64,000 nucleotides of DNA. It comes from an uncultured Porphyromonadaceae bacterium. GTDB lineage: Bacteria > Bacteroidota > Bacteroidia > Bacteroidales > Muribaculaceae. The stretch covers positions 1-64,000 of the forward strand of contig CANOLV010000011.1 in assembly GCA_947567425.1 (NCBI GenBank), given 5' to 3'. The notes under the pieces were generated by a model. It saw nothing but the letters and a program-made list of their open reading frames with translations, had not been told where the DNA came from and searched no databases. Positions 1-64,000 of the stretch are shown in pieces. Both the position numbers and the translations under genes were made by a program. The stretch's first letter is position 1. Each line of letters opens with the position of its first letter.

Positions 1-124
1 TAAGCGATTTTTCCAGAATGTAGCTTAACTTTGCGTTTGCTGTTGGACTCTACAATGAATGTTATAATTGCAGATCCATCCCGATTACCCGGCCGCGGAA
101 GTGGCATATTTAGAGAAATTTTCC

Positions 125-132
125 TATTTTTG
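125..132 (+). promoter_or_regulatory. Candidate -7 element for the first DUF6377 gene
   Basis: TATTTTTG fits the Bacteroidetes TAnnTTTG -7 consensus and would place transcription start about 20 bases before the GTG at 161. No good TTTG -33 element lies 19-21 bases upstream. A second TAACTTTG at 26-33 is an alternative. Nothing else is recognisable in bases 1-160. Confidence 0.3.
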
Positions 133-160
133 GCGAGCCAATCATAAATGAGTTTCAGCA

Positions 161-1750
161 GTGCGCAAGTCATCGGTCATAAAATTACTTTTTCTGATAG
201 TCATAGTTCATGCAGTCGACGTTTTGGCGTCGCCCGTATCGTCCGTGTCGCATAAAGATGTCGGGCAAATGCTGGACCGGCTCGACAATGAACTCAAACG
301 GCATGAGATATATTTCGAGTCCCACGAACGGCTTATCGATTCGGTCAACCGCTTGATCGACGCACGGCCCTACGATACAGCCGGACGCCTTCGGCTGATC
401 GAAGAAAAGGGAGACCTTTACGAAAGCTATCTGTCGGACTCGGCAATGGCATGCTACGACTTAGGACGCAGAGAAGCCATCGCCGCCAATGACAGCGCGA
501 TGGCCATACGGTTTACATTGAAGTCGGCAGTGTGCATGCCGTTGGCCGGATTTGTCGGCGACGGAGTCAAGATGTTTCAATCGGTCGACATCGACTCGCT
601 CCCGCCCGACCTGCAGGAGCTCGCGCTTGAATGCGGGCGCCAACTCTACAGCTACGTGGCCGCATTCTACTCCACATACCCTAAAGAATATGACCGATGG
701 ACCGGCATGTCGACCGACCTCCAGCGCAGGCTCATCGACCGCCTCGACAAGGACAGCCCCAAATATCTCCTCAACCAAGGCGAATACATGTTTATGACCG
801 GACATCACCGCCAGGCCAAGGCCCTCCTGCTCGAACTGCTTGAGATCGTGCCGCCCGACTCCAACATCGCGGCCCGTGCGGCCAATATAATAAGCCAGGC
901 CGCCGGAATGGACGGGCTTAAGGACGAACAGCTATATTATCTCGCCCTCTCGGCCATAGCGGATATACGTTCGGCCACACGCGAAGTGGTGTCGCTTCAG
1001 CAACTCGGCACAAACCTCTACGAAGCAGGCGACATCGACCGGTCGAGACTTTATCTCGCCCACGCTCTCGACAATGCCGTGGAATGCCGAGCAGCCATGC
1101 GCATGCTGCAGACCTCGAAATCCCTCCCTGTAATCGACAGGGCACATCAGGAGACACTCAAACTCGGACGCACAAGGCTATATCTGGCCATTATGTTCCT
1201 GATACTTCTGATGATATGCCTTATCGTGGTGCTAACGTTGCTGCACCGCGAGATGAAGCGTATGAAGGAGCTGCAGAAACATCTCGAAGATGCCAACAAC
1301 ATCAAGGAAATGTACATGAGCCACTTTCTCCATCTCTGCACAGTGTACATGAACAAACTTAACCAATTCTGCCAGATCTCCATAAGAAAGATCTCCACCG
1401 GACACACCGACGAATTGCTGAGGCTTATGAAATCCGGGAAAATGGTAGGAGAACATACCCGGGAATTCTACGACACATTCGACAAGGCATTCCTCCACAT
1501 ACACCCCAATTTCGTCAACGACGTCAACAAACTGCTGCGCGCCGACGAGAAGCTGACGCCCCAGGAAGGTGAACTTCTCAGCACCGACCTCCGCATACTG
1601 GCCTTCATCCGTCTGGGTGTGACGGACAGTTCCACCATAGCCCAGGCTCTGAACTACTCACTGCATACAATCTATGCCTACCGCAACCGTCTGCGCAACC
1701 GGGCCATCGACCGTGAAAACTTTGAAATGAATATATCGCGTACAGGTTAG
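161..1750 (+). CDS. DUF6377-type membrane-anchored transcriptional regulator (copy 1)
   Basis: This 529-residue protein starts with GTG and an N-terminal signal or anchor sequence. A helical, TPR-like sensor half is followed by one transmembrane helix near residues 338-360, a coiled-coil linker, and a C-terminal helix-turn-helix near residues 472-517 of LuxR-like character (LGVTDSSTIAQALNYS then IYAYRNRLRNR). This layout is that of the Bacteroidetes DUF6377 family, often found near glycan-uptake loci. No SusC/SusD genes are visible here, so the target is unknown. It is a tandem paralogue of the next gene, with the same domain order and similar length. The regulatory role is inferred from the HTH. 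Confidence 0.8.
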   Translation: MRKSSVIKLLFLIVIVHAVDVLASPVSSVSHKDVGQMLDRLDNELKRHEIYFESHERLIDSVNRLIDARPYDTAGRLRLIEEKGDLYESYLSDSAMACYDLGRREAIAANDSAMAIRFTLKSAVCMPLAGFVGDGVKMFQSVDIDSLPPDLQELALECGRQLYSYVAAFYSTYPKEYDRWTGMSTDLQRRLIDRLDKDSPKYLLNQGEYMFMTGHHRQAKALLLELLEIVPPDSNIAARAANIISQAAGMDGLKDEQLYYLALSAIADIRSATREVVSLQQLGTNLYEAGDIDRSRLYLAHALDNAVECRAAMRMLQTSKSLPVIDRAHQETLKLGRTRLYLAIMFLILLMICLIVVLTLLHREMKRMKELQKHLEDANNIKEMYMSHFLHLCTVYMNKLNQFCQISIRKISTGHTDELLRLMKSGKMVGEHTREFYDTFDKAFLHIHPNFVNDVNKLLRADEKLTPQEGELLSTDLRILAFIRLGVTDSSTIAQALNYSLHTIYAYRNRLRNRAIDRENFEMNISRTG

Positions 1751-1768
1751 TTAAATTTATTTAAAGCT

Positions 1769-1800
1769 ATTGGTATTATTAATAACGGACATTAACTTTG
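1769..1800 (+). promoter_or_regulatory. Promoter of the second DUF6377 gene
   Basis: ATTG at 1769-1772 is followed by a 20-base spacer and TAACTTTG at 1793-1800, a good match to the Bacteroidetes vegetative promoter. It gives the second regulator its own promoter and a leader of about 55 bases. Confidence 0.6.
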
Positions 1801-1811
1801 TCAAATCCAAT

Positions 1812-1831
1812 GAATACATAAGCATGTATTC
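1812..1831. repeat. Perfect 8-bp inverted repeat in the leader of the second regulator
   Basis: GAATACAT and ATGTATTC are separated by AAGC. The dyad lies about 12 bases downstream of the -7 box and 32 bases before the start codon, so it could be an operator, possibly for autoregulation, or a leader hairpin. Flanking ATTGGTATTA and TAATACCAAT (about 1769-1778 and 1850-1859) form a second, wider dyad. Confidence 0.5.
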
Positions 1832-1862
1832 AATCCTGCACATTTAATTAATACCAATCAAT

Positions 1863-3470
1863 TTGTACGCATTTAAGATTCTAACCTTATTGACTGCCCT
1901 GTTTACGACATCTCTTGCCGGATATGCGCTTGACCTTCCGTTAAGAGCCACGCCGGACAAAGTCGACCAGAAACTCAAGGAACTCGACGGAGTGCTTGAG
2001 AAGCGTTCGGTGTATCTTGCCTCCAGAGTACAAAGCCTCGACAGCATATCATCAATCATCGGTCCGGAGCCTGCCGATTCAGCCAGAGCATTTCTGGCGA
2101 TGGGCAAATCAATGGCATCCTATTCTGTTGATCAAGCCATAGACCACCTGAAAAACGGCATGGAAATAGCCCGCAATAACTCTCTTGACGGACTGCATAC
2201 AGAATGTGCGCTCGCGATAGCATCCACATATCCTTCCAACGGATATATCGCGGAAGCCCTCAGGACATTCAATGCCATAGACCCTGAACAAATACCGAAA
2301 AATCTGTATGCCAAATACTATTGTTCAGGAGAAAAGATGTACGAGACCATCCTTGATTTCTATTCCAACACCAATGCCGACACAAAATTCTACGAGGAAC
2401 AGCGGTCGAAGTTCAGGCAAAATGCCATGAAATACTTCGCTCCGGAGTCGCCCGAATGGCTTCTGAGGGAAATAAAACAATATATCGACGGAGGACGGCT
2501 CCGCGCCGCGCAAGTGGCTCTCTACGACATCATCCATGACCTCGACGACACCCATCCGGTCTATACGGAAGCTACGAGACTCATGTCGAAATGCGCGGAA
2601 ACCACCGGATTGGAGCATGACAGGATATACTATCTGGCGGCATCGGCCATCAGCGAAATCAAGCGTGGCGACAGAGAGGGCGTGGCCCTGCATCTGACCG
2701 GACAGCAGCTGTTCAGCTACGGCGACATCGACCGCGCCCATTCATACCTGTCGAAAGCCATCGAATCGATTCCCGAGGCCGGCGCACAGTCGCCCCGCAA
2801 CGAAGCGCTTATAAAGACCCTGATGACAATCGACGACAGCTATCAGGCCAAGATGAACAACAACATTCTTCTGCTGTCGATCCTGATAGCCACCCTTGTG
2901 CTGTGGGTGGTGATTATCTCCATAAGCCTCAGGAACCACAAGAAGACCGTGAGCCAACTTTCGCGTGAACGCCATCTCGTGATCGAGGCAAACAATGCCA
3001 AAGAGACATTTCTGCACAAATTCCTAGAACTCGGCATAGTATCTACCCAGCGTCTGGTATCGTACAGAAAACTGATAACACGCAAGATCGGCACCAAACA
3101 GTATGCCGACCTGTTTGAAATATCTAAATCGACGAAAGTCATCGACGAGCAGCGCAAACAGTTTATGACCATATTCGACGCGTCGCTCCTGAGCATCTAC
3201 CCCACATTTGTGGAGGAGCTCAACCGGCTTATGCGCCCCGACGAACAATATACGCTCGCTGACAATCATCTGCCGTCGGAATTGAGAGTCGTGGCACTGC
3301 TCAGACTCGGCATCGACGACGTAGGGCAGATAGCGGAAGTCATGTCGCTGTCAGTAAGCTCGGTATATGCCTATAGGGCAAAAGTCAGGAATAAAGCCGT
3401 CAACAAGGAGACATTCGACTCCGACCTTATGAACATAGGCACGGCATCGCCTTTTTCCGACATCCCGTGA
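1863..3470 (+). CDS. DUF6377-type membrane-anchored transcriptional regulator (copy 2)
   Basis: The 535-residue product begins at a TTG codon; there is no better in-frame start after the promoter. A signal-like N terminus leads into a helical periplasmic half. A transmembrane helix lies near residues 331-358, then a coiled-coil and a C-terminal helix-turn-helix near residues 471-515 (LGIDDVGQIAEVMSLSVSS then VYAYRAKVRNK). It matches copy 1 throughout in architecture, so the pair arose by duplication. A signal sensed outside or in the periplasm is probably relayed to the DNA-binding tail. Ligand and regulon are unknown. Confidence 0.8.
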   Translation: MYAFKILTLLTALFTTSLAGYALDLPLRATPDKVDQKLKELDGVLEKRSVYLASRVQSLDSISSIIGPEPADSARAFLAMGKSMASYSVDQAIDHLKNGMEIARNNSLDGLHTECALAIASTYPSNGYIAEALRTFNAIDPEQIPKNLYAKYYCSGEKMYETILDFYSNTNADTKFYEEQRSKFRQNAMKYFAPESPEWLLREIKQYIDGGRLRAAQVALYDIIHDLDDTHPVYTEATRLMSKCAETTGLEHDRIYYLAASAISEIKRGDREGVALHLTGQQLFSYGDIDRAHSYLSKAIESIPEAGAQSPRNEALIKTLMTIDDSYQAKMNNNILLLSILIATLVLWVVIISISLRNHKKTVSQLSRERHLVIEANNAKETFLHKFLELGIVSTQRLVSYRKLITRKIGTKQYADLFEISKSTKVIDEQRKQFMTIFDASLLSIYPTFVEELNRLMRPDEQYTLADNHLPSELRVVALLRLGIDDVGQIAEVMSLSVSSVYAYRAKVRNKAVNKETFDSDLMNIGTASPFSDIP

Positions 3471-3545
3471 ACTTTTTCGCGAGACAACTGTTATCACCAA
3501 TAACCAAGCTAATTTTATTCAACCACATCTCTAAGTTCTCGTGAC

Positions 3546-4292
3546 ATGAAAGATATTAAGGCAACTCTCCTGGATCGCAGAAGCGTCCGGCGATATGAAC
3601 GTGAATCCATTTCTGAGGAAGACATGAACTTCATCTATGATGCCATCTGCAATACCCCTACGAGCTACAACGGACAGCAGTTTTCGGTGATCGACGTCTA
3701 CGACCAGCCTTTGAAAGAGCGCATGTATGAGCTGATCGGACAGAAACAGATCAAGACCTGTTCGCACTTCCTCATATTCTGCGCCGACTACAACAAAATC
3801 ACGAAAATATCCGAAGCCAAACTCATAGACCTTCCGGACTTCCAACATACTGCCGACGGAGTCATCGTGGGAGTGGTCGACGCCACTCTGGCCATGATGA
3901 ACGCGCTCGAAGCGGCCGAAGCGTGCGGATTAGGCACCTGCCCGATAGGCTATGCCCGCACAGCGGCTCCGGAAGCTCTGTCGCGTCTGCTCAAGCTGCC
4001 CCCGAAAGTATTCGTGGTGTGCGGACTCGCAATAGGAGTTCCGCGCGAATGCCCCGATCTGAAGCCGAAGCAGCCCCGATCGCTCGTAATACATCCCAAT
4101 GCCTACCGTCAGGATTCGCTGGTGCCGGAACTGCTTGAATATGACGACCATATCAAAGAATACAACGCCACCCGAAGCGGCGACAAGACCGACAATGACT
4201 GGGCGTCGCACATAGTCGACTACTATCAGGAGGCCATGAGCTACTGCACGCTCGACGCGCTCAGACGCCGCGGGTTTGACGTGAAACGCTGA
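3546..4292 (+). CDS. Nitroreductase-family flavin oxidoreductase
   Basis: This 248-residue cytosolic protein has the nitroreductase fold signature: an N-terminal basic FMN-binding segment (LLDRRSVRRYER, residues 9-20), the TPTSYNGQQFSVI segment for the flavin, and a central AAEACGLGTCPIGYAR helix-turn. Length and order fit the NfsA/FRP-like NADPH-dependent branch, which reduces quinones, nitro compounds or flavins. The physiological substrate cannot be told from sequence. It is monocistronic, bounded downstream by a strong hairpin at 4376-4409. Confidence 0.8.
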   Translation: MKDIKATLLDRRSVRRYERESISEEDMNFIYDAICNTPTSYNGQQFSVIDVYDQPLKERMYELIGQKQIKTCSHFLIFCADYNKITKISEAKLIDLPDFQHTADGVIVGVVDATLAMMNALEAAEACGLGTCPIGYARTAAPEALSRLLKLPPKVFVVCGLAIGVPRECPDLKPKQPRSLVIHPNAYRQDSLVPELLEYDDHIKEYNATRSGDKTDNDWASHIVDYYQEAMSYCTLDALRRRGFDVKR

Positions 4293-4375
4293 GACATTTT
4301 TACAGAGGAACCATATACAGCATTCAGAGGCCGCTCAACATATATTTTGAGTCCCCTTCTGAATTTATCAAAGAG

Positions 4376-4409
4376 AAAATCGGCGGAATTAGTTTTTTCC
4401 GCCGATTTT
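4376..4409 (+). terminator. Intrinsic terminator after the nitroreductase gene
   Basis: A perfect 13-bp stem (4376-4388 with 4397-4409), rich in GC at its centre, has a short T-rich loop and ends in TTTT. It separates the nitroreductase from the permease gene. Confidence 0.75.
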
Positions 4410-4412
4410 GCG

Positions 4413-4420
4413 TAAATTTG
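4413..4420 (+). promoter_or_regulatory. -7 element for the LptF/G-ribBA operon
   Basis: TAAATTTG matches TAnnTTTG exactly, four bases after the upstream terminator and about 47 bases before the permease start. Its -33 region would fall in the T-rich terminator loop and is a poor match. Confidence 0.5.
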
Positions 4421-4466
4421 CACTTCAAACGTAAATGTCAAATTCAACCATACACTTAGACCTGAA

Positions 4467-6398
4467 ATGCTAAGGATAAAGCGGCTATATCTATTTATGC
4501 TACAGAGCTTTCTGCCTCTGTTCATGATGACATTCGTGATATGTCTCTTCATAGTCCTCATGCAGTTTCTATGGAAATATATCGACGACCTCGTAGGCAA
4601 AGGCCTGGAGATGAGCGTAATCCTCGAGCTGTTCATGTACGCGGCATTGACCATGGTGCCCCTGGCCCTGCCGCTCGCCATATTATTGGCCTCGCTAATG
4701 ACGTTCGGCAATCTCGGCGAGCAGTTTGAGCTGACAGCCATGAAAGCTTCCGGTGTATCGCTCATAAAGTCCATGCGTCCGCTCATAGTGCTAATGGTGT
4801 TCGTGGCCATCGGAGCCTTCTTTTTCCAGAACAACGTGCTCCCGATAGCCCAGACAAAGATGTACACCCTGCTCTACTCCATGCGTCAGAAGTCGCCGGA
4901 ACTCGACATTCCGGAGGGGGTCTTCTACGACCAGATAACCGGATTCAACATATTCGTCAACAAAAAGGACCGTGACACCGGCATACTCCACGACCTGCTG
5001 ATATACAACGTCAGTAAAGGCACAGACAATGCCACCATCATTTATGCCGACTCCGGCAAAATGAGCTTCACCGACGACAAAGAGCACCTATTCCTCACCC
5101 TATGGCACGGAGAGCAGTTTGAGAATCTGCGCGAACAGCAGGGTATGTCGGCAAGCAATGTCCCATACCGACGCGAGACATTCGACAACAAAGAGGTGCT
5201 GATAGCATTCGATGCCAACTTCAACAGAATGGACGAAAGCGGAATGCGCAACCAGTATGTGGGCAAGAACATAACGGAGCTTCAGGCAACCATCGACTCC
5301 GTCAACACAAGAGTAGACAGCATCGGCGACGTATACGGTAGATCAATCAAGGAGATACCATACTTCAGCCTCAACTACTACCGCTACGTAAGAACCGACA
5401 CAGGCATGATGGCCACCCACCAGAGCGAAGTGCTGATGCCGGAGCCGCTCAATCTCGACTCGATATTCACAGGAGCCAATCCGGCTTTTAAAAAGTCGTA
5501 TCTCAACCAGGCCCTGGGCAAAGCCAAGCGTGCAAAGCAGGACTACGAATTTAAATCGCTCACCATGAGCGACGACCGCCGCGTGATACGCCGCCACGCC
5601 ATCGAACTGATGAAAAAGTATACCTTGTCAATGGCCTGCCTCGTATTTTTCTTCATAGGCGCTCCGCTCGGAGCCATAATCAGAAAAGGCGGGCTCGGCA
5701 CACCGCTGGTGATATCCGTGTTCCTGTTCATATTTTACTATATCATCGACAATACAGGCTACAAAATGGCCCGCGACGGAAAGCTCGAAGTATGGGAAGG
5801 CATCTGGCTGTCGACATTCGTGCTGCTTCCGCTGGGCATATTCTTCACCTATAAGGCCGTCAACGACTCGGCTGTGTTCAACAAGGATGCCTACGTCAAC
5901 TTCTTCCGACGCCTGTTCGGAACGTCGGAGACACGCAAACTCGAAGTGAAGGAGCTGATCATGGACGACGTGGATGTAGACACGGCCATAGACAAGATCG
6001 ACAGTCTCAACAAGATGTGCGAGCAGTTCCTCGCCCGGTACGCGCGACGCCAGACATACATCCAATACTGGATGGAAGGCTACGACCGCCGTGCCATACA
6101 CTCGATAAGCGCCACCCTCGAACAGATGGTTGACTATCTGTCCAACTCGTCGGTAAGGGTGATAATCCTGAAGCTCATGGAGCTGCCCATAATGCGCCAT
6201 CTGTGGCTATACCATCCGTCGGACTACAAATGGCTGTCATGGACATTCATAGTCCTCTTCCCTGTCGGCATACCTCTTTATCTGCTCGGACTCAGGAGCC
6301 AAAACCAACTGAAAGAGGAGATCAGACATATCGTCACCACCGACAACGAGCTTGCCGTGCTGCTTAAGACCGACATAGATTCATCAACCGTAGAATAA
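4467..6398 (+). CDS. LptF/LptG (YjgP/YjgQ) family lipopolysaccharide export permease, extended form
   Basis: The protein is an inner-membrane permease of the LptBFG ABC transporter that extracts lipopolysaccharide for transport to the outer membrane. N-terminal helices lie near residues 10-32, 52-75 and 98-118, followed by a periplasmic beta-rich domain. A second helix group lies near 385-465 ([14 protein letters not shown] is typical of the family). At 643 residues it is far longer than enteric LptF/LptG (about 360). The extra C-terminal part, residues about 480-643, is polar with a final membrane helix near 590-610, a layout I associate with Bacteroidetes homologues. It lies 14 bases upstream of ribBA and is presumably cotranscribed. 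Confidence 0.85.
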
Positions 6399-6412
6399 AA
6401 GATATCATATAT

Positions 6413-7630
6413 ATGAGCGACATAAGACTTGATTCAATAGAAGATGCGATTAAAGACTTCCGCGAAGGGAAGTTCCTGATAGTCGTAGACGATGCCGACC
6501 GCGAAAATGAGGGCGACCTCATTGTGGCGGCAGAGAAAATCACACCCGAACAGGTGAACTTCATGCTTAAAAACGCACGCGGCGTGCTGTGCGTACCGCT
6601 GACCATCCCACGGTGCCAGGAACTTGACCTTCCGCACCAGGTGCAGAACAATACTTCAGTGTTAGGCACTCCGTTCACCATCACCGTGGACAAACTCGAA
6701 GGATGCTCCACAGGGGTAAGCATATATGACCGCGCGGCCACCATACGCGCTCTCGCAGATCCGGCATCAACCCCGGAGACATTCGGCCGCCCCGGACATA
6801 TATGTCCGCTTTACGCACAGGACAAAGGTGTGCTGCGCAGATCGGGCCACACGGAAGCATGCGTCGACATGGCACGTCTGGCCGGACTCCAGCCCGCGGC
6901 CGCGCTGATGGAGATAATGAGCGACGACGGCACCATGGCGCGTCTGCCCGAACTCCGCCACAAAGCCGACGAATGGGGTGTCAAACTCATATCCATAGCC
7001 GACCTGATCGCCTACCGCTATAAGCAGGAATCGCTCGTGGAAAAGGGTGTGGAGGTAGACATGCCCACCCAATGGGGGCACTTCCGTATGATAGCCTTCC
7101 GCCAGAAGAGCAACGGACTTGAACATATCGCCATCATAAAGGGCGACCTTGCCGGAAGCGACGAACCGGCTCTGGTCAGAGTACATTCGTCATGCGCCAC
7201 CGGCGACATATTCGGATCAAAACGCTGCGACTGCGGCGACCAGCTCCACCGTGCGCTGGAGATGATCGAAAAGGAAGGACGCGGAGCGGTGGTCTACCTC
7301 AACCAGGAGGGACGAGGCATAGGTCTGATGGAGAAGATGAAAGCCTACAAACTCCAGGAGGACGGCATGGACACGGTCGATGCCAACGTCTGCCTGGGAC
7401 ATCTGGCCGACGAACGCGACTATGGCGTTGGCGCACAGATACTGCATGAGATCGGAGTCCGCAAAATGCGCCTGATGACCAACAATCCTGTCAAACGCGT
7501 CGGGCTGGAATCATACGGACTGGAGATTACAGAGAACGTGCCTATCGAAATCGAACCGAACGAATACAACATCCGGTACATGAGCACCAAGCAGACCCGC
7601 ATGGGCCACACGCTGCACATCAAACCTTAG
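6413..7630 (+). CDS. ribBA: Bifunctional DHBP synthase / GTP cyclohydrolase II
   Basis: This riboflavin-pathway enzyme converts ribulose 5-phosphate to 3,4-dihydroxy-2-butanone 4-phosphate and opens GTP to the pyrimidine precursor. Residues 1-205 are RibB, with the [11 protein letters not shown] metal/substrate loop and GHTEA motif. Residues 206-405 are RibA, with the zinc cysteines in [16 protein letters not shown] and the NQEGRGIGL segment. The 405-residue length is usual for the fusion. It follows the permease by 14 bases, and its 3' end overlaps the convergent gene at 7620 by 11 bases. Confidence 0.95.
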
Positions 7631-8150
7631 AGGCGGACACCCTCCTCTTATTGCCCGCCGTACCTCGACCGCTCTGTGACTGCGACAGATATTTTCCCCG
7701 CGCACGGAGAATCCCGGCAAGCGGATGTTGGCCGACTTTTTCACAAGCGCCCTTGAGCTGTCTCGCCCGAGGGCGCTCTTTTTTATCAAGCGAAGGCTCA
7801 GCATCAATAGCCGCGGATACAGTCGATTCGCTGTCGGAATTTCCGCTCATGGCCTTAGCCGCTTCCGCAGAAACAGTCCCGGAATGCTGTCTGCGCCTAC
7901 CGGCTTCTCTACGTCGACGCCTACGGTCGACAATCTTACGGATAAGAGCAAAGGCCATCAGCTCGGCGCCTACAAGTCCCCCAGGCTCCGACCCATCCAG
8001 TTGATAGGTCCTGATGGCATCTACCATGACCTGACGGCGATCAGGATCAAGCAGGTCAATCATAGCTGTCCATTCCTTGTCGAACCGTGGTTTTCTGACT
8101 GATTTAACAGCGGACGCGACCGGTCCGGAAATTGATGTCGTGCGTTTCAT
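7620..8150 (-). CDS. DUF6291-like hypothetical protein
   Basis: The 176-residue product has an N-terminal segment (residues about 20-85) resembling DUF6291: an aromatic FDKEW start, a [12 protein letters not shown] helix, a DG turn, a hydrophobic helix and a run of arginines. The remaining half is low in complexity and basic. A TATCTTTG -7 box lies just upstream. Its last codons overlap the ribBA stop by 11 bases, and the plus-strand terminator at 7746-7784 lies inside it, so either gene could limit the other. Family assignment is by pattern only, and function is unknown. Confidence 0.55.
7746..7784 (+). terminator. Intrinsic terminator for the ribBA operon, inside the convergent gene
   Basis: Perfect 8-bp GC-rich stem AGCGCCCT / AGGGCGCT followed by CTTTTTT on the plus strand, about 115 bases after the ribBA stop. 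It lies within the coding sequence of the opposite gene. Confidence 0.7.
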
Positions 8151-8176
8151 AATATGTGGATTTTATAGTTATGCCA

Positions 8177-8184
8177 CAAAGATA
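8177..8184 (-). promoter_or_regulatory. -7 element for the DUF6291-like gene
   Basis: On the minus strand the sequence reads TATCTTTG, a perfect TAnnTTTG, giving a leader of about 20 bases before the ATG at 8150. A TTTG exists upstream but at 26 bases, longer than usual. Confidence 0.45.
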
Positions 8185-8230
8185 GCACATCACCGGCCGG
8201 ATTGATACTGCAAAATTGGGAAAAAAATTT

Positions 8231-10285
8231 TTAGTCCTGACGTCTGGTATATGTGCGGCGGTCCGGACCGACACCTGTGACTGTGACGCTTTTCCAGTGC
8301 GACGGCAATGCAGACGGGAGCTGCGCCACCCCGTCCTCAGTCAGTTCGAGTCCGCAGAATCCGTTGATCACAGCTTGCAGAAAACCGCCGGCACCAGTGG
8401 TAAAGTACGGATTTGTACCGCCTGCACCCTCCGACACTACCCCGAACGGAGGCAATTGGTTTGGCCGGTAGCTACGCACGAAAAGCTCATACGCCTTGTC
8501 GCCGTCGCCAAGACGCGCATGCTGTATGGCAAACACGGCGAACGACATTGCCGGACCTTTAGGATTAATCTTCCCTTCATAGTATTCCAGATCGCGTCGC
8601 AACTGTTCAGCGTCAGACACTATCCCGAGCGGATAGCCGAGCAGATTGACATCGGCCTGCTTTATCTGCCGGCCGTCGTAACCTTCATGCTCAAGTATGA
8701 CACCGTCGTCCGACTTAAGGATACGCAGATTGTCGGCGATTTCCTTCCACTGCGCGTCAGGTGCCTCGCCGCATGCCTGCGCGGCTTTTACCGCAGCGTT
8801 TAGAGCTGCGATGACCGCCCCGTTGGTGAAGGCATTGTCGTCGACCCCCATGGCATATTCGTCGGCACACACTACATTGCGTATCGAATACGTTCCGTCG
8901 GCATTACGCTCAGCCCTGCTCTTCCAGAAATTGGCAGTCTCAGAAATAAGAGGGAATCCCTTCTCCATCAGCCACTTCTTATCATGGGTCATAAGGTAAT
9001 AATTCCATGCGGCTATGGCCACATCAGCCGTGATATGATGTTCGAAAGCCCCGGTCAGCGCCCATACCGGACACGACTCCTCGCCCGCATCGTCGCTCTC
9101 CCAGGGAAACATTGCGCCATCGTAGCCGTAGGCCGACGCACGCCTACGCGCACCATCCAGACGGTCAGTGCGGTAGTCGATCATAGAGCGTGCAATACCC
9201 TGGTTAAGGAAAAGCATCGGCGGATACATCCACAATTCAGTGTCCCAAAATATGTGTCCATTATAGCCGGTGGCCGACAGTCCGAACGGAGGTATGCTCA
9301 AACCGCTTCCACCGCGGGCACTCGAATAGAGATTATAGAGCGAGAACCTGACCGAACGCTGGGCATCTTCGTCGCCATCGATGATGACATCTCCGGTCCA
9401 GAGATCCTGCCATAGTTTCTCATGGCGCATCACCACTCTGTCGACACCTTCGTTGGCAATGTACGACACCTGCCTGTCGCTTTCGTTATACGGATCAAGA
9501 AAATCACGCGACGTGCATACACTCCCCACAAGCCAGAACCTGAACTCTTCAGACTTCTTAAGATCGACAGTGAAGCATATATCGTCGCCGTCACGCTCTA
9601 CCTCCGGCCCTGGAACTCCGTCAAACAGGAATGTGGCCGAAGCTGACACTGCCACGCCCCGGTGTTTCGACCGTGCGGACCTGCGCAGCGTCTTCAGCTT
9701 CTTTCCGTCGCGTTTATAATAAGTCAGCTCAGTGGCCGCGTCGGAATATGCCGACGGCACCGATATCGAATCTGACACCTCTATCCGGATATCCTTCAAG
9801 GCCCTTACTTTGACCTCGACAAGGCCCGCGTATGGCATGCCGCGCAAAGCACGTATGCCGTATGTAATGTCGGCCTCATCTCCGAATCTGAATCCGGTGG
9901 TATGCACGCTCCTTTTCATGTCGAGAGTCTGACTCCATCGGTCCACACCCGCACTGTCGACAGCCGCACCATTGACAGCCATTGCGATATTGAACGGATT
10001 CAGGCCCTTAAGCACCGTGCTAATGCCATGGCTACCCTTTGCGTCAAACACATGGTTCAGCACTACATCGCGCACCGAAAACGGCTCTTTCCACGGCAAC
10101 AGGCCAATGCCTCCATTGCCGACCATGGCTCCGTAATACACCGGCGACTCAAAGTCGGAAGTTTCCACAGACCACACTCCACCCACCTCCGCGGCTGTCG
10201 GAGATTCAGCACTGTTTTCACTATGGCAAGTCAATATACCGAAGGCCATAAGCCCGGCTAAAGCTAAAAATTTTCTTATTTTCAT
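8231..10285 (-). CDS. Secreted GH65-family glycoside hydrolase
   Basis: This 684-residue protein has an N-terminal signal sequence with a cysteine after ILT that could be a lipidation site. The catalytic (alpha/alpha)6 part carries GH65 signatures: GHIFWDTELWMYP near residue 340 and CADEYAMGVDDNAFTN near residue 475, where the Glu of DEY is the expected general acid. It is therefore an inverting alpha-glucosidase such as acid trehalase or the collagen-type glucosylgalactosyl-hydroxylysine glucosidase. Cytosolic GH65 phosphorylases are a less likely fit because the protein is exported. It is monocistronic on the minus strand. The substrate is not resolved. Confidence 0.8.
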   Translation of the reverse strand: MKIRKFLALAGLMAFGILTCHSENSAESPTAAEVGGVWSVETSDFESPVYYGAMVGNGGIGLLPWKEPFSVRDVVLNHVFDAKGSHGISTVLKGLNPFNIAMAVNGAAVDSAGVDRWSQTLDMKRSVHTTGFRFGDEADITYGIRALRGMPYAGLVEVKVRALKDIRIEVSDSISVPSAYSDAATELTYYKRDGKKLKTLRRSARSKHRGVAVSASATFLFDGVPGPEVERDGDDICFTVDLKKSEEFRFWLVGSVCTSRDFLDPYNESDRQVSYIANEGVDRVVMRHEKLWQDLWTGDVIIDGDEDAQRSVRFSLYNLYSSARGGSGLSIPPFGLSATGYNGHIFWDTELWMYPPMLFLNQGIARSMIDYRTDRLDGARRRASAYGYDGAMFPWESDDAGEESCPVWALTGAFEHHITADVAIAAWNYYLMTHDKKWLMEKGFPLISETANFWKSRAERNADGTYSIRNVVCADEYAMGVDDNAFTNGAVIAALNAAVKAAQACGEAPDAQWKEIADNLRILKSDDGVILEHEGYDGRQIKQADVNLLGYPLGIVSDAEQLRRDLEYYEGKINPKGPAMSFAVFAIQHARLGDGDKAYELFVRSYRPNQLPPFGVVSEGAGGTNPYFTTGAGGFLQAVINGFCGLELTEDGVAQLPSALPSHWKSVTVTGVGPDRRTYTRRQD

Positions 10286-10336
10286 AAATCAAGGTTATAA
10301 AGACGCACGATCGGCATAAACCGATGCCATTCAGTG

Positions 10337-10344
10337 CAAATATA
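10337..10344 (-). promoter_or_regulatory. -7 element for the GH65 gene
   Basis: TATATTTG on the minus strand, about 50 bases before the ATG at 10285. A small ATCGG / CCGAT dyad lies between it and the gene (about 10303-10317) and could be an operator. Confidence 0.45.
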
Positions 10345-10392
10345 CGAAAGATACAGCTAAAATCAGATGGCATTCACACCATTTCGCATCCT

Positions 10393-11106
10393 TTATAAAT
10401 AAAAAGCATCTGTCAGACTGCGGTATTGCTCAGATCCTACCGTCAACCCGGCATACTGTGCGCACGTCCGGGCTTCAAACGACAGTTCCCACAAAGTCCG
10501 CGACGGCGACGGCGCACCAATCTTGGTAAACACCGAAGTCTTGCGCACGACCTTCATGCGCGACATCTCCGCCTCAAAAATCACATCCTGATCATAGACC
10601 GCCGGCAATATCATGGCCAGACGACCTTCACGGCTAAGAAGTCCGGCACTGCACGCGCTGATCAGCGTGCAGAAATCAAGCCCATCGCCGTGACGCGCCA
10701 TGCGCCGCGCATAGTCTGGCGACTTTACATCAGCTTTATAAAATGGCGGATTACTCACTATGAGGTCAAACACTCCGCAGTCGTCCGCACACAAACTCTT
10801 GAAATCAAGACACCTGACATCTATCCTGTCGGCCCAAGGAGACTGTCCGGCATTGTAGACGGCCTCTTCGGCAGCTTCAGGCATGACATCGATTGCCATG
10901 ATGAACATATCGGCCGAACGTTGCGCAAGCATCAAGGCGATCAACCCGGTTCCGGTGCCGACATCAAGCGCTCTGCATACACCCTCGACACCGCACCACG
11001 CGCCAAGCAACACCCCGTCAGTGCCAACCTTCATGGCACTGTTGCTGTTGCGCACGGCAAATCGCTTAAACCTAAACGTAGTCTCTCTGTTCGGATTCGT
11101 ACCCAT
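10393..11106 (-). CDS. trmN6: tRNA1(Val) (adenine(37)-N6)-methyltransferase
   Basis: This SAM-dependent N6-adenine methyltransferase modifies A37 of tRNA1(Val). The 237-residue form starting MGTNPNRETTFRFKRF is preferred; upstream methionines lie before the promoter. The opening FRFKRF followed by NSNSAMKVGTDGVLLGAW is typical of the YfiC/TrmN6 family. DVGTGTGLIALMLAQ is the SAM loop and SNPPF is the catalytic NPPY/F motif. It is alone on the minus strand, divergent from engB across a 400-base gap. Confidence 0.85.
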   Translation of the reverse strand: MGTNPNRETTFRFKRFAVRNSNSAMKVGTDGVLLGAWCGVEGVCRALDVGTGTGLIALMLAQRSADMFIMAIDVMPEAAEEAVYNAGQSPWADRIDVRCLDFKSLCADDCGVFDLIVSNPPFYKADVKSPDYARRMARHGDGLDFCTLISACSAGLLSREGRLAMILPAVYDQDVIFEAEMSRMKVVRKTSVFTKIGAPSPSRTLWELSFEARTCAQYAGLTVGSEQYRSLTDAFYL

Positions 11107-11114
11107 ATCGGAAA

Positions 11115-11122
11115 CAAAGTTA
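11115..11122 (-). promoter_or_regulatory. -7 element of trmN6, nearly leaderless
   Basis: TAACTTTG on the minus strand ends only nine bases before the ATG at 11106, predicting a leader of a few bases at most. This supports the shorter start. An ATTG at a 22-base spacing is the best -33 candidate. Confidence 0.5.
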
Positions 11123-11196
11123 ATCATAAAGCTCCAAAGAACCACAATCACGGCCCATCAAACCGCAGAAATCCGCCATAACCTTGTCAAGTGATG

Positions 11197-11375
11197 CATA
11201 CGGCAGACCGTGGCTTTGCCACTACATCCTACCGTATGGCTATATATCCGTCGACCGATCCTGTTACAACCTATGTCATAAGGACATATTCCGGACGGGG
11301 GTGGCACGTGCCCGGTTTGGGTAACCGGAAGAGTGAAGGTCATCGGTTGAAGCAAAACCCGATCTTCGGAGACGG
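11197..11375 (+). ncRNA. Candidate structured RNA or engB leader element
   Basis: The gap 11107-11502 has no convincing protein but many nested stems. The first is CATACGG (11197-11203) with CCGTATG (11232-11238), enclosing GTGGC/GCCAC. Then CCGT (11248-11251) pairs with ACGG (11372-11375), and CGACCGAT (11252-11259) with ATCGGTTG (11342-11349), including one G-U pair that exists only in plus-strand RNA. Inside are TATGTC/GACATA (11272-11288) and TTCCGG/CCGGAA (11289-11330). A CCGA/TCGG hairpin lies at 11359-11369, inside the outer stem. CCGGTT/AACCGG (11312-11328) competes with the TTCCGG stem. It could be a free RNA or a leader of engB. I cannot assign a known RNA family. Confidence 0.35.
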
Positions 11376-11502
11376 GCGGAGATGATGCAACTAAACTTAT
11401 CGGTTTAAGTATTGGTTATAATATGATAAAAAGTTGTAACTTTACAAAGAATATCCGACCGGTGTGCCATGCGGCATCCAAGTGTCTAAAAAATTATTAC
11501 AG

Positions 11503-12111
11503 ATGAATATAGTATCTTCAAAATTTGAAATCAGCAACTCAGACGTGAAAAAATGTCCTGCATCATGCCGGCATGAATACGCATTTATAGGCCGGTCAAA
11601 TGTAGGCAAGTCTTCGCTGATCAATATGCTTACCCGACACAAAGGATTGGCGATGACATCGTCTACTCCGGGCAAGACCACTCTGATCAACCACTTTCTG
11701 ATCAACGACGAGTGGTACATAGTCGACCTGCCGGGCTACGGATATGCCCAGCGCGGCAAGGAGATGCAACGAAAGATACGCAAGATAATCGAAGACTACA
11801 TTCTCGAACGTGGACAGATGACCAATCTGTTCCTGCTCATCGACTCCCGCCATGAACCGCAGAAGATAGACCTCGAATTCATGGAATGGCTCGGAGAGAA
11901 CGGCGTGCCTTTCTCTATCGTATTCACAAAGCTCGACAAGATGTCGTCGAATGCCGGCAAGACTGTAACGGCAAAATATCTGAACGTGCTTAAAGAATAT
12001 TGGGAAGAACTGCCTCCGGTGTTCTACACGTCGAGCTCCGACGGCCGAGGGCGCGAAGAGCTCCTCAACTATATCGAAGAACTGAACAAACTGCCACTTA
12101 ACTGCGAATAG
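11503..12111 (+). CDS. engB: Ribosome biogenesis GTPase EngB (YsxC/YihA)
   Basis: This essential GTPase acts in large ribosomal subunit assembly. The ATG at 11503 ([10 protein letters not shown]) gives 202 residues, the family's usual size. The upstream GTG at 11464 would add an atypical N-terminal tail. G1 is [10 protein letters not shown]2/G3 are STPGKT and DLPGYGYA, G4 is TKLD and G5 is near TSSSDGRG. A weak -7 box (TAACTTTA, about 11435-11445) lies upstream in addition to the structured region. relA follows after 22 bases. Confidence 0.92.
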
Positions 12112-12133
12112 CAATCGCCAAAACACTGACACA

Positions 12134-14335
12134 ATGGGCAACAAATACTTTACGGCCGACGAGCGAGGCAAGCTACTCACCACCACGAGGAAGCTGCTGT
12201 TGCTTACGCGCGACGTCGTAGAGCGCGACGATGTCAGACGCATAAGGTCCATCATCGAGCGGGGCGTCACTGAGAACCATCTGAAGCGCGACCGTTTCGG
12301 ATTCAACCCCACGCTCCACTATCTGACCACAGCGGTAGACTTATGTGAAAAGGTCAGTCCCGACCGAAACATGATTATAGCCCTGCTTCTTTTCACCCTC
12401 TGCCAGAGCGAATTTATTCCGCAAGAGGAGCTTCGTAAGGACTGGGGCGACGACATATCAAAACTGATCCACGGACTGCTGAAAGTGTCGTCGCTTTACA
12501 GCAAGCAGGCGGCCGTGGAAAGCGACAACTTCAGGAAGCTGCTCCTCACTTTCGCCGAGGACATACGGGTCATCATAATAATGATCGTGGACAGATACAC
12601 GCTGATGCGCGCCATAAACCACCATCCGGACGAGAAGATGGTGCACGACGTGGCATACGAGGCCAACTATCTGTATGCTCCCCTGGCCCACAGGCTCGGA
12701 CTCTACGCCATAAAGTCGGAACTTGAAGACCTGTCGCTAAAATACACCAACCGCGCCACATACACCGACATCGCCCACAAACTAAACGAGACCAAGGCCA
12801 AACGCGATGCCTATATAGACTCGTTTATCGGTCCGATAAAGGAGAAGCTTAACGCCACCGGTCTTAAATATGAGATAAAGGGACGTACAAAGTCGATATA
12901 CTCCATCTGGAACAAAATAAAAAAACAGAAGAACGACATCGACCACATATATGACCTATTTGCCATCAGAGTCATAATCGACACCGAACCCGCCAAGGAA
13001 AAGAGCGACTGCTGGCTGGCCTACTCGGTCATAACCGACATGTATCAGCCCAATCCGTCGAGAATGAAGGACTGGCTCAGCATTCCGAAGAGCAACGGAT
13101 ACGAGTCGCTCCACATAACAGTCTACGGGCCTGACAACCGCTGGGTGGAGGTGCAGATACGCACCAAGCGCATGGACCTCATAGCCGAAAAAGGACTCGC
13201 CGCGCACTGGAAATACAAAGGCATCAAGAGCGAAGGCGCTCTTGACGTATGGATGAACAATGTGCGCGACATTTTGGAGACCGCCGAGACGGGGCCGATG
13301 GAGCTTATGAAAAACATGAAGATGGACATCTACGACAAGGAGGTGTTCGTGTTCACGCCGAAGGGCGACCTGTATAAGCTGCCGTTCGGGGCCACTCTGC
13401 TCGACTTCGCGTTTCACATACACTCGAAGCTCGGAATGTCATGCGTAGGCGGCAAAGTCAACGGCAGAAACCAAAAGATCAACTATAAGCTCAAAAGCGG
13501 CGACACGGTGGAGATCCACACTTCTACCACCCAAACGCCAAAACTCGACTGGCTGAACTTTACCGTCACATCCAAAGCCCGCAACAAGATACGCCAGAGC
13601 GTCAAGGAGATAGAGAGCCGTCAGGCTACACTCGGCAAAGAGCTTCTCGAGAGGCGATTCAAGAACCGCAAGATCGAGATGGTGGAAAGCACCATGACCA
13701 AGCTGATCAAAAAGACCGGCTACAAGACCGCCACCGACTTCTACGACGCAATCGCATCGGGCGAGAAGGATGTCAACGACGTCATCACCGAATATGAAAA
13801 TATCGACAGAAAGACAGTCGAATCGGGCGAAATCAGATCAGCCGAAGAGTTCAAGCTAATATCCCACGACGATGCCGTGACATCAAGCGACATACTCGTC
13901 ATAGGCGACGACATAAAGGGGATAAACTACCGTCTGTCGAAATGCTGCAACCCGATCTACGGCGACGACGTGTTCGGATTCATATCGTCGGAAGGCGTCA
14001 TAAAGATACATCGCCATGACTGCCCCAACGCGGCCAACATCAAAGACCGCTACCCCTACCGGATCATACCGACCCGATGGTCGGGGAAGGCGGGCCAGCA
14101 ATTCGGAGCCACACTGCGCATAGTGGGCCACGACGACATCGGCATAGTGGCATCCATAACCTCGATAATCAACAAAGAGAAGGAGACAGCCCTGCGCAGC
14201 ATCTCCATAGATTCAAACGACGGCATATTCCACGGATATCTCGTGGTGGGAATCAACGATACAGCAGCACTAAACAACCTTATAAAAAAGCTTAAAACCG
14301 TAAAAGGAGTAAAAGATGTACAACGTAGCAAGTAA
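12134..14335 (+). CDS. relA: RelA/SpoT-family (p)ppGpp synthetase with degenerate hydrolase domain
   Basis: This 733-residue long RSH protein makes the stringent alarmone. In the N-terminal HD domain the first His survives (residue 62, LHYL), but the HD pair of the metal site is replaced by Phe-Thr at residues 87-88 (IIALLLFTLC), so hydrolysis is probably lost. The synthetase domain is intact: KGRTKSIYSIWNKIKK near 249-264, NGYESLHITVYGP near 320-332, and EVQIRT near 338. A TGS domain starts near 400 (EVFVFTPKGDL), then a helical region, a conserved SKCCNPIYGDD zinc-finger-type segment near 605, and a terminal ACT domain. The gene overlaps the next lipoprotein gene by 20 bases. Confidence 0.85.
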   Translation: MGNKYFTADERGKLLTTTRKLLLLTRDVVERDDVRRIRSIIERGVTENHLKRDRFGFNPTLHYLTTAVDLCEKVSPDRNMIIALLLFTLCQSEFIPQEELRKDWGDDISKLIHGLLKVSSLYSKQAAVESDNFRKLLLTFAEDIRVIIIMIVDRYTLMRAINHHPDEKMVHDVAYEANYLYAPLAHRLGLYAIKSELEDLSLKYTNRATYTDIAHKLNETKAKRDAYIDSFIGPIKEKLNATGLKYEIKGRTKSIYSIWNKIKKQKNDIDHIYDLFAIRVIIDTEPAKEKSDCWLAYSVITDMYQPNPSRMKDWLSIPKSNGYESLHITVYGPDNRWVEVQIRTKRMDLIAEKGLAAHWKYKGIKSEGALDVWMNNVRDILETAETGPMELMKNMKMDIYDKEVFVFTPKGDLYKLPFGATLLDFAFHIHSKLGMSCVGGKVNGRNQKINYKLKSGDTVEIHTSTTQTPKLDWLNFTVTSKARNKIRQSVKEIESRQATLGKELLERRFKNRKIEMVESTMTKLIKKTGYKTATDFYDAIASGEKDVNDVITEYENIDRKTVESGEIRSAEEFKLISHDDAVTSSDILVIGDDIKGINYRLSKCCNPIYGDDVFGFISSEGVIKIHRHDCPNAANIKDRYPYRIIPTRWSGKAGQQFGATLRIVGHDDIGIVASITSIINKEKETALRSISIDSNDGIFHGYLVVGINDTAALNNLIKKLKTVKGVKDVQRSK

Positions 14336-15179
14336 ACCAATCATCGCCGGGCTTATAGCTTCGGCCCTGTGCCTCGGAGGATGTTCATCGAAAAGTGCCG
14401 AACGTATAGGCGCGGAACAGCTCGTGGCGAGTGCCGACTCGGCATTGAAAGTACAGAATTACGATGAGGCCATGGCTATTCTCGATTCACTGAAAGCCAA
14501 GTATCCCCAAGAGATCGAGATGCAGCGCCAAGGCATGCACCTGCGCCCGCAGGTCATAGAAGGCCAGACCATACGCCAGCTCCAGACTGCCGACAGCCTG
14601 CGTGCCTACTATGAATATGTGGCCGACTCCCTGAAACAATATTTCACTCTGGTGCATAATCCTGAATTGGGCGAAGACTATGACTACTATGTCATCAAGG
14701 AATATAAGAACAGCAACCTGTTCAACCGCACCGGAATCGAAGCCCGCGTGGAGCCTTCGGGCGAACTCCGCCTGATATCGTCGCTGGTAGGACATCCTGC
14801 CGTAAAGCACACCCAGATAGCGCTGGCTCCAAAAGGACAAGGATCATTCAAAGTGGAGTCGGCTGAAGTGCCATACGACGGCGAGCGCAACTATCGTTCG
14901 GGTGCCACCGAGATGATAACGTTCACAGGAGCCGAATGCGACACACTCGGCCATTATTTAGTGACCGAAGCCCCCAAGGATGTCATGCTCGTGTTCAGAG
15001 GTGCCAAAGTGCATTCCATGCCGCTGTCGAAAAATGACCGCAAATCGCTTGAAATGAGCTACCGGTTCGCGCAGGCTACGGCCATGCACCGCAAACAGGC
15101 GCTCAAGATCGACTATCTGAACAAGCAACTGATGATAGCCCGCGACCAAGCTGCCCGCACAGCCCAGGATCCGGAATAA
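14316..15179 (+). CDS. Hypothetical lipoprotein
   Basis: The 287-residue product begins with a lipoprotein signal ending LGGC (Cys at residue 23), so it is exported and lipid-anchored. An N-terminal helical repeat-like stretch (residues 30-75) precedes a mixed region without recognisable motif and a C-terminal helix. It overlaps relA by 20 bases and must be translated from the same message. Function unknown; the coupling to relA may only be positional. Confidence 0.7.
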   Translation: MYNVASKPIIAGLIASALCLGGCSSKSAERIGAEQLVASADSALKVQNYDEAMAILDSLKAKYPQEIEMQRQGMHLRPQVIEGQTIRQLQTADSLRAYYEYVADSLKQYFTLVHNPELGEDYDYYVIKEYKNSNLFNRTGIEARVEPSGELRLISSLVGHPAVKHTQIALAPKGQGSFKVESAEVPYDGERNYRSGATEMITFTGAECDTLGHYLVTEAPKDVMLVFRGAKVHSMPLSKNDRKSLEMSYRFAQATAMHRKQALKIDYLNKQLMIARDQAARTAQDPE

Positions 15180-15181
15180 CT

Positions 15182-16183
15182 TTACAGACCATGGCGGTCA
15201 AGCCATAAGAAGATATATTCAAAGAGAGGATTGCGGACCTCCTTACGAGAAAGTACAAGATCATGGAGACCTCCTCGGACAGTGACTTCCGTCACTTCCG
15301 GACCCAGCCTCCGGCCATATCTGGATATATCCTCGACATCAAGCACAGCGTCGGCCCGGGAGTACATGCTCTCCGGGTCGCCTTTTTTTACGGAGCGGTC
15401 GGAATGCATCAGAAGAATGGGCACACGTATGTCCGGATCGTCCTGGATGATGCCTTGCGCCACATCGATGGCACGGATCCATCCGGTGTCCACGTCGGGC
15501 GACTCCATGAGTTTCCATGAAGTATCGTAATGCCACTCGCCGCCATAGCCGGACAACAGACTTCTGGCATACATGTCGCCCCCGCCCTGCGGGATGGCGA
15601 TGTCAGGGAACAGCCGGGCCACTCCCCTCACCACCGGAATCAAAAACTTTTCCTGAAACTTCGACTGGTTCCAATCGAGGAAAGGACTGTTAAGAATCAA
15701 AGCCTTTACAAGCGTGTCGGGATTGTCATTCATATAAAGCGACGTGGTAAGCCCACCGGTGGAATGCCCCATAAGGACCACTTCCTTATTGCCGTCGCGC
15801 CTCATCTGTGAAAGCGCTGAGTCAATGTCGGCAAAATACTCCTTCATATCCCTGACCTGGAACATCTTCTGTCCGGGCATAATCGACCTGCCGTATTTCC
15901 TTAGGTCGACAGCATAGAAGTTGTAGCACGAATCGACAAAGCGGTCGCCCATCTCCGACTGGAAAAAATAGTCGTTGAATCCGTGGACATACAGTACCCC
16001 TCGGTCGGATGCGCACCCGGAGAGCTTGCGCACTATGGTGCACCGCACCTTTCCGGCATAGTCGTCAGGCTGGTCGACATAGCGCATCTCGTAGCCGTCG
16101 GCAAGCACATCAGGCACCCACTGCGCCACTGCGGACACAAATCCCGAACAGACAAGCAGAATCCCTAAAATAAATTTCCTCAT
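15182..16183 (-). CDS. Secreted alpha/beta hydrolase (serine aminopeptidase/lysophospholipase-like)
   Basis: The 333-residue protein has a clear signal peptide (residues 1-20). The alpha/beta hydrolase fold is shown by YVHGFNDYF for the oxyanion region, the nucleophile elbow GHSTGG, a late Asp in LLMHSDRS and the catalytic His in GGLHDLVLS. This pattern fits the S33 / monoacylglycerol-lipase-like group acting on lipids or peptides in the periplasm. It is convergent with the lipoprotein gene, with two bases between the stops. Confidence 0.78.
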   Translation of the reverse strand: MRKFILGILLVCSGFVSAVAQWVPDVLADGYEMRYVDQPDDYAGKVRCTIVRKLSGCASDRGVLYVHGFNDYFFQSEMGDRFVDSCYNFYAVDLRKYGRSIMPGQKMFQVRDMKEYFADIDSALSQMRRDGNKEVVLMGHSTGGLTTSLYMNDNPDTLVKALILNSPFLDWNQSKFQEKFLIPVVRGVARLFPDIAIPQGGGDMYARSLLSGYGGEWHYDTSWKLMESPDVDTGWIRAIDVAQGIIQDDPDIRVPILLMHSDRSVKKGDPESMYSRADAVLDVEDISRYGRRLGPEVTEVTVRGGLHDLVLSRKEVRNPLFEYIFLWLDRHGL

Positions 16184-16236
16184 AATAATTTGATAGTATG
16201 TTAGAAAAGATGGCCAATCCCCATTATAACGAATAA

Positions 16237-16265
16237 TCCCACGAAAATGTTAAAATTCCGTGGGA
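16237..16265. terminator. Hairpin after the ABC transporter operon
   Basis: TCCCACG and CGTGGGA pair across a 15-base AT loop. On the minus strand it follows the ABC permease stop by 28 bases. On the plus strand it is followed after AAAC by TTTTT, so it could work in both directions. Confidence 0.5.
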
Positions 16266-16293
16266 TAAACTTTTTCCGTAAGAACTGTCACTA

Positions 16294-17598
16294 TCATTTA
16301 AGCCATTTGAACATCTCCATATAGGACACTTTCTTACCGTAGCGCAGGATTCCGTTGCGGTATATGCGGGCGGCAAAGTATGTGAACATCACCGCACAGC
16401 CATAAAGGACTCCTATGCTGGTGAGCATCTGCCAAAGAGGCACGTCGTAAGGCAATCGGGTCATCATCACGATAGGCGAAGTGAACGGGATGATCGAACA
16501 CCACACTCCGAGCTGTCCATTAGGATTCTCCATGCACGACTCCCCTATCAGCAACGCGAAGACGATGATCATCATCACCGGAGTGGTGAACTGCGCGGTG
16601 TCGGACTGCTGGTCGACAGCCGAGCCGAATCCGGCAAACAACGCCGCGTAGAGAAGATAACCGCCGATAAAGTATATCACGAACATGCCCAGAAGCTGAA
16701 TCCAGTTGACAGACATGACCATCTGCAGAATCTTCACCATATCGGAATCGACCTTGGGCATCGCATCGACTCCCGCAGGCATTCCCGGAGCGACCACGGA
16801 CGATGTGTCAGGCACCAGACCGCAAAGACTCAATATAACCATTCCGGCACCTAAAAGCACGGCCCAGATGGCTATCTGTGTAAGTCCTACCAACGCCACA
16901 CCGACAATCTTGCCCATCATCAGTTCTATCGGACGACAAGAACTTACGATCACCTCGACGATACGGTTGGTCTTGTCCTCGACCACGGATGCCATGATCA
17001 TGGCACCGAACATAAGGACAAATACATATATTATGAACGCCAGCACGATTCCGACCACTGAGGCGAGCATTGTGGACGACACTTCGTTGTCCCACGTCAG
17101 CGCATCCACATCGACCTCGATATGCGAGTCCTTGACCATCTGCTCAAACTCAGGTATGCCGTATGACTCAATCTTCTCCTGTGAAAGGCGTCCACCAAGC
17201 ACGTCCTCTATTTGGGTCATCAACGACATCCTCAATGCGTCGTCGGAATAGACCGGCACCTTCTTAGTCACCGCCACGTCGGCCGGGATAGTGATAAGCG
17301 CATACGAATCGCCATAACGTTCGTGAAGCTCCTCGACCGGCTCTACCCTGTCAGTGGATATATATACGAAATGATAGTCCTCGGTATCTTCAAACGCCTG
17401 GGCAAATTTACCGGAACTATCGATTATAGTCACTGTCTCCGCTTCTTCGGAACTGTTGAACTGGGCCAACAATACCGGAACCACACCTATCAAGAGAACC
17501 AAAAACGGCACCAGGATGGTGGATATTATAAATGACTTTTTAGCAACGATGGCATAATACTCACGCTGCATTACAAGGAATAGACGGTTATTATTCAT
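16294..17598 (-). CDS. ABC-2 type transporter permease (NatB-like)
   Basis: Starting at MNNNRLFLVMQREY, the protein has 434 residues. The first helix is near residues 20-42 (IISTILVPFLVLLIGVV), then comes a large extracytoplasmic domain, and five or six helices in the C-terminal half. This is the layout of NatB/YhaP-type ABC-2 permeases that export ions, drugs or lipids with a separate ATPase. Its start overlaps the stop of the ATPase gene by 8 bases, showing translational coupling. The substrate is unknown. Confidence 0.85.
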   Translation of the reverse strand: MNNNRLFLVMQREYYAIVAKKSFIISTILVPFLVLLIGVVPVLLAQFNSSEEAETVTIIDSSGKFAQAFEDTEDYHFVYISTDRVEPVEELHERYGDSYALITIPADVAVTKKVPVYSDDALRMSLMTQIEDVLGGRLSQEKIESYGIPEFEQMVKDSHIEVDVDALTWDNEVSSTMLASVVGIVLAFIIYVFVLMFGAMIMASVVEDKTNRIVEVIVSSCRPIELMMGKIVGVALVGLTQIAIWAVLLGAGMVILSLCGLVPDTSSVVAPGMPAGVDAMPKVDSDMVKILQMVMSVNWIQLLGMFVIYFIGGYLLYAALFAGFGSAVDQQSDTAQFTTPVMMIIVFALLIGESCMENPNGQLGVWCSIIPFTSPIVMMTRLPYDVPLWQMLTSIGVLYGCAVMFTYFAARIYRNGILRYGKKVSYMEMFKWLK

Positions 17599-18505
17599 GT
17601 TCTTTAGTGACTGTTTCAATAAATATTTCATGCATAGAGGGCAGTATCTCCTCAAATCCGAGGATAGAGTAACGTTCATTGAGGAACGCTATGGTGTCGC
17701 GCATCGTCACACCGGGAGCGAGAGCCACGACAGCGTCACATCCGCCCGCCATGTTGAGAGAAAGGCTGTTGATGGTGTACAGAGCATCGTTAGGAGCGAG
17801 CACAGGTTCAGCGATCGTGATTCTGAACAGGTTCTTCTTAAAGCGCTGCCTGATGCTGTAGACATCGCCCTGTAGCACCGCATGCGATCTGTCGATAAGT
17901 GTGATCTCCTTGCATATCTCCTCGACCGAAGCCATGTTGTGGGTTGAGAAGAGTATGGTGGCGCCTTCACTGTTAAGTTCAAGAATCTCGCGCTTCAACT
18001 GCTCGACATTGACCGGATCGAATCCGGAAAAAGGTTCGTCGAAAATCAGCAATTTCGGACGATGGACCACAGTGGAGATAAACTGCACCTTCTGAGCCAT
18101 GCCTTTAGACAGAGCCTCAATCTTCTTGTTGGTCCACTCGGAAAGTCCAAGTTTGTCAATCCATGCTCGCGCCGCACTTCTCGCATCGCGTTTCGACATT
18201 CCCTTCAGCCTACCGATAAACTCAATCTGGTCGATCACCTTCATCTTCTTATACAGGCCTCTCTCCTCAGGAAGATATCCCATGTGCATCACATCGGCGG
18301 GCGTGAGCGGACGGCCGTCCAGCAGCACCTCGCCCTCATCCTGATTGATTATCTGGTTCAGAATTCTTATGAGAGTGGTCTTACCGGCTCCGTTCGGGCC
18401 GAGAAGTCCGTATACTTCCCCCTCTCCGACATTTAACGACACATGGTCAAGAGCCGTATGCCGGTCGTAGCGCTTTACTACGTCTTTTACTTCAATCAAA
18501 GACAT
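17591..18505 (-). CDS. ABC transporter ATP-binding protein (NatA-like)
   Basis: The 304-residue ATPase carries Walker A GPNGAGKTT, signature LSKGMAQKVQ, Walker B LLIFDEP and the switch His in STHNMASVEE. The C-terminal extension of about 80 residues is usual for exporters of the NatA/CcmA type. It lies in the minus-strand operon prmA-ATPase-permease, 24 bases downstream of prmA, and pairs with the permease that overlaps its stop codon. Confidence 0.9.
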   Translation of the reverse strand: MSLIEVKDVVKRYDRHTALDHVSLNVGEGEVYGLLGPNGAGKTTLIRILNQIINQDEGEVLLDGRPLTPADVMHMGYLPEERGLYKKMKVIDQIEFIGRLKGMSKRDARSAARAWIDKLGLSEWTNKKIEALSKGMAQKVQFISTVVHRPKLLIFDEPFSGFDPVNVEQLKREILELNSEGATILFSTHNMASVEEICKEITLIDRSHAVLQGDVYSIRQRFKKNLFRITIAEPVLAPNDALYTINSLSLNMAGGCDAVVALAPGVTMRDTIAFLNERYSILGFEEILPSMHEIFIETVTKEHE

Positions 18506-18529
18506 ATAGATATACTGTGTTTAATGTTA

Positions 18530-19393
18530 TTACTCGGATATAGACACACTCTTGACAAGCTTCAGCGATGCCCAATCGTCAAGGACCACCACAGAGTCGT
18601 AGACCAGACGGAATTCGGAGGCCTTAGCCACTATGTCGGCCGCATCACGTTCATAGAACCCGCTCAGCAGCATTACGCCTCCGGGATTCAACGCTTCGGA
18701 ATATGCCTCGATATCGTTCAATATGATATTCTTATTTATGTTAGCGAGCAGATAGTCGGATTTTCCCATTCCTTTCAGTGCGGAAGCATCGCCAAGAACC
18801 ACATCAATCTCACCGTGATGGTTCAATGCCACATTCTCAACGGCATTGACATGGGCGAATTCGTCAATTTCAATGGCTCTGACCGGAGAGGCCCCTCTCA
18901 TTGCCGCAAGTATGGCGAGTATGCCGGTACCGGTACCCACGTCGACCAACGACCGCCCTTCCATAGGCAAGGACAGAAGCCATCGGAGCATCAAAGTAGT
19001 GGTCTGATGATGTCCGGTGCCGAAAGCCATCTTCGGGTCGATCACTATGTCATACGGAGCCTGAGGTATATCCGTGTGGAACGAACTGTGGATCACACAC
19101 AGATCGTCCACTATTATCGGCTTAAAGTAGTTCTTTTCCCATTCGGCATTCCAGTCCTGCCCTTCGATCTCCTGCCAGCTTACCGACGCGTCGACCTCCT
19201 CGAAAGGGAACTGCACCATTACCTCCCGGATCACGGATTCGTCAAAGTCACCGGTTTTTACGTAAGCAGTCAGACCCTCCCGATCGGGCACGAAGCTTTC
19301 ATAGCCGCGTTCACACAGCAATGCGGCGAAGACATCGGTCATCGTCTCGTCGCACGGGGTCAGATCGACCCTCACCTCCATATAGTTGTTCAT
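18530..19393 (-). CDS. prmA: Ribosomal protein L11 methyltransferase
   Basis: PrmA trimethylates ribosomal protein L11 using SAM. The 287 residues show the N-terminal substrate-recognition domain, the conserved DPKMAFGTGHHQTT segment near residue 143, the SAM loop DVGTGTGILAI near 170 and NINKNI near 220 for the catalytic pocket. It is first in the operon with the ABC genes, driven by the promoter at 19427-19458. Confidence 0.93.
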   Translation of the reverse strand: MNNYMEVRVDLTPCDETMTDVFAALLCERGYESFVPDREGLTAYVKTGDFDESVIREVMVQFPFEEVDASVSWQEIEGQDWNAEWEKNYFKPIIVDDLCVIHSSFHTDIPQAPYDIVIDPKMAFGTGHHQTTTLMLRWLLSLPMEGRSLVDVGTGTGILAILAAMRGASPVRAIEIDEFAHVNAVENVALNHHGEIDVVLGDASALKGMGKSDYLLANINKNIILNDIEAYSEALNPGGVMLLSGFYERDAADIVAKASEFRLVYDSVVVLDDWASLKLVKSVSISE

Positions 19394-19426
19394 AATTAGC
19401 TTATTAAGAGTGTATATAAATTCTTA

Positions 19427-19458
19427 CAAAGTTACGAAATCCGACGAATTAATAAAAA
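19427..19458 (-). promoter_or_regulatory. Promoter of the prmA-ABC operon
   Basis: On the minus strand TTTT, a 20-base spacer and TAACTTTG lie 34 bases before the prmA ATG. The -33 element is provided by the T tract of the typA terminator, so the two signals are fused. Confidence 0.6.
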
Positions 19459-19511
19459 AAGAATGCTGTGTCGACGAAACTTCTTTTCAGATCGCTATCA
19501 CGACACAGCAT
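19453..19511 (-). terminator. Intrinsic terminator of typA
   Basis: An 11-bp perfect stem, ATGCTGTGTCG with CGACACAGCAT, surrounds a 27-base loop and is followed on the minus strand by TCTTTTTTT. It lies 22 bases after the typA stop. Confidence 0.8.
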
Positions 19512-19532
19512 CAATTCATTTATGGAGTGTTA

Positions 19533-21332
19533 TCACTGCTTGTTGGCACGTTTGCGCTCAATCTCGTCAAGTATGATCTTGCGCAGACGGAGATGATGCG
19601 GCGTCACCTCCACATATTCGTCTTCCTTGATATATTCGAGGGCTTCTTCAAGGCTGAAGACCACCGGCGGTATGATTCTGGCCTTGTCGTCGGCACCTGA
19701 TGCACGCATGTTGGTAAGCTTTTTAGACTTGGTGACGTTCACTACGATGTCATTATCCTTGGCATTCTCGCCCACCACCTGTCCGGCATAGACCTCTTCC
19801 TGAGGGAAGATGAAGAATCGGCCACGGTCCTGAAGTTTATCGATAGCATAGGCATAGGCCGTACCGGCTTCCATAGCAATGAGCGATCCGTTGGTGCGAC
19901 GCTCTATGTCGCCCTTCCAAGGCTGGTACTCGAGGAAACGGTGGGCCATGATGGCTTCACCGGCCGATGCAGTCAGCACATTGTTGCGCAGACCGATGAT
20001 GCCTCGCGAGGGGATGTTGAATTCGATGTGCAGACGATCGTTCTGAGTGGTCATCGACACCATCTCGCCTTTACGGCGCGTCACCATGTCGATAATTTTG
20101 CTCGAATATTCTTCAGGCACATTTATAGTGAGCAACTCTACAGGCTCGCACTTCACTCCGTCAATCTCCTTTATAATGACCTGAGGCTGTCCGACCTGCA
20201 GTTCGTAACCTTCTCGACGCATCGTCTCGATAAGCACAGACAGGTGAAGCACACCACGGCCGAACACAGTCCAGACATCTTCATGGACAGCTTTTGACAC
20301 ACGCAGGGCGAGGTTTTTGTCAAGTTCATGCGTCAGTCGGTCGCCGATATGGCGTGAGGTGACAAACTTTCCGTCGCGTCCGAAGAAAGGCGAGTCGTTA
20401 ATGGTAAAAGTCATCGACATGGTAGGTTCGTCGATGGCGATGCGGGGCAGCGGTTCGGGATTCTCGACAGCGGCCACGGTGTCGCCGATTTCAAATCCGT
20501 CGATACCTACAAGCGCACAGATATCGCCCGAAGCGACTTCCTGCACTCTCTTACGTCCCATGCCCTCAAACGTGTGCAACTCCTTGATACGCTGCTTCAC
20601 CACCGAACCGTCCTTCTTGCACAGAGCTATCTCCATGCCCTCGCGCAACGTTCCACGGTGTACCCTTCCTACGGCGATACGACCCACATAGTTGGAATAG
20701 TCAAGCGAGGTTATCAGCATCTGCGCATCACCTTCAAGGGTCTGCGGAGCCGGAATATGTTCGATTATTGCGTCAAGTGCAGGCAGAATATTGTCGGTAG
20801 GCTTGTTCCAATCGGTCGACATCCATCCCTGCTTGGCCGATCCATAGACAGTCGGGAAGTCGAGCTGGTCCTCTGTGGCATCCAAGTTGAACATGAGGTC
20901 AAACACCATCTCCTGCACCTCGTCGGGGCGGCAGTTGGGCTTATCGACCTTATTGATGACCACCACGGGTTTCAATCCCATCTGTATGGCCTTCTGAAGC
21001 ACGAATCGGGTCTGAGGCATAGGGCCTTCGAAAGCGTCAACCAGCAACAGACATCCGTCGGCCATGTTGAGCACACGCTCAACCTCGCCGCCGAAGTCGG
21101 CGTGTCCCGGAGTGTCTATAATGTTGATTTTATAGCCTTTATAGTTTATCGAAACATTTTTAGAAAGGATCGTTATGCCACGTTCACGCTCCAAATCATT
21201 ATTGTCAAGAATTAATTCACCGGTGCTCTGATTTTCGCGGAACAGATTTCCGGCGAGGAGCATTTTATCGACCAAAGTAGTCTTGCCATGGTCGACGTGA
21301 GCGATAATGGCGATGTTTCTAATGTTCTGCAT
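19533..21332 (-). CDS. typA: Translational GTPase TypA/BipA
   Basis: This ribosome-associated GTPase of the EF-G family acts in assembly and stress adaptation. The 599-residue length is standard. G1 is [11 protein letters not shown]2 is ERERGITI, G3 is [14 protein letters not shown] and G4 is NKVDKPNCR. The domain II and C-terminal TypA-specific regions follow ([12 protein letters not shown] near residue 415). It is monocistronic, with its own promoter and a strong terminator. Confidence 0.95.
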
Positions 21333-21356
21333 ATACTTATTTTCCTATTTCGGCTA

Positions 21357-21388
21357 CAAAATTACTATGTTATTAAACATATTCCAAG
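21357..21388 (-). promoter_or_regulatory. Promoter of typA
   Basis: On the minus strand CTTG at 21388-21385, a 20-base spacer and TAATTTTG at 21364-21357 give a leader of about 20 bases. The -33 element lies inside one arm of the 17-bp inverted repeat at 21378-21427. Confidence 0.6.
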
Positions 21389-21427
21389 CCTCACTGCGAA
21401 AAAATTCACGGTGAGGCTTGGAATATG
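21378..21427. terminator. 17-bp perfect hairpin between the TPR-protease gene and typA
   Basis: Arms 21378-21394 and 21411-21427 are exact complements around a 16-base A-rich loop. It follows the minus-strand lipoprotein gene (stop at 21459) and so may end its transcript, although no long T tract follows. It also contains the typA -33 element. Confidence 0.5.
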
Positions 21428-21458
21428 GGTCTGTGAAGTCTGCTAAAAAGACTGTCAA

Positions 21459-23096
21459 TTAAGGAATGGCATTGTACAGCTCCTGGATGGCTCCGCGAAG
21501 CTCTTCGCTCTCAGTCAGAGAGTATGCCTTTCTTAAATCGGCATTGGCCGACGAATATTGCTCCATCGCGGCCGAACAGAGCGCACGGAAATAATATACC
21601 ATGGCACTCTCTTTAAACTCGTCGTATTTCAGGATATAGTCCAGATCCTTGCGAGCATCGCCGTAGTTCTCCTGACCGATATATATCTTGGCACGCAGGA
21701 AGAATATCTCCGGCTGGCTTTTATCAAGATTAAGAGCCTGTGTGATGTCCTGAAGGGCTTTCTTATACTCTTTCTGATCGTGGTAGAGCAGACAGCGGTT
21801 CTTATAGGCCGTGGCGCTGTTGGGGTGCGACTTTATGGCTTCGGAGAAATATGTCATGGCTTCAGCATTATTGTCCTTGACATATTCTATTATACCGAGA
21901 GCGTTCAAAGCATCCTCGTCCTCCGAATCAGCCTCAAGTATCTCGTTGAATATGGCCGAAGCATTGTCCAGCTCGCCCTCATGCATCCATGCATAGCCAT
22001 AATTCTTCTGGTAGCTGTCCATGTCGAAGTTGAGCTTCTTGCGGCTTTGGGCTATATTGATCTCCTCGAAACGCCATCCGCGTCCATCGCCGTTGACCAG
22101 ATCGATGCCTTTAAGCTTCTTGTGGTTCTTTATTGCGGGGAAATACATCTTGAACTTTACGGTCGAAGCCAATGGAACCGATGTGCTGTTGGAACGGCTG
22201 TCGCCCAATGTGCTCGATGTCACGTAATACTTCTTGTTGCGCACACGGTCGCGGATATAGAATCCGTCATTTTTCTTGTCTACCTCGCACCATAGCGGGC
22301 TGTCGGCATTAAGCATGTCAAGATTCGTGTAGGAAAAGTATCCTATAGTGGCATCTTTTCTGAATTCAAGAGCATTCAGGCGGACATTGGGATTATTGAC
22401 AGCGGGAGCGTTTATAATTACAAAACCGTCCTGCTGGTTGAACTTCTTATTTGATTTTGCAAAGTCGTTCTTCTTTATTCCGTCGAGCGTCTCCTTGTCA
22501 AGACGGACACCGAAATTAAGATTTTGTCCGGTCTTGCTTACGAAAGTGGCCACGGCAAGAACCTCGCCTTTATCATTGAGTATGGCACTGCCGCTGCTTC
22601 CGGGAGAAATCGGAGCCGTCACCTGCAGGATCGGGCCGTGGGAATCTTCACGCAGAGCCGAGACGCTTCCTTCGGAAAAAGTCTGTTCCAGTCCGAGAGG
22701 CGCACTGATATTGTAGACCTTGTCGCCCTGCACAGGCTGTTCGGCGGCAAAAGTCAGATACTTGAACTTGCGCTGACCCGGATTCTTAAGCCTGAACTTG
22801 ACAATATCCTTCTTCTTGTCGGAAGCGAGCACTGTCTCTATCTCATATTCGACACTGTCCGAAGTATTGACCATGGCCTTTGTGGCATTGTCCAGGACAT
22901 GGAAATTGGTGACACCGGTGCCATTCTCATCGATGAAGAATCCTGAACCGCTTCCAGAGGGAGCGCCATACTCGTCATAAGTATAGATAGTCACTGTGGC
23001 CTCCTTCGTGTCACTTACAATGTCCTGCACACTACGCTGACATCCGGCCGTAATCAGGGCAAGCGTACAGATAAAAATGCAAACGAGCTGTTTCAT
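21459..23096 (-). CDS. Lipoprotein with trypsin-like protease domain and C-terminal TPR repeats
   Basis: Starting at MKQLVCIFIC, the 545-residue protein has a lipoprotein signal ending ITAGC (Cys19). The upstream 33 codons lie across the promoter and are unlikely. The chymotrypsin-fold half shows His66 (TNFHVL), Asp97 (KKKDIVKF) and Ser168 (PGSSGS), a complete triad. No PDZ domain follows. Instead the last 170 residues are TPR-like repeats (for example ALNALGIIEYVKDNNAEAM). It is likely a membrane-anchored periplasmic protease or chaperone whose TPRs bind partners. The combination differs from canonical DegP. Confidence 0.8.
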   Translation of the reverse strand: MKQLVCIFICTLALITAGCQRSVQDIVSDTKEATVTIYTYDEYGAPSGSGSGFFIDENGTGVTNFHVLDNATKAMVNTSDSVEYEIETVLASDKKKDIVKFRLKNPGQRKFKYLTFAAEQPVQGDKVYNISAPLGLEQTFSEGSVSALREDSHGPILQVTAPISPGSSGSAILNDKGEVLAVATFVSKTGQNLNFGVRLDKETLDGIKKNDFAKSNKKFNQQDGFVIINAPAVNNPNVRLNALEFRKDATIGYFSYTNLDMLNADSPLWCEVDKKNDGFYIRDRVRNKKYYVTSSTLGDSRSNSTSVPLASTVKFKMYFPAIKNHKKLKGIDLVNGDGRGWRFEEINIAQSRKKLNFDMDSYQKNYGYAWMHEGELDNASAIFNEILEADSEDEDALNALGIIEYVKDNNAEAMTYFSEAIKSHPNSATAYKNRCLLYHDQKEYKKALQDITQALNLDKSQPEIFFLRAKIYIGQENYGDARKDLDYILKYDEFKESAMVYYFRALCSAAMEQYSSANADLRKAYSLTESEELRGAIQELYNAIP

Positions 23097-23150
23097 GCGT
23101 AAATTAAGAGTTAAACTGTAGAGTTTTTGTTTGTAATAATTGCTATTCGG

Positions 23151-23184
23151 CAAATATAGCCATTTATTTGCAAATATTAGCAAA
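23151..23184 (-). promoter_or_regulatory. Promoter of the protease-TPR lipoprotein gene
   Basis: TATATTTG at 23158-23151 and TTTG at 23184-23181 on the minus strand, spacing 22. It supports the start at 23096. Confidence 0.5.
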
Positions 23185-23227
23185 ATTTCACTCATTTTTT
23201 ATCAGCGATATTTTTCCGCCTCCCGAC

Positions 23228-25390
23228 TCAGTCAAGTGGCTGAGGGAGAGGCTGAGGCAGATTCTGATCAGCCGACTTTATACCGTCGCGCTCAAGGAGT
23301 GCATCGATCGTCGGTTCCTGGCCACGGAATCTCTTATAAAGTTCCATCGGATGTTCAGTGCCGCCACGTTCGAGCACGTTCTTTCGGAACGAATCGGCAG
23401 TGGCCTTGTCGAAAAGTCCGTTCTTCAAAAACATCGAGAAAGCATCGGCATCAAGCACCTCGGCCCATTTGTAGCTATAATAGCCGGCGGCATAACCGCC
23501 AGAGAATATATGGCTGAAAGTAGGACACACCATTGTGCCTTCGACATCGGGGAACATCGACACGGCCTCCATGGCCTTGCGCTCAAAAGCCACAGGGTCG
23601 GCCACCTTGTCGGTGGTCGAGTGCCAGGCCATGTCCACCAGGCCGAATCCCAACTGCCTCAGACACGCATAGCCGGCACCGTATTGGGAAGTATTGACGA
23701 TCTTGTCCACAAGATGAGCGGGAATAGCCTCGCCGGTCTGATAGTGACGGGCGAAACCGTCGAGAAACTCCTGCTGGGTAAGATAGTTCTCATTGAACTG
23801 AGAGGGAAGTTCCACGAAATCGCGATATACGTTGGTACCCGACAAAGACATATACTTCGTGGAGGCGAGCAGGCCGTGCAGACCATGTCCGAACTCGTGA
23901 AGGAACGTCTCCACCTCGTACGGGGTAAGCAACGAAGGCTTGGAGCCGGTCGGCTTTGTGAAATTCATAACAATGGTCACATGCGGAGCCACCTTGGATC
24001 CCGACTCGTCGATATACTCCTCACGGAAATTGGTCATCCATGCCCCCGGACGCTTTGAAGCACGCGGAAAGAAGTCCGTGTAGATTATACCTATAAACTT
24101 TCCGTCGGCCTCCTTGACCTCGTAGGCCTTTACGTCGGGGTGATACACCTCTATTGACGGATTATGTTCAAAGCGAAGTCCATATAGTCGGGTAGCCAGA
24201 CCGAACACGCCGTCAATGACATTGTTCAGCTCGAAATACGGACGCAACTCCTCCTCGTCATATTCATATTTAGCCTCTTTGAGCTTATTCGAATAATAGC
24301 TGTAGTCCCATGCATTCAGCTTCACCGGATGTCCTTCAAGCTTAGAGGCATAGGCCTCAATCTCCTCAAACTCCTTTCGTTGAGCCGGCCGGTAGGCCTC
24401 AGTCAGCTGATCGAGCAGGCTATTGACATTGGCCGGGGTCTCCGCCATAGTCTTTTCCAATGCATACTCCGCATAGGTGGCCTTGCCGAAAAGATTGGCT
24501 ATCTGACGCCTGGTGTCGGCAATGTCGGCCATTAGCCCGACATTTGAATATTCTCCGCCGGTGTTACGGCTGTTGTACATACGATAGAACTTTTCCCTGA
24601 GATCAGACCTTGAACTGTATTTCATAAAGGCCATGTAGGTGGGCTGTGCAAGAGTGAACAGATACTCCCCTTCACGGCCTTTCTCCTTCGCGGCCTGGGC
24701 GGCGGCCTCCACAGAACTTTCGGGCAGTCCGGCCAGATCGTCGGAGCCAAGCCAGATCTCGTATGTGTTCATCTCCTTAAGCACATTCTGTCCGAAACGG
24801 GTGGTCATGTCCGAGAGGCTGGCGGAAAGCTCCCTGTACTTGTCGCGGCGTTCACCTTTCAGATCGGCACCGCTACGGGCGAACGAATCGTAGGTGCGCT
24901 GAAGTAGCATGGCATCCTCGGCATCCAAACTGAGCGACTTTCGGGAATCATACACCGTCTTTATCCTGCGCCACAAGCCCTCGTTAAGGGATATGCCCGT
25001 GCTGTGCCGCGACAATTTCGGCGACACCCGAAGCGAAATCTCCATAAGATCGTCGTCGCTATCGGCGGACAACAATGGATAGAATGTGCTCAGCACTCGG
25101 TTAAGATCCTGCCCGGTACGTTCAAGAGCTACTATAGTGTTCTCGAATGTAGGGGCTTCCGGATTGCTGACAATAGCATCAATCTCACGGTTCTGGATCT
25201 GCATACCCCGGTCAATGGCTTCCTCATAGTGGGAATGGCACACTTGACTGAAAGGTATCGTACCATAAATAGTCGAGTATTCGGTTAAAAACGGATTCTT
25301 CTCCACGGAAGATGGTGCGGTCTGTGCCTGTGTCATAATTGCAGATAATGTCAGAAATGCCAATAATGCTTTTCTCATCTTAATTTTCAA
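23228..25390 (-). CDS. dcp: M3-family metallopeptidase (peptidyl-dipeptidase Dcp-like)
   Basis: The 720-residue zinc peptidase trims dipeptides or cleaves oligopeptides. The HEFGHGLHGL motif near residue 492 is the M3 HExxH-type zinc site, with the downstream Glu in the FVELPSQFNENY stretch typical of the family. Helical N-terminal two thirds, and an apparent signal sequence in residues 1-22, suggest a periplasmic location. It is monocistronic on the minus strand. Confidence 0.88.
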   Translation of the reverse strand: MKIKMRKALLAFLTLSAIMTQAQTAPSSVEKNPFLTEYSTIYGTIPFSQVCHSHYEEAIDRGMQIQNREIDAIVSNPEAPTFENTIVALERTGQDLNRVLSTFYPLLSADSDDDLMEISLRVSPKLSRHSTGISLNEGLWRRIKTVYDSRKSLSLDAEDAMLLQRTYDSFARSGADLKGERRDKYRELSASLSDMTTRFGQNVLKEMNTYEIWLGSDDLAGLPESSVEAAAQAAKEKGREGEYLFTLAQPTYMAFMKYSSRSDLREKFYRMYNSRNTGGEYSNVGLMADIADTRRQIANLFGKATYAEYALEKTMAETPANVNSLLDQLTEAYRPAQRKEFEEIEAYASKLEGHPVKLNAWDYSYYSNKLKEAKYEYDEEELRPYFELNNVIDGVFGLATRLYGLRFEHNPSIEVYHPDVKAYEVKEADGKFIGIIYTDFFPRASKRPGAWMTNFREEYIDESGSKVAPHVTIVMNFTKPTGSKPSLLTPYEVETFLHEFGHGLHGLLASTKYMSLSGTNVYRDFVELPSQFNENYLTQQEFLDGFARHYQTGEAIPAHLVDKIVNTSQYGAGYACLRQLGFGLVDMAWHSTTDKVADPVAFERKAMEAVSMFPDVEGTMVCPTFSHIFSGGYAAGYYSYKWAEVLDADAFSMFLKNGLFDKATADSFRKNVLERGGTEHPMELYKRFRGQEPTIDALLERDGIKSADQNLPQPLPQPLD

Positions 25391-25415
25391 ATAAAAAAAT
25401 GCGGTTATTAATCTG

Positions 25416-25445
25416 CAAATATACAGACTAATAATCGCAAATATA
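25416..25445 (-). promoter_or_regulatory. Two tandem -7 elements upstream of dcp
   Basis: TATATTTG occurs twice on the minus strand, at 25423-25416 and 25445-25438, the first about 26 bases before the dcp ATG. Neither has an obvious TTTG at the right distance. Confidence 0.4.
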
Positions 25446-25485
25446 TCTTTAATACAAATTTTAACGCAGACCGTCCGCGCAGAAA

Positions 25486-25779
25486 TCAGCGCCGGAAAAG
25501 CCGATAGACCCTCTGGACCTGTTTAAACACCTGAAATGCCAGAACGCCATAGTCGATGTAAGAGAATCCGCTGAACATCTTTCTCGCCATCGACGAACTC
25601 ATAAGGCCCTGAGTGGTATTGCCCACGAGCTGCGATGTCTGTGAGAGGAGCCTCTCCTTCTCAATCTCCATCTTGACATGGTTTATGGCCCGTCGATACC
25701 TGATATCCTCAAGAGTCAGACCTTTCCACTGACGGGAGTCCTCGCAAATGCTTGCAGGGGGTAATTTATTAGATGCCAT
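25486..25779 (-). CDS. Small hypothetical protein
   Basis: 97 residues, basic, with helix-forming segments and an amphipathic C terminus (FQVFKQVQRVYRLFRR). Its start lies 3 bases after the stop of the holin-like membrane protein, so the two are cotranscribed. I do not recognise a family. Position suggests an envelope or stress role together with its neighbours. Confidence 0.65.
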   Translation of the reverse strand: MASNKLPPASICEDSRQWKGLTLEDIRYRRAINHVKMEIEKERLLSQTSQLVGNTTQGLMSSSMARKMFSGFSYIDYGVLAFQVFKQVQRVYRLFRR

Positions 25780-25781
25780 AG

Positions 25782-26153
25782 TCAGTCTTTTTTATTAGTT
25801 GCACCAACGGGTTCGTCAAGGAACAGCCTCGACAGGAAACGCGCTATCGGATCGACAAAAAGCTGCTTGTTGAACAGCACGGCCACGACCCCCAGCACTA
25901 TATAGACACCACCCATTATTATGAACGACCACATTATGGGCAATACCTCGCCAAGGAGGAACACCAGCCCCATGGATATGAAGAAAAACGCTATCAGCGC
26001 GAGCATGGAGAGCACACCCACCAACGCACCTTTCGACATGAGGATGGTCATCTTCTCGGTGGAGAGCAACCGAATGTTCTCAGCATATAATTTCAGGAAT
26101 TCAACTGCACTTTTCCAAGATGCTTTCAACTCCTCATTGTTTTGGTTAGTCAT
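25782..26153 (-). CDS. Phage_holin_3_6 / YqjE-like membrane protein
   Basis: The 123-residue protein has a soluble N-terminal helix, two adjacent transmembrane helices near residues 44-68 and 72-95, and a charged tail. This is the layout of the Phage_holin_3_6 domain, a name given by similarity; chromosomal members are not phage genes. It forms a small envelope cluster with the 97-residue protein and two YtxH proteins. Confidence 0.7.
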   Translation of the reverse strand: MTNQNNEELKASWKSAVEFLKLYAENIRLLSTEKMTILMSKGALVGVLSMLALIAFFFISMGLVFLLGEVLPIMWSFIIMGGVYIVLGVVAVLFNKQLFVDPIARFLSRLFLDEPVGATNKKD

Positions 26154-26206
26154 TCTCTTTTAAATAAACAGTGTAAAACGCAATAACGGCTATGCCTCGG
26201 TAACCG

Positions 26207-26242
26207 CCACATGTGCAGGCATCCGACAGCCTGCACATGTGG
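26207..26242. terminator. 14-bp perfect hairpin after the YtxH genes
   Basis: CCACATGTGCAGGC and its exact complement pair around an 8-base loop, 33 bases after the stop of the 66-residue YtxH protein on the minus strand. No T tract follows, so it may slow or protect the transcript end rather than terminate strictly. Confidence 0.5.
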
Positions 26243-26274
26243 GGAAATATGTTCTGTAGCGACGACGGCGCAGA

Positions 26275-26475
26275 CTAATCGTCAAGCTCTTTGGTAAGCT
26301 TCTCCACGAGCGCGTCAACGTCGGTCTCGCTGCACATGATTCCTTTCTCGCGCAGGATATTGCAGATGCGGGCACGCAGATCCTCTCCTTTTTCAGGAGC
26401 GAACAGCAAAGCGGCTCCGGCACCGACAATGGCCCCGCCAAGGAATGCGGATATCAATCCAAGTGAATTATTCAT
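26275..26475 (-). CDS. YtxH-domain small membrane protein (copy 2)
   Basis: 66 residues: an N-terminal glycine-rich transmembrane segment (FLGGAIVGAGAALLFAPEKG), the YtxH signature LLFAPEKGEDLRARI, then an acidic amphipathic helix. It lies 22 bases downstream of a clear paralogue of the same size. YtxH proteins are linked to general stress in Firmicutes; the role here is unknown. Confidence 0.7.
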   Translation of the reverse strand: MNNSLGLISAFLGGAIVGAGAALLFAPEKGEDLRARICNILREKGIMCSETDVDALVEKLTKELDD

Positions 26476-26497
26476 AACAGTAGCGGGATTTAATTAA

Positions 26498-26695
26498 CTA
26501 CTTCTTTATCTCTTCGACAATCTCGTCAACAAGTTCGTCCATCTTGTCTTTTCTCAACGATATGCCCTTTTCGCGAAGGAACTCACGGATATTGCTACGA
26601 GTATCCTCTCCCTTTTCAGGAGCGAGAAGGAGTCCGACTGCGGCTCCGGCTATTGCGCCGCTGATAACGGCGAGTACGATGTGTAATGGTTTCAT
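26498..26695 (-). CDS. YtxH-domain small membrane protein (copy 1)
   Basis: 65 residues with the same plan as its neighbour: transmembrane start, LLLAPEKGEDTRSNI signature, and a charged C-terminal helix. The two share the central motif nearly word for word, pointing to tandem duplication. It is first in the minus-strand unit. Confidence 0.7.
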   Translation of the reverse strand: MKPLHIVLAVISGAIAGAAVGLLLAPEKGEDTRSNIREFLREKGISLRKDKMDELVDEIVEEIKK

Positions 26696-26804
26696 GTGAG
26701 TAATCTAATTGTTAAATTGTTAAAACACTATGCCACTAAAACGTTTCAGCAACGAAAAAGTTCTTGCGGCATAATGTAATTTATATATCAGCCGATGGTG
26801 GAGT

Positions 26805-27476
26805 CTATGCCTTACGCGCTTCCGCTACGTAGCCGAGAGCCTCGCGGCACTTTTCCGTCACGTATGCCCAGTCGCCGGCAACCACCTTGTCTTTCGGGAA
26901 CAGCTTAGAGCCCATACCCACGCAATACACACCGGCCTTGATCCATGCCGACAGATTGTCCATGGTCGGCTCCACACCTCCGGTGACCATCAGCTTCGAC
27001 CAAGGCATCGGAGCGAGCAATCCCTTGACGAACTTCGGGCCGAGTACATCGCCTGGGAACACCTTGCATAAGTCGCAACCGGCCTCCTGGGCAAACCCGA
27101 CTTCGGATATGCTCCCGCATCCGGGCGTGTACGGCACCAAACGACGATTGCACACCTTGGCCACTTCGGGATTAAACAACGGTCCGACCACAAAGGCGGC
27201 ACCAAGCTGCAGATACAGCGCGGCCGTGGCCGGATCGACAATCGAACCGACACCTACGGCCATGTCGGGACACTCCTTGGCGGCAAACTTCACCACTTCG
27301 GAGAAAACTTCATGTGCGAAATCGCCACGGTTAGTGAACTCGAACGCACGGACACCGCCGTCGTAGCAAGCCTTAACGACATTTTTAGCCACTTCGGCAT
27401 CTTTATGATAGAATACGGGCACCATACCTGTGGTCCCGATTTTGGCCAAAACGGCCTGCTTGTCAAATCTGCTCAT
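26805..27476 (-). CDS. eda: KDPG / 4-hydroxy-2-oxoglutarate aldolase
   Basis: This class I aldolase splits 2-keto-3-deoxy-6-phosphogluconate to pyruvate and glyceraldehyde 3-phosphate. Starting at [10 protein letters not shown] gives about 223 residues. The catalytic Glu lies in RAFEFTNRG and the Schiff-base Lys in [10 protein letters not shown], with [13 protein letters not shown] for phosphate binding. It is 31 bases downstream of kdgK in the same operon, so the pair performs the last two steps of hexuronate (pectin or alginate-type) breakdown. Confidence 0.92.
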
Positions 27477-27507
27477 ATCTCTTACGTATGTCAATAAGTC
27501 AGGTCAA

Positions 27508-28530
27508 TTAACGCTGTACTCGTCCGTTGGCGTTGCCTCCGGCCAGAGCCTTCACCTCGTCCGCGCTCACCATGTTGAAGTCGCCGGGTATCGTATGCTT
27601 CAAAGCCGAAGCGGCAACAGCGAATTCAAGAGCCTCCTCCTGCGTGGGCATAGTGAGAAGTCCATGGATCACACCTCCGGAGAACGAATCGCCTCCGCCT
27701 ACGCGGTCGATGATAGGATTGATGTCGTAGCGCTTTGACAGATAGAAGTCTTTGCCATTGTAGATCATGCCCTTCCAACCGTTGTGGGTGGCAGAGAATG
27801 ATTCACGGAGAGTCGATATCACATATTTGAATCCGAACTCCTTCATCATAGCCTCGAATATGCCCTTGTAACCTTCGGCGTCAGTAGCACCGGCCTCGAC
27901 ATCTGCATCGGGCTTGAAGCCGAGGCACAGTTCAGCATCCTCTTCATTGCCGATACATACGTCGACATATTTCATAAGCGGGCGCATTATCGACTGTGCT
28001 TTCTCCTTAGTCCAAAGTTTCTTGCGGAAATTGAGGTCGACAGACACAGTGACCCCATGGCGCTTGGCCGCCTCACATGCAAGACGTGTCAGTTCGGCCG
28101 CCTTGTCGGATATGGCGGGTGTGATACCGCTCCAGTGGAACCAGTCGGCGCCATCCATTATAGCGTCAAAATCGAAGTCGGATGGGTCAGCCTCGGCTAT
28201 CGACGAGTGGGCACGGTCATATATCACCTTGCTCGGACGCATCGATGCTCCGGTCTCAAGATAGTAGATGCCCACGCGGTCGCCACCTCTGGCTATGTGG
28301 TCGGTATGCACGCCGTAACGACGCAGAGCATTTACGGCGGCCTGTCCTATCTCATGCTTCGGAAGCTTGCTGACAAAGTACGCTTCATGTCCGTAGTTTG
28401 CACAGCTGACAGCCACATTGGCCTCGCCGCCGCCATAGCAGGCGTCAAAGTTGTCCACTTGAACGAATCTTGAAAATCCGGGGGTAGAAAGACGGAGCAT
28501 GATCTCCCCCATGGTTATTATCTTTCCCAT
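27508..28530 (-). CDS. kdgK: 2-keto-3-deoxygluconate kinase (PfkB family)
   Basis: The enzyme phosphorylates KDG to KDPG, the substrate of the adjacent aldolase. The preferred start is MGKIITMGEIMLRL (340 residues). The ribokinase-type GGGEANVAVSCAN segment near residue 35 and the catalytic GGGDSFSGGVIHGLL motif near 275 are present. First gene of the kdgK-eda operon, with its own promoter. Confidence 0.9.
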   Translation of the reverse strand: MGKIITMGEIMLRLSTPGFSRFVQVDNFDACYGGGEANVAVSCANYGHEAYFVSKLPKHEIGQAAVNALRRYGVHTDHIARGGDRVGIYYLETGASMRPSKVIYDRAHSSIAEADPSDFDFDAIMDGADWFHWSGITPAISDKAAELTRLACEAAKRHGVTVSVDLNFRKKLWTKEKAQSIMRPLMKYVDVCIGNEEDAELCLGFKPDADVEAGATDAEGYKGIFEAMMKEFGFKYVISTLRESFSATHNGWKGMIYNGKDFYLSKRYDINPIIDRVGGGDSFSGGVIHGLLTMPTQEEALEFAVAASALKHTIPGDFNMVSADEVKALAGGNANGRVQR

Positions 28531-28557
28531 AATCAATCTTAAATTTATTAACTAATG

Positions 28558-28589
28558 CAAATTTAGCCATAAATACGTCCTGGCACAAC
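28558..28589 (-). promoter_or_regulatory. Promoter of the kdgK-eda operon
   Basis: On the minus strand GTTG at 28589-28586, a 20-base spacer and TAAATTTG at 28565-28558, 28 bases before the kdgK ATG. Confidence 0.6.
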
Positions 28590-28605
28590 AATTCTTCCTA
28601 AAAAC

Positions 28606-28637
28606 TTTTGGAGCCGTGTCCCGGCACGGCTCCAAAA
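28606..28637 (-). terminator. Intrinsic terminator of the YqgE-family gene
   Basis: A perfect 13-bp stem TTTTGGAGCCGTG / CACGGCTCCAAAA with a 6-base loop lies 11 bases after the minus-strand stop and is followed by G and TTTTT. Confidence 0.75.
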
Positions 28638-28647
28638 TAGCGTTCGA

Positions 28648-29253
28648 TCAATTAAAGTGGGGATGCTGCGGATGGTAGCGCCACCATCGGTAGTCGCGTC
28701 CCATACGCTTTACCGTGCCGTGCCAATAACCATCGTCGGAACCGGTCAGAACTTCCCTGCCGTCGGCAATAGGCGTCACAGCCCAAATGTTCTGACGCAG
28801 CTCGTCGTCGAGCTGTCCGGCATCCCAGCCACTGTAGCCCAGATAGAACCTGACGTTGCCCTCCACCGGATAACCTGAATTCACGTAATCTATCAGACAG
28901 TCGAAATCACCTCCGATAAACAACCCCGTGCCGCGAATAGGCTTGGATCCGGGGATTATGTCGCCGAGCGTGTGTATGAAGTACAGCCTGTCGCGCGACA
29001 TCGGGCCTCCGCAATATACCGGAATAGGCTCATCTCTCGATACAGAGCTGACCAAATCGGCCAAATTATATGAAGTGGACTTATTCATCACGAGACCCAT
29101 CGACACCTCCCCGTCCTCGTAGTCGATGAGGCATATAACAGCATGATTAAAATAGCTCTCTTTCAAGAACGGTTCAGCCACAAGAAGCGAGCCGGGCGAT
29201 GGTTTTTCATTCGGCAGATCGATATTAAACAAGTCTGAGTTAAACAATTTCAT
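28648..29253 (-). CDS. YqgE/AlgH-family protein (DUF179)
   Basis: 201 residues starting MKLFNSDLFNID; the longer reading frame upstream is AT-rich and runs toward the divergent promoter. The family pattern is clear: PSPGSLLVAEPFL near residue 15, HAVICLIDYEDGEVSMGLVMNK near 35 and the YLGYSGWDAGQLDDEL motif near 150. The molecular role of YqgE proteins is not settled. It is divergent from ychF. Confidence 0.88.
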   Translation of the reverse strand: MKLFNSDLFNIDLPNEKPSPGSLLVAEPFLKESYFNHAVICLIDYEDGEVSMGLVMNKSTSYNLADLVSSVSRDEPIPVYCGGPMSRDRLYFIHTLGDIIPGSKPIRGTGLFIGGDFDCLIDYVNSGYPVEGNVRFYLGYSGWDAGQLDDELRQNIWAVTPIADGREVLTGSDDGYWHGTVKRMGRDYRWWRYHPQHPHFN

Positions 29254-29352
29254 AAGCACATCGATATTTAGAGGATGTAAATATACACAAAACAGTTCGA
29301 TAATGCAAATAAATTCAGGAATCCGACACACGACTGCCGCAGAGAGCCGGAA

Positions 29353-29384
29353 GTTGGATATGTCGCTTTTATTGAGTAACTTTG
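29353..29384 (+). promoter_or_regulatory. Promoter of ychF
   Basis: GTTG at 29353-29356, a 20-base spacer and TAACTTTG at 29377-29384, 60 bases before the ATG. Confidence 0.6.
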
Positions 29385-29444
29385 CACCGCGATTCGAGAT
29401 TCGCGAATTTAAAATAGTCATTTAACAAAGAATTATATAGATTC

Positions 29445-30548
29445 ATGGCACTTCAATGCGGCATAGTGGGACTGCCCAACGTAGGCAAATCCACACTGTT
29501 CAACTGTTTATCAAACGCTAAGGCTCAATCAGCCAACTTTCCATTCTGCACTATCGAACCAAATGTAGGCGTCATAACCGTCCCCGACGACCGCCTCACG
29601 AAACTGGTGGAAATGTGCCAGCCCAAGAGCGTGGTTCCCGCTACGGTAGAGATCGTGGACATAGCCGGACTGGTGAAGGGCGCGAGCAAAGGCGAGGGGC
29701 TCGGAAATAAATTTCTGGCCAATATCCGCGAGACGGACGCCATAATCCACGTGTTGAGATGCTTTGACGACGACAACATCACGCACGTCGACGGATCGGT
29801 AGACCCTGTCCGCGATAAAGAGATTATCGACTTTGAACTGCAGCTGAAGGATCTGGAGACTGTGGAATCACGCATGGCAAAAACCCAGAAACAAGCGCAG
29901 ACCGGAGGCGACAAAGCCGCAAAGATGCAGTATGAAGTGCTGAGCCGCTATAAAGAAGCTCTCGATCAGGGCAAACCGGCCCGTGCGGTGACATTCGACA
30001 GCGTTGACGAACAGCGCTTCGCCCATGACTTGTTTCTGCTCACCAACAAGCCCGTGCTCTATGTGTGCAACGTAGACGACTCATCGGCCGTCAACGGAAA
30101 TGCATACGTAGAAGCAGTAAGGGAAGCCGTAAAGGATGAAAACGCTCAGATATTAATCGTGGCCGCGCAGACTGAAGCCGACATAGCCGAGCTGGACACC
30201 TGGGAAGAGCGCCAGGAGTTTCTGAACGAGATCGGACTCAAAGAGTCGGGAGTCAGCCGTCTGATCCGCTCAGCCTATGCCCTGCTGAATCTGCAGACAT
30301 ACTTCACGGCCGGTCCGGACGAAGTCAGAGCCTGGACATTCATGCGTGGATCAAAAGCGCCGCAGTGTGCCGGCATCATACATACGGATTTTGAAAAGGG
30401 ATTCATACGCGCCGAAGTGATCAAATATGACGACTACGTGGCACTCGGCGGCGAGACCGGAGTCAAAGAGGCAGGAAAGCTCGGCATCGAAGGCAAGGAA
30501 TATGTGGTCCAGGACGGCGACATAATGCACTTCCGCTTCAATGTCTGA
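29445..30548 (+). CDS. ychF: Redox-regulated ATPase YchF (Obg-family)
   Basis: This 367-residue OBG-type P-loop protein prefers ATP and binds ribosomes. G1 is GLPNVGKST and G3 is DIAGLVKGA. The G4-like stretch YVCNVD lacks the usual NKxD, as expected of YchF. The C-terminal TGS domain (AWTFMRGSKAPQCAGIIHTD onwards) ends with QDGDIMHFRFNV. Length and ending are typical. A double hairpin terminator follows. Confidence 0.95.
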   Translation: MALQCGIVGLPNVGKSTLFNCLSNAKAQSANFPFCTIEPNVGVITVPDDRLTKLVEMCQPKSVVPATVEIVDIAGLVKGASKGEGLGNKFLANIRETDAIIHVLRCFDDDNITHVDGSVDPVRDKEIIDFELQLKDLETVESRMAKTQKQAQTGGDKAAKMQYEVLSRYKEALDQGKPARAVTFDSVDEQRFAHDLFLLTNKPVLYVCNVDDSSAVNGNAYVEAVREAVKDENAQILIVAAQTEADIAELDTWEERQEFLNEIGLKESGVSRLIRSAYALLNLQTYFTAGPDEVRAWTFMRGSKAPQCAGIIHTDFEKGFIRAEVIKYDDYVALGGETGVKEAGKLGIEGKEYVVQDGDIMHFRFNV

Positions 30549-30587
30549 ACCGGGATATACACATATATAATATATAATGCCATAGTC

Positions 30588-30666
30588 AGCGGACTGTATG
30601 AGCCTCACATGCCATGCAGTCCGCTTACCGTAGGCGGGTGTCCGCAAAATTGCGGGAAGTTTTTTT
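30588..30666 (+). terminator. Tandem hairpins terminating ychF
   Basis: AGCGGACTG (30588-30596) pairs with CAGTCCGCT (30617-30625). Then CCGCA / TGCGG (30642-30655) is followed by GGAAG and a run of seven T. The second hairpin is the terminator proper. Confidence 0.7.
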
Positions 30667-30733
30667 AACATGTGTGAAAACTTTTTGCCGGGCATCTACG
30701 TTTTTAATTCAGAAAGTTTTCAATTATCTATTT

Positions 30734-31939
30734 ATGAGTGGGAAAATTCGATTGTTAATTGCGGTATTGATCTCTTATCCCTTGTGCGGAATGTCTGCCC
30801 AGGGGATAAGAGACATTGTTGATCGTCTGCAGAGTATAGAGTGCTACCGCGCCACGGTCGACTATCAGGTCCTGATGTCGCTGCAGGACGATGTCAGATA
30901 TTCAGTGGACCTAATGTCAAAATCAGTACCCGGCGACACGCTGATACCATGTGAGTATGTGATCGACTGGAAAGTAAACAGCGACGAGAGCAATGCCAAG
31001 GGATTTTCGGCATATTTCAAAGGCAATGCTTACGCCTTCAGGGGCGAACGCCTGGTAGAATACCACCACGAACGCGAACCTCAGCAATTCATGAACCGTG
31101 GCATAGGAGCGGCATCGATTCCCGGCGTCCACCGTCAGGCCCTGTTCATAAATCTATTGCCCCAGCTAATAGCAGAGGATCTTGAAGAGATTATGACATC
31201 GCCGGACTACGTCTACAAATTTCATCCCGACACGGTGGTGGACGGACACAGATCGAAAGCGGTCGAAGCCGTGATGACCATGGGTGGCGAGGTCTACCGA
31301 GAGGTACTATACGCATTTGACTACGACTCTGCGATGCCCCTCTTCTCTGAATTTGAGAACAATCCGGGGGCCCTGGCCGAACAGACCATCACCAGCCGAT
31401 ATACGTATCCTCAGGAAAAGGCATCATGCACCGACATAAGCGAGGAAAACCTGCGCGAAATGTATCCTGAAATATTCGACAAATTCAGAGAGAGCAACTA
31501 CGCCATCGAGAATCTGCCCGGACAGCGCATGCCGTCGTTCGCACTTCCCACGACTACGGGCGAACGCTATGTACATCATGCCGGCGACGGATTCCGGACG
31601 GCAACATTGATAGTGCTGATCGACCCGAAGTCTACATTTGCGTCCAAAACCGTAGAATCAGTGCGTCAGGGGGTTTCGGCCCTACCCTACAACGCCGACA
31701 TAATCTGGGCATTCATAAGCAACAACACGGACGAGATCGAATCAGTGGTGGAGCGTCCGGATGTAGGCGAACATCTGCTTCAGAGCGCAAAGTCGCTTGC
31801 CCGCGACTGCGGCGCGGCATCTTTCCCGGTAATTATCTTCTCAGAAAAGGACGGAACGGTCAAAGATGTCATCGTCGGATTCAACAATGACATGTCAGAT
31901 ATTGTTATAGAGAAAGCATTAAGGCTCAACATGCAATGA
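30734..31939 (+). CDS. Exported protein with thioredoxin-like C-terminal domain lacking CxxC
   Basis: Starting at MSGKIRLLIAVLISY, the protein has about 401 residues with a signal peptide cleaved near SAQG. The N-terminal half is beta-rich and LolA-like in look (PDYVYKFHPDTVVDGHRSKA). The C-terminal 140 residues resemble a redoxin/TlpA fold (RMPSFALPTTTGERY ... AASFPVIIFSEKDG) but the region where a CxxC would sit reads LIDPKSTFASK, without cysteines. It is therefore probably non-catalytic or binding only. It lies 41 bases upstream of tpx. Confidence 0.65.
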   Translation: MSGKIRLLIAVLISYPLCGMSAQGIRDIVDRLQSIECYRATVDYQVLMSLQDDVRYSVDLMSKSVPGDTLIPCEYVIDWKVNSDESNAKGFSAYFKGNAYAFRGERLVEYHHEREPQQFMNRGIGAASIPGVHRQALFINLLPQLIAEDLEEIMTSPDYVYKFHPDTVVDGHRSKAVEAVMTMGGEVYREVLYAFDYDSAMPLFSEFENNPGALAEQTITSRYTYPQEKASCTDISEENLREMYPEIFDKFRESNYAIENLPGQRMPSFALPTTTGERYVHHAGDGFRTATLIVLIDPKSTFASKTVESVRQGVSALPYNADIIWAFISNNTDEIESVVERPDVGEHLLQSAKSLARDCGAASFPVIIFSEKDGTVKDVIVGFNNDMSDIVIEKALRLNMQ

Positions 31940-31980
31940 GCATAGATAAATAACAATAGTTTAAACAAAAGACATATTAT

Positions 31981-32478
31981 ATGGAAACAGTTTATTTCAA
32001 TGGCGTAGAATGCCATACTTACGGAAACCTGCCCAAAGTCGGAGAAAAAGCTCCGGAGTTCGCACTGACCGGCATCGGTCTTAAAGAAGTGACAGAAAAG
32101 GATTTTCCAGGCAAAAAAATCGTACTCAATATATTTCCGAGCCTCGACACGCCTGTCTGCGCCACAAGCGTGCGCAAGTTCAATGTCGACGCAGCCGAAA
32201 AGAAAGGGGCCACAGTGATATGCGTGTCCATGGACCTGCCGTTTGCCATGCAGAGATTCTGCACCGCAAACGAAATCAACAATGTGGTGCCGGCATCGGC
32301 GTTCCGCTCACCCAAATTCCTGGAAGACTACGGTGTGCAGCTGGTCGACGGCCCGCTTAAAGGCCTTTTGGCCCGTGCGGTGATTATCCTTGACGAAGAC
32401 AGGAAAGTCATATACCGCGAACTTGTGGAAGAAATCACAAAAGAACCCGACTACAAGGAGGCATTAAAGATGCTCTGA
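31981..32478 (+). CDS. tpx: Thiol peroxidase Tpx
   Basis: This 165-residue atypical 2-Cys peroxiredoxin reduces peroxides with thioredoxin. The peroxidatic Cys60 is in SLDTPVCATSVRKFN and the resolving Cys94 in MQRFCTANEI, both at family positions. Followed by a strong hairpin terminator. Confidence 0.94.
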   Translation: METVYFNGVECHTYGNLPKVGEKAPEFALTGIGLKEVTEKDFPGKKIVLNIFPSLDTPVCATSVRKFNVDAAEKKGATVICVSMDLPFAMQRFCTANEINNVVPASAFRSPKFLEDYGVQLVDGPLKGLLARAVIILDEDRKVIYRELVEEITKEPDYKEALKML

Positions 32479-32506
32479 TAGAAACAGAAAACGATTAAAC
32501 AGATAT

Positions 32507-32548
32507 GACGCATCAGGCAGACCGACCACAAACTCTGCCGGATGCGTC
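32507..32548 (+). terminator. Intrinsic terminator of tpx
   Basis: GACGCATC-A-GGCAGA pairs with TCTGCC-G-GATGCGTC, an interrupted 14-bp stem, followed by TTGCTT. The rest of the gap to 32697 is AT-rich with nothing further recognised. Confidence 0.7.
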
Positions 32549-32697
32549 TTGCTTATATATGCCCAATGCAGACCAAATAATTCCAAAGAGGCAAAAGTCA
32601 AATACTTTCAATTTTCATCCCGCATAACCAACTATGCAACAATATTTTATATTTAAGATTTTTTAATATTGACCGCAATTAAATATTATTCACACAA

Positions 32698-32729
32698 CTT
32701 GTTAATTACGGACATAAACCTTATATTTG
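32698..32729 (+). promoter_or_regulatory. Promoter of the IorAB operon
   Basis: CTTG at 32698-32701, a 20-base spacer and TATATTTG at 32722-32729; transcription would start about 17 bases before the IorA ATG. Confidence 0.65.
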
Positions 32730-32751
32730 TGTAAATCATGAAAACATAGTT

Positions 32752-34344
32752 ATGAACGACAAACGTCTACTGCTTGGCGACGAGGCAATAGCTTTAGGAG
32801 CTATCAATGCCGGCCTTTCCGGGGTATACGCATACCCCGGCACCCCTTCTACCGAAATTACCGAATTTATCCAGAACGACCCTCTTGCGAAAGCGAGGTC
32901 CATCCACTCGAAATGGTCGACCAACGAGAAGACCGCCATGGAGGAGGCCTTAGGGATGTCGTATATGGGAAAACGTTCGCTCGTATGCATGAAACATGTG
33001 GGAATGAATGTGGCCGCGGATGCCTTTGTCAACTCTGCCATGACAGGCACCAACGGTGGACTCATAGTGGTAGCGGCCGACGACCCTTCAATGCATTCGT
33101 CGCAAAATGAACAGGACTCCCGGTTCTACGGCAAGTTTGCCATGATACCGATATTGGAACCGTCGTCGCAGCAGGAAGCCTACGACATGATGTCGTACGG
33201 CTTTGACTACTCCGAGCGCCACAGAACACCGGTGCTGATGAGGATGGTGACGCGCATGGCCCACTCCAGAGCTGTAGTCGTGGCCGAAGAACCGAGGGAA
33301 CAGAACCCCATGTCGTTCCCGGCAAACCCAAACGACTGGGTACTTATGCCGGCAGTGGCCCGTCGTCGCAACCAGGAGCTTATAAAGCTGAACGAACAGT
33401 TTCTGTCCGATGCCGAGACATCGCCTTTCAACAAGCTTACATCCGGCAAGGACCGTTCTATGGGCATAATAGCCTGCGGAATAGCCTACAACTACCTGAT
33501 GGAACTTTATCCTGACGGATGTCCATACTCCGTGATAAAGCTGTCGCAATATCCTATCCCGACAGGATTGGTCAAAGAACTGGCTTCGGCATCCGACCGC
33601 ATACTTGTGCTCGAAGACGGACAGCCCTTCGTGGAAGAGGCCGTAAGGGGAATCCTTCCCACCCCGGTCCCCGTCATAGGACGTCTGTCAGGCGACCTGC
33701 CACGGACAGGCGAGCTGACACCCGACAATATACGTCCGGCCCTCAACCTGGCACCGATAGAGACATTCGACCCCTGCCCGCTCGTAGTGCCGCGTCCGCC
33801 CGCCCTATGCCAAGGGTGCGGCCACCGCGACATGTATGCGGCGCTCAACGAGGTATTGGCCGAGTATGAGCATCCGCGTGTGTTCAGCGACATCGGCTGC
33901 TACACATTGGGCTTCCTGCCTCCATACCGCGCCATCCACTCAGTGGTCGACATGGGCGCATCGATCACAATGGCCAAAGGAGCCTCCGATGCCGGCCAAC
34001 ATCCGTCAGTGGCAGTGATAGGCGACTCCACATTCACGCATTCCGGAATGACCGGACTGCTGGACGCAGTAAACGAAAACTCAAACATCACCGTGGTGAT
34101 TTCCGACAATCTGACCACCGGAATGACCGGAGGACAAGATTCAGCCGGCACAGGCCGCTTCGAGAGCATCTGCAAAGGTCTCGGAGTGGCGGAGGAACAT
34201 GTCAGAGTGGTCGTTCCTCTACCAAAGAACATGGAAGAGATGAAGGATATAATCCGCCAAGAAATCAATCATAACGGCGTAAGTGTGATCATACCCCGAC
34301 GCGAGTGCATCCAGACTGCCCGCCGACACGCTAAAAAACAATAA
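32752..34344 (+). CDS. iorA: Indolepyruvate ferredoxin oxidoreductase, alpha subunit (short form)
   Basis: This TPP-dependent subunit oxidises aryl-pyruvates to aryl-acetyl-CoA with ferredoxin. The N-terminal pyrimidine-binding domain begins LLLGDEAIALGAINAGLSG and YPGTPSTEITEF. The C-terminal TPP domain has CQGCGHRDMY near residue 353 and GDSTFTHSGMTG near 424. The protein ends after 530 residues and lacks the C-terminal 2x[4Fe-4S] ferredoxin domain of archaeal IorA (over 600 residues). Electron transfer must then use a separate ferredoxin. First gene of a four-gene operon. Confidence 0.87.
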   Translation: MNDKRLLLGDEAIALGAINAGLSGVYAYPGTPSTEITEFIQNDPLAKARSIHSKWSTNEKTAMEEALGMSYMGKRSLVCMKHVGMNVAADAFVNSAMTGTNGGLIVVAADDPSMHSSQNEQDSRFYGKFAMIPILEPSSQQEAYDMMSYGFDYSERHRTPVLMRMVTRMAHSRAVVVAEEPREQNPMSFPANPNDWVLMPAVARRRNQELIKLNEQFLSDAETSPFNKLTSGKDRSMGIIACGIAYNYLMELYPDGCPYSVIKLSQYPIPTGLVKELASASDRILVLEDGQPFVEEAVRGILPTPVPVIGRLSGDLPRTGELTPDNIRPALNLAPIETFDPCPLVVPRPPALCQGCGHRDMYAALNEVLAEYEHPRVFSDIGCYTLGFLPPYRAIHSVVDMGASITMAKGASDAGQHPSVAVIGDSTFTHSGMTGLLDAVNENSNITVVISDNLTTGMTGGQDSAGTGRFESICKGLGVAEEHVRVVVPLPKNMEEMKDIIRQEINHNGVSVIIPRRECIQTARRHAKKQ

Positions 34345-34349
34345 CGACA

Positions 34350-34946
34350 ATGCAGACCGACATAATACTCTCAGGCGTAGGAGGACAAGGAATCCTCTCG
34401 ATAGCCACCATCATAGGCGCGACGGCGATAACCGAAGGCCTTTACATCAAGCAAGCCGAAGTACATGGAATGAGCCAGCGAGGCGGCGATGTACAGTCAA
34501 ATCTGCGTATCAGCTCTAACCCGATCAACTCGGACCTAATACCGACAGGTTGCGCCGACATCATAATCTCGCTCGAGCCAATGGAAGCCCTGCGCTATCT
34601 GCCATACCTGAAGCGTGACGGATGGGTGATCACGAGCACGTCGCCGTTTGTCAACATACCGAACTATCCGGAACCGGACAAACTTAAGGAGGCTCTCGAA
34701 GCACTGCCCCGACACGTGGCGATAGATGTCGACACGCTCGCCAAAGAAGCGGCCTCGCCAAGAGCCGCCAACATCGTGCTTCTCGGCGCGGCCTCGCCAT
34801 TCCTCGGTCTGCCCGAGGCACAGATAGAGAATGCCATCCGCAATATTTTCGCACGAAAAGGCGAGCAGGTGGTGGAGATGAACATAAAGGCATTCCGCGC
34901 AGGTCTTGAATATGCAAAAGGACACGCCCGGACTAAACCTGCCTGA
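34350..34946 (+). CDS. iorB: Indolepyruvate ferredoxin oxidoreductase, beta subunit
   Basis: 198 residues of the pyruvate/ketoisovalerate oxidoreductase gamma-type domain, with the opening LSGVGGQGILSIATIIG and EVHGMSQRGGDVQSNLRI motifs. Five bases follow the IorA stop. It completes the alpha/beta enzyme. Confidence 0.9.
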   Translation: MQTDIILSGVGGQGILSIATIIGATAITEGLYIKQAEVHGMSQRGGDVQSNLRISSNPINSDLIPTGCADIIISLEPMEALRYLPYLKRDGWVITSTSPFVNIPNYPEPDKLKEALEALPRHVAIDVDTLAKEAASPRAANIVLLGAASPFLGLPEAQIENAIRNIFARKGEQVVEMNIKAFRAGLEYAKGHARTKPA

Positions 34947-34975
34947 TTATACATAACCGACAAACCCTCACAGCT

Positions 34976-36322
34976 ATGGGAATACCATTTGAGAAAACAC
35001 TGATAGACCGCACGGCCGCGGAGATGCACATACCGTGCATAGGAAAAGCCACCATACGGCAGACCGGAGCGCTTGCCCGCCAGATAGAAGCATTGACCGG
35101 CGAATCGTTCATACATCTTGAGATGGGATCTCCGGGACTTCCCGCGGCTCCTGTCGGCATAAAAGCACAGTCCGACGCCATCAATGCCGGAATACCAAAC
35201 ATCTACCCCAACATATCCGGCATACCCGAGCTCAAACATGAGGCATCGCGCTTCATAAAGGCCTTTCTCGGTATCGACCTGGCTGCGGACGGATGCGTGG
35301 CCTCGGTAGGGTCCATGATGGGCACTTTCGCCACATTCATTCTGACCACACACCTGACTCCGGGAAAAGACACCATATTGTTTCTGAACCCAGGGTTTTC
35401 AGTACAGCCGTTGCAGGCCAAGATTCTGGGCTACGGGCGCGAGATGTTTGACGTCTATGACTACCGGGGCGAAAAGCTGCGCGACGAACTCGAACCACGC
35501 CTGGCAAAGGGAAACATCGCGGCAATCGTATATTCCAACCCCAACAATCCGTCGTGGATCTGCTTTACCGAAGAGGAGCTGAAGATCATCGGCGAACTGG
35601 CCACCACACATGACTGCATCGTGGTGGAAGACCTGGCATATCTTGGGATGGATTTCCGCAAGGACCTGTCACATCCGTTTGAGCCTCCCTACCAACCCAC
35701 TGTGGCACGCTATACCGACAACTACATGTTGATGCTGTCGGCATCAAAGATATTCAGCTATGCCGGCGAACGCATAGCCACAGTGGCCATCTCCGACGCA
35801 CTTTACAGCCGCAGCTACCCTCGGCTCAAGGAGGAATTCGGCATGGACACACTCGGCGCGGCATTCATATTCACCGTAGTTTACGCTCTGTCGTCGGGAG
35901 CGAGCCATTCGGCCCAGTTCGCACTGGCCGCCATGTACAAAGCGGCGTGCGATGGAACGCTCGACTTTGTCGGTGCATCCAAAGAATATGGCCGACGTAC
36001 CGCCATAATGAAAGAGATGTTCAAGAGACACAGCTTCCACATAGTCTACGACAAAGACCTCGACGAAGAGATCAGCGACGGATTCTTCTTCACCGTCGGA
36101 CGAAAGGGATTCTCCGGAGACGACCTCATAGCCGAGCTCGTCAGATTCGGCATATCGGCCATATCGCTCGGCAGCACCGGCAGCAACCAGGAGGGAATCC
36201 GAGTATGCTCCTCGCCCATGACCGAAGAGCTGTTCCCCATACTCGACAGCCGCCTTGATGCATTCAACAAGGCACATCCTATCCACAGGACCCGGCACGA
36301 ATTAGAGTGCGCAGAAGTATAG
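34976..36322 (+). CDS. PLP-dependent class I/II aminotransferase, probably aromatic
   Basis: The 448-residue enzyme shows the aminotransferase fold: VASVGSMMGTFATFIL cofactor loop, SNPNNPSW near residue 188, VVEDLAYLGMDF near 220 and the Schiff-base Lys in LSASKIFSYAGERI near 262. It sits between IorB and a CoA-transferase in one operon, so the simplest role is deaminating aromatic amino acids to the aryl-pyruvates that IorAB oxidises. Specificity is inferred from context only. Confidence 0.82.
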   Translation: MGIPFEKTLIDRTAAEMHIPCIGKATIRQTGALARQIEALTGESFIHLEMGSPGLPAAPVGIKAQSDAINAGIPNIYPNISGIPELKHEASRFIKAFLGIDLAADGCVASVGSMMGTFATFILTTHLTPGKDTILFLNPGFSVQPLQAKILGYGREMFDVYDYRGEKLRDELEPRLAKGNIAAIVYSNPNNPSWICFTEEELKIIGELATTHDCIVVEDLAYLGMDFRKDLSHPFEPPYQPTVARYTDNYMLMLSASKIFSYAGERIATVAISDALYSRSYPRLKEEFGMDTLGAAFIFTVVYALSSGASHSAQFALAAMYKAACDGTLDFVGASKEYGRRTAIMKEMFKRHSFHIVYDKDLDEEISDGFFFTVGRKGFSGDDLIAELVRFGISAISLGSTGSNQEGIRVCSSPMTEELFPILDSRLDAFNKAHPIHRTRHELECAEV

Positions 36323-36370
36323 ATAGAAAGTGTAGGTCCCGCAAGTCCACCAAACATTAAACGACTCCAG

Positions 36371-37669
36371 ATGACACCCAGATACACCACTGCCGAAGAG
36401 GCCGTAAAACTCATAAACTCCTTCGACCACGTATATATCCAAGGCAGCACATCCATACCGGAGGTGCTCATCGACGCACTAACGGCACGTGCTTCCGAGC
36501 TTCAAGGCGTAGAACTATATTCTGCATTCGCGATAGGCCGACGCGACGCGCCATACGCCGAACCTTCCATGCGTGACTCCTTCATACCCAAAAGCATCTT
36601 CATAGCCAACTGCATAAGAAAGGCCGTCAACAGGGGCGACGCACAAATCATACCGGTGCTTCTCGGACAAGCTCCCTCGCTATTCCGCGAAGGATACATC
36701 ACACTTGACGCATCGCTTCTGAATGTGTCTCCGCCAAACAGCGAGGGCTTCTGCAGCTACGGCATATCTGCCGACATGGCGGTGTCGGCCGTGGAATGCT
36801 CTAAAATAAAAATCGCACAGATCAACAAGCAGATGCCGTTCTCCTACGGCGACGCACTGATACACATCTCCCAGCTTGACGCATGCGTGGAAGTCGACGA
36901 ACCGTTGGTAGAAGTTCCGTCCAGCATACCCACGCCGGAAGAGACGAGCATCGGCCGACATATAGCCGAGCTGATTCCCGACGGCGCCACGCTGCAGATA
37001 GGCGTGGGAGGCATACCGAATGCCGTTCTTGATGCCCTCAAAGGCCATCGCGACCTGGGACTCCACACCGAGGCTCTGACCAACGGTGTGCTCCCACTCA
37101 TAAAGAGCGGTGTGATCAACAACACACGGAAACGCATAATGCCCGGCAAGACAACGGCGTCGCTAATACTCGGATCGCGCGATCTCTATGACTATCTCGA
37201 CTACAATGAGGACTTCATAATAAAAGATGTGGCATGGACCAACGACCCCTACATCATACGCCAGAACCCCAAAGTGATGGCAATAAACTCAGCCATAGAA
37301 GTAGATCTGACAGGACAAATATGCGCCGACTCAATCGGCCCGAGAATGTTCTCAGGCGTCGGCGGACAGCATGACTTCATGTACGGAGGTTCGCTGTCGG
37401 AGGGCGGCCGGACATTCATAGCCATGACATCGACCTCTTCTAAAGGTCATTCCAAGATCAAACCGATGCTGACCGAAGGCGCGGGAGTGGTCACTACCCG
37501 GTCGCAAGCACAGTATATCGTCACGGAATACGGCGCGGCGCAGCTCAAAGGCAAAGATCTGGCACAGCGGGCACGCGCACTGATCGACATAGCACATCCG
37601 TCAGTCAGGGAAGAACTCGAAGAAGCGGCCTGCAAACGTTTCGGCTACCGCTTCGTCCATACCCGCTGA
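36371..37669 (+). CDS. Acetyl-CoA hydrolase/transferase family protein
   Basis: The 432-residue CoA-transferase belongs to the Cat1 / 4-hydroxybutyrate CoA-transferase group. GVGGIPNAVLDALKG is the CoA-binding loop, LHTEALTNG carries the expected catalytic Glu near residue 237, and FSGVGGQHDFMYG is typical near 328. In this operon it may move CoA from aryl-acetyl-CoA to acetate or succinate, releasing the aryl-acid and saving the thioester energy. It is the last gene, followed by an 11-bp hairpin. Confidence 0.85.
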   Translation: MTPRYTTAEEAVKLINSFDHVYIQGSTSIPEVLIDALTARASELQGVELYSAFAIGRRDAPYAEPSMRDSFIPKSIFIANCIRKAVNRGDAQIIPVLLGQAPSLFREGYITLDASLLNVSPPNSEGFCSYGISADMAVSAVECSKIKIAQINKQMPFSYGDALIHISQLDACVEVDEPLVEVPSSIPTPEETSIGRHIAELIPDGATLQIGVGGIPNAVLDALKGHRDLGLHTEALTNGVLPLIKSGVINNTRKRIMPGKTTASLILGSRDLYDYLDYNEDFIIKDVAWTNDPYIIRQNPKVMAINSAIEVDLTGQICADSIGPRMFSGVGGQHDFMYGGSLSEGGRTFIAMTSTSSKGHSKIKPMLTEGAGVVTTRSQAQYIVTEYGAAQLKGKDLAQRARALIDIAHPSVREELEEAACKRFGYRFVHTR

Positions 37670-37670
37670 C

Positions 37671-37704
37671 ACACTGCACAGCCTGTCCGGAGTCTGTGCA
37701 GTGT
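37671..37704 (+). terminator. Hairpin ending the Ior operon
   Basis: ACACTGCACAG and CTGTGCAGTGT form a perfect 11-bp stem two bases after the CoA-transferase stop; the following sequence is AT-rich but has no long T run. Confidence 0.55.
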
Positions 37705-37797
37705 TAATATTACTTATAATCCACCGTCAAACCCTCAGTTTGTATATAAAATCCACCTTATTCACAAGTTTGGCACTTCCATTTGGGAAATTTTTTG

Positions 37798-37805
37798 TAA
37801 CTTTG
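37798..37805 (+). promoter_or_regulatory. -7 element of the GT5 N-domain gene
   Basis: TAACTTTG, about 23 bases before the ATG at 37828. TTTG elements are present upstream but at irregular spacing. Confidence 0.45.
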
Positions 37806-37827
37806 CATTTACAAAATGCTTAACTTA

Positions 37828-38637
37828 ATGGACATTAACAAGGTACTTTACATTTCGCAAGAAATAACGCCCTATCTTCCGGAAAATCCCATGTCGGCCT
37901 TAGGTCAGGAACTGCCCCAGGGCATACAGGAGCTTGGATATGAAGTAAGGACATTCATGCCCAAATATGGATGCATCAAAGAGCGCCGCAACCAGCTTCA
38001 CGAAGTAATCCGTCTATCCGGTCTGAATATTGTAATCGACGATTCCGACCATCCCCTCATCATAAAGGTAGCCACGCTGCAACCGACAAGAATGCAGGTC
38101 TACTTTATCGACAACGAGGACTATTTCCTCCGTGGTCAGTCGGCCAAGGATCTTGAGATCAACCTAATGCCCGAGGACAATGACGAGCGTATCATGTTCT
38201 ACGTGCGCGGTGTAGTGGAGACCGTAAAAAAACTGCGCTGGGATCCGACTCTGATCCATTGTTCTGGCTGGGTGACAGCTTTGGCTCCTATATATCTCAA
38301 GAAATTATACTCCGACGATCCGGCATTCAAGAATGCCAAGATCGTATACTCCGTGTTCAACGACGGATTTGAAGGCACTTTGGATCCACGTATGATGGAG
38401 AAACTCGAGATGGAAGGACTGTCAAAAGAAGACCTCGCATCAATAGCATCAGGACCGGTGGATTTCATAACTCTGAACAAGCTCGCCATCGACTATTCAG
38501 ATGCCGTGGTCCAGGCTTCTCCGGAAATCGCTCCCGAACTTCTCGACTATATACAGAAATCAGGCAAACCGTTTCTCCCCTATCCCGGCGAAACCGGTTA
38601 CGTGGAGAAATATGCCAAATTCTACGAATCACTTTAA
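37828..38637 (+). CDS. Glycogen/starch synthase N-terminal (GT5) domain protein
   Basis: About 269 residues (MDINKVLYISQEITPYLPE). The start at 37828 leaves a leader of about 16 bases; the ATG at 37816 would leave about 4. It matches the ADP-glucose-binding N-terminal half of GT5 synthases: KVLYISQEITPY, LGQELPQGIQELGYEVRTFMPKYG and LIHCSGWVTALAPIYLK. The KxGG loop of true synthases is not seen (ENPMSALGQELP instead), and the C-terminal GT-B half is absent. It may be a regulatory or degenerate relative. The gene is complete, with no truncation scar visible. Confidence 0.75.
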   Translation: MDINKVLYISQEITPYLPENPMSALGQELPQGIQELGYEVRTFMPKYGCIKERRNQLHEVIRLSGLNIVIDDSDHPLIIKVATLQPTRMQVYFIDNEDYFLRGQSAKDLEINLMPEDNDERIMFYVRGVVETVKKLRWDPTLIHCSGWVTALAPIYLKKLYSDDPAFKNAKIVYSVFNDGFEGTLDPRMMEKLEMEGLSKEDLASIASGPVDFITLNKLAIDYSDAVVQASPEIAPELLDYIQKSGKPFLPYPGETGYVEKYAKFYESL

Positions 38638-38667
38638 CCCACATTTTAACAGCAATACGCTTTAACA

Positions 38668-40086
38668 ATGAAATTACCACATTTCATATATGCGTCTATC
38701 GTAGGTCTTTTGAGTACGGGATGTGCTGAAAATTCCACCATAGGATCATCGATCGTACAGGACAACGTGAAAATCGTGATCGACTCCGTATTCACCATCA
38801 GCGGACATTCGGTAGAAGTGACCAGCATTCCTGCACGTTCCGACAACCAGCTTCTCGGCCGCTTCGACACCAAAGAGTTCGGCTATATGTCGAGCGACTT
38901 TGTCACACAGTTCATGCCTGCCAATAAAATCTATACCGACGGCGTGACAAGCGCGAACGTCGATTCGATTAAACTCCGCATGTTCATGTCGGAGGGCAAT
39001 TTCGTGGGCGACTCAGTAGCACCCCTCGGTCTTGAGGTGTACAAGCTCAACAAAGCCCTTCCGTCAGACATCAACAGCACGTTTGACCCCACGGACTACT
39101 ACGACACCAACGACAATATCGCCACTAAAATATACACGGCTTCCGTGATGGGTCTCCCCGACTCGGTGGCATCCGTATATACAGGCGACCAAATCAGGGT
39201 GGTCGATGTGAAGATGCCGGACGAACTCGGCAAGGAATTTTTCAACAAATACACCTCTGCCGGAGGAGTAGAACTGTTCAATGACCCGGCGGCGTTTGCC
39301 AAATGGTTTCCGGGAATATATGTCAAAAACAGCTTTGGCTCAGGACGTGTGATGCGGTTCTATGCGACCCGCATGTATATGTACATGCATAAGACCGAAA
39401 AAGTAGAAGTCGTGGAGGATGACAAGACGGTGGAAAAAGACACCACATTCTACATGGTGAACTCATTCCTTGCAGTCACTCCCGAGGTGATCAACAACAA
39501 CAACATAAATGTGCGCCTGAGCGAATCTCTCAAACAGACCGCCGCCTCAAAACCCCTCGCCGTGGCTCCGATAGGCTACGATACGGAAGTGACGATACCC
39601 GTGCAGGATATAGTCAACAAATATAAATCGCAAGCCGGCGACAATAATGTCATAAATACCATGACATTCAAGGTTCCCGCAGTTACAGTCGAGAACGAAT
39701 ATGGCATTGACGTTCCGCAATACATGCTTTTGGTGAAAAAGAGCGAACGTGACGCATTTTTCAACGAAAACAAACTGACCGACAACGTGACATCGTTCTA
39801 TGCGGCTTACAATTCGACCGACAAATGCTATACATTCAGCGGCATGCGCCAGCTCGTGATCGATGCCATCGCAAAGGATCAGAAAGATGGACTTACAGCC
39901 GACGATGCAGCCTATGTGCTGACCCCGGTGTCGCTTGTGACAGAAACAAGCCAGAACGGCTATTACAACACCACAACCACCGTAGTGGCCATCACTCCCT
40001 ACATCGACACTCCGGCAATTGCAGAATTTGACTTCGACAATGCAAAAATTAAGGTGACTTATAGCACACAATCCGCCGCAAATTAG
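38668..40086 (+). CDS. DUF4270 family lipoprotein
   Basis: 472 residues with a lipoprotein signal ending LLSTGC (Cys at residue 19), then a long beta-rich exported domain with the DUF4270 pattern (SIVQDNVKIVIDSVFTISG near residue 30, LGRFDTKEFGYMSSDFVTQF near 71). It lies 30 bases after the GT5-domain gene, an arrangement I recall from other Bacteroidales. Outer-membrane location is likely; function unknown. Last host protein before the prophage. Confidence 0.8.
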   Translation: MKLPHFIYASIVGLLSTGCAENSTIGSSIVQDNVKIVIDSVFTISGHSVEVTSIPARSDNQLLGRFDTKEFGYMSSDFVTQFMPANKIYTDGVTSANVDSIKLRMFMSEGNFVGDSVAPLGLEVYKLNKALPSDINSTFDPTDYYDTNDNIATKIYTASVMGLPDSVASVYTGDQIRVVDVKMPDELGKEFFNKYTSAGGVELFNDPAAFAKWFPGIYVKNSFGSGRVMRFYATRMYMYMHKTEKVEVVEDDKTVEKDTTFYMVNSFLAVTPEVINNNNINVRLSESLKQTAASKPLAVAPIGYDTEVTIPVQDIVNKYKSQAGDNNVINTMTFKVPAVTVENEYGIDVPQYMLLVKKSERDAFFNENKLTDNVTSFYAAYNSTDKCYTFSGMRQLVIDAIAKDQKDGLTADDAAYVLTPVSLVTETSQNGYYNTTTTVVAITPYIDTPAIAEFDFDNAKIKVTYSTQSAAN

Positions 40087-40094
40087 TATCTTTG
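40087..40094 (+). promoter_or_regulatory. -7 element of tRNA-Thr
   Basis: TATCTTTG directly after the DUF4270 stop and 19 bases before the tRNA 5' end; no clear TTTG at -33. Confidence 0.5.
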
Positions 40095-40113
40095 CACTCG
40101 GAAAATATGACCA

Positions 40114-40186
40114 GCCGCAATAGCTCAGTCGGTAGAGCATTTCATTCGTAACGAAAAGGTCGTGGGTTCGAGTCCCACTCGCGGCT
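40114..40186 (+). tRNA. tRNA-Thr (anticodon CGT), prophage attachment site
   Basis: A 73-base cloverleaf: acceptor GCCGCAA/TCGCGGC, D arm GCTC..GAGC, anticodon loop TTCGTAA (anticodon CGT, reads ACG), T arm GTGGG TTCGAGT CCCAC, discriminator T; CCA is not encoded. Two A-C mismatches are present, 31-39 in the anticodon stem and 6-67 in the acceptor. In both, the C is in the 3' half, the part a phage attachment core would supply. The prophage begins right after it. Confidence 0.93.
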
Positions 40187-40192
40187 CCCGCC

Positions 40193-40223
40193 AGTCCCTG
40201 TAAATCGCTGATTTATAGGGACT
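40193..40223 (+). repeat. 14-bp hairpin just inside the prophage end
   Basis: AGTCCCTGTAAATC pairs with GATTTATAGGGACT (one G-T pair) around GCT, then TTTAATTTT. It may terminate the tRNA transcript or form part of the attachment region. Confidence 0.6.
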
Positions 40224-40234
40224 TTAATTTTATC

Positions 40235-40255
40235 AATAAGCAACGAATAAGCAAC
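40235..40255. repeat. Two direct AATAAGCAAC repeats with 11-bp period
   Basis: AATAAGCAAC occurs at 40235-40244 and 40246-40255, one helical turn apart, about 50 bases inside the prophage. Spacing and place suit integrase arm-type or accessory-factor sites. Confidence 0.45.
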
Positions 40256-40263
40256 TTTTACAC

Positions 40264-40295
40264 AAAAACGCGCCTAACCTCTCGGTCGGGCGCGT
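40264..40295 (-). terminator. Intrinsic terminator at the prophage left end
   Basis: ACGCGCC / GGCGCGT, 7 bp, followed on the minus strand by TTTTG. It ends the leftmost phage gene (stop at 40321) before the attachment site. Confidence 0.7.
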
Positions 40296-40320
40296 CCCTC
40301 AGTTCACTTATTACGGATTG

Positions 40321-40785
40321 CTAAAATTTCCTTTTGATATATAGGAAAAGTAGCCACATGAGCGCGGCGATACATACCCCCAGCCCTAACCGGGCTAAGG
40401 CTGTTTCGTACCATTTCTGCGCTGGGGCTTTTTCCTCGGTGCGTTTCTCGTGCTGGGTTCGGTCGGCAGTCACACCGTTAAGCTGCTCACGGTGTCCGGC
40501 GGTTTCCTCAGCTTTTTGGGTTACGCCCTTATTCTGCGCGATACTTCCTTTGTGCTGACCCTTGATATTTTTTACACCCTCAAAGGTTACGTTACCTGCG
40601 CTGTCTATACTTACTTTGCCACCGCCTTCTACAAACTCGATAACTCCGACACCCTCATAGGCTACTGCGGTCTTGGTGGTGTCGGTCGTAGTTTGCTTAT
40701 GCCCGATGGTGTCGACTACGGTCTTGGTGGTGTCAGCATACGACAGACTGCTATCTCGGTCGGTATGTCGAATCTCTGAATTCAT
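40321..40785 (-). CDS. Tail-anchored phage membrane protein, unknown function
   Basis: 154 residues from the ATG at 40785 (MNSEIRHTDRDSS). A longer reading frame to 40860 would translate through an intrinsic terminator and is not favoured. The protein is Thr/Asp-rich, has a Gly-rich middle and charged helical stretch, and ends in one membrane helix (LGLGVCIAALMWLLFLYI) with a KRKF tail. No lipobox or signal is seen. It is the last gene before the attachment site and forms its own unit behind two terminators, as expected of an accessory or lysogeny-expressed gene. Confidence 0.65.
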   Translation of the reverse strand: MNSEIRHTDRDSSLSYADTTKTVVDTIGHKQTTTDTTKTAVAYEGVGVIEFVEGGGKVSIDSAGNVTFEGVKNIKGQHKGSIAQNKGVTQKAEETAGHREQLNGVTADRTQHEKRTEEKAPAQKWYETALARLGLGVCIAALMWLLFLYIKRKF

Positions 40786-40811
40786 TGAATCTTTAGGATT
40801 GAATCTCTCAA

Positions 40812-40840
40812 AATAAAAAAAGGCTGTCCAACGACAGCCC
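40812..40840 (-). terminator. Intrinsic terminator upstream of the tail-anchored protein gene
   Basis: GGCTGTC, loop CAAC as read on the plus strand, GACAGCC, followed on the minus strand by seven T. It lies 27 bases before the 40785 start codon, between promoter and gene. Confidence 0.8.
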
Positions 40841-40913
40841 GGAGCGCAATACATCATCAATATACATCATCAGGGACGCTCCGAATTATGTTACTCCGTT
40901 ATTCAAAAAAAGT

Positions 40914-40962
40914 TCGATAAAAAAACACCGCAACATCAAGCCTAAGCTTAGATGAGCGGTGT
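40914..40962 (-). terminator. Intrinsic terminator downstream of the 40979 promoter
   Basis: ACACCGC / GCGGTGT (7 bp) with an inner CATC / GATG and AAGC / GCTT stem, followed by about seven T on the minus strand. Confidence 0.8.
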
Positions 40963-40973
40963 CCTCTCTCCTT
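40914..40973 (-). ncRNA. Candidate short RNA of about 60 nt (or attenuated leader)
   Basis: A perfect promoter (40979-41010) would start RNA near 40973, which ends at the terminator 60 bases later. The RNA begins with a purine block AGGAGAGAGG and is otherwise mostly the terminator hairpin. It may be a free small RNA or the terminated leader of the gene at 40785. Confidence 0.5.
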
Positions 40974-40978
40974 GAATG

Positions 40979-41010
40979 CAAAGATAGGTCTGATTTCTTG
41001 ATTGTGCAAA
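40979..41010 (-). promoter_or_regulatory. Perfect Bacteroidetes-type promoter after the XRE gene
   Basis: Minus strand: TTTG at 41010-41007, exactly 20 bases, TATCTTTG at 40986-40979. It begins 11 bases after the XRE stop codon. Confidence 0.75.
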
Positions 41011-41020
41011 TAAATCTGAA

Positions 41021-41500
41021 TTATTCGAGGGTGATGCGTTTGCCCAGGGCGGACGCGATGGATGCAAGGATGTCGATGGTGACGGCATACCGGCCGTTCT
41101 CGATGTTCGACAGGTGGGCGTTGCTGATCCCGCAGAGAGGGGCGAGTTGCCGGAGGGTCATTCCCTGCCGTTCGCGCTCGGCCTTTATCATAAGCCCCAT
41201 CCGTTCGCGCTCAGACTGCCGGAACTCCGCCATCGCGTCGGACCGCTTGATCCCGGCCTGTCCGTCCCGGTTCCTGACCAGCGTCTCCGGATGTTCGTCG
41301 GCAAGCCACTGCGCCATCATGCGCATAGCCCTCGCCACGGCCATCGGGTCGGGATTGACCATGTCGTCGAGGAAAGTCACTTTCTGAGTCTCGTTGAACT
41401 GACCTCGGACGAACGTCAGCACGATGCCGAGTTCGGTGTCGGTAAGCACAAAGCCGTCGGCAATCTTCTCCGACGGCTGTAGTATGTATCTGTCTGCCAT
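41021..41500 (-). CDS. XRE-family helix-turn-helix regulator
   Basis: 159 residues. The C-terminal 55 residues are a Cro/CI-type HTH (MIKAERERQGMTLRQLAPLCGISNAHLSNIENGRYAVTID). The N-terminal 100 residues are acidic and helical without a known domain. It follows the small acidic gene at 41503 by 2 bases, making a two-gene unit. It may regulate one of the nearby phage promoters, but it is not placed like a main lysogeny repressor. Confidence 0.8.
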   Translation of the reverse strand: MADRYILQPSEKIADGFVLTDTELGIVLTFVRGQFNETQKVTFLDDMVNPDPMAVARAMRMMAQWLADEHPETLVRNRDGQAGIKRSDAMAEFRQSERERMGLMIKAERERQGMTLRQLAPLCGISNAHLSNIENGRYAVTIDILASIASALGKRITLE

Positions 41501-41502
41501 AA

Positions 41503-41754
41503 TTAGAATCTTGAATAGTACCAGTCGCTCTCATACACGTCCTCCGGCTCTGCATCCTCGTCGTCGGCATCCCATGCCGTGATGACAAGCTTGTAACAGT
41601 CGGCCATGTCGGTGTAGGGGTCTACGCCGTCGTCCACCTTGACCTCTCCCATTAGTTCCTTTTCGGCATACGCCATGGCCTCTTCAAGGGTGTTGAAAGT
41701 TTTGAGGGTTGAAACGTTAGCTTTGTCTTCGTAATTAACTGAGTAAGTAGTCAT
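41503..41754 (-). CDS. Small acidic protein upstream of the XRE regulator
   Basis: 83 residues from MTTYSVNYEDK. The centre has DTLEEAMAYAEKE-like character (NTLEEAMAYAEKELMGEV) and the tail is rich in Asp/Glu with aromatic ends (YESDWYYSRF). The longer frame to 41817 runs into the promoter, so the shorter start is used. It is translated just before the XRE gene and could be its partner. Not a family I recognise. Confidence 0.6.
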   Translation of the reverse strand: MTTYSVNYEDKANVSTLKTFNTLEEAMAYAEKELMGEVKVDDGVDPYTDMADCYKLVITAWDADDEDAEPEDVYESDWYYSRF

Positions 41755-41814
41755 TGTCGTTTTGCAGAGTTTAACGACCTGCGCCGGTCGGTTAGTTGGG
41801 TTATGATTACAATA

Positions 41815-41845
41815 CAAAGGTAGGCATTATTTTCTTTGCTACAAA
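41815..41845 (-). promoter_or_regulatory. Promoter of the 41754-41021 two-gene unit
   Basis: Minus strand: TTTG at 41845-41842, 19 bases, TACCTTTG at 41822-41815. The leader has a CGACC / GGTCG dyad near 41775-41789, a possible operator. Confidence 0.65.
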
Positions 41846-41866
41846 ATATTATAGCAAATATTTTTG
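41835..41866 (+). promoter_or_regulatory. Divergent, overlapping plus-strand promoter match
   Basis: TTTG at 41835-41838, 20 bases, TATTTTTG at 41859-41866. It overlaps the opposite promoter and contains a TTTGCTA / TAGCAAA dyad (41835-41858). Transcripts would run antisense into the gene ending at 41961; no plus-strand gene is seen there. The AT-richness makes chance possible. Confidence 0.35.
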
Positions 41867-41882
41867 TTAATAAAATTTAAAC

Positions 41883-41917
41883 AAAAAATCCCGGCGGTGC
41901 ATCGCGCATGGCCGGGA
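41883..41917 (-). terminator. Intrinsic terminator of the phage late operon
   Basis: TCCCGGC / GCCGGGA stem with a 15-base loop, followed on the minus strand by TTTTTTG, 44 bases after the stop of the 41961 gene. Confidence 0.8.
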
Positions 41918-41960
41918 CTCCTAACTAAAAAATCCAATTATACCAAAATCAACAGTAAGG

Positions 41961-42446
41961 TCAGTTATTGTCCATCGAACACGGACGTGCGTTCGGCCCG
42001 ATGCAGTATTTGCCGGGCGGATAGCTTCTGAATCCTCCGTCGTAGGTCAAGGCCGTTCCGTCGGGCAGGATGAAGCAGTCGCCGTCTATCTTGTGGCATG
42101 TCTCAATATTGGCTTTAATCGAGACCCAATTGTCGTCCAAATGTACATCGTGACGGTGGACCAGGTCGTGGTGGACTTCAAAACGTGAGCTGTCCCTATC
42201 CCACGTAAGTCTGCACTGCCCCAATTTTTGGTAGATCTTAACGCTCTTGCTTGCAACTATCACACTGTCAATGGCACGCCGTGGGGACATCGTGATGTCT
42301 CCTTCGATGACCAAGGCATTCGATAAATCATAGCGTTCGTCATTTTCAGCAACGCCGCCGGCTACCGCTCCGTTGGGGCCGACGGACAGGGATCCTTCTA
42401 CATAGATATTACCTTTCACATAAATATTTACTTTCTTATTTTCCAT
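41961..42446 (-). CDS. Phage protein of unknown function, last gene of the late operon
   Basis: 161 residues from MENKKVNIYVKGNIYVEGS; the longer frame has an arginine-rich out-of-character start. The first half is beta-like with alternating hydrophobics; the second is His/Asp-rich (HHDLVHRHDVHLDD) and ends in a short cysteine-containing tail (YCIGPNARPCSMDNN). Thirteen bases follow the spanin-like gene. No family recognised. Confidence 0.6.
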   Translation of the reverse strand: MENKKVNIYVKGNIYVEGSLSVGPNGAVAGGVAENDERYDLSNALVIEGDITMSPRRAIDSVIVASKSVKIYQKLGQCRLTWDRDSSRFEVHHDLVHRHDVHLDDNWVSIKANIETCHKIDGDCFILPDGTALTYDGGFRSYPPGKYCIGPNARPCSMDNN

Positions 42447-42459
42447 AATTGATTGATTT

Positions 42460-42927
42460 TTAACGTTTGATTTTCCTTGCCAGCCAAGCCACGGCGATGC
42501 AGAGGGCCACGGCCGCCGCCGACAGCGCATAGCCACCGTAGTCCTGCTTCGTCCGCTCCCAGCGGGTCAGCTTCCGCTCCACCGGGTAAGGCACGGGCAC
42601 GGAGTCCTGCTTAATCGATTTCAGGGAGTCGACCACCGACCGCAGACGCTCGTTCTCCGTCTCCAGGGTCCGGTCGCGTACATGGACTATGCGCGTGTCG
42701 ACCCTCAGGGTGTCCCCCTGCTCGTTGACGGTGACCTTGGTCTCCGAGCTTTCCGACTCGCGGGTCGACTCCTTGACCGACTCCTTGACGTTGTCCGACA
42801 CCTCCCTCTCCCGGTCTACATGCTCGGTGGCCACCTCCGCCACCGGCACGTACTCCTTGACCGTCCGGCATCCGTACAGCGCGAAGGCCGACATCACAAG
42901 GAATAATATTGTTGATTTTCTTTGCAT
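42460..42927 (-). CDS. Putative unimolecular spanin (lipoprotein plus C-terminal membrane helix)
   Basis: 155 residues from MQRKSTILFLVMSAF, with a lipoprotein signal ending ALYGC (Cys20), a charged Ser/Glu-rich coiled-coil middle (residues 40-125), and one membrane helix near 132-150 followed by KIKR. An outer-membrane lipid anchor joined to an inner-membrane helix across the periplasm is the u-spanin plan, used to fuse membranes at the end of lysis. It lies next to the endolysin gene, supporting this. No sequence family match was made. Confidence 0.65.
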   Translation of the reverse strand: MQRKSTILFLVMSAFALYGCRTVKEYVPVAEVATEHVDREREVSDNVKESVKESTRESESSETKVTVNEQGDTLRVDTRIVHVRDRTLETENERLRSVVDSLKSIKQDSVPVPYPVERKLTRWERTKQDYGGYALSAAAVALCIAVAWLARKIKR

Positions 42928-42952
42928 GTTTGAAATAATTCCCATATATTTG
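42921..42952 (+). promoter_or_regulatory. Perfect plus-strand promoter within the lysis cassette
   Basis: TTTG at 42921-42924, exactly 20 bases, TATATTTG at 42945-42952. It opposes the late operon and overlaps the start codon region of the spanin gene. Confidence 0.65.
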
Positions 42953-42958
42953 CAGATG

Positions 42959-43022
42959 TAATCCTCGAGGAGAGCGCGACCGTCGGCACAGTATAGGAGA
43001 GAGGTGTCCGGCGGTCTTTTTT
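42959..43022 (+). ncRNA. Candidate antisense small RNA between endolysin and spanin
   Basis: The promoter at 42921-42952 would start RNA near 42959, and an intrinsic terminator ends it near 43022, giving about 64 nt with no reading frame. The terminator is a 9-bp stem GACCGTCGG / CCGGCGGTC plus CAC/GTG past a one-base bulge. Its 14-base purine loop contains GGAGAGAG, and TTTTTT follows. On the minus strand the same hairpin lacks a T tract, so it is not the endolysin terminator. The RNA is complementary to the endolysin-spanin intergenic mRNA. Confidence 0.55.
42978..43022 (+). terminator. Intrinsic terminator of the lysis-cassette small RNA
   Basis: 9-bp GC-rich stem (42978-42986 with 43008-43016) and six T on the plus strand; the T tract overlaps the endolysin stop codon on the other strand. 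Confidence 0.7.
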
Positions 43023-43461
43023 ATTCCTCCCCGAAATACCGTGAGGCTTCCCATTCCCTGCGCTTGACCAGCCCCGGCAGGCGTTTCCCCTTCGAGTGGA
43101 CCCACCTACGGAACTCGTCGCGGATCGACGGATTCCCCGGACACGACCTTACCTTCTTCAGCAGGGTCGAGCTTCGCAGGTTCCCCGCGCCGAGGTTGTA
43201 GGTGAAGCTCACCAGCGCGTCGTACTGGCACTGGCTCAGGTTCGTCCCGCCCACGGCCATGTCGACCGCACGCTCCGTCCCCGCTATGTCGCCCTCGAAG
43301 AGCGCGTCGGCCCTCGCCTCCGTTATCCGCAGTCCTTTCGCAACGTCGGCCCCAGTATGGCCGTAGCCCACGGTCAGCACGCCGGAGGGGCATCTATAGG
43401 CTTCGAGCCTCAGTCCCTCGAACTCCTTGATCTTCGCTTTCGCGTATTCACTTGTTTTCAT
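43021..43461 (-). CDS. GH24 endolysin (lysozyme)
   Basis: This muramidase degrades peptidoglycan at lysis. Starting at MKTSEYAKAKIKEFEG gives 146 residues. The GH24 triad spacing E-8-(D/C)-5-T is met by Glu15, Cys24 and Thr30, followed by VGYGHTG. The rest, with QYDALVSFTYNLGAGNL, is typical. Using Cys instead of Asp in the triad is known in several phage lysozymes. No signal sequence, so a holin or export helper is needed. Confidence 0.92.
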   Translation of the reverse strand: MKTSEYAKAKIKEFEGLRLEAYRCPSGVLTVGYGHTGADVAKGLRITEARADALFEGDIAGTERAVDMAVGGTNLSQCQYDALVSFTYNLGAGNLRSSTLLKKVRSCPGNPSIRDEFRRWVHSKGKRLPGLVKRREWEASRYFGEE

Positions 43462-43478
43462 ACAGTATTCAATGTCTG

Positions 43479-43829
43479 TTAATAATCGCTCGGAGGTATG
43501 CGGTCGGCGCATCCGTGCTTGTGGCACTTCTTCACCTCCGCCTCCTTAAGCAAAAGTTCCACCTCGTGACGGCGGTGCATCTCCTCCATCCGCGCTTTCT
43601 GTTCGGCGCGGAGTTCGGCATACAGGCTGTCGATTTTAGCGTCACGCTCGGCCAGCCTTTTTTCAAGCCAGTCCACCTGCTTGCGTTCGTTCTCGTTTTC
43701 GACTTCCACTACTTCGGCCACGTCGCGGCGGTCGGAGGTCTTGCGCCCCAACCACCATTTGACGGCCTCGATAACGCCCTGTACGCCTCCGACGGTTCCG
43801 AGCAATGCCAGTATCTGCGACGTGTCCAT
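43479..43829 (-). CDS. Phage lysis-cassette protein with N-terminal membrane helix and coiled coil
   Basis: 116 residues from MDTSQILALLGTVGG. Residues 5-28 form one membrane-compatible helix (ILALLGTVGGVQGVIEAVKWWLG). Residues 45-100 are a strongly charged coiled coil, and the tail has a Cys-His cluster (KKCHKHGC). Seventeen bases upstream of the endolysin. It could be a holin or a holin-associated protein; a single helix with a long coiled coil is not diagnostic. Confidence 0.6.
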   Translation of the reverse strand: MDTSQILALLGTVGGVQGVIEAVKWWLGRKTSDRRDVAEVVEVENENERKQVDWLEKRLAERDAKIDSLYAELRAEQKARMEEMHRRHEVELLLKEAEVKKCHKHGCADRIPPSDY

Positions 43830-43842
43830 CATACCGCCCGGT

Positions 43843-44268
43843 TTACTGTCCCAGGAAAGCGTCGCGGAGCGCGACCACCGCGCCGACCGACCATCCCGGA
43901 TTCGAGTCCGCAAGCTTCTCTATAATCTCTTCCGTAAGTTCGGCCTTGACCTCGCGCTCCGAACCGTACTCCGGACGCGCCACCTCGTCGACCGCCTTTT
44001 CATAATCGGCCCAACGCCGTTTCACCTCCCCGCGCTCCGCTTCCGGCAGGGAGTCTACGGTCTGCATCTTTCCGGCAAGCTCCTCGTAGTCCTCCGGACG
44101 GCACTTCTCCTGCGCCTCCTTAATGAAAGCGTCCCACCTGCGACCCTCCTCGCGCATGGCCACGACAGCCTTTACCACCGCGGTCTTCTCCTTCGATTCA
44201 AGTTTAGACATCTGCGCCGCGCCCAGCAGTGCAAGAAGCTCGATCAATTCTCCGGTCTTGATTTTCAT
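43843..44268 (-). CDS. Phage protein of unknown function
   Basis: 141 residues, almost all helical and highly charged, opening with a short hydrophobic stretch (GELIELLALLGAAQ) and ending VGAVVALRDAFLGQ. It lies between the tail-tip genes and the lysis cassette. Not recognised. Confidence 0.6.
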   Translation of the reverse strand: MKIKTGELIELLALLGAAQMSKLESKEKTAVVKAVVAMREEGRRWDAFIKEAQEKCRPEDYEELAGKMQTVDSLPEAERGEVKRRWADYEKAVDEVARPEYGSEREVKAELTEEIIEKLADSNPGWSVGAVVALRDAFLGQ

Positions 44269-44293
44269 AATGATTCGTTTTTTTAAGTTGTTG

Positions 44294-44638
44294 TTAATTC
44301 ATTTCCACTGCCACTGTCGAGCCGTACACGCCCTTTACGAAAGCGTCGATGGCGGTGAGCACTTCCACGCGCTCCGCCGTCTCCATGTCCTGCGGGAACT
44401 CGTATGTGCCGTCCGAGCCTTTTCGTGCCGTGAACGTCGACCTGTCCGCGCGTTCCATTCCCATCTCGTCCACAGTCGGCTCTCCCGATCTGCGGGCTGT
44501 GCCGTTGTACACCTCTACGACCGCGCCCGAATTTGCAGTCACGTCCGCCTCGATGTCATACTTGCGGTCTGCATCTCCCGCGTTGCTCACTCTCACCGTC
44601 GCCGACATCAGCGACACCACTTTGATTCTCTTTTCCAT
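44294..44638 (-). CDS. Phage protein of unknown function
   Basis: 114 residues, beta-like first half (VSLMSATVRVSNAGDADRK), then an acidic helical part. Possibly a small virion or tail-tip accessory, judging only by place between the receptor-region protein and the lysis genes. Confidence 0.55.
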   Translation of the reverse strand: MEKRIKVVSLMSATVRVSNAGDADRKYDIEADVTANSGAVVEVYNGTARRSGEPTVDEMGMERADRSTFTARKGSDGTYEFPQDMETAERVEVLTAIDAFVKGVYGSTVAVEMN

Positions 44639-44668
44639 TGTCTAAAAAAATTATATGGTTGATAAATT

Positions 44669-46048
44669 CTATTTGCTGATAACAACGAGCATATTCTGCA
44701 ACGTCGTGAACGACCGCCCCGAATCGTGGCTCACCTGTATCGGGAACACCCCCTGATACGGCAGTTGGTTCGCCTTGAAGTTCGTAACAGCCTTGTCAAA
44801 CCGCAGGTAAACCGTGGCCGAATGCGTAGGCGAAGTATTCGGGTTGATGGTCTGCGACGTGATCTCCGTGCCGTTCGCATTGACGAGCCTCCCGCCTATC
44901 CATACCGTCTGCGTCCCCCCCTGCGCCGTAGTCTCGATGCGGAACTGCGTCTGCGCCCCGGAGCCGTGGTGCCCTATGTTGATCTGATTCGAGGTCTGAT
45001 TGTCGAGCGTCAGGATGCCGTATGCCGTGCCGTCCCAGTTTGCGGGCAGATACGCTCCGGACGACGGTATATGCGACGGAGTAGGCACAAGCGTGCCGTC
45101 CACGCGTTTCACCCCTGCGCACCACGAAAACGCCGTGACCTTCACCCATGCCATCTGATACGGACGCATAAACACATAGCCCGCGTTGGCCGAGTCGGTA
45201 GGGAGCGGATAATACTTCTTTGACTGCTGATGATACAATCCTGCCACCAACACATATATAGGGCGCGTGTCGTCCGTCACTGTTGCAGGCATGCTGTTAA
45301 TCCTGAACCTCGCGTATGCATATCCGGCCCATGCATAGTCTGTCGCTCCGGAGCTTGTCGCCACGGTTCCTGTAGATGTAGTCTCATTACCCTGTGCGTC
45401 AAAGTTAACTACCGTCAGTTGTTCCGGACCAGACCAAAGCGACGTATCGTCCCACTTAGACTTGTCCGTGCCGGACGGTATGCGGTAGACCGCAACGCAG
45501 TATTTTGCATAGTACAAAGCGTCTCCACCAGTATTCCGGAAATCCTCCAAGGTGAGGTTCGTCCGTTTGCCGTTGATTCGCTCACCCGGTACGGGGGTCT
45601 TTGCTCCTACAGTTACGACACCGCCTTGGAACAGATCTATCTGTATTTCCTGCCCCGATCTCCATCCCGAAGCCACCATAGGTATTGCGACATTGTTGTA
45701 TCCGTCCCAGTCGAGATCGCGCTGGTGGTCCTGCGCCCGGTTCGGAGGGAGATAAACCCACGATGCGGACTTATACAACGTCTTCAAGTCCGAAGATCCG
45801 GACGGAATGCTCAATCCGAAGTTGCCGTCCTCGGCGCAGAACTGCGCTTCGGTCAGTTCTCCGGGATTGCTGTGACGGACAGGCTTGTGATAACTCCACA
45901 TATTGGTCTTGCCGTGTGCGTTGGAGTTGATGTAGTTGATATTCCATCCGTCCGAGCGTCTGGCCACGCCGAGCACCACGTAAGGCTCGTATGTCGAGAT
46001 TCCCCCGTTGGCGTTAGCCTCAATCTTTTTACCGTTGTCTGTTATCAT
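44669..46048 (-). CDS. Phage distal tail / receptor-region protein
   Basis: 459 residues rich in Gly, Ser, Thr, Asn, Trp and Tyr, with beta-strand patterning and no membrane segment. It ends in a beta-rich domain (HSATVYLRFDKAVTNF ... VSHDSGRSFTTLQNMLVVISK). It directly follows the long fibre gene and is probably a fibre-tip or adhesin component that binds host surface glycans. No specific family recognised. Confidence 0.6.
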   Translation of the reverse strand: MITDNGKKIEANANGGISTYEPYVVLGVARRSDGWNINYINSNAHGKTNMWSYHKPVRHSNPGELTEAQFCAEDGNFGLSIPSGSSDLKTLYKSASWVYLPPNRAQDHQRDLDWDGYNNVAIPMVASGWRSGQEIQIDLFQGGVVTVGAKTPVPGERINGKRTNLTLEDFRNTGGDALYYAKYCVAVYRIPSGTDKSKWDDTSLWSGPEQLTVVNFDAQGNETTSTGTVATSSGATDYAWAGYAYARFRINSMPATVTDDTRPIYVLVAGLYHQQSKKYYPLPTDSANAGYVFMRPYQMAWVKVTAFSWCAGVKRVDGTLVPTPSHIPSSGAYLPANWDGTAYGILTLDNQTSNQINIGHHGSGAQTQFRIETTAQGGTQTVWIGGRLVNANGTEITSQTINPNTSPTHSATVYLRFDKAVTNFKANQLPYQGVFPIQVSHDSGRSFTTLQNMLVVISK

Positions 46049-46068
46049 ATATCTTCAATTCAGCATTT

Positions 46069-49000
46069 TCAATTCAGTCTCGATTCAAGCTGGTACACCC
46101 TCGCTTTCAATGAAGCTATCTCAGTCCACAAGGCATCAATCTCGGAATCCGGCACCGAGTCCGACATCAGGGCTATGCCAGAATCCTCCAAATCCGTCGC
46201 CGACTTCGACGCCGACGCCGGACCCTTTGCCGTGACCTGGCCGTCGGAGTAGATGCCGTGCGAGAAGTGGAACATCGCCAGAGTCGAGTCCCACTGGATG
46301 TAGCCGTTGCCGATCTTCAGCTTGAAGTTCGACCCTCCGAGGATGCGCAGGGCGTTGTCCTCGTCCGCGATGATGCGTGCCGTGAAGTCCGCCGTCGACT
46401 GCCCGAAGTGGAAGTCGATGTAGGGCGTGCCGTGGATCAGTTCGATACCGCCGGGCATCACCACCGAAGAATTCTTGGTCGACGAGTTGTAGGCCTGCAG
46501 GTTGCCGTTCAGCGTCTGCACCGTGTTCGCATGCACCGTCAACTGTGTCATCTGCGCCCCATTCAGCGCGGATATGTGGTTGGTGCCGTTTGTAAGCTGT
46601 AGCCACCCTCCGGAGGAGTAGGTTATCCGGCCCCACTGGTTGAACCAGATGTCGCCCGTGGCGCGGAAGGAGCCGTCCACGTCGAAGGTGTATGCCGGAG
46701 CCGAGGTTCCGATGCCTACGTTGCCGTTTGTCAGAATGTTGATTGCGTCTGTACCTGAATTGTAACCGATGCCGAATCGGCTATCGGCGAACATCCCCAT
46801 GCGGAAATAGTTTGCTGTCTGGTTGGTGTTGTAGAAGCGAATGAAAGCACCGCCTCCTGTCTCGTTACGGTAAAGCGCAATACCGGTCTCACCGGTGTAG
46901 TTGATGGTCATAGCCCCGTCAACGTTGTTGCCGTAGAAGTTCTGCCCCCACAGCTTGTAGGTCCCTTGAAGGCGGGTCGCGCTGGCGACGTTGTCTGTGG
47001 TGTTCGCCAGGCGCCTCCAGCCCGGACTATAATCTTTGCCGTGGAACCGGTAGACGAATACCGCGTTGGTGACACCCTTGGGACTTGATGACGGAGCCGT
47101 AGATATGCGGATGTGGTAAGCTCCCGTATTGCCGAACACCTCTATCGTAGCCCCGGCCAATTGAATATCGCCACAGCCCGTGTCGGTTATTATGTAGTTG
47201 TTGGCATAGGCCCATGTCCCCCGCGCCACCCAATAAGGTTGATTGAACGCACCGACGGCTTTCAGCAGATCGATGAACTCCTCCGTCGTGCAGTCCTTCA
47301 GTGTTCCGCCGAAACTGTATTCTCCGTATGCACGGCAGAATCCAGTCGCATGCACGCCGTCCAACAGGTCGGCATTGAGGTTGGTGCATAATGTGGTGGT
47401 ATTGGCGGTATAATACGGTGCGTCAACAAGCTTGCTGAATATAAATCTATTTTCTACTGCTGTTATCTTTGAATACTCCACATCTGCCTCACGGAAACTC
47501 AGCACCGTGTACTTCTCACCGTCTGTGTTGTTGAATATCAGCTTTGTGTCACCTCCCATCTGCAGTCCCAACGGACCCGTCATCGTGTCGCCCGCCTTCG
47601 CCACCGCACCTATCACCGAGCGGACATTTGAGGGCGAGATGGCCCGCAGTTCATATCCGTTCCACGCCGCAAGCCACGAGGCCGTCGTCAATCCCGACGC
47701 GCCGTAGTTCAGATATGTCGCGGTGCCGTTCGTGCGGTCGCGCAGGGTGCTGACATAGGAGGTGTAGTTGTCCTCGCGCAGAACCGCCTTGGTGTTGTAT
47801 GTCAATTCGTTGTTGCCGACTATCAGCGAGTAGTTCCCCGCCTTGTCGTTCCAAACCTCCGACGAGCCGACGGGATTGAATATCAACCTCTGGGCGGTAT
47901 TGTGATAGCAGATATTTGCGATGGCCGTGCTTCCGTCGGTTTTTATCCACCGCATGGCTACGGCGTTGGACGTGTCTGTATTCATCCGGAAGTCCACCGC
48001 GCCGAGGAACATCTTCCTGCCTTTGACGAACTGGTCAGTGTCGATCGTCACCGCATCCGTGATGCCGTAGCCTCCGAGCGTGGTGGGCTTACCCGTGATG
48101 GCCGACCAAGCCATCGAGGTCGGGATGTCGGAGGTCACGGCGAGCGTCCCGGACTTCTTGGGCAGGGTCAGCTGAAAGTCCACGCCGTTTGCGGTGCGAG
48201 TATCGTGGTAGTAATTGATATAGCAGGTGTCGCCCAGCGAGCCTATCTCACACTTTCCGGTCAGCGTCTTGAACCCGAGCACCGGACTCCAGCCGTCTTT
48301 CGAGCCTCCGTTGGTAGCTATGAACTTACCGCGCACCGCCGAACTCAGCCACCACGACGACGAATTGTTCTGGCTCTGCGACACGACGTTGCTGAAAGTC
48401 TTGGCACCGCTCACCGTCTGAGTCGTGTCCCGCGTGACGTAATCCCCTTTCGGCTGGTACAGCGTCTGCGCCTCCGTCTTTGACAGCTTCGTCTGGAAAA
48501 GCTCCCATCCGAGGTTCGCACCCAAAGCGTCCGTAGTGCCGGTGCCGGGGTCCGACGACGGCCACGACTTCATCAGCCCGAACAGCGAGCCAGAACCGCC
48601 ACCGCTCCCCGCCGACGAGTTGCCAGGGCCTTTGCCGGATACCTGCCCCTCCGAGTACAGGCCGGTCGACACCTTCAGCATCTTAGCCGAAGAGTCCCAA
48701 GTAAGGACGGCGTCGCCTATCCGTAGGCTGTCGGTAGAAATGGTGCCGATGCTCGCCTTAACGAAATAGGCATACCCTGCGTTGGAAATGGATGCCACGT
48801 TAGTGCCGGAACTGGCGTTGCGGAATATCCAGCCGCGATTGTCCGCTCCGGCCATGGTGAAATACGTGGCCCAATCGCCGCTCACGTGGTTGCACGTGCC
48901 CAAATGCGATGTCTTCGCGAATAGGATGCCGTAGTTGGGCACGTTGTTAGCCGAGCCGTAAAGCGACAGTCCGAGATTTGACTTGCCGTCGGTCTGTTGG

Positions 49001-50931
49001 ACGCTTAGAGAGCCGCCAGCACAGATGTTTGACGATGTGGAAATCACTCCGCTCGCCAGTATGCCACCCACGTCTGACAGACTGCCCGACACGTTCCCGG
49101 TTCCGTCAAATGACTGCCCCCAAAGAGTGCGAGCGGTCTGTAGCTTTGTGGCCGAGGCGACGTTGTCTGTGGTAAAGGCCAACGTCTTTTCGTAGTAGAC
49201 TCCGCCGTTCGTCCCGAACACCCTGGGATTGTTAAGGAGCGGTATCGACAGGAAGTAGGCGTACTGCGGATAGCCGTCCTTGTAGGCGTCCGCCGCGTAT
49301 ACGCTTCCGATCACGAACCGCTGGCTGTTCGGTGTCAGAGTCCCCATGAAGTTCGGGCCGTCGATCTTCGAGCCGTACTGAGAGCTTCCAGTAATGCGCT
49401 TCAGGAAGTTCCGGTAGTTCGACTCGTCGCCGGTGTCGCCGTTGTTGACCCCGCTGTACGAACCGAAGTCGCGCCACACAGGTATCTGACCCCTTTGGTG
49501 TCCGGCATGGATGCCGTCGAGCAGGTCCGCGTCCAAGCCCGAACCTGCACCGTCGTTGCCCGCGTGCCAGACGGTATTGCCTCCGAAATGAAGAGTGCCG
49601 TCATCCTTTATTCCAAAATATTTGTTGCAGGTATAATTGTAGAGATTAACTCCATGTGCGGGATGATACCCCATCCACCCCTTGGCATTAGTACTCATCT
49701 GGAATCTCATTCCCACCTCCGTTGTTGATGCCGTGTTGATGTTCAACGGAGCGGTGGCAGAACCGTTGAGAAGCGTCCCTCCGGTCAGAGGCAGGTAGTT
49801 GCCGAGTGCAGACGACAGGGCGTAGGTGTTGCTGTCCACCGACCCGTCCGCTTTCAGGAACTGCGCGGACGTTCCGCCAGCGCGACAGAAGGAGGCCGCA
49901 ATGACTTTTGCATAGCCACCTCCACCGTTGCCCATATTGTACGAGGTAATAGAGCCGTCAGTGCCACCGCACGTCCGGTAGTTAAGCCACAGATTCCCGG
50001 CATAACCGCTCGGCACCATAGTTATCTCGTTGTTACGGTGGACCAGGTCGTTGGAGGATTTAAGCCGGGCATAGTCCCCCTTGGCCTGATATACGGAGTC
50101 GGCCTTGGCCTTGACGTATGCCCAGATAGACGAGGCCGGCCGGCGGTAGAACAGGCGCGTGGCCGTCGGGTCCACGTTCGAGGTCACGAACTCCATAGAG
50201 TCGGTCACTGTTCCGGTAGCCTGGTACAGAGCCTGCACAAGCTCGCTCACGCCCGCGTGGGTGCCGTTGCTTCCGTCCACCTTAATCCGGTTCGACTCCA
50301 CCGCCGACATCCGTCCCGACAAGGCCGAGATCGAATTGTAGTTCGTAACCGTGCGGTCGTACAGGGCCTTGCCCGACTTACCGCTGACTACGTAGGCGTC
50401 GAACGCCGTGGTGTAGTCGCCCCACGTGCCGTCGTAGCGGTCATACGACGCGCCCCCGCCGGTCCCGCCCGAGCTTCCGTCGCCCCCGCCGTAAGGCCCC
50501 TTGGCCGACAATTGTTTAAGCGAATAAAGCGATACCTTAGCTTTCAAGGCCTCAGCCATAGTAGCCTTCGACCACGGTAAATCATTTCCAGAAGAGTCTA
50601 CTGGAACAAATAACGATTCCACTCCGGAGATAAAATTGTCAATTCTATGTCGGGTCGGGCTGTCTGTGGTAAGATCGTATGCGGAATCAGCATATCCAGC
50701 CTTTATTTTTTCAAGTACCGGCGCGTCGTCAGCATCAAATCCCGACAAACGCGCATAGCCATCCGAATCTATTCGGATCTTGTCGAGGTCGGCCAGATTG
50801 TTGTGCGAATGCCCGTCTGTAGCCGTCGATGCAGTCACAGCAACAGCTACGGCGGTGCCCAATGCCCGAAGCCTCTTACTCCTTGGCTTTCCGGGGCGTA
50901 TATCTGTCGTAAGTAGGTATTCTTTCGCCAT
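46069..50931 (-). CDS. Giant phage tail fibre protein
   Basis: 1620 residues from the ATG at 50931 (MAKEYLLTTDIRPGK), two bases after the stop of the tail hub gene. A TTG two codons earlier is an alternative. Fibre repeats are plain: NVASATKLQ and NVASATRLQ followed by LWGQSF/LWGQNF, and LDADLLDGIHAG and LNADLLDGVHATG. A module with TWDS/QWDS, GLYSEGQV or GIYSDGQV and a KGP linker occurs in the middle and again at the C terminus. The tail ends in a short coiled coil (EIASLKARVYQLESRLN). It likely forms a trimeric receptor-binding fibre. Confidence 0.88.
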   Translation of the reverse strand: MAKEYLLTTDIRPGKPRSKRLRALGTAVAVAVTASTATDGHSHNNLADLDKIRIDSDGYARLSGFDADDAPVLEKIKAGYADSAYDLTTDSPTRHRIDNFISGVESLFVPVDSSGNDLPWSKATMAEALKAKVSLYSLKQLSAKGPYGGGDGSSGGTGGGASYDRYDGTWGDYTTAFDAYVVSGKSGKALYDRTVTNYNSISALSGRMSAVESNRIKVDGSNGTHAGVSELVQALYQATGTVTDSMEFVTSNVDPTATRLFYRRPASSIWAYVKAKADSVYQAKGDYARLKSSNDLVHRNNEITMVPSGYAGNLWLNYRTCGGTDGSITSYNMGNGGGGYAKVIAASFCRAGGTSAQFLKADGSVDSNTYALSSALGNYLPLTGGTLLNGSATAPLNINTASTTEVGMRFQMSTNAKGWMGYHPAHGVNLYNYTCNKYFGIKDDGTLHFGGNTVWHAGNDGAGSGLDADLLDGIHAGHQRGQIPVWRDFGSYSGVNNGDTGDESNYRNFLKRITGSSQYGSKIDGPNFMGTLTPNSQRFVIGSVYAADAYKDGYPQYAYFLSIPLLNNPRVFGTNGGVYYEKTLAFTTDNVASATKLQTARTLWGQSFDGTGNVSGSLSDVGGILASGVISTSSNICAGGSLSVQQTDGKSNLGLSLYGSANNVPNYGILFAKTSHLGTCNHVSGDWATYFTMAGADNRGWIFRNASSGTNVASISNAGYAYFVKASIGTISTDSLRIGDAVLTWDSSAKMLKVSTGLYSEGQVSGKGPGNSSAGSGGGSGSLFGLMKSWPSSDPGTGTTDALGANLGWELFQTKLSKTEAQTLYQPKGDYVTRDTTQTVSGAKTFSNVVSQSQNNSSSWWLSSAVRGKFIATNGGSKDGWSPVLGFKTLTGKCEIGSLGDTCYINYYHDTRTANGVDFQLTLPKKSGTLAVTSDIPTSMAWSAITGKPTTLGGYGITDAVTIDTDQFVKGRKMFLGAVDFRMNTDTSNAVAMRWIKTDGSTAIANICYHNTAQRLIFNPVGSSEVWNDKAGNYSLIVGNNELTYNTKAVLREDNYTSYVSTLRDRTNGTATYLNYGASGLTTASWLAAWNGYELRAISPSNVRSVIGAVAKAGDTMTGPLGLQMGGDTKLIFNNTDGEKYTVLSFREADVEYSKITAVENRFIFSKLVDAPYYTANTTTLCTNLNADLLDGVHATGFCRAYGEYSFGGTLKDCTTEEFIDLLKAVGAFNQPYWVARGTWAYANNYIITDTGCGDIQLAGATIEVFGNTGAYHIRISTAPSSSPKGVTNAVFVYRFHGKDYSPGWRRLANTTDNVASATRLQGTYKLWGQNFYGNNVDGAMTINYTGETGIALYRNETGGGAFIRFYNTNQTANYFRMGMFADSRFGIGYNSGTDAINILTNGNVGIGTSAPAYTFDVDGSFRATGDIWFNQWGRITYSSGGWLQLTNGTNHISALNGAQMTQLTVHANTVQTLNGNLQAYNSSTKNSSVVMPGGIELIHGTPYIDFHFGQSTADFTARIIADEDNALRILGGSNFKLKIGNGYIQWDSTLAMFHFSHGIYSDGQVTAKGPASASKSATDLEDSGIALMSDSVPDSEIDALWTEIASLKARVYQLESRLN

Positions 50932-50933
50932 CG

Positions 50934-53192
50934 TCAATCGTTATTTCTATATTCGTCGGGGCGCAGTTCGGTGATAGTCGCGTCGCTTGTATCAGCTATC
51001 ACGTCCTGAACGTCGGACGTTATTATAAATTTCTTATCTCCCTGGTTCCGTTCAGAGCATGTCACAGCTCCGCCGTATACAATCCGCATCTCGCCCGACA
51101 GCGTGGTGCGTCTGTCGGCGAACTGACTGAACATGGTGCCAATCAAAAGGTTTTCAATCTGAGTGGTGTGTCCGGCACGTGTAAGCGAGGTTATCTGCTC
51201 GCCTGTATCGGCTGAGTAGTACGCGCCCCTCGCAGTCGGTATGCCTCCGGCACAGCTTCCGCAGATGGTGTCAATTTCCAAATCTTCCTTAGCGTCAGGA
51301 TTGATGACACCGTTATATTCCACGTCGTCGGTGCTTATCGTACGGTCATAGAGGTTGTTATTAACCATCTCCACCTCCGGAAGTTTGCACAAAAGCCAGC
51401 AGAATTTTTGCCAAAGACTGCGCGTGTTGATAATGGAGGTCGAACTGAGCGCGGTGTCGCCGTCGCTTATCATCCAACCGCTTTCGCGCACTTCTACCCA
51501 TAGCTCTCCCCCGAACTTCCCGGCATTGGGATAAGGCAGATACTGGCCGTCGTCGGCTTTCTGCATCGCGACGCTAAGTTTACCGCTGTGCGGATTGATG
51601 GCCGTGCGGTTGCGCTTCCATCCGCCCACTGCCGACTTCTCGGCTCGGTCTTCCGTGTCGTAGTAGCACAGATAGCCCCATACCGACGGGATTCCGGCAG
51701 ATGCCTCCTTGACCCACTGCCCACGTGACCATCCGAGGTGAGCTATTTTCATTGTGTCCATGTCGTGAGTGACCACTGAACGGTTGTCCCAGCAGTATAT
51801 GTCGGAAGAACCTTCGGGACGGAATTTCACCGTCACAGGCACATATAGGAAGTTTCCGCGGCGGTTCCAATTTTCTTCCCAATCCTTCTGCTTGATGTCG
51901 CCCATGTTCTCTGCCTCCTCGAACGGATTAATGCGGTAGTCCATGAGCATTTCAAGCGTCAGGCGCACCTGTATGCTGTCAGGATTGTCGATGTGCGGAA
52001 TCTGTACAGGATGGCTCTTGAATATGACACCTCCGACTTTCGATGTGGTCCCGGCCAGCACGCCGAACTGCAATCCGTGTTCTTTCCATACGACGCTTTT
52101 GTCCGGTGCGATCCTTATGCCCGGCCATCGCAGGGCTACACCCTCAGCCTCGTTGCCTGAATATTTCGGTACGATCTTGAAATATTCAGCGTCCTTGTCG
52201 ATTATCTTGGAGTTGTCTCCATTGTCGCTGACCCACAGATTAAATCCGATGTCGTCGGTGTCTGCCATCTCGTCGAATCCGTTTGACGAATGGTAGGAAA
52301 ACAGAGTGCCTGAGTCGGTCGGAAGGCCGTATTCGTTGTTAAGAGCCGACAGGCTTGTGTCGATGTCCTCATTCCAACAGTCGCCGGAGCCGATGGAAGT
52401 CCCCTGTGCGTATGCGCTCCAAGTGACCTTAACATTATTATATACCTTATCGGTACTAAGGATCTGGCTGTCTCCATCCCATTCCACCGACTTCATAGGA
52501 GCGTCGAGGTACAGCGCGTTGAAGTCATATATATAGATGTGTCCGGCGCGTTGCACCATGTGAAGACCGAGCGGGCACAACACTCCCTCCACCACATCTT
52601 TCAGCGACAAGGCTTCGCCGTCTTCGTCATAGAAATTGTCGCTCCGCACCGATATGCCGTCAATACCGGCCTTGGTCTTACCGTCGCTAAAATATGTCGA
52701 TGTTAGCGAGTGGTCGAGACCCGAATGCCTTATCCCGGATTTCTCCAAAGCATAGCGTATTATTTCGCCTACCCTGCGCATCCCGGACAGGTCATATCTT
52801 TGGCGGTCGAGTATGCCGAAGTCGGAGAATGTCAGCGTCACCGGGTACTTGTCAAGCCGTTCGTACGGCTCTTCGTAAAATTCAGGGTCGAGCGCACCGC
52901 TCCAATAAAGTGCGCCGGAGCGGTATACGTCCATGCGGATGCGTCCGGGGGCGATGGTGTATAAATCTTCATAGGTTCTATCGCCAGGGCTTTCGACCCG
53001 TAGTGTGGCTGTGCTTCCGCACACGGTCTCCTCCTTGGCGCAATTCCATTCCATCACAAGCGGGCTGTCGGCTTCAAATGTCAGTGAGCCGATTTTATCA
53101 AACGGCGCATCGGCATCCTGCAATATTTCCACGCGCCACACAATACCTGCGCGGCTCAGAAATTCGCCCATATATCTTAGATACTTTGCCAT
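50934..53192 (-). CDS. Phage tail hub-like (tail-associated) protein
   Basis: 752 residues. The N terminus (LRYMGEFLSRAGIVWRVEIL) and following beta domain with YPVTLTFSDFGILDRQRYDLSG resemble a tail-hub/baseplate protein that closes the tail tube. It lies between tape measure and fibre, where distal tail and hub genes sit in siphophages. Its start shares one base with the tape measure stop (TGATG), so translation is coupled. No lysozyme or peptidase motif seen. Confidence 0.65.
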   Translation of the reverse strand: MAKYLRYMGEFLSRAGIVWRVEILQDADAPFDKIGSLTFEADSPLVMEWNCAKEETVCGSTATLRVESPGDRTYEDLYTIAPGRIRMDVYRSGALYWSGALDPEFYEEPYERLDKYPVTLTFSDFGILDRQRYDLSGMRRVGEIIRYALEKSGIRHSGLDHSLTSTYFSDGKTKAGIDGISVRSDNFYDEDGEALSLKDVVEGVLCPLGLHMVQRAGHIYIYDFNALYLDAPMKSVEWDGDSQILSTDKVYNNVKVTWSAYAQGTSIGSGDCWNEDIDTSLSALNNEYGLPTDSGTLFSYHSSNGFDEMADTDDIGFNLWVSDNGDNSKIIDKDAEYFKIVPKYSGNEAEGVALRWPGIRIAPDKSVVWKEHGLQFGVLAGTTSKVGGVIFKSHPVQIPHIDNPDSIQVRLTLEMLMDYRINPFEEAENMGDIKQKDWEENWNRRGNFLYVPVTVKFRPEGSSDIYCWDNRSVVTHDMDTMKIAHLGWSRGQWVKEASAGIPSVWGYLCYYDTEDRAEKSAVGGWKRNRTAINPHSGKLSVAMQKADDGQYLPYPNAGKFGGELWVEVRESGWMISDGDTALSSTSIINTRSLWQKFCWLLCKLPEVEMVNNNLYDRTISTDDVEYNGVINPDAKEDLEIDTICGSCAGGIPTARGAYYSADTGEQITSLTRAGHTTQIENLLIGTMFSQFADRRTTLSGEMRIVYGGAVTCSERNQGDKKFIITSDVQDVIADTSDATITELRPDEYRNND

Positions 53193-56179
53193 CAGCTACG
53201 GTGTTTGATGTTGTTTTCCTTTTCTAATATTCCTACCAGTGTGCGGCCGTCAATCTTGAATGTGACTTTACCGCCCACGCCACCGGAGGAGGGTTGAAGC
53301 ATACCACGCAGTTTATCGAGCGGTGCCACTACTTCCGGATTATTGGATGCTCCGGCGTACTCGCCGAACAGACCGAATGTGGGTCCGTAGGCTATACCTC
53401 CATCGGCGAATTTAGGGATTCCGGCCATAGCCGCGATTACCGAAGCCACGGCGGCCCCCGCCATCAGCCAGCCTACCACAGGAATCGAGGCCACCGACGC
53501 GGCCGCGCCAGTAGTGGCGACTTCCATATTGGCATTCGCCTGTGCCTTCTGCTGTATCACAAGCTGGGCTATGGCCGGGATAGCTTGTGATACGGCATTG
53601 AGGAGGTTGCCGGCCCATTCAAGAAACGCCCCGGCACAATCACCCACCACCGACGACAGTGAACCGAATATGCTTCCCACAGCTCCGACTCCCTGGCCCA
53701 TGGCCGCCGCAGTCTCGCGGGTTTTGTCCATCGACTTACGAAATTCCTCCAGCTTCTTCTGATTCTCTTCATAAGCGTCCGGCAGGTCGGGCGGAACGAT
53801 GTCTTTTGTGGTCAACAGCGTGACTCCTGACAGCAATCCCGGCTTAGCCGACTCGTTAGCCTGTGCGGATGTCATCGGCTCGATGTCGGGATGCTTCAAT
53901 TCAATCGCTATGCGGGCGCGGTAGCCGTCGAGTCCCGCCAATGTAGATTTAACGTCTTCAATCTGCGCCACAAGGTTCTGGTAAGCTATCGGGTCGAGTT
54001 CGATGTTGATGTTAGACAGCTGTTTCTCCAAATCCTGCTTTAGCTGTTTGTAATAGGCTTTCGACTCATAGACCGCTTCCTTAGAAGTTTCTTTAAACTT
54101 TTTGTCCTTGTCCGTAGGTGTGACCGTCGGTACGACTACTGGAGTTACGGTTGTTTCAGATGGCAGTTTCAGCCCGCTTGATTTCCGAAGCTCCTCCATC
54201 ATCTCCACAACAATCTCCTGCTCCTTTTCAATGTCTGAAAGCTCTTTGCGGTAACCTTCGAGATTGTCCTTCAAACGCTTCCAATCTTCATCATTTGAAT
54301 AAACTTCTGTTAGCAAGCCGACTTTGTCCTTTTGTCCTGCCCGCATTTTATTCTTGTTCACCTTTTCCCAATTTGTTTTCTCTTCCGCAGTCTTCTGCTT
54401 TTTGATGTTGGCTTCGGCGGCCGCGTCGGCAAGAGCCTGCATCTTCCGCTGGTAGCCGAGCATCAGCGCGTAGTCCTTTGTCTTGTTTTTCAGAATGTCA
54501 AGCCATTCTGCGGCGGTTTGGTGTATACCGAATGACTCCCCATATTTTTTGTTGAGTTCTGCAACCGCATTCGCCGTGTCGATGTTGGCATTCATCAACA
54601 CCCGAAGCTTTGTGGCTTCCAAGTCGAGCGATGCAGTTGTCTGCGCCATTACGCGGTCGCATTCATTTTGTGCATTTGCCAGCCCGGAAATTTTTTCGCC
54701 GAGTTCATCTGCACTGTCCGATGCCTCATCGGCTTTACTTATGAAATACCCTATAATTGAAGTCAGCGCCGCTATGGCTATGCCTACGCCTGTCGATATG
54801 AGAAGTCCTTTGACGGCGAATTTAAGGGCGGTCGCGCTTACCGTTGCCGATTTAAACGACTTGGACATGAACTCCACCGCTCTTGAAAGCGAATGCCCTT
54901 GAAATCCGGTCATGGCAAGAACCCCTGCTACAACTTTACCTTTGACTGAAACGAGTGTCTGGACTGACACGAGCTGTTTCAAGGTCTTAACCAAAACCAT
55001 TATGTTTGAGCCAGCAGTCGAGGCTAAGGCTATTGTTGATATGAAAGTGTTCATCTTCTCGACAGCCGGCGCTATACCGTCAATCAGCTCCGCAAATCTG
55101 TTTTTCATCATCTGCAGTGACGACTCGCCCGTACTTGCCATCTCTACGAACGCCTGATCCATGGTTCCGGCACTGTCCTTCATCGCGCCAATGTTGGCCG
55201 TGAACTTATCTGCAAGCTCGCCTTGGAGCGGAATGAGCGCACGAAGAGACTCCGCGCTTCCGAACAGACGGCCGTATATCTCCTGCTCCAACTGTCCGGA
55301 TGCCGATGCGTATGCCTTTACCGATGCATCAAGCTGTTTCAGGAAGTTTTGGAATCCGCCCGCCGCCTTGATGGCGGCCGCGTCAAACTGGATGCCCATC
55401 TGCGTGGCCATCTTTCCAGCCTCCGTGCTTGGTTTGACAAGAGCTGTGAATATTGCCCCCAACTGTGTCGATACTTCGGCTGTGTTACCCGACACACCGG
55501 TCAACGTGGCGAATGTGGCCATAAGTTCGTCTATCGACACTCCTAAAGTGGAAGCGTTTCCGGCTACTCTCGGCAAAGCTTGAGCCAACTGCTCGAACGA
55601 TGTAACGCCGTTCTTGGCCGTCAACTGTATCTTATCTTGAATCTCCTGCGCTGAACTCCATTGCAGTCCGTAGTTCTTAATCAATGTCGAGGTCACCCCG
55701 ACTACCTTGTTGATGTCGGCAATGCCTCCGACAGCCGAACGTGCCGAAACGTTAAGGAAGTCAATCCAATTGTCCTCAGGCACTCCGTTGGATATCACTT
55801 GGTAGAGTCCGTTAGCCAACTGATCGCGGGCCACGGGTACAGTCTTGGCGAGTTCGGCCACTTCGCCTTTCAGCTCGGCAAACCCTTCGGCATTCTTCCC
55901 GGCCATGGTGTTGGCCGAGCGCATTGCCTTGTTAAACTCGATGCTCTCCCCGGCTATGCTGTTTATAGTCGACGACAGTTGGTTAAGCGCGTCCTTGGCC
56001 GCGTTTATGCCAGTAGCGAAAGCGGCAACGTCTATCCATTTACTTTGAAGCTCATTAGAGACCTTGACAGTTTCAGACATTATCTTCTTCAGTGCATCGG
56101 CCTCCATAACGAGTTTTTTCAAGCCGTTCCCGCCATCTTCTATATAAAAACCAAGAGCTATCGTGCTTTTTCCCGCCAT
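53192..56179 (-). CDS. Tail tape measure protein (TP901 family)
   Basis: 995 residues that set tail length and pass through the tube on infection. The TP901-type core is in the first 320 residues (EFNKAMRSANTMAGKNAEGFA, GVTSFEQLAQALPRVAGNAS, GVSGNTAEVSTQLGAIFTAL). It is followed by hydrophobic helices near 390-480, a long coiled-coil region to about 760, and an Ala/Gly-rich hydrophobic part near 870-930. By the usual relation of about 1.5 angstroms per residue, the tail should be near 150 nm; that number is inference. Confidence 0.92.
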   Translation of the reverse strand: MAGKSTIALGFYIEDGGNGLKKLVMEADALKKIMSETVKVSNELQSKWIDVAAFATGINAAKDALNQLSSTINSIAGESIEFNKAMRSANTMAGKNAEGFAELKGEVAELAKTVPVARDQLANGLYQVISNGVPEDNWIDFLNVSARSAVGGIADINKVVGVTSTLIKNYGLQWSSAQEIQDKIQLTAKNGVTSFEQLAQALPRVAGNASTLGVSIDELMATFATLTGVSGNTAEVSTQLGAIFTALVKPSTEAGKMATQMGIQFDAAAIKAAGGFQNFLKQLDASVKAYASASGQLEQEIYGRLFGSAESLRALIPLQGELADKFTANIGAMKDSAGTMDQAFVEMASTGESSLQMMKNRFAELIDGIAPAVEKMNTFISTIALASTAGSNIMVLVKTLKQLVSVQTLVSVKGKVVAGVLAMTGFQGHSLSRAVEFMSKSFKSATVSATALKFAVKGLLISTGVGIAIAALTSIIGYFISKADEASDSADELGEKISGLANAQNECDRVMAQTTASLDLEATKLRVLMNANIDTANAVAELNKKYGESFGIHQTAAEWLDILKNKTKDYALMLGYQRKMQALADAAAEANIKKQKTAEEKTNWEKVNKNKMRAGQKDKVGLLTEVYSNDEDWKRLKDNLEGYRKELSDIEKEQEIVVEMMEELRKSSGLKLPSETTVTPVVVPTVTPTDKDKKFKETSKEAVYESKAYYKQLKQDLEKQLSNINIELDPIAYQNLVAQIEDVKSTLAGLDGYRARIAIELKHPDIEPMTSAQANESAKPGLLSGVTLLTTKDIVPPDLPDAYEENQKKLEEFRKSMDKTRETAAAMGQGVGAVGSIFGSLSSVVGDCAGAFLEWAGNLLNAVSQAIPAIAQLVIQQKAQANANMEVATTGAAASVASIPVVGWLMAGAAVASVIAAMAGIPKFADGGIAYGPTFGLFGEYAGASNNPEVVAPLDKLRGMLQPSSGGVGGKVTFKIDGRTLVGILEKENNIKHRS

Positions 56180-56184
56180 TATTT

Positions 56185-56216
56185 ATTGTATTTATGATAT
56201 ATTTTTATTATATTTG
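56185..56216 (+). promoter_or_regulatory. Promoter of the reverse-strand moron
   Basis: ATTG at 56185-56188, exactly 20 bases, TATATTTG at 56209-56216. RNA would start about 12 bases before the ATG at 56235. Confidence 0.65.
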
Positions 56217-56234
56217 CGAAAACACTTTTATATT

Positions 56235-56507
56235 ATGATTGTATTTTTTTTCATATTATGGATAATAGAAATTATTTTTGCTATCTACTACGGATACTTC
56301 GTAGATAGTTTTTGGATTGGCCTGTTCGGTTGCATTATCGCCTCATTTGTAAATATGAGCTTTATCGGCTTCCTATTGATGGATAACAAGTATTCATATC
56401 TTTTCAAAAATAATGACCATAATCCCTCTAAAGAGGATACGAATAAAGACATCCGCATAGTCATAACCTTCAAGAAAATCGACAAGGACAGCGATGACGA
56501 CGATTAG
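56235..56507 (+). CDS. Small membrane protein on the reverse strand (moron)
   Basis: 90 residues from MIVFFFILWIIEIIFAIYYG; the frame could be extended to 56163, but that would place the start before its promoter. Two hydrophobic segments, residues 2-22 and about 28-48, are followed by a charged tail ending in KDSDDDD. It is opposite to all neighbouring late genes, in the gap between tail chaperone and tape measure, with GC far below its surroundings (9/60 in 56221-56280). Its stop overlaps the opposite gene stop by three bases. An accessory gene expressed from the prophage is likely. Confidence 0.7.
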   Translation: MIVFFFILWIIEIIFAIYYGYFVDSFWIGLFGCIIASFVNMSFIGFLLMDNKYSYLFKNNDHNPSKEDTNKDIRIVITFKKIDKDSDDDD

Positions 56508-57147
56508 CGGTGCGTCAGCTCCTCGAACCTGCGCTTCTTCTCTTCGGCGGACGGCTCCGGCTGTTTCGGCCGATTTTTTTTACCTTCCGAGTCCCACGGC
56601 AGGGGAACGAGTTGGCGCGGGGTCAGCTTCTTCCTCACATGGGGCTGGATGCCTATCGTGGCAGAAAGACGCATCCGTTCCCACTCGGCGCGCTCGCGGT
56701 CATCGTGCATCCTTTGCCATGCCCGGCAGACATGGCCGAACTCGTCCGGCTCCATTGCCATGAACTCGGCCATCGATATGCCGATGCACCCTACGGCCAT
56801 CCCCATCATTATGTAGATGCCTCCTGACTTTTTTTTTCGCCGTCGCCATCTCCTTCCGAGCCGTCGCCATCTGACATGCGCGAATTGACCGCCTCGCTCC
56901 ACCCGGCAAGGTCGTCCGGCGACAGACGGTCGCAGAAGTCCAATAGCGACATCTTGAACTTGACGCGGTCGCGGGCGCAAGCCGATACCACACAGCACCA
57001 CAGGTAGGTGCAAAGGTCGGTGAAGCTCCCGGCATTCATGGACGACACGTCGCGTCCGGTCTCCTTCTCAAAACGCACCATCGCCCCCATAGTCGGGCTA
57101 CAGGGGTATGTGGTGCCGTCGATGGTTATTTCAAGCTTCTTCATCAT
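56504..57147 (-). CDS. Tail assembly chaperone GT, made by -1 frameshift
   Basis: The downstream frame (stop at 56504) lacks its own well-placed start and continues the shorter chaperone in the -1 frame. Slippage on nine A at 56829-56837 would join GDGEKK to KSGGIYIMMGM and give about 214 residues. The T part is helical and charged (DEFGHVCRAWQRMHDDRERAEWER) with a basic, proline-rich tail. In lambda-like phages the G/GT pair coats the tape measure during tail assembly, and this one lies just upstream of it in the same order. Confidence 0.75.
56809..57147 (-). CDS. Tail assembly chaperone G-like protein
   Basis: 112 residues (MMKKLEITIDGTTYPCSPTMGAMVRFEKETG). The opening beta hairpin and FEKETGRDVSS, then helices and an acidic Gly/Asp-rich end, are usual for tail chaperones of this type. 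Its ATG overlaps the tail tube stop (ATGA). It is the main product; a fraction of ribosomes should shift to make the GT form. Confidence 0.78.
   Translation of the reverse strand: MMKKLEITIDGTTYPCSPTMGAMVRFEKETGRDVSSMNAGSFTDLCTYLWCCVVSACARDRVKFKMSLLDFCDRLSPDDLAGWSEAVNSRMSDGDGSEGDGDGEKKSQEAST
56829..56837 (-). promoter_or_regulatory. A9 slippery sequence for -1 frameshift
   Basis: On the minus strand the zero-frame codons are GAA AAA AAA AGT. Slipping back one base on A AAA AAA gives AAG TCA and enters the long downstream frame. Only seven codons then remain to the zero-frame stop. Confidence 0.75.
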
Positions 57148-57620
57148 TCTCCTGCTGTAGGTGCGGTTTCCGTGATTGCGTTCTCGTCGAAGTCAACGAC
57201 TCCGTCGTTTTCCAACGATATGCTGTAGGTGGCATCGTCCTGGGCAGGGTCGGTGCGTTCAAGCGACGCGATCACGAACTTGCCGGTCAGATACGGTTTG
57301 TCGGCGTTCTCGCGCTCCATGCACTTGACCTCGACGCTCTGTCCCTTGACAGCGAGTGCGAGAGTCGACTTGTAGCCGTTTTCGGTCTCTTGGTAAAACA
57401 CAAGTCCCTCGGCAGAAATAGATACACTGAGTCCGACCACTCCCTTGCCTTTCCAGAGTCCGGCGGAAATGGATGCCGAAGCCACCGGCTTGACGGCGCG
57501 GTCTTTAGTCTCGGCGTTCAGGGTGGTGGTGTGCGATGTGCAGTGGCCCACCGCTTTGCCCCCGATATAAAGGAGCATGTCGCTACCGTTGCAGTAGCCT
57601 GTTTTTGTGGTTGTTGCCAT
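57144..57620 (-). CDS. Major tail tube protein
   Basis: 158 residues of beta-rich sequence with the tube-protein pattern: CNGSDMLLYIGGKAVGHCTSHTTTLNAETKDRAVKP at the start and KGKGVVGLSVSISAEGLVFYQ in the middle. It lies between tail completion and chaperone genes, as expected for a siphophage tail tube subunit. Stop overlaps the chaperone start by ATGA. Confidence 0.82.
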   Translation of the reverse strand: MATTTKTGYCNGSDMLLYIGGKAVGHCTSHTTTLNAETKDRAVKPVASASISAGLWKGKGVVGLSVSISAEGLVFYQETENGYKSTLALAVKGQSVEVKCMERENADKPYLTGKFVIASLERTDPAQDDATYSISLENDGVVDFDENAITETAPTAGE

Positions 57621-57624
57621 GTTG

Positions 57625-58023
57625 TTAAATTTTTATAGTAAATATCATTTGTTGAATGTAGGCGTCGTCCTGCCATGCCTCTTCGCTGTCGGTCAGATAG
57701 CATGCCCTCAAACGCTGTCCGTCATGCTCCGCGCTAATGAAATCCAACGCTCCTCGCACGGCCTCGGCCAATTCTACGCTCTCGCCGTAACGGCTGGCAT
57801 AGCAGGTGACCTCCATGCGCACGGTGTCGGCTCCGGGCTGTCCGGACTTCTGCGGATTAGTCTCCATCGATTCACGGCGGTAGACTATGTAGGGCAGTTC
57901 CGCCGAGTCAGTGACCACCGGAAACACGCGTCCGGTTATGGCCGAGACCCTGGGATCTTCAAGAAGCACGGCGCGGATTACTGCCCCAGCGCTGAGCGAT
58001 GTATTCTTAACAGTTGCATCCAT
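57625..58023 (-). CDS. Tail terminator-type protein (DUF3168-like)
   Basis: 132 residues with the DUF3168 pattern: GAVIRAVLLEDPRVSAITGRVFPV, LPYIVYRRES and the closing DDAYIQQMIFTIKI. Homologues cap the tail tube and set the head-tail joint. Its start overlaps the previous gene by 17 bases. Confidence 0.75.
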   Translation of the reverse strand: MDATVKNTSLSAGAVIRAVLLEDPRVSAITGRVFPVVTDSAELPYIVYRRESMETNPQKSGQPGADTVRMEVTCYASRYGESVELAEAVRGALDFISAEHDGQRLRACYLTDSEEAWQDDAYIQQMIFTIKI

Positions 58024-58531
58024 ATCGTCTTGCTGTCATGTGTATGCTCTTAACTATCTCCTCTCTGAGTTCATCGGTGACGCGTCCATCGACTTGACGG
58101 CCGGTCTTCGACATGAAGCCGTAACGCTTCATGCGTCCGGTATAATGCCCTTTGCGCGACCGTGTGAATATGCGGGTCTTCGACTTCGTGTAACGCTTAT
58201 CCGTACCCCCTTCCGCCCAAAGAAGCACAGGCTTCTTCAATCCACGGCGGTTGGTATGGAATCCGCGTTCGCCCCGGCCGGTCTTGCGGTTGCCTTTCTT
58301 GGTGCCGATGGTGACGCGGAATCCCGCGGCTCGTTTGTAGACAACCGCGCGGACACCCTTTTCGAGGTCACGGTCAGTTCGTATGCCGGTGGAACGCAGG
58401 TTGGATATGGCGACACGCCTGACTTTGTTTGCTTCGCGCCTGAACGCGCCCTTCATAGCCTTGACCCTTTGTTCCTGGTCGAGGGCCTTGAAGAGCTTGC
58501 GTAGATTGGAGTCGTCGTAATAACAGGTCAT
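58007..58531 (-). CDS. HK97 gp10-like tail completion protein
   Basis: 174 residues, strongly basic in the middle (YTKSKTRIFTRSRKGHYTGRMKRYG). The N-terminal helix (LFKALDQEQRVKAMKGAFRREANKV) and the order in the module fit HK97 gp10-type proteins of the head-tail interface. Confidence 0.65.
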   Translation of the reverse strand: MTCYYDDSNLRKLFKALDQEQRVKAMKGAFRREANKVRRVAISNLRSTGIRTDRDLEKGVRAVVYKRAAGFRVTIGTKKGNRKTGRGERGFHTNRRGLKKPVLLWAEGGTDKRYTKSKTRIFTRSRKGHYTGRMKRYGFMSKTGRQVDGRVTDELREEIVKSIHMTARRYGCNC

Positions 58532-58535
58532 AACT

Positions 58536-58841
58536 TTAAGGATTAAGCCGTTCGCAAACTAAAGTATTCATGCCCCTGTCGATATTGGGGATCACATTGG
58601 TCACTACGTAAACATAGCCTCCGAGTTGCTCCACGCGCCAGTGTTCCTTGACCGGATGCGCGTCGCGTATGTTGAACTCGGCGCGGTAGTCGGGAAAATG
58701 CTCCCCGACCTCCTCGCTCCGGTTACCGGAGAACTTGACCCGCTCTGCATGGATCGTGGCTCGTTCGACATAATCGACCGAATCCTCACCGAACTTTCCG
58801 GTACTGCCTATAGGCTCGAATGTCCTGAGCCTATATTTCAT
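58536..58841 (-). CDS. Head-tail adaptor (head closure) protein
   Basis: 101 residues from MKYRLRTFEPIG. The beta-rich sequence with HPVKEHWRVEQLGGYVYVVTNVIP matches the size and layout of SPP1 gp16-like head closure proteins (phage_H_T_join type). It follows the connector, with an 11-base overlap. An earlier ATG at 58856 is possible. Confidence 0.65.
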   Translation of the reverse strand: MKYRLRTFEPIGSTGKFGEDSVDYVERATIHAERVKFSGNRSEEVGEHFPDYRAEFNIRDAHPVKEHWRVEQLGGYVYVVTNVIPNIDRGMNTLVCERLNP

Positions 58842-59160
58842 TCTCCCTGCTTGCATCGTTTACCAGTTTTCGATAGGGTTTAACTAAGGCTTGTAGCGCG
58901 TCCGGCACTTCGTGCATCTGTACGGTGCTTACACTCTCGCGCTGGTTATACCAGTGTCCGGCCAGCATCATAACGGCGTGTTTCAACGGTGCCGGGAACT
59001 CACCGGCGTTGCCGTCGGTTAATTCCTGCTCCGTGCGGTTAGTCGCGGTGATTATCGACACTTCGGCGACATTTAACAGGTGCGTTAAATACTCGTCGTC
59101 GGCGGCGAAATCGTCAGCCCTAACGTGCTTTTTGAATAATGCCAAACTCACTACAGCCAT
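58831..59160 (-). CDS. Head-tail connector protein (HK97 gp6-like)
   Basis: 109 residues, helical, with DDEYLTHLLNVAEVSIITAT near residue 22, a short linker, and PAPLKHAVMMLAGHWYNQRES near 57. This is the pattern of the gp6-like DNA-packaging connector. First gene after the capsid and the first with the higher GC of the tail module. Confidence 0.78.
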   Translation of the reverse strand: MAVVSLALFKKHVRADDFAADDEYLTHLLNVAEVSIITATNRTEQELTDGNAGEFPAPLKHAVMMLAGHWYNQRESVSTVQMHEVPDALQALVKPYRKLVNDASRENEI

Positions 59161-59177
59161 AGCGGAAAACTTTTAAT

Positions 59178-60320
59178 TTACGCTCCAGCCCCAGCGGTGG
59201 CCACCTTACCCAGCTTAAAGGCTTCTTTACGCAGGGTGGTAGTGCCGTAGTTCACGTTAAGCACGAAATCTACAGCGTCCTTACGGGCCTGGCTGTAGGG
59301 GTCGATAACAAATGACATATCACCGAAAAGGCCCATAGGCTGGTAACGCCAATCGCCCAAACCGATGTTACCCTCACCGATGTAATGAGTGGTAAATACA
59401 GGAAGTCCGGCGATACGGTCATTTTCACAAACCATAATACCGCTACCTGCATCCTTGGGCGTGGCCTCGGCGATAGCTTTTTGTGCTTTTGTCATAATCC
59501 AGCAAAGGTGTTCGCCATCCACACCGGTAGCCAGTACAGCCGCTTTCATGCTGTTAAATTCCTTAAATGTAGGCTCGACACTGAAACTGAAAACATCCTT
59601 AGCGGCTACACCGACGTAGGGGCCTACCAGTGTAGTAGCACCTGTTACCTTTGTAGTGCTGAAAAGGATTTTGTTAATGAGCATTGCCACCGCCATAGGC
59701 ATAAGGCTCTTAGCGATTGTTTCGATAAGGCCCTCGGTCTGTATGATGGTTTGGCGTGTGATGGGGATAGCGATACCGATACGCTGGGGCGATGCGGTCA
59801 GCTTACCCAGCTTGATTTTAGTATCGGTCAGTGCCACGCCCTCACCGGCAATAGTAGCCTCGACAGCCTCGTAGGTAGGCCAAACGTAGTCACCAGCCAA
59901 ACCGGTAGGCATGGGCAAACCTACTTTGTCGAGTATAAGGCCCTCGGTGAGCGGTGTCAAAATGTCCTGCACTTTGAGGGGTACCACCGCACTGTCGGCT
60001 GTGTCCGCTACCATCATAAGATCGCGCACCAACAAAATCTGTGTCTGTCGGCCTGCCTGCATATTCTCGCGGATAATACGCGATGCGTCGGCGGCGGCGT
60101 TGGGGTTCTCGCGCAGATGCTCTGCGGCGGCTACCTGCATTTTCATTTGCAGCAACTGGTTTTCGCGTGTGAGTGCCTTAAACTCGGTGTCCTCGGCCTC
60201 GGTGCGCTCGCGCTGCTCTCTTTCGCAGGTTTCGGCAATTTCGCCGATACGGTCGCAGTTGGCTTGATACTGGTTAACCAACTCGCGCACGTTCAGCTTT
60301 TCGGGTTTCTTTTTTTCCAT
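59178..60320 (-). CDS. Major capsid protein (HK97 fold)
   Basis: 380 residues. Residues 1-100 are a charged coiled-coil scaffold-like delta domain (ETCEREQRERTEAEDTEF), expected to be removed by the protease. The mature part has the HK97 capsid pattern: ILDKVGLPMPTGLAGDYVWPTYEAV, KLGKLTASPQRIGIAIPITRQTI, and IVCEND-like GIMVCENDRIAGLPVFTTHYI near 290. Length and neighbours fit. Confidence 0.92.
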   Translation of the reverse strand: MEKKKPEKLNVRELVNQYQANCDRIGEIAETCEREQRERTEAEDTEFKALTRENQLLQMKMQVAAAEHLRENPNAAADASRIIRENMQAGRQTQILLVRDLMMVADTADSAVVPLKVQDILTPLTEGLILDKVGLPMPTGLAGDYVWPTYEAVEATIAGEGVALTDTKIKLGKLTASPQRIGIAIPITRQTIIQTEGLIETIAKSLMPMAVAMLINKILFSTTKVTGATTLVGPYVGVAAKDVFSFSVEPTFKEFNSMKAAVLATGVDGEHLCWIMTKAQKAIAEATPKDAGSGIMVCENDRIAGLPVFTTHYIGEGNIGLGDWRYQPMGLFGDMSFVIDPYSQARKDAVDFVLNVNYGTTTLRKEAFKLGKVATAGAGA

Positions 60321-60344
60321 TACTGAAACTTTTTGGGGTTTAAA

Positions 60345-61043
60345 TTATATCAATTTTTGCGCGGCAGCGCGGCGCATTTCACGCAGCTGCTTACGCACTT
60401 TTTCGTTATCGGGTTTAGGTTCTTCCGGGGTGGGGTTTTCAACTTCACGCAAACCGTCGGTAAACTCGCGTGCTTCTACCGATGTGTCGGGGTAGGCTGG
60501 GTCAGCCGCCAGCGTAAAGTCATACACACCAGTTACAGCCTTTACCGTGTAGGTTATTTGCGTGGCACCGTTAACCACCTTTGCCGTGCGCTCGACAAAA
60601 TCACTGTCCCAATACCGGGTAGTAAATGCAAAGCTACAGCCGGAAATGTCACCACGGCTAACCAGCTCTAACGCTTCGTCGCCATTGGGTGATTTAGGCA
60701 GCTCCAAATTAAAGCCTACGCCCTTTTCATCTACGAAATACTCCAGCGTTCCGGTGCCTTTGTTGCTCCGGCCTAAAATCAGCTGGCGGTCGTGATACAT
60801 GGTAAACTTTATATCGCAACCGTCTAACAGTTCCTTGGTTATGGCTTCCGGGGCAATAACTTCGCGTGCCTCGCTATCCTCGTCGCTCCATAGCGGCGCA
60901 GATGGGGTATTAAACAGGATAGCGTACCCGGTAATCGTGCGGCTGGGGACTTCGCCCTCGGCCGCTTCACGCACACGCAAATCTGCGCAGTCTATACGCA
61001 GGGTGCGTTTTACCTCGGTGTCTTTATTCCTTTTCGTCGTCAT
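60345..61043 (-). CDS. HK97-family prohead protease (S78)
   Basis: 232 residues from MTTKRNKDTEVKRTL. The serine protease of capsid maturation is recognised by GYAILFNTPS, the catalytic His in KFTMYHDRQLILGRS and the Ser in SRGDISGCSFAFTT, all in family order. The start overlaps the portal stop by 20 bases, showing translational coupling. A C-terminal basic helix (VRKQLREMRRAAAQK) follows. Confidence 0.9.
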   Translation of the reverse strand: MTTKRNKDTEVKRTLRIDCADLRVREAAEGEVPSRTITGYAILFNTPSAPLWSDEDSEAREVIAPEAITKELLDGCDIKFTMYHDRQLILGRSNKGTGTLEYFVDEKGVGFNLELPKSPNGDEALELVSRGDISGCSFAFTTRYWDSDFVERTAKVVNGATQITYTVKAVTGVYDFTLAADPAYPDTSVEAREFTDGLREVENPTPEEPKPDNEKVRKQLREMRRAAAQKLI

Positions 61044-62277
61044 TGTCTTTATCTTTGTTTTCGGGTGCCTCCGGCTGTTGCGGTTGCACACCAATTTCGT
61101 TAATACCTCGCAGGTTCGCCGATACTAATACCGTGTCGCCACCGTCAACAGGCGTTAGATTATTCATGCGTCGCACCTCATTTACGGTTGTACCAATCTG
61201 CAAAAGTTTGGTGCCGTAGTTCATCATGCCGTTGAGGTCACACGCGAATAACTCGCGGCGGTCGAATTTAAATTTGTATTTCTTGCACAGTGACGGTGCA
61301 ATTAGTTTGCGACGTAATTCTATCTCGATGTTACGCAGTAGAGGGTTAAGCGTATGGCTTAAAAAATCTACGTCGGCCTGTTCTACTGTCTTATAGTTAT
61401 TGCTGGTATCGGCATATACAAACGTCGGGGGTACACTGAAAAAGCGGCAAATTTCGATTACCGTAAATTTGCGACTCTCCAAAAATTGCATATCGGTAGA
61501 ACTAAGCGAAATTTGCTTAAAATCCACCTGCCCCGGTAGGCTTACAATCCTTTCGCCGCCTTGAAATCTGCTATCTAAACTTTCGGCTGTTTTCTGTAGC
61601 TGTTCGTCTTGATATTCGCCAAAGCCGCGCACGCTGGTATCATTCGACACTATGCCACGCACATTACCGCCATTGGCAAACCGGTTTTGCGTTTCTTGGT
61701 CGCCTGTTGCGGCGATATTCATTGTTAGCCGGGCGTAGGTCAACACACTAACGCCTTTTTTATTGTTGCGCAGGGTCAGACCCTTAATGTGTATTATCTC
61801 ATCCTCGGAATATACACCGCTAATGCCATTATTGAGGTCGCGCACTGTGTAGGTATCATGTATTGTATCGTGCATTACTGTACCACGCTCACATAGTGCC
61901 AGCCGGTCTAATTCCATGCTGACTAAATTGTAAACCGGTACAATGTAGGCGTTACCGTCTAATAATAGCTCCTGTACTACTTGCCGCCAAAAATCAAAAG
62001 CGTTAACGGCATAGTTCGGTTGCACATTGAGCAAATAATCGAGCAGGTCGTTATCGACTTCCGAAAATATGCCCTCTTTCCGTCTTAGGTATTGCAGTGG
62101 CAGGTTAGCGACACTTTCGCTGAGTAACTTAACGCAGCGGAAAACCGTAGCGACGCACATAGCCGTTTGGTCGCCATAGACAAAAAGCGACGTAGCCCCG
62201 GTGCGTGCCGCGCTGGGTGTTTCGTCGCTTTGGTTTTCGCGTTTGAAATAGTTTACTATATGCTTCCAAAAGTTCAT
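61024..62277 (-). CDS. Portal protein (HK97 family)
   Basis: 417 residues. The dodecameric portal through which DNA is packed is recognised by CVATVFRCVKLLSESVANLPLQ near residue 40, SGVYSEDEIIHIKG near 155, and the LSSTDMQFLESRKFTVIEICRFFSVPP stretch near 265. GC is low in this gene (23/60 at 61441-61500), unlike the tail genes. It starts 14 bases after a promoter. Confidence 0.92.
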   Translation of the reverse strand: MNFWKHIVNYFKRENQSDETPSAARTGATSLFVYGDQTAMCVATVFRCVKLLSESVANLPLQYLRRKEGIFSEVDNDLLDYLLNVQPNYAVNAFDFWRQVVQELLLDGNAYIVPVYNLVSMELDRLALCERGTVMHDTIHDTYTVRDLNNGISGVYSEDEIIHIKGLTLRNNKKGVSVLTYARLTMNIAATGDQETQNRFANGGNVRGIVSNDTSVRGFGEYQDEQLQKTAESLDSRFQGGERIVSLPGQVDFKQISLSSTDMQFLESRKFTVIEICRFFSVPPTFVYADTSNNYKTVEQADVDFLSHTLNPLLRNIEIELRRKLIAPSLCKKYKFKFDRRELFACDLNGMMNYGTKLLQIGTTVNEVRRMNNLTPVDGGDTVLVSANLRGINEIGVQPQQPEAPENKDKDNDDEKE

Positions 62278-62297
62278 GCCGATCTATTGCTTTCAAG

Positions 62298-62328
62298 CAA
62301 AGATAGCACATTAATGGCGCATTTAAAA
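62298..62328 (-). promoter_or_regulatory. Promoter of the portal-capsid operon
   Basis: Minus strand: TTTT at 62328-62325, 19 bases, TATCTTTG at 62305-62298. It gives the structural operon a start after the Rha gene; no terminator is seen between. Confidence 0.5.
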
Positions 62329-62406
62329 GACTGTTAATCAGCCATATTTCTACTTATTTTCCTTTGCTTTTCTTTATCTTACTTTAGTATGCAGACAGAA
62401 GAATAT

Positions 62407-63441
62407 TTAGTCTTTTTTAACTTTTTGTGTAATCTTTTCGCGGAATTTCAGATGCCGTTTGATTTTCTCGTCCGAAGAATCCCCATTGTTATCAAGCATG
62501 CTCCACAGTAGGTCGTTATACAAGTCCTGCAGACGCCCCGCCTTATCCATGGCGTCGATACGCCTCCGCCTTTCCGTCTCGAACATTTCGGAGTATCGAC
62601 GTTGCGTATCCCTGGCCATGCGCAGTTCATAGCGTAAATCGTCAATCCATTTTGCAAGCTCGTGCGTGGCATCATTCTGATTTTCCGCTTCGGGTTGTCG
62701 AAGCAGTAGCCCGACAGTTTCCACAGTGTCGTTTGCCTCAGGGAACGGTAGGGCCACCACCTCCGGCTGCGGCAAAGCTTTATGGGCCATGCCCCACGCG
62801 CCTTTATAGGCTTTCTTGATCGTATCTTTCGCCCCATAGCGCATAACTCCCATCAGAGCATCGAGACCTTTTTGGGTTATCAGGTACTCATAGCCATGAC
62901 CATACATCCCGCTGGTGTAGGCACGTCTTGTAAAATGCCCGTATTTGAATGCCCGGCTGTGCAGATTGTCTCCTATTGTCCGAGTAAGCGAACGGTGTTT
63001 ACGGCCAAGAATCCGAGCCAGTTTGCGGGATGTCGTTACCGGTTTGCCTTCCACTATTTCAGTTAAACCACTGATGCAGTGCTGATTATCAATGGGGGGG
63101 GGTAATTGTGGAGCGGTTGCGGGCTGTTGCGGAGCGGTGTGCTGCTTCTCATTCTCCAATTCCTCCCAACGGAGAATCAGGCGGGCACGCGCCTCATCGT
63201 TGAACTTGGTCGCGATGTATAGACACTCGGCTTTGGTAAGCACATAAAACGGTTGTTTCACCTCTCCTCCGGTAGCTAACTTGTTGATTTTGTATTGGAG
63301 TGCAAATTTGCGCCCCAAGGATTTTTCCCATGCAGGCTCCATATTTCGGATAGCCCGCAATACATCTTTGTGTCGCTTACCTGTGGCCTCTGCGATTTGC
63401 AGAGAGGTCATTGTCTGACCATTCTTGATTAAGTTTGTCAT
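62407..63441 (-). CDS. Phage regulatory protein, Rha family, with repeated DNA-binding-like domain
   Basis: 344 residues from MTNLIKNGQTMTSLQIAEATG. Residues 8-95 are a Rha-type domain (SLQIAEATGKRHKDVLRAIRN ... YVLTKAECLYIATKF). After a Pro/Gln linker comes a second, related one near 130-215 (TTSRKLARILGRKHRSLTRTI ... YEYLITQKGLDALMGVM). A coiled coil fills the C terminus. Rha proteins interfere with growth of some lambdoid phages in IHF-deficient hosts; the role here is unknown. Its place between terminase and portal, with its own promoter, marks it as an inserted accessory unit. Confidence 0.75.
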   Translation of the reverse strand: MTNLIKNGQTMTSLQIAEATGKRHKDVLRAIRNMEPAWEKSLGRKFALQYKINKLATGGEVKQPFYVLTKAECLYIATKFNDEARARLILRWEELENEKQHTAPQQPATAPQLPPPIDNQHCISGLTEIVEGKPVTTSRKLARILGRKHRSLTRTIGDNLHSRAFKYGHFTRRAYTSGMYGHGYEYLITQKGLDALMGVMRYGAKDTIKKAYKGAWGMAHKALPQPEVVALPFPEANDTVETVGLLLRQPEAENQNDATHELAKWIDDLRYELRMARDTQRRYSEMFETERRRRIDAMDKAGRLQDLYNDLLWSMLDNNGDSSDEKIKRHLKFREKITQKVKKD

Positions 63442-63472
63442 TTTTACTTGATACGTTTGGCATTTTAGACAG

Positions 63473-63557
63473 AAAAAAAAACGGCTGTCATATCCCGTCG
63501 CCAAACGTACCAAGGTTTCACTCCGCAGAGCAAACTATGATTGGATATGACAGCCGT
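63473..63557 (-). terminator. 15-bp inverted repeat with T tract, between terminase and Rha
   Basis: Arms 63481-63495 and 63543-63557 are exact complements (ACGGCTGTCATATCC and its reverse), 47 bases apart, followed on the minus strand by a run of T. It can terminate terminase read-through. The Rha promoter sits in the loop. Confidence 0.6.
63502..63534 (-). promoter_or_regulatory. Promoter of the Rha gene, inside an inverted repeat
   Basis: Minus strand: TTTG at 63534-63531, 21 bases, TACGTTTG at 63509-63502. RNA would begin near 63496, at the second arm of the repeat. Confidence 0.6.
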
Positions 63558-63708
63558 AGCCGTTTATTTATTGGGCATAAAAATAGCCCGAAGTATGTCC
63601 GAGCAATAACCGACGCTCGTGCGGAAAGGTGAGACCTTCGATACATTTGGCATCGCAAAGCTACGACAGAAAATCGGAATGCGCAACACCCCGATTAAAA
63701 AATTTTCA

Positions 63709-64000
63709 TTAACGCGTGTAATCTATGAAAAGACGCATACACATAAGTTTGGTGATCACACCATCAATCTTTTGCGTTTGCTTACGCTTTATCGGCTTGC
63801 AGTTCTCCAACTTGTCGGTATCTAAAACTGCATTGCCAAAACAGTAGTAGTTAATCGGGGTATCATTTATGAAAATATGCCCGGTTTTCGCGCCATGCTC
63901 AAAACTTTCAACCGGAGCGGTAAAATTACCATAGGTCTGTTTGACACCCGACAGCACATTATCAGCACCGGAAGCCGCCAGCATATTAACCACCTCCAAA
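63709..64000 (-). CDS. Terminase large subunit, C-terminal part (runs off the right edge)
   Basis: About 96 residues of the 3' end are present. The ending INDTPINYYCFGNAVLDTDKLENC followed by KPIKRKQTQKIDGVITKLM matches the C-terminal end of the nuclease domain of Terminase_1-type large subunits, where NPV..W..GN..L and the K-S/T-x-KIDG(V/I) motif with its metal-binding Asp recur. The ATPase domain lies beyond the window. It fits the usual place upstream of portal. Confidence 0.75.
   Translation of the reverse strand, partial: LEVVNMLAASGADNVLSGVKQTYGNFTAPVESFEHGAKTGHIFINDTPINYYCFGNAVLDTDKLENCKPIKRKQTQKIDGVITKLMCMRLFIDYTR

Follow-up and report, generated by a model that had tools for sequence, protein, structure and literature searches.

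Small RNAs described in Bacteroides include antisense RNAs of the DonS type, RteR, GibS and 14 FopS RNAs (PMC7366714; PMC11697453). The FopS RNAs of B. thetaiotaomicron are described as a single-stranded 5' seed followed by a terminator, with susC-like mRNAs as targets, and both FopS and GibS have a canonical sigma-ABfr promoter and several paralogues, presence in a phage also being reported (PMC11697453). The DonS RNAs (PMC7366714) are short antisense RNAs with their own promoter that lie opposite a protein gene, namely susC homologues of glycan loci; the same paper lists 78 cis-antisense candidates, with the warning that some antisense transcription may stem from random promoters.

We analysed a stretch of 64,000 nt from an uncultured Muribaculaceae bacterium (the window), in which a plus-strand promoter closely followed by a terminator-like hairpin (42921-43022; hereafter unit 1) lies antisense between the lysin and spanin-like genes of a prophage. 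A second promoter-terminator unit with the same 20-nt promoter spacing (unit 2) lies ~2 kb away in the same prophage. The layout of unit 1 is of the same kind as that of the known Bacteroides small RNAs, while motif and place differ. With FopS and GibS unit 1 shares a sigma-ABfr-type promoter, a motif and a Rho-independent terminator, a layout also seen in the GAGGAGAGAGG units discussed below, but its full motif sits in the loop with only a partial copy on the 5' side, whereas the FopS seed is single-stranded and 5'. Like the DonS RNAs, the RNA of unit 1 would be short, antisense to protein-coding DNA and driven from a promoter of its own, but the unit is flanked by, and encoded opposite, a lysozyme and a u-spanin-like gene and not a susC homologue.

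The lambda-type late promoter and terminator, with 6S RNA and Q antitermination, resemble unit 1 in that a promoter is closely trailed by a terminator near phage lysis genes. Unit 1, however, points against the lysis genes, and read-through would yield antisense RNA only; the comparison suits unit 2 better, with a gene downstream on its own strand. Unit 1 is ordinary in kind and interesting in place. Provided that it is transcribed, unit 1 would represent a small-RNA gene opposite a lysin-spanin joint; our open-access literature searches turned up no paper describing antisense RNA within a Bacteroidota lysis cassette, and to our knowledge lysis timing in gut Bacteroidota phages, and the small RNAs that these phages carry, have been little explored.

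Setting and anatomy of unit 1

The window comes from a draft genome (G000; 2.9 Mb in 57 contigs). Its placement in the Muribaculaceae agrees with lysozyme loci, since those of named Muribaculaceae and Paramuribaculum assemblies have sequences identical to loci in genomes of the window's family (L123 and L167/L168; L126 and L175). The prophage in the window runs rightwards from a tRNA gene (40114-40186). Its minus strand carries the genes for lysis, tail, capsid, portal, terminase and replication, and a plus-strand phage-repressor-like gene with Peptidase_S24 and HTH_3 domains sits at the far contig end. The features of interest are as follows.

40919-41010, minus strand: unit 2, the second promoter-terminator unit (TTTG 41010-41007, 20-nt spacer, TATCTTTG 40986-40979, AGGAGAGAGG 40972-40963, hairpin ACACCGC/GCGGTGT, T run)
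42460-42927, minus strand: u-spanin-like gene (N-terminal lipobox, C-terminal hydrophobic segment; aligned with 21 homologues)
42921-42952, plus strand: Bacteroidetes-type promoter of unit 1, read from the sequence (TTTG 42921-42924, 20-nt spacer, TATATTTG 42945-42952)
42958-43022, plus strand: candidate small RNA of unit 1, ~64 nt (5' end placed from the promoter position, 3' end from the T run)
42966-42974, plus strand: partial motif copy CGAGGAGAG, 3 nt 5' of the unit 1 hairpin (TCGAGGAGAG in common with the viral contig unit of L014)
42978-43022, plus strand: intrinsic-terminator-like hairpin of unit 1 (9 bp with one G.U, plus CAC/GTG, then T6)
42995-43004, plus strand: full motif AGGAGAGAGG in the unit 1 terminator loop, mostly unpaired in the predicted RNA
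43021-43461, minus strand: endolysin, Phage_lysozyme (PF00959, E 2.7e-42; phrog_7)

The u-spanin-like protein had no match in Pfam or PHROG. Aligned with its 21 homologues it shows an invariant lipobox cysteine and a C-terminal hydrophobic stretch, which we take to be the build of a unimolecular spanin (u-spanin). In our judgement its start is probably ATG 42927 rather than ATG 42945, because the signal length then equals that of the homologues, whose starts in the alignment were chosen by us. The family was found in 47 of the 397 genomes of the bacterial family (own genome included), and the spanin alignment matched 146 stretches of viral contigs, 80 of which were kept; the spanin sequence alone had no relative in that collection (viral_contigs), and nor did the gene at 41961-42446. 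Among capsid-related close relatives of the prophage (25 of 68 loci, hand-picked), we counted 0 lysozyme matches and 4 weak spanin matches.

The original prediction of a plus-strand promoter in perfect agreement with the Bacteroidetes consensus was borne out by both boxes and their 20-nt spacing. With the start at 42927, the -33 box falls in spanin codons 2-3; the unit is antisense to the lysin-spanin junction and its promoter overlaps the spanin start, as had been claimed. The stem arms are GACCGTCGG (42978-42986) and CCGGCGGTC (43008-43016), the G.U pair being 42983/43011; RNAfold extends the stem by CAC/GTG with a one-base bulge, and T6 follows at 43017-43022, where it overlaps the lysin stop codon (43021-43023, minus strand). 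The 9-bp stem followed by six T had been described correctly, whereas TATATTTG is 25 nt and not 26 nt from the stem. The loop measures 21 nt, or 14 nt counting the CAC/GTG extension, and a first terminator scan restricted to loops of ≤8 nt missed it.

The T run is present on the plus strand only, and the odd stem pair reads G.U on the plus strand and A.C on the minus strand. Since the minus strand has this mismatch and lacks a T run, the structure favours a plus-strand transcript, and a minus-strand attenuator or terminator was rejected on the same two grounds. Only two frames start after the -7 box, namely ATG-TAA (42956) and one opening with GTG (43004) and continuing past the terminator; a small ORF within unit 1 was thus rejected, in line with the earlier statement that no reading frame lies between promoter and terminator. 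Folding energy is by itself unremarkable (-21.6 kcal/mol for the 64-nt RNA, z -1.6, 14 of 200 shuffles equally good; RNAfold). Two marks of an antisense small-RNA gene were found, namely its own canonical promoter (exact motif, exact spacing) and a 3' intrinsic terminator (9-bp stem and T6, plus strand only). The reading that we favour, tentatively and at somewhat less than even confidence, is that unit 1 is a stand-alone small-RNA gene whose RNA acts by base pairing and damps the lysin-spanin mRNA in cis, possibly also in trans.

Rarity of the arrangement and recurrence of its motif

The promoter pattern TTTG N19-21 TATATTTG is rare: the 440 kb examined of this genome contain it 3 times, and 10 first-order Markov replicas contain it 0.3 times on average. 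At 14 of 27 host sites of the strict motif TTTG N18-22 TANNTTTG an ORF of at least 120 aa began ≤150 nt downstream (8.5% of random positions), and only 5 of the 27 lay inside ORFs of at least 120 aa (87% of random positions); the strict motif is meaningful in this host. A strict promoter followed by a terminator within 120 nt was found twice in the 440 kb, both times in this prophage, and in none of 5 Markov replicas. When the promoter definition was relaxed and the terminator had to lie within 110 nt, host DNA (400 kb) had 76 promoters and no such pairing, whereas the prophage (37.8 kb) had it at 2 of its 10 promoters. The pairing was also seen at 8 of 48 promoters in the 58 lysis-gene loci of the same family (189 kb), at 1 of 21 in the lysozyme loci of 8 named assembly loci (73 kb) and at 7 of 48 in the viral loci (447 kb; two near-duplicates among the 7). 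Since the host set was made up of contig starts and the first 40 kb of the window, while the phage sets had been chosen for their lysis and capsid genes, the contrast between host and phage is suggestive and not a matched one. Unit 1 is unlikely to be a random pairing of promoter and hairpin.

Units 1 and 2 have the 10-mer AGGAGAGAGG in common in the same transcriptional sense, and unit 1 carries it between promoter and T run (shuffle P 0.002-0.004: 0.004 for two shuffled units sharing at least 10 nt, 0.002 for shuffled unit 1 containing AGGAGAGAGG). Genome-wide the word is not rare: the 2.9 Mb hold 7 copies of it and 8 of its backwards form. One of the 7 copies in the own genome (G000:C1:233861, L197) lies between an apparent tRNA 3' end and a strong 16-bp terminator hairpin. 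Unit 2 lies between the HTH_3 gene at 41021-41500 and a downstream gene (40321-40785) encoding a protein with a hydrophobic segment at its end. By eye, the minus-strand stretch ahead of unit 2 (41021-41932) is moron-like, with a terminator-like hairpin (~41925-41880), then a promoter-like TTTG N19 TACCTTTG, an 82-aa gene (weak PHROG match, E 0.0085) and the HTH_3 gene. The unit 2 promoter is 85% identical over 39 nt to a promoter preceding a 126-aa ORF elsewhere in the genome (L560), the product of which presumably resembles a BlaI/MecI-type repressor.

A scan of the examined loci, followed by a pattern search of the viral collection and the 397 family genomes, turned up at least four more loci with a -7 box, 4 nt and then GAGGAGAGAGGA, at or directly before an intrinsic terminator (gene contexts judged by eye).

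L014: viral contig unit, after the spanin gene
L508/L512 (genome G179): unit right after an integrase-like gene
L509/L513 (genome G076): unit right after an integrase-like gene
L507/L511 (genome G037): unit in apparent host intergenic DNA

Three of these have most of the hairpin in common, and the stems of the G037 unit and unit 2 differ in sequence with pairing kept. The three sister-genome units were retrieved with the motif itself and their number is partly circular; because the loci were found in this way, promoter box and terminator are their informative part. In the folds of unit 2, L014 and L507-L509 the motif stands 5'-most and its first part is unpaired, in contrast to the place of the full motif in the loop of unit 1. 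Before its hairpin unit 1 holds only the first 8 of the 12 nt of GAGGAGAGAGGA (GAGGAGAG, 42967-42974), 3 nt before the stem. Its local similarity to the other units gave P 0.004 for the best of four (single values from 0.0016 for L507 to 0.04 for L014), was best with L507, where it extends beyond the motif, and was lower for the opposite strand (scores 12-17 vs 20-26). A GTG frame after the motif in L014 was set aside, being by eye not shared by unit 2 or L507.

With a -7 box and the word within 60 nt in the examined loci, GGAGAGAGG was not commoner than its reversal (5 sites each), GGAGAGAG gave 5 vs 7 and GAGGAGAG 3 vs 0. Of twelve scrambled 12-mers (2 mismatches allowed, terminator required), nine gave no unit and the other three gave 4, 4 and 1, compared with 5 for the motif; both fours were the motif's own sites, reached through the allowed mismatches, and the one was another site. 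The loose pattern TTTGC N0-20 AGGAGAGAGG is near background (44 sites in 40 of 397 family genomes vs 32 for the backwards control). A terminator was present at 4 of the 38 sites (of 44) checked by script, and these terminator-bearing matches all fell in the genus of the window (4 of its 14 genomes, own included, vs 0 of 383 others; 38 of 44 sites inspected). A 20-nt pattern with ≤3 mismatches matched all 14 genus genomes, about like its control, with 3 exact sites, no 1-mismatch site and one extra checked locus bearing a hairpin without a promoter box (L539), and a tighter search of the viral collection returned 7 stretches, of which only the L014 contig is, by eye, a unit. The GAGGAGAGAGG set should be held loosely, and membership of unit 1 in it more loosely still.

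The motif shared with unit 2 suggests that the unit 1 RNA may also, or mainly, work in trans. Taken to its end, unit 1 would be cargo, a moron-like small-RNA gene that came to lie in the lysis cassette by chance, with its purine motif directed at other phage or host mRNAs and lysis unaffected. We consider this rather unlikely. It would accommodate the occurrence of the motif in unit 2, in the units after integrase-like genes (L512, L513) and in the apparent host intergenic unit (L511), as well as a position in the lysis cassette that is not conserved among the 95 junctions described below; but any RNA from unit 1 would be fully complementary to the lysis mRNA, making some cis effect hard to avoid, and none of the motif sites in the own genome was recognised as a trans target (one of them, G000:C4:3456, resembles a 5' leader on the opposite strand, but only a very short frame follows).

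The lysin/spanin joint in related loci

Together with the window, 113 spanin loci (29 loci of family genomes, 4 lysozyme loci and 80 viral stretches) were compared, leaving 95 junctions once identical ones had been dropped, the identity of the upstream gene having been checked for part of the 95 only. At 70 of the 95 non-redundant junctions the spanin gene is overlapped by the gene upstream or separated from it by <30 nt, and 32 of these closed junctions have a 4-nt (ATGA-type) overlap; elsewhere the gap is 34-59 nt (4 junctions) or at least 60 nt (18), or the upstream gene is out of reach (3). As most gaps are so short, the one in the window looks like an insertion, and unit 1 like a lineage-specific insertion into a joint that is usually closed.

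An antisense promoter and an antisense terminator occurred together only in the window and in L094, and among the other 94 junctions 4 had an antisense promoter-like site without terminator and 3 a terminator-like site without promoter. The L094 case (1325-1438, minus strand, genome G359) is an independent antisense promoter and hairpin at a lysis-gene/spanin joint; as in the window, the hairpin comes after the stop codon of the upstream gene and the promoter begins in spanin codons 2-3, but the sequences are unrelated, the T run of L094 is weak and its upstream gene is different. Unit 1 was absent from the few loci found to carry a lysozyme relative as well as a u-spanin gene (L014, L126/L175 and L176); in L014, whose lysozyme is 86% identical to that of the window, a small hydrophobic frame occupies the position of unit 1 (by eye). 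The original prediction had looked to a promoter and stem conserved in related prophages that keep the flanking genes, and had named their absence as ground for doubting a function; absence is what these loci show, the L094 analogue being unrelated. Such conservation would speak for a function without being strictly necessary for it. Unit 1 is a good candidate small-RNA gene, while its role in lysis, which the original prediction saw as holding lysis back or setting its timing, is a hypothesis that conservation does not support.

In direct DNA searches a 161-nt query matched in full in its own genome only. The 396 other family genomes yielded short matches (26-57 nt) in 12, 10 of them within the promoter part, and the phage and plasmid collections gave short, weak matches in 150 and 52 records (E limit 10), none covering 80% of the query. 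An 18-mer of unit 1 had one match in the viral collection, which was not unit-like.

Such singularity would also be expected of a by-product, in which the AT-rich stretch is the translation-initiation region of a spanin gene uncoupled from the lysin gene and promoter-like by chance, the hairpin a remnant or spacer, and any antisense transcript noise. The pair is absent from 93 of the 94 other junctions and its elements occur singly elsewhere (4 promoter-like only, 3 terminator-like only), in keeping with the caution in PMC7366714 that random promoters can yield antisense transcription. Both boxes of unit 1 are exact and have the usual spacing, however, neither the 400 kb of host DNA nor any of the 5 Markov replicas of 440 kb contains a promoter-terminator pair, and a 10-mer is shared with unit 2, all of which leaves this explanation doubtful in our view.

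Predicted pairing and a possible role in lysis

Under the reading that we favour, unit 1 as a small-RNA gene acting on the lysin-spanin message, a promoter-plus-terminator cassette would have been inserted into the usually closed lysin/u-spanin joint, and housekeeping (sigma-ABfr) RNA polymerase would make an RNA of ~64 nt from it in the lysogen. The sequences show the anatomy of the unit, its rarity, its absence from homologous junctions and the shared motif; transcription, termination, pairing and any effect on lysis we infer. The RNA would present AGGAGAGAGG in its loop, with the partial copy upstream, and would act by base pairing. Over its whole length it would be complementary to the late mRNA across the joint of lysin and spanin, and in the predicted fold of that mRNA the complement CCUCUCUCCU occupies an open loop, unpaired with probabilities of 0.98-1.0 at 9 of its 10 positions. 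In cis, the RNA could thus pair with a late mRNA whose complementary hairpin shows CCUCUCUCCU, and would damp the lysin-spanin message until late transcription swamps it; action in trans might be added through the motif common to units 1 and 2. We also scanned 296 overlapping 160-nt minus-strand windows of 40187-64000 for partners of the 5' end of unit 2, and the best were two windows over the lysin-spanin junction (-23.3 kcal/mol), by a thin margin over unit 2 itself (-22.6) and an unrelated window (-22.3).

That the DNA of unit 1 might instead serve on the sense strand, where the unit 2 RNA (or a relative) would dock with its 5' AGGAGAGAGG end on the CCUCUCUCCU shown by the late-mRNA hairpin and so control lysin/spanin expression in trans, seems very improbable, for although ten contiguous complementary bases with four pairs beyond an internal loop, the open loop in the predicted mRNA fold and first place among the 296 windows speak for it, the complementarity is automatic if unit 1 is itself a member of the set, the stem contains an A.C mismatch on the minus strand, the pairing wins by a thin energy margin only, and the plus-strand promoter and T run would be a coincidence.

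Unit 1 as a cis-acting small-RNA gene could also be part of a larger scheme, which we regard as a long shot. In one Muribaculaceae genus, phages and hosts would share a small set of purine-motif RNAs, and this prophage would have built the motif into its lysis cassette, so that the lysis mRNA shows the complementary loop and could be silenced both by the antisense RNA and, in trans, by other members of the set, whether unit 2, a host-encoded one or one carried by another phage; the outcome would be an RNA safety catch on lysis and cross-talk between mobile elements.

Rfam 15, including the FopS model RF04319, gave no match over the units (those of the window, L014, L200, which is unit 2, and L507-L509), and the shared motif would mark a compact group of phage and host RNAs without an Rfam 15 match. 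As a positive control, RF04319 matched a FopS RNA in L508 (47-114, plus strand, 62 bits). This RNA lies ~200 nt upstream of the G179 integrase-like gene and ~1.4 kb from the G179 GAGGAGAGAGGA unit at the gene's other end. In three family loci a promoter-terminator unit directly follows an integrase-like C-terminus, namely in L101 (from 912, plus strand), L182 (from 321, plus strand) and L184 (from 3035, minus strand). These units, which had no Rfam match, have a constant TTATTGGTTTGACTT, a GC-rich hairpin of varying sequence and a T-rich tail, and could represent a small RNA or part of an attachment site.
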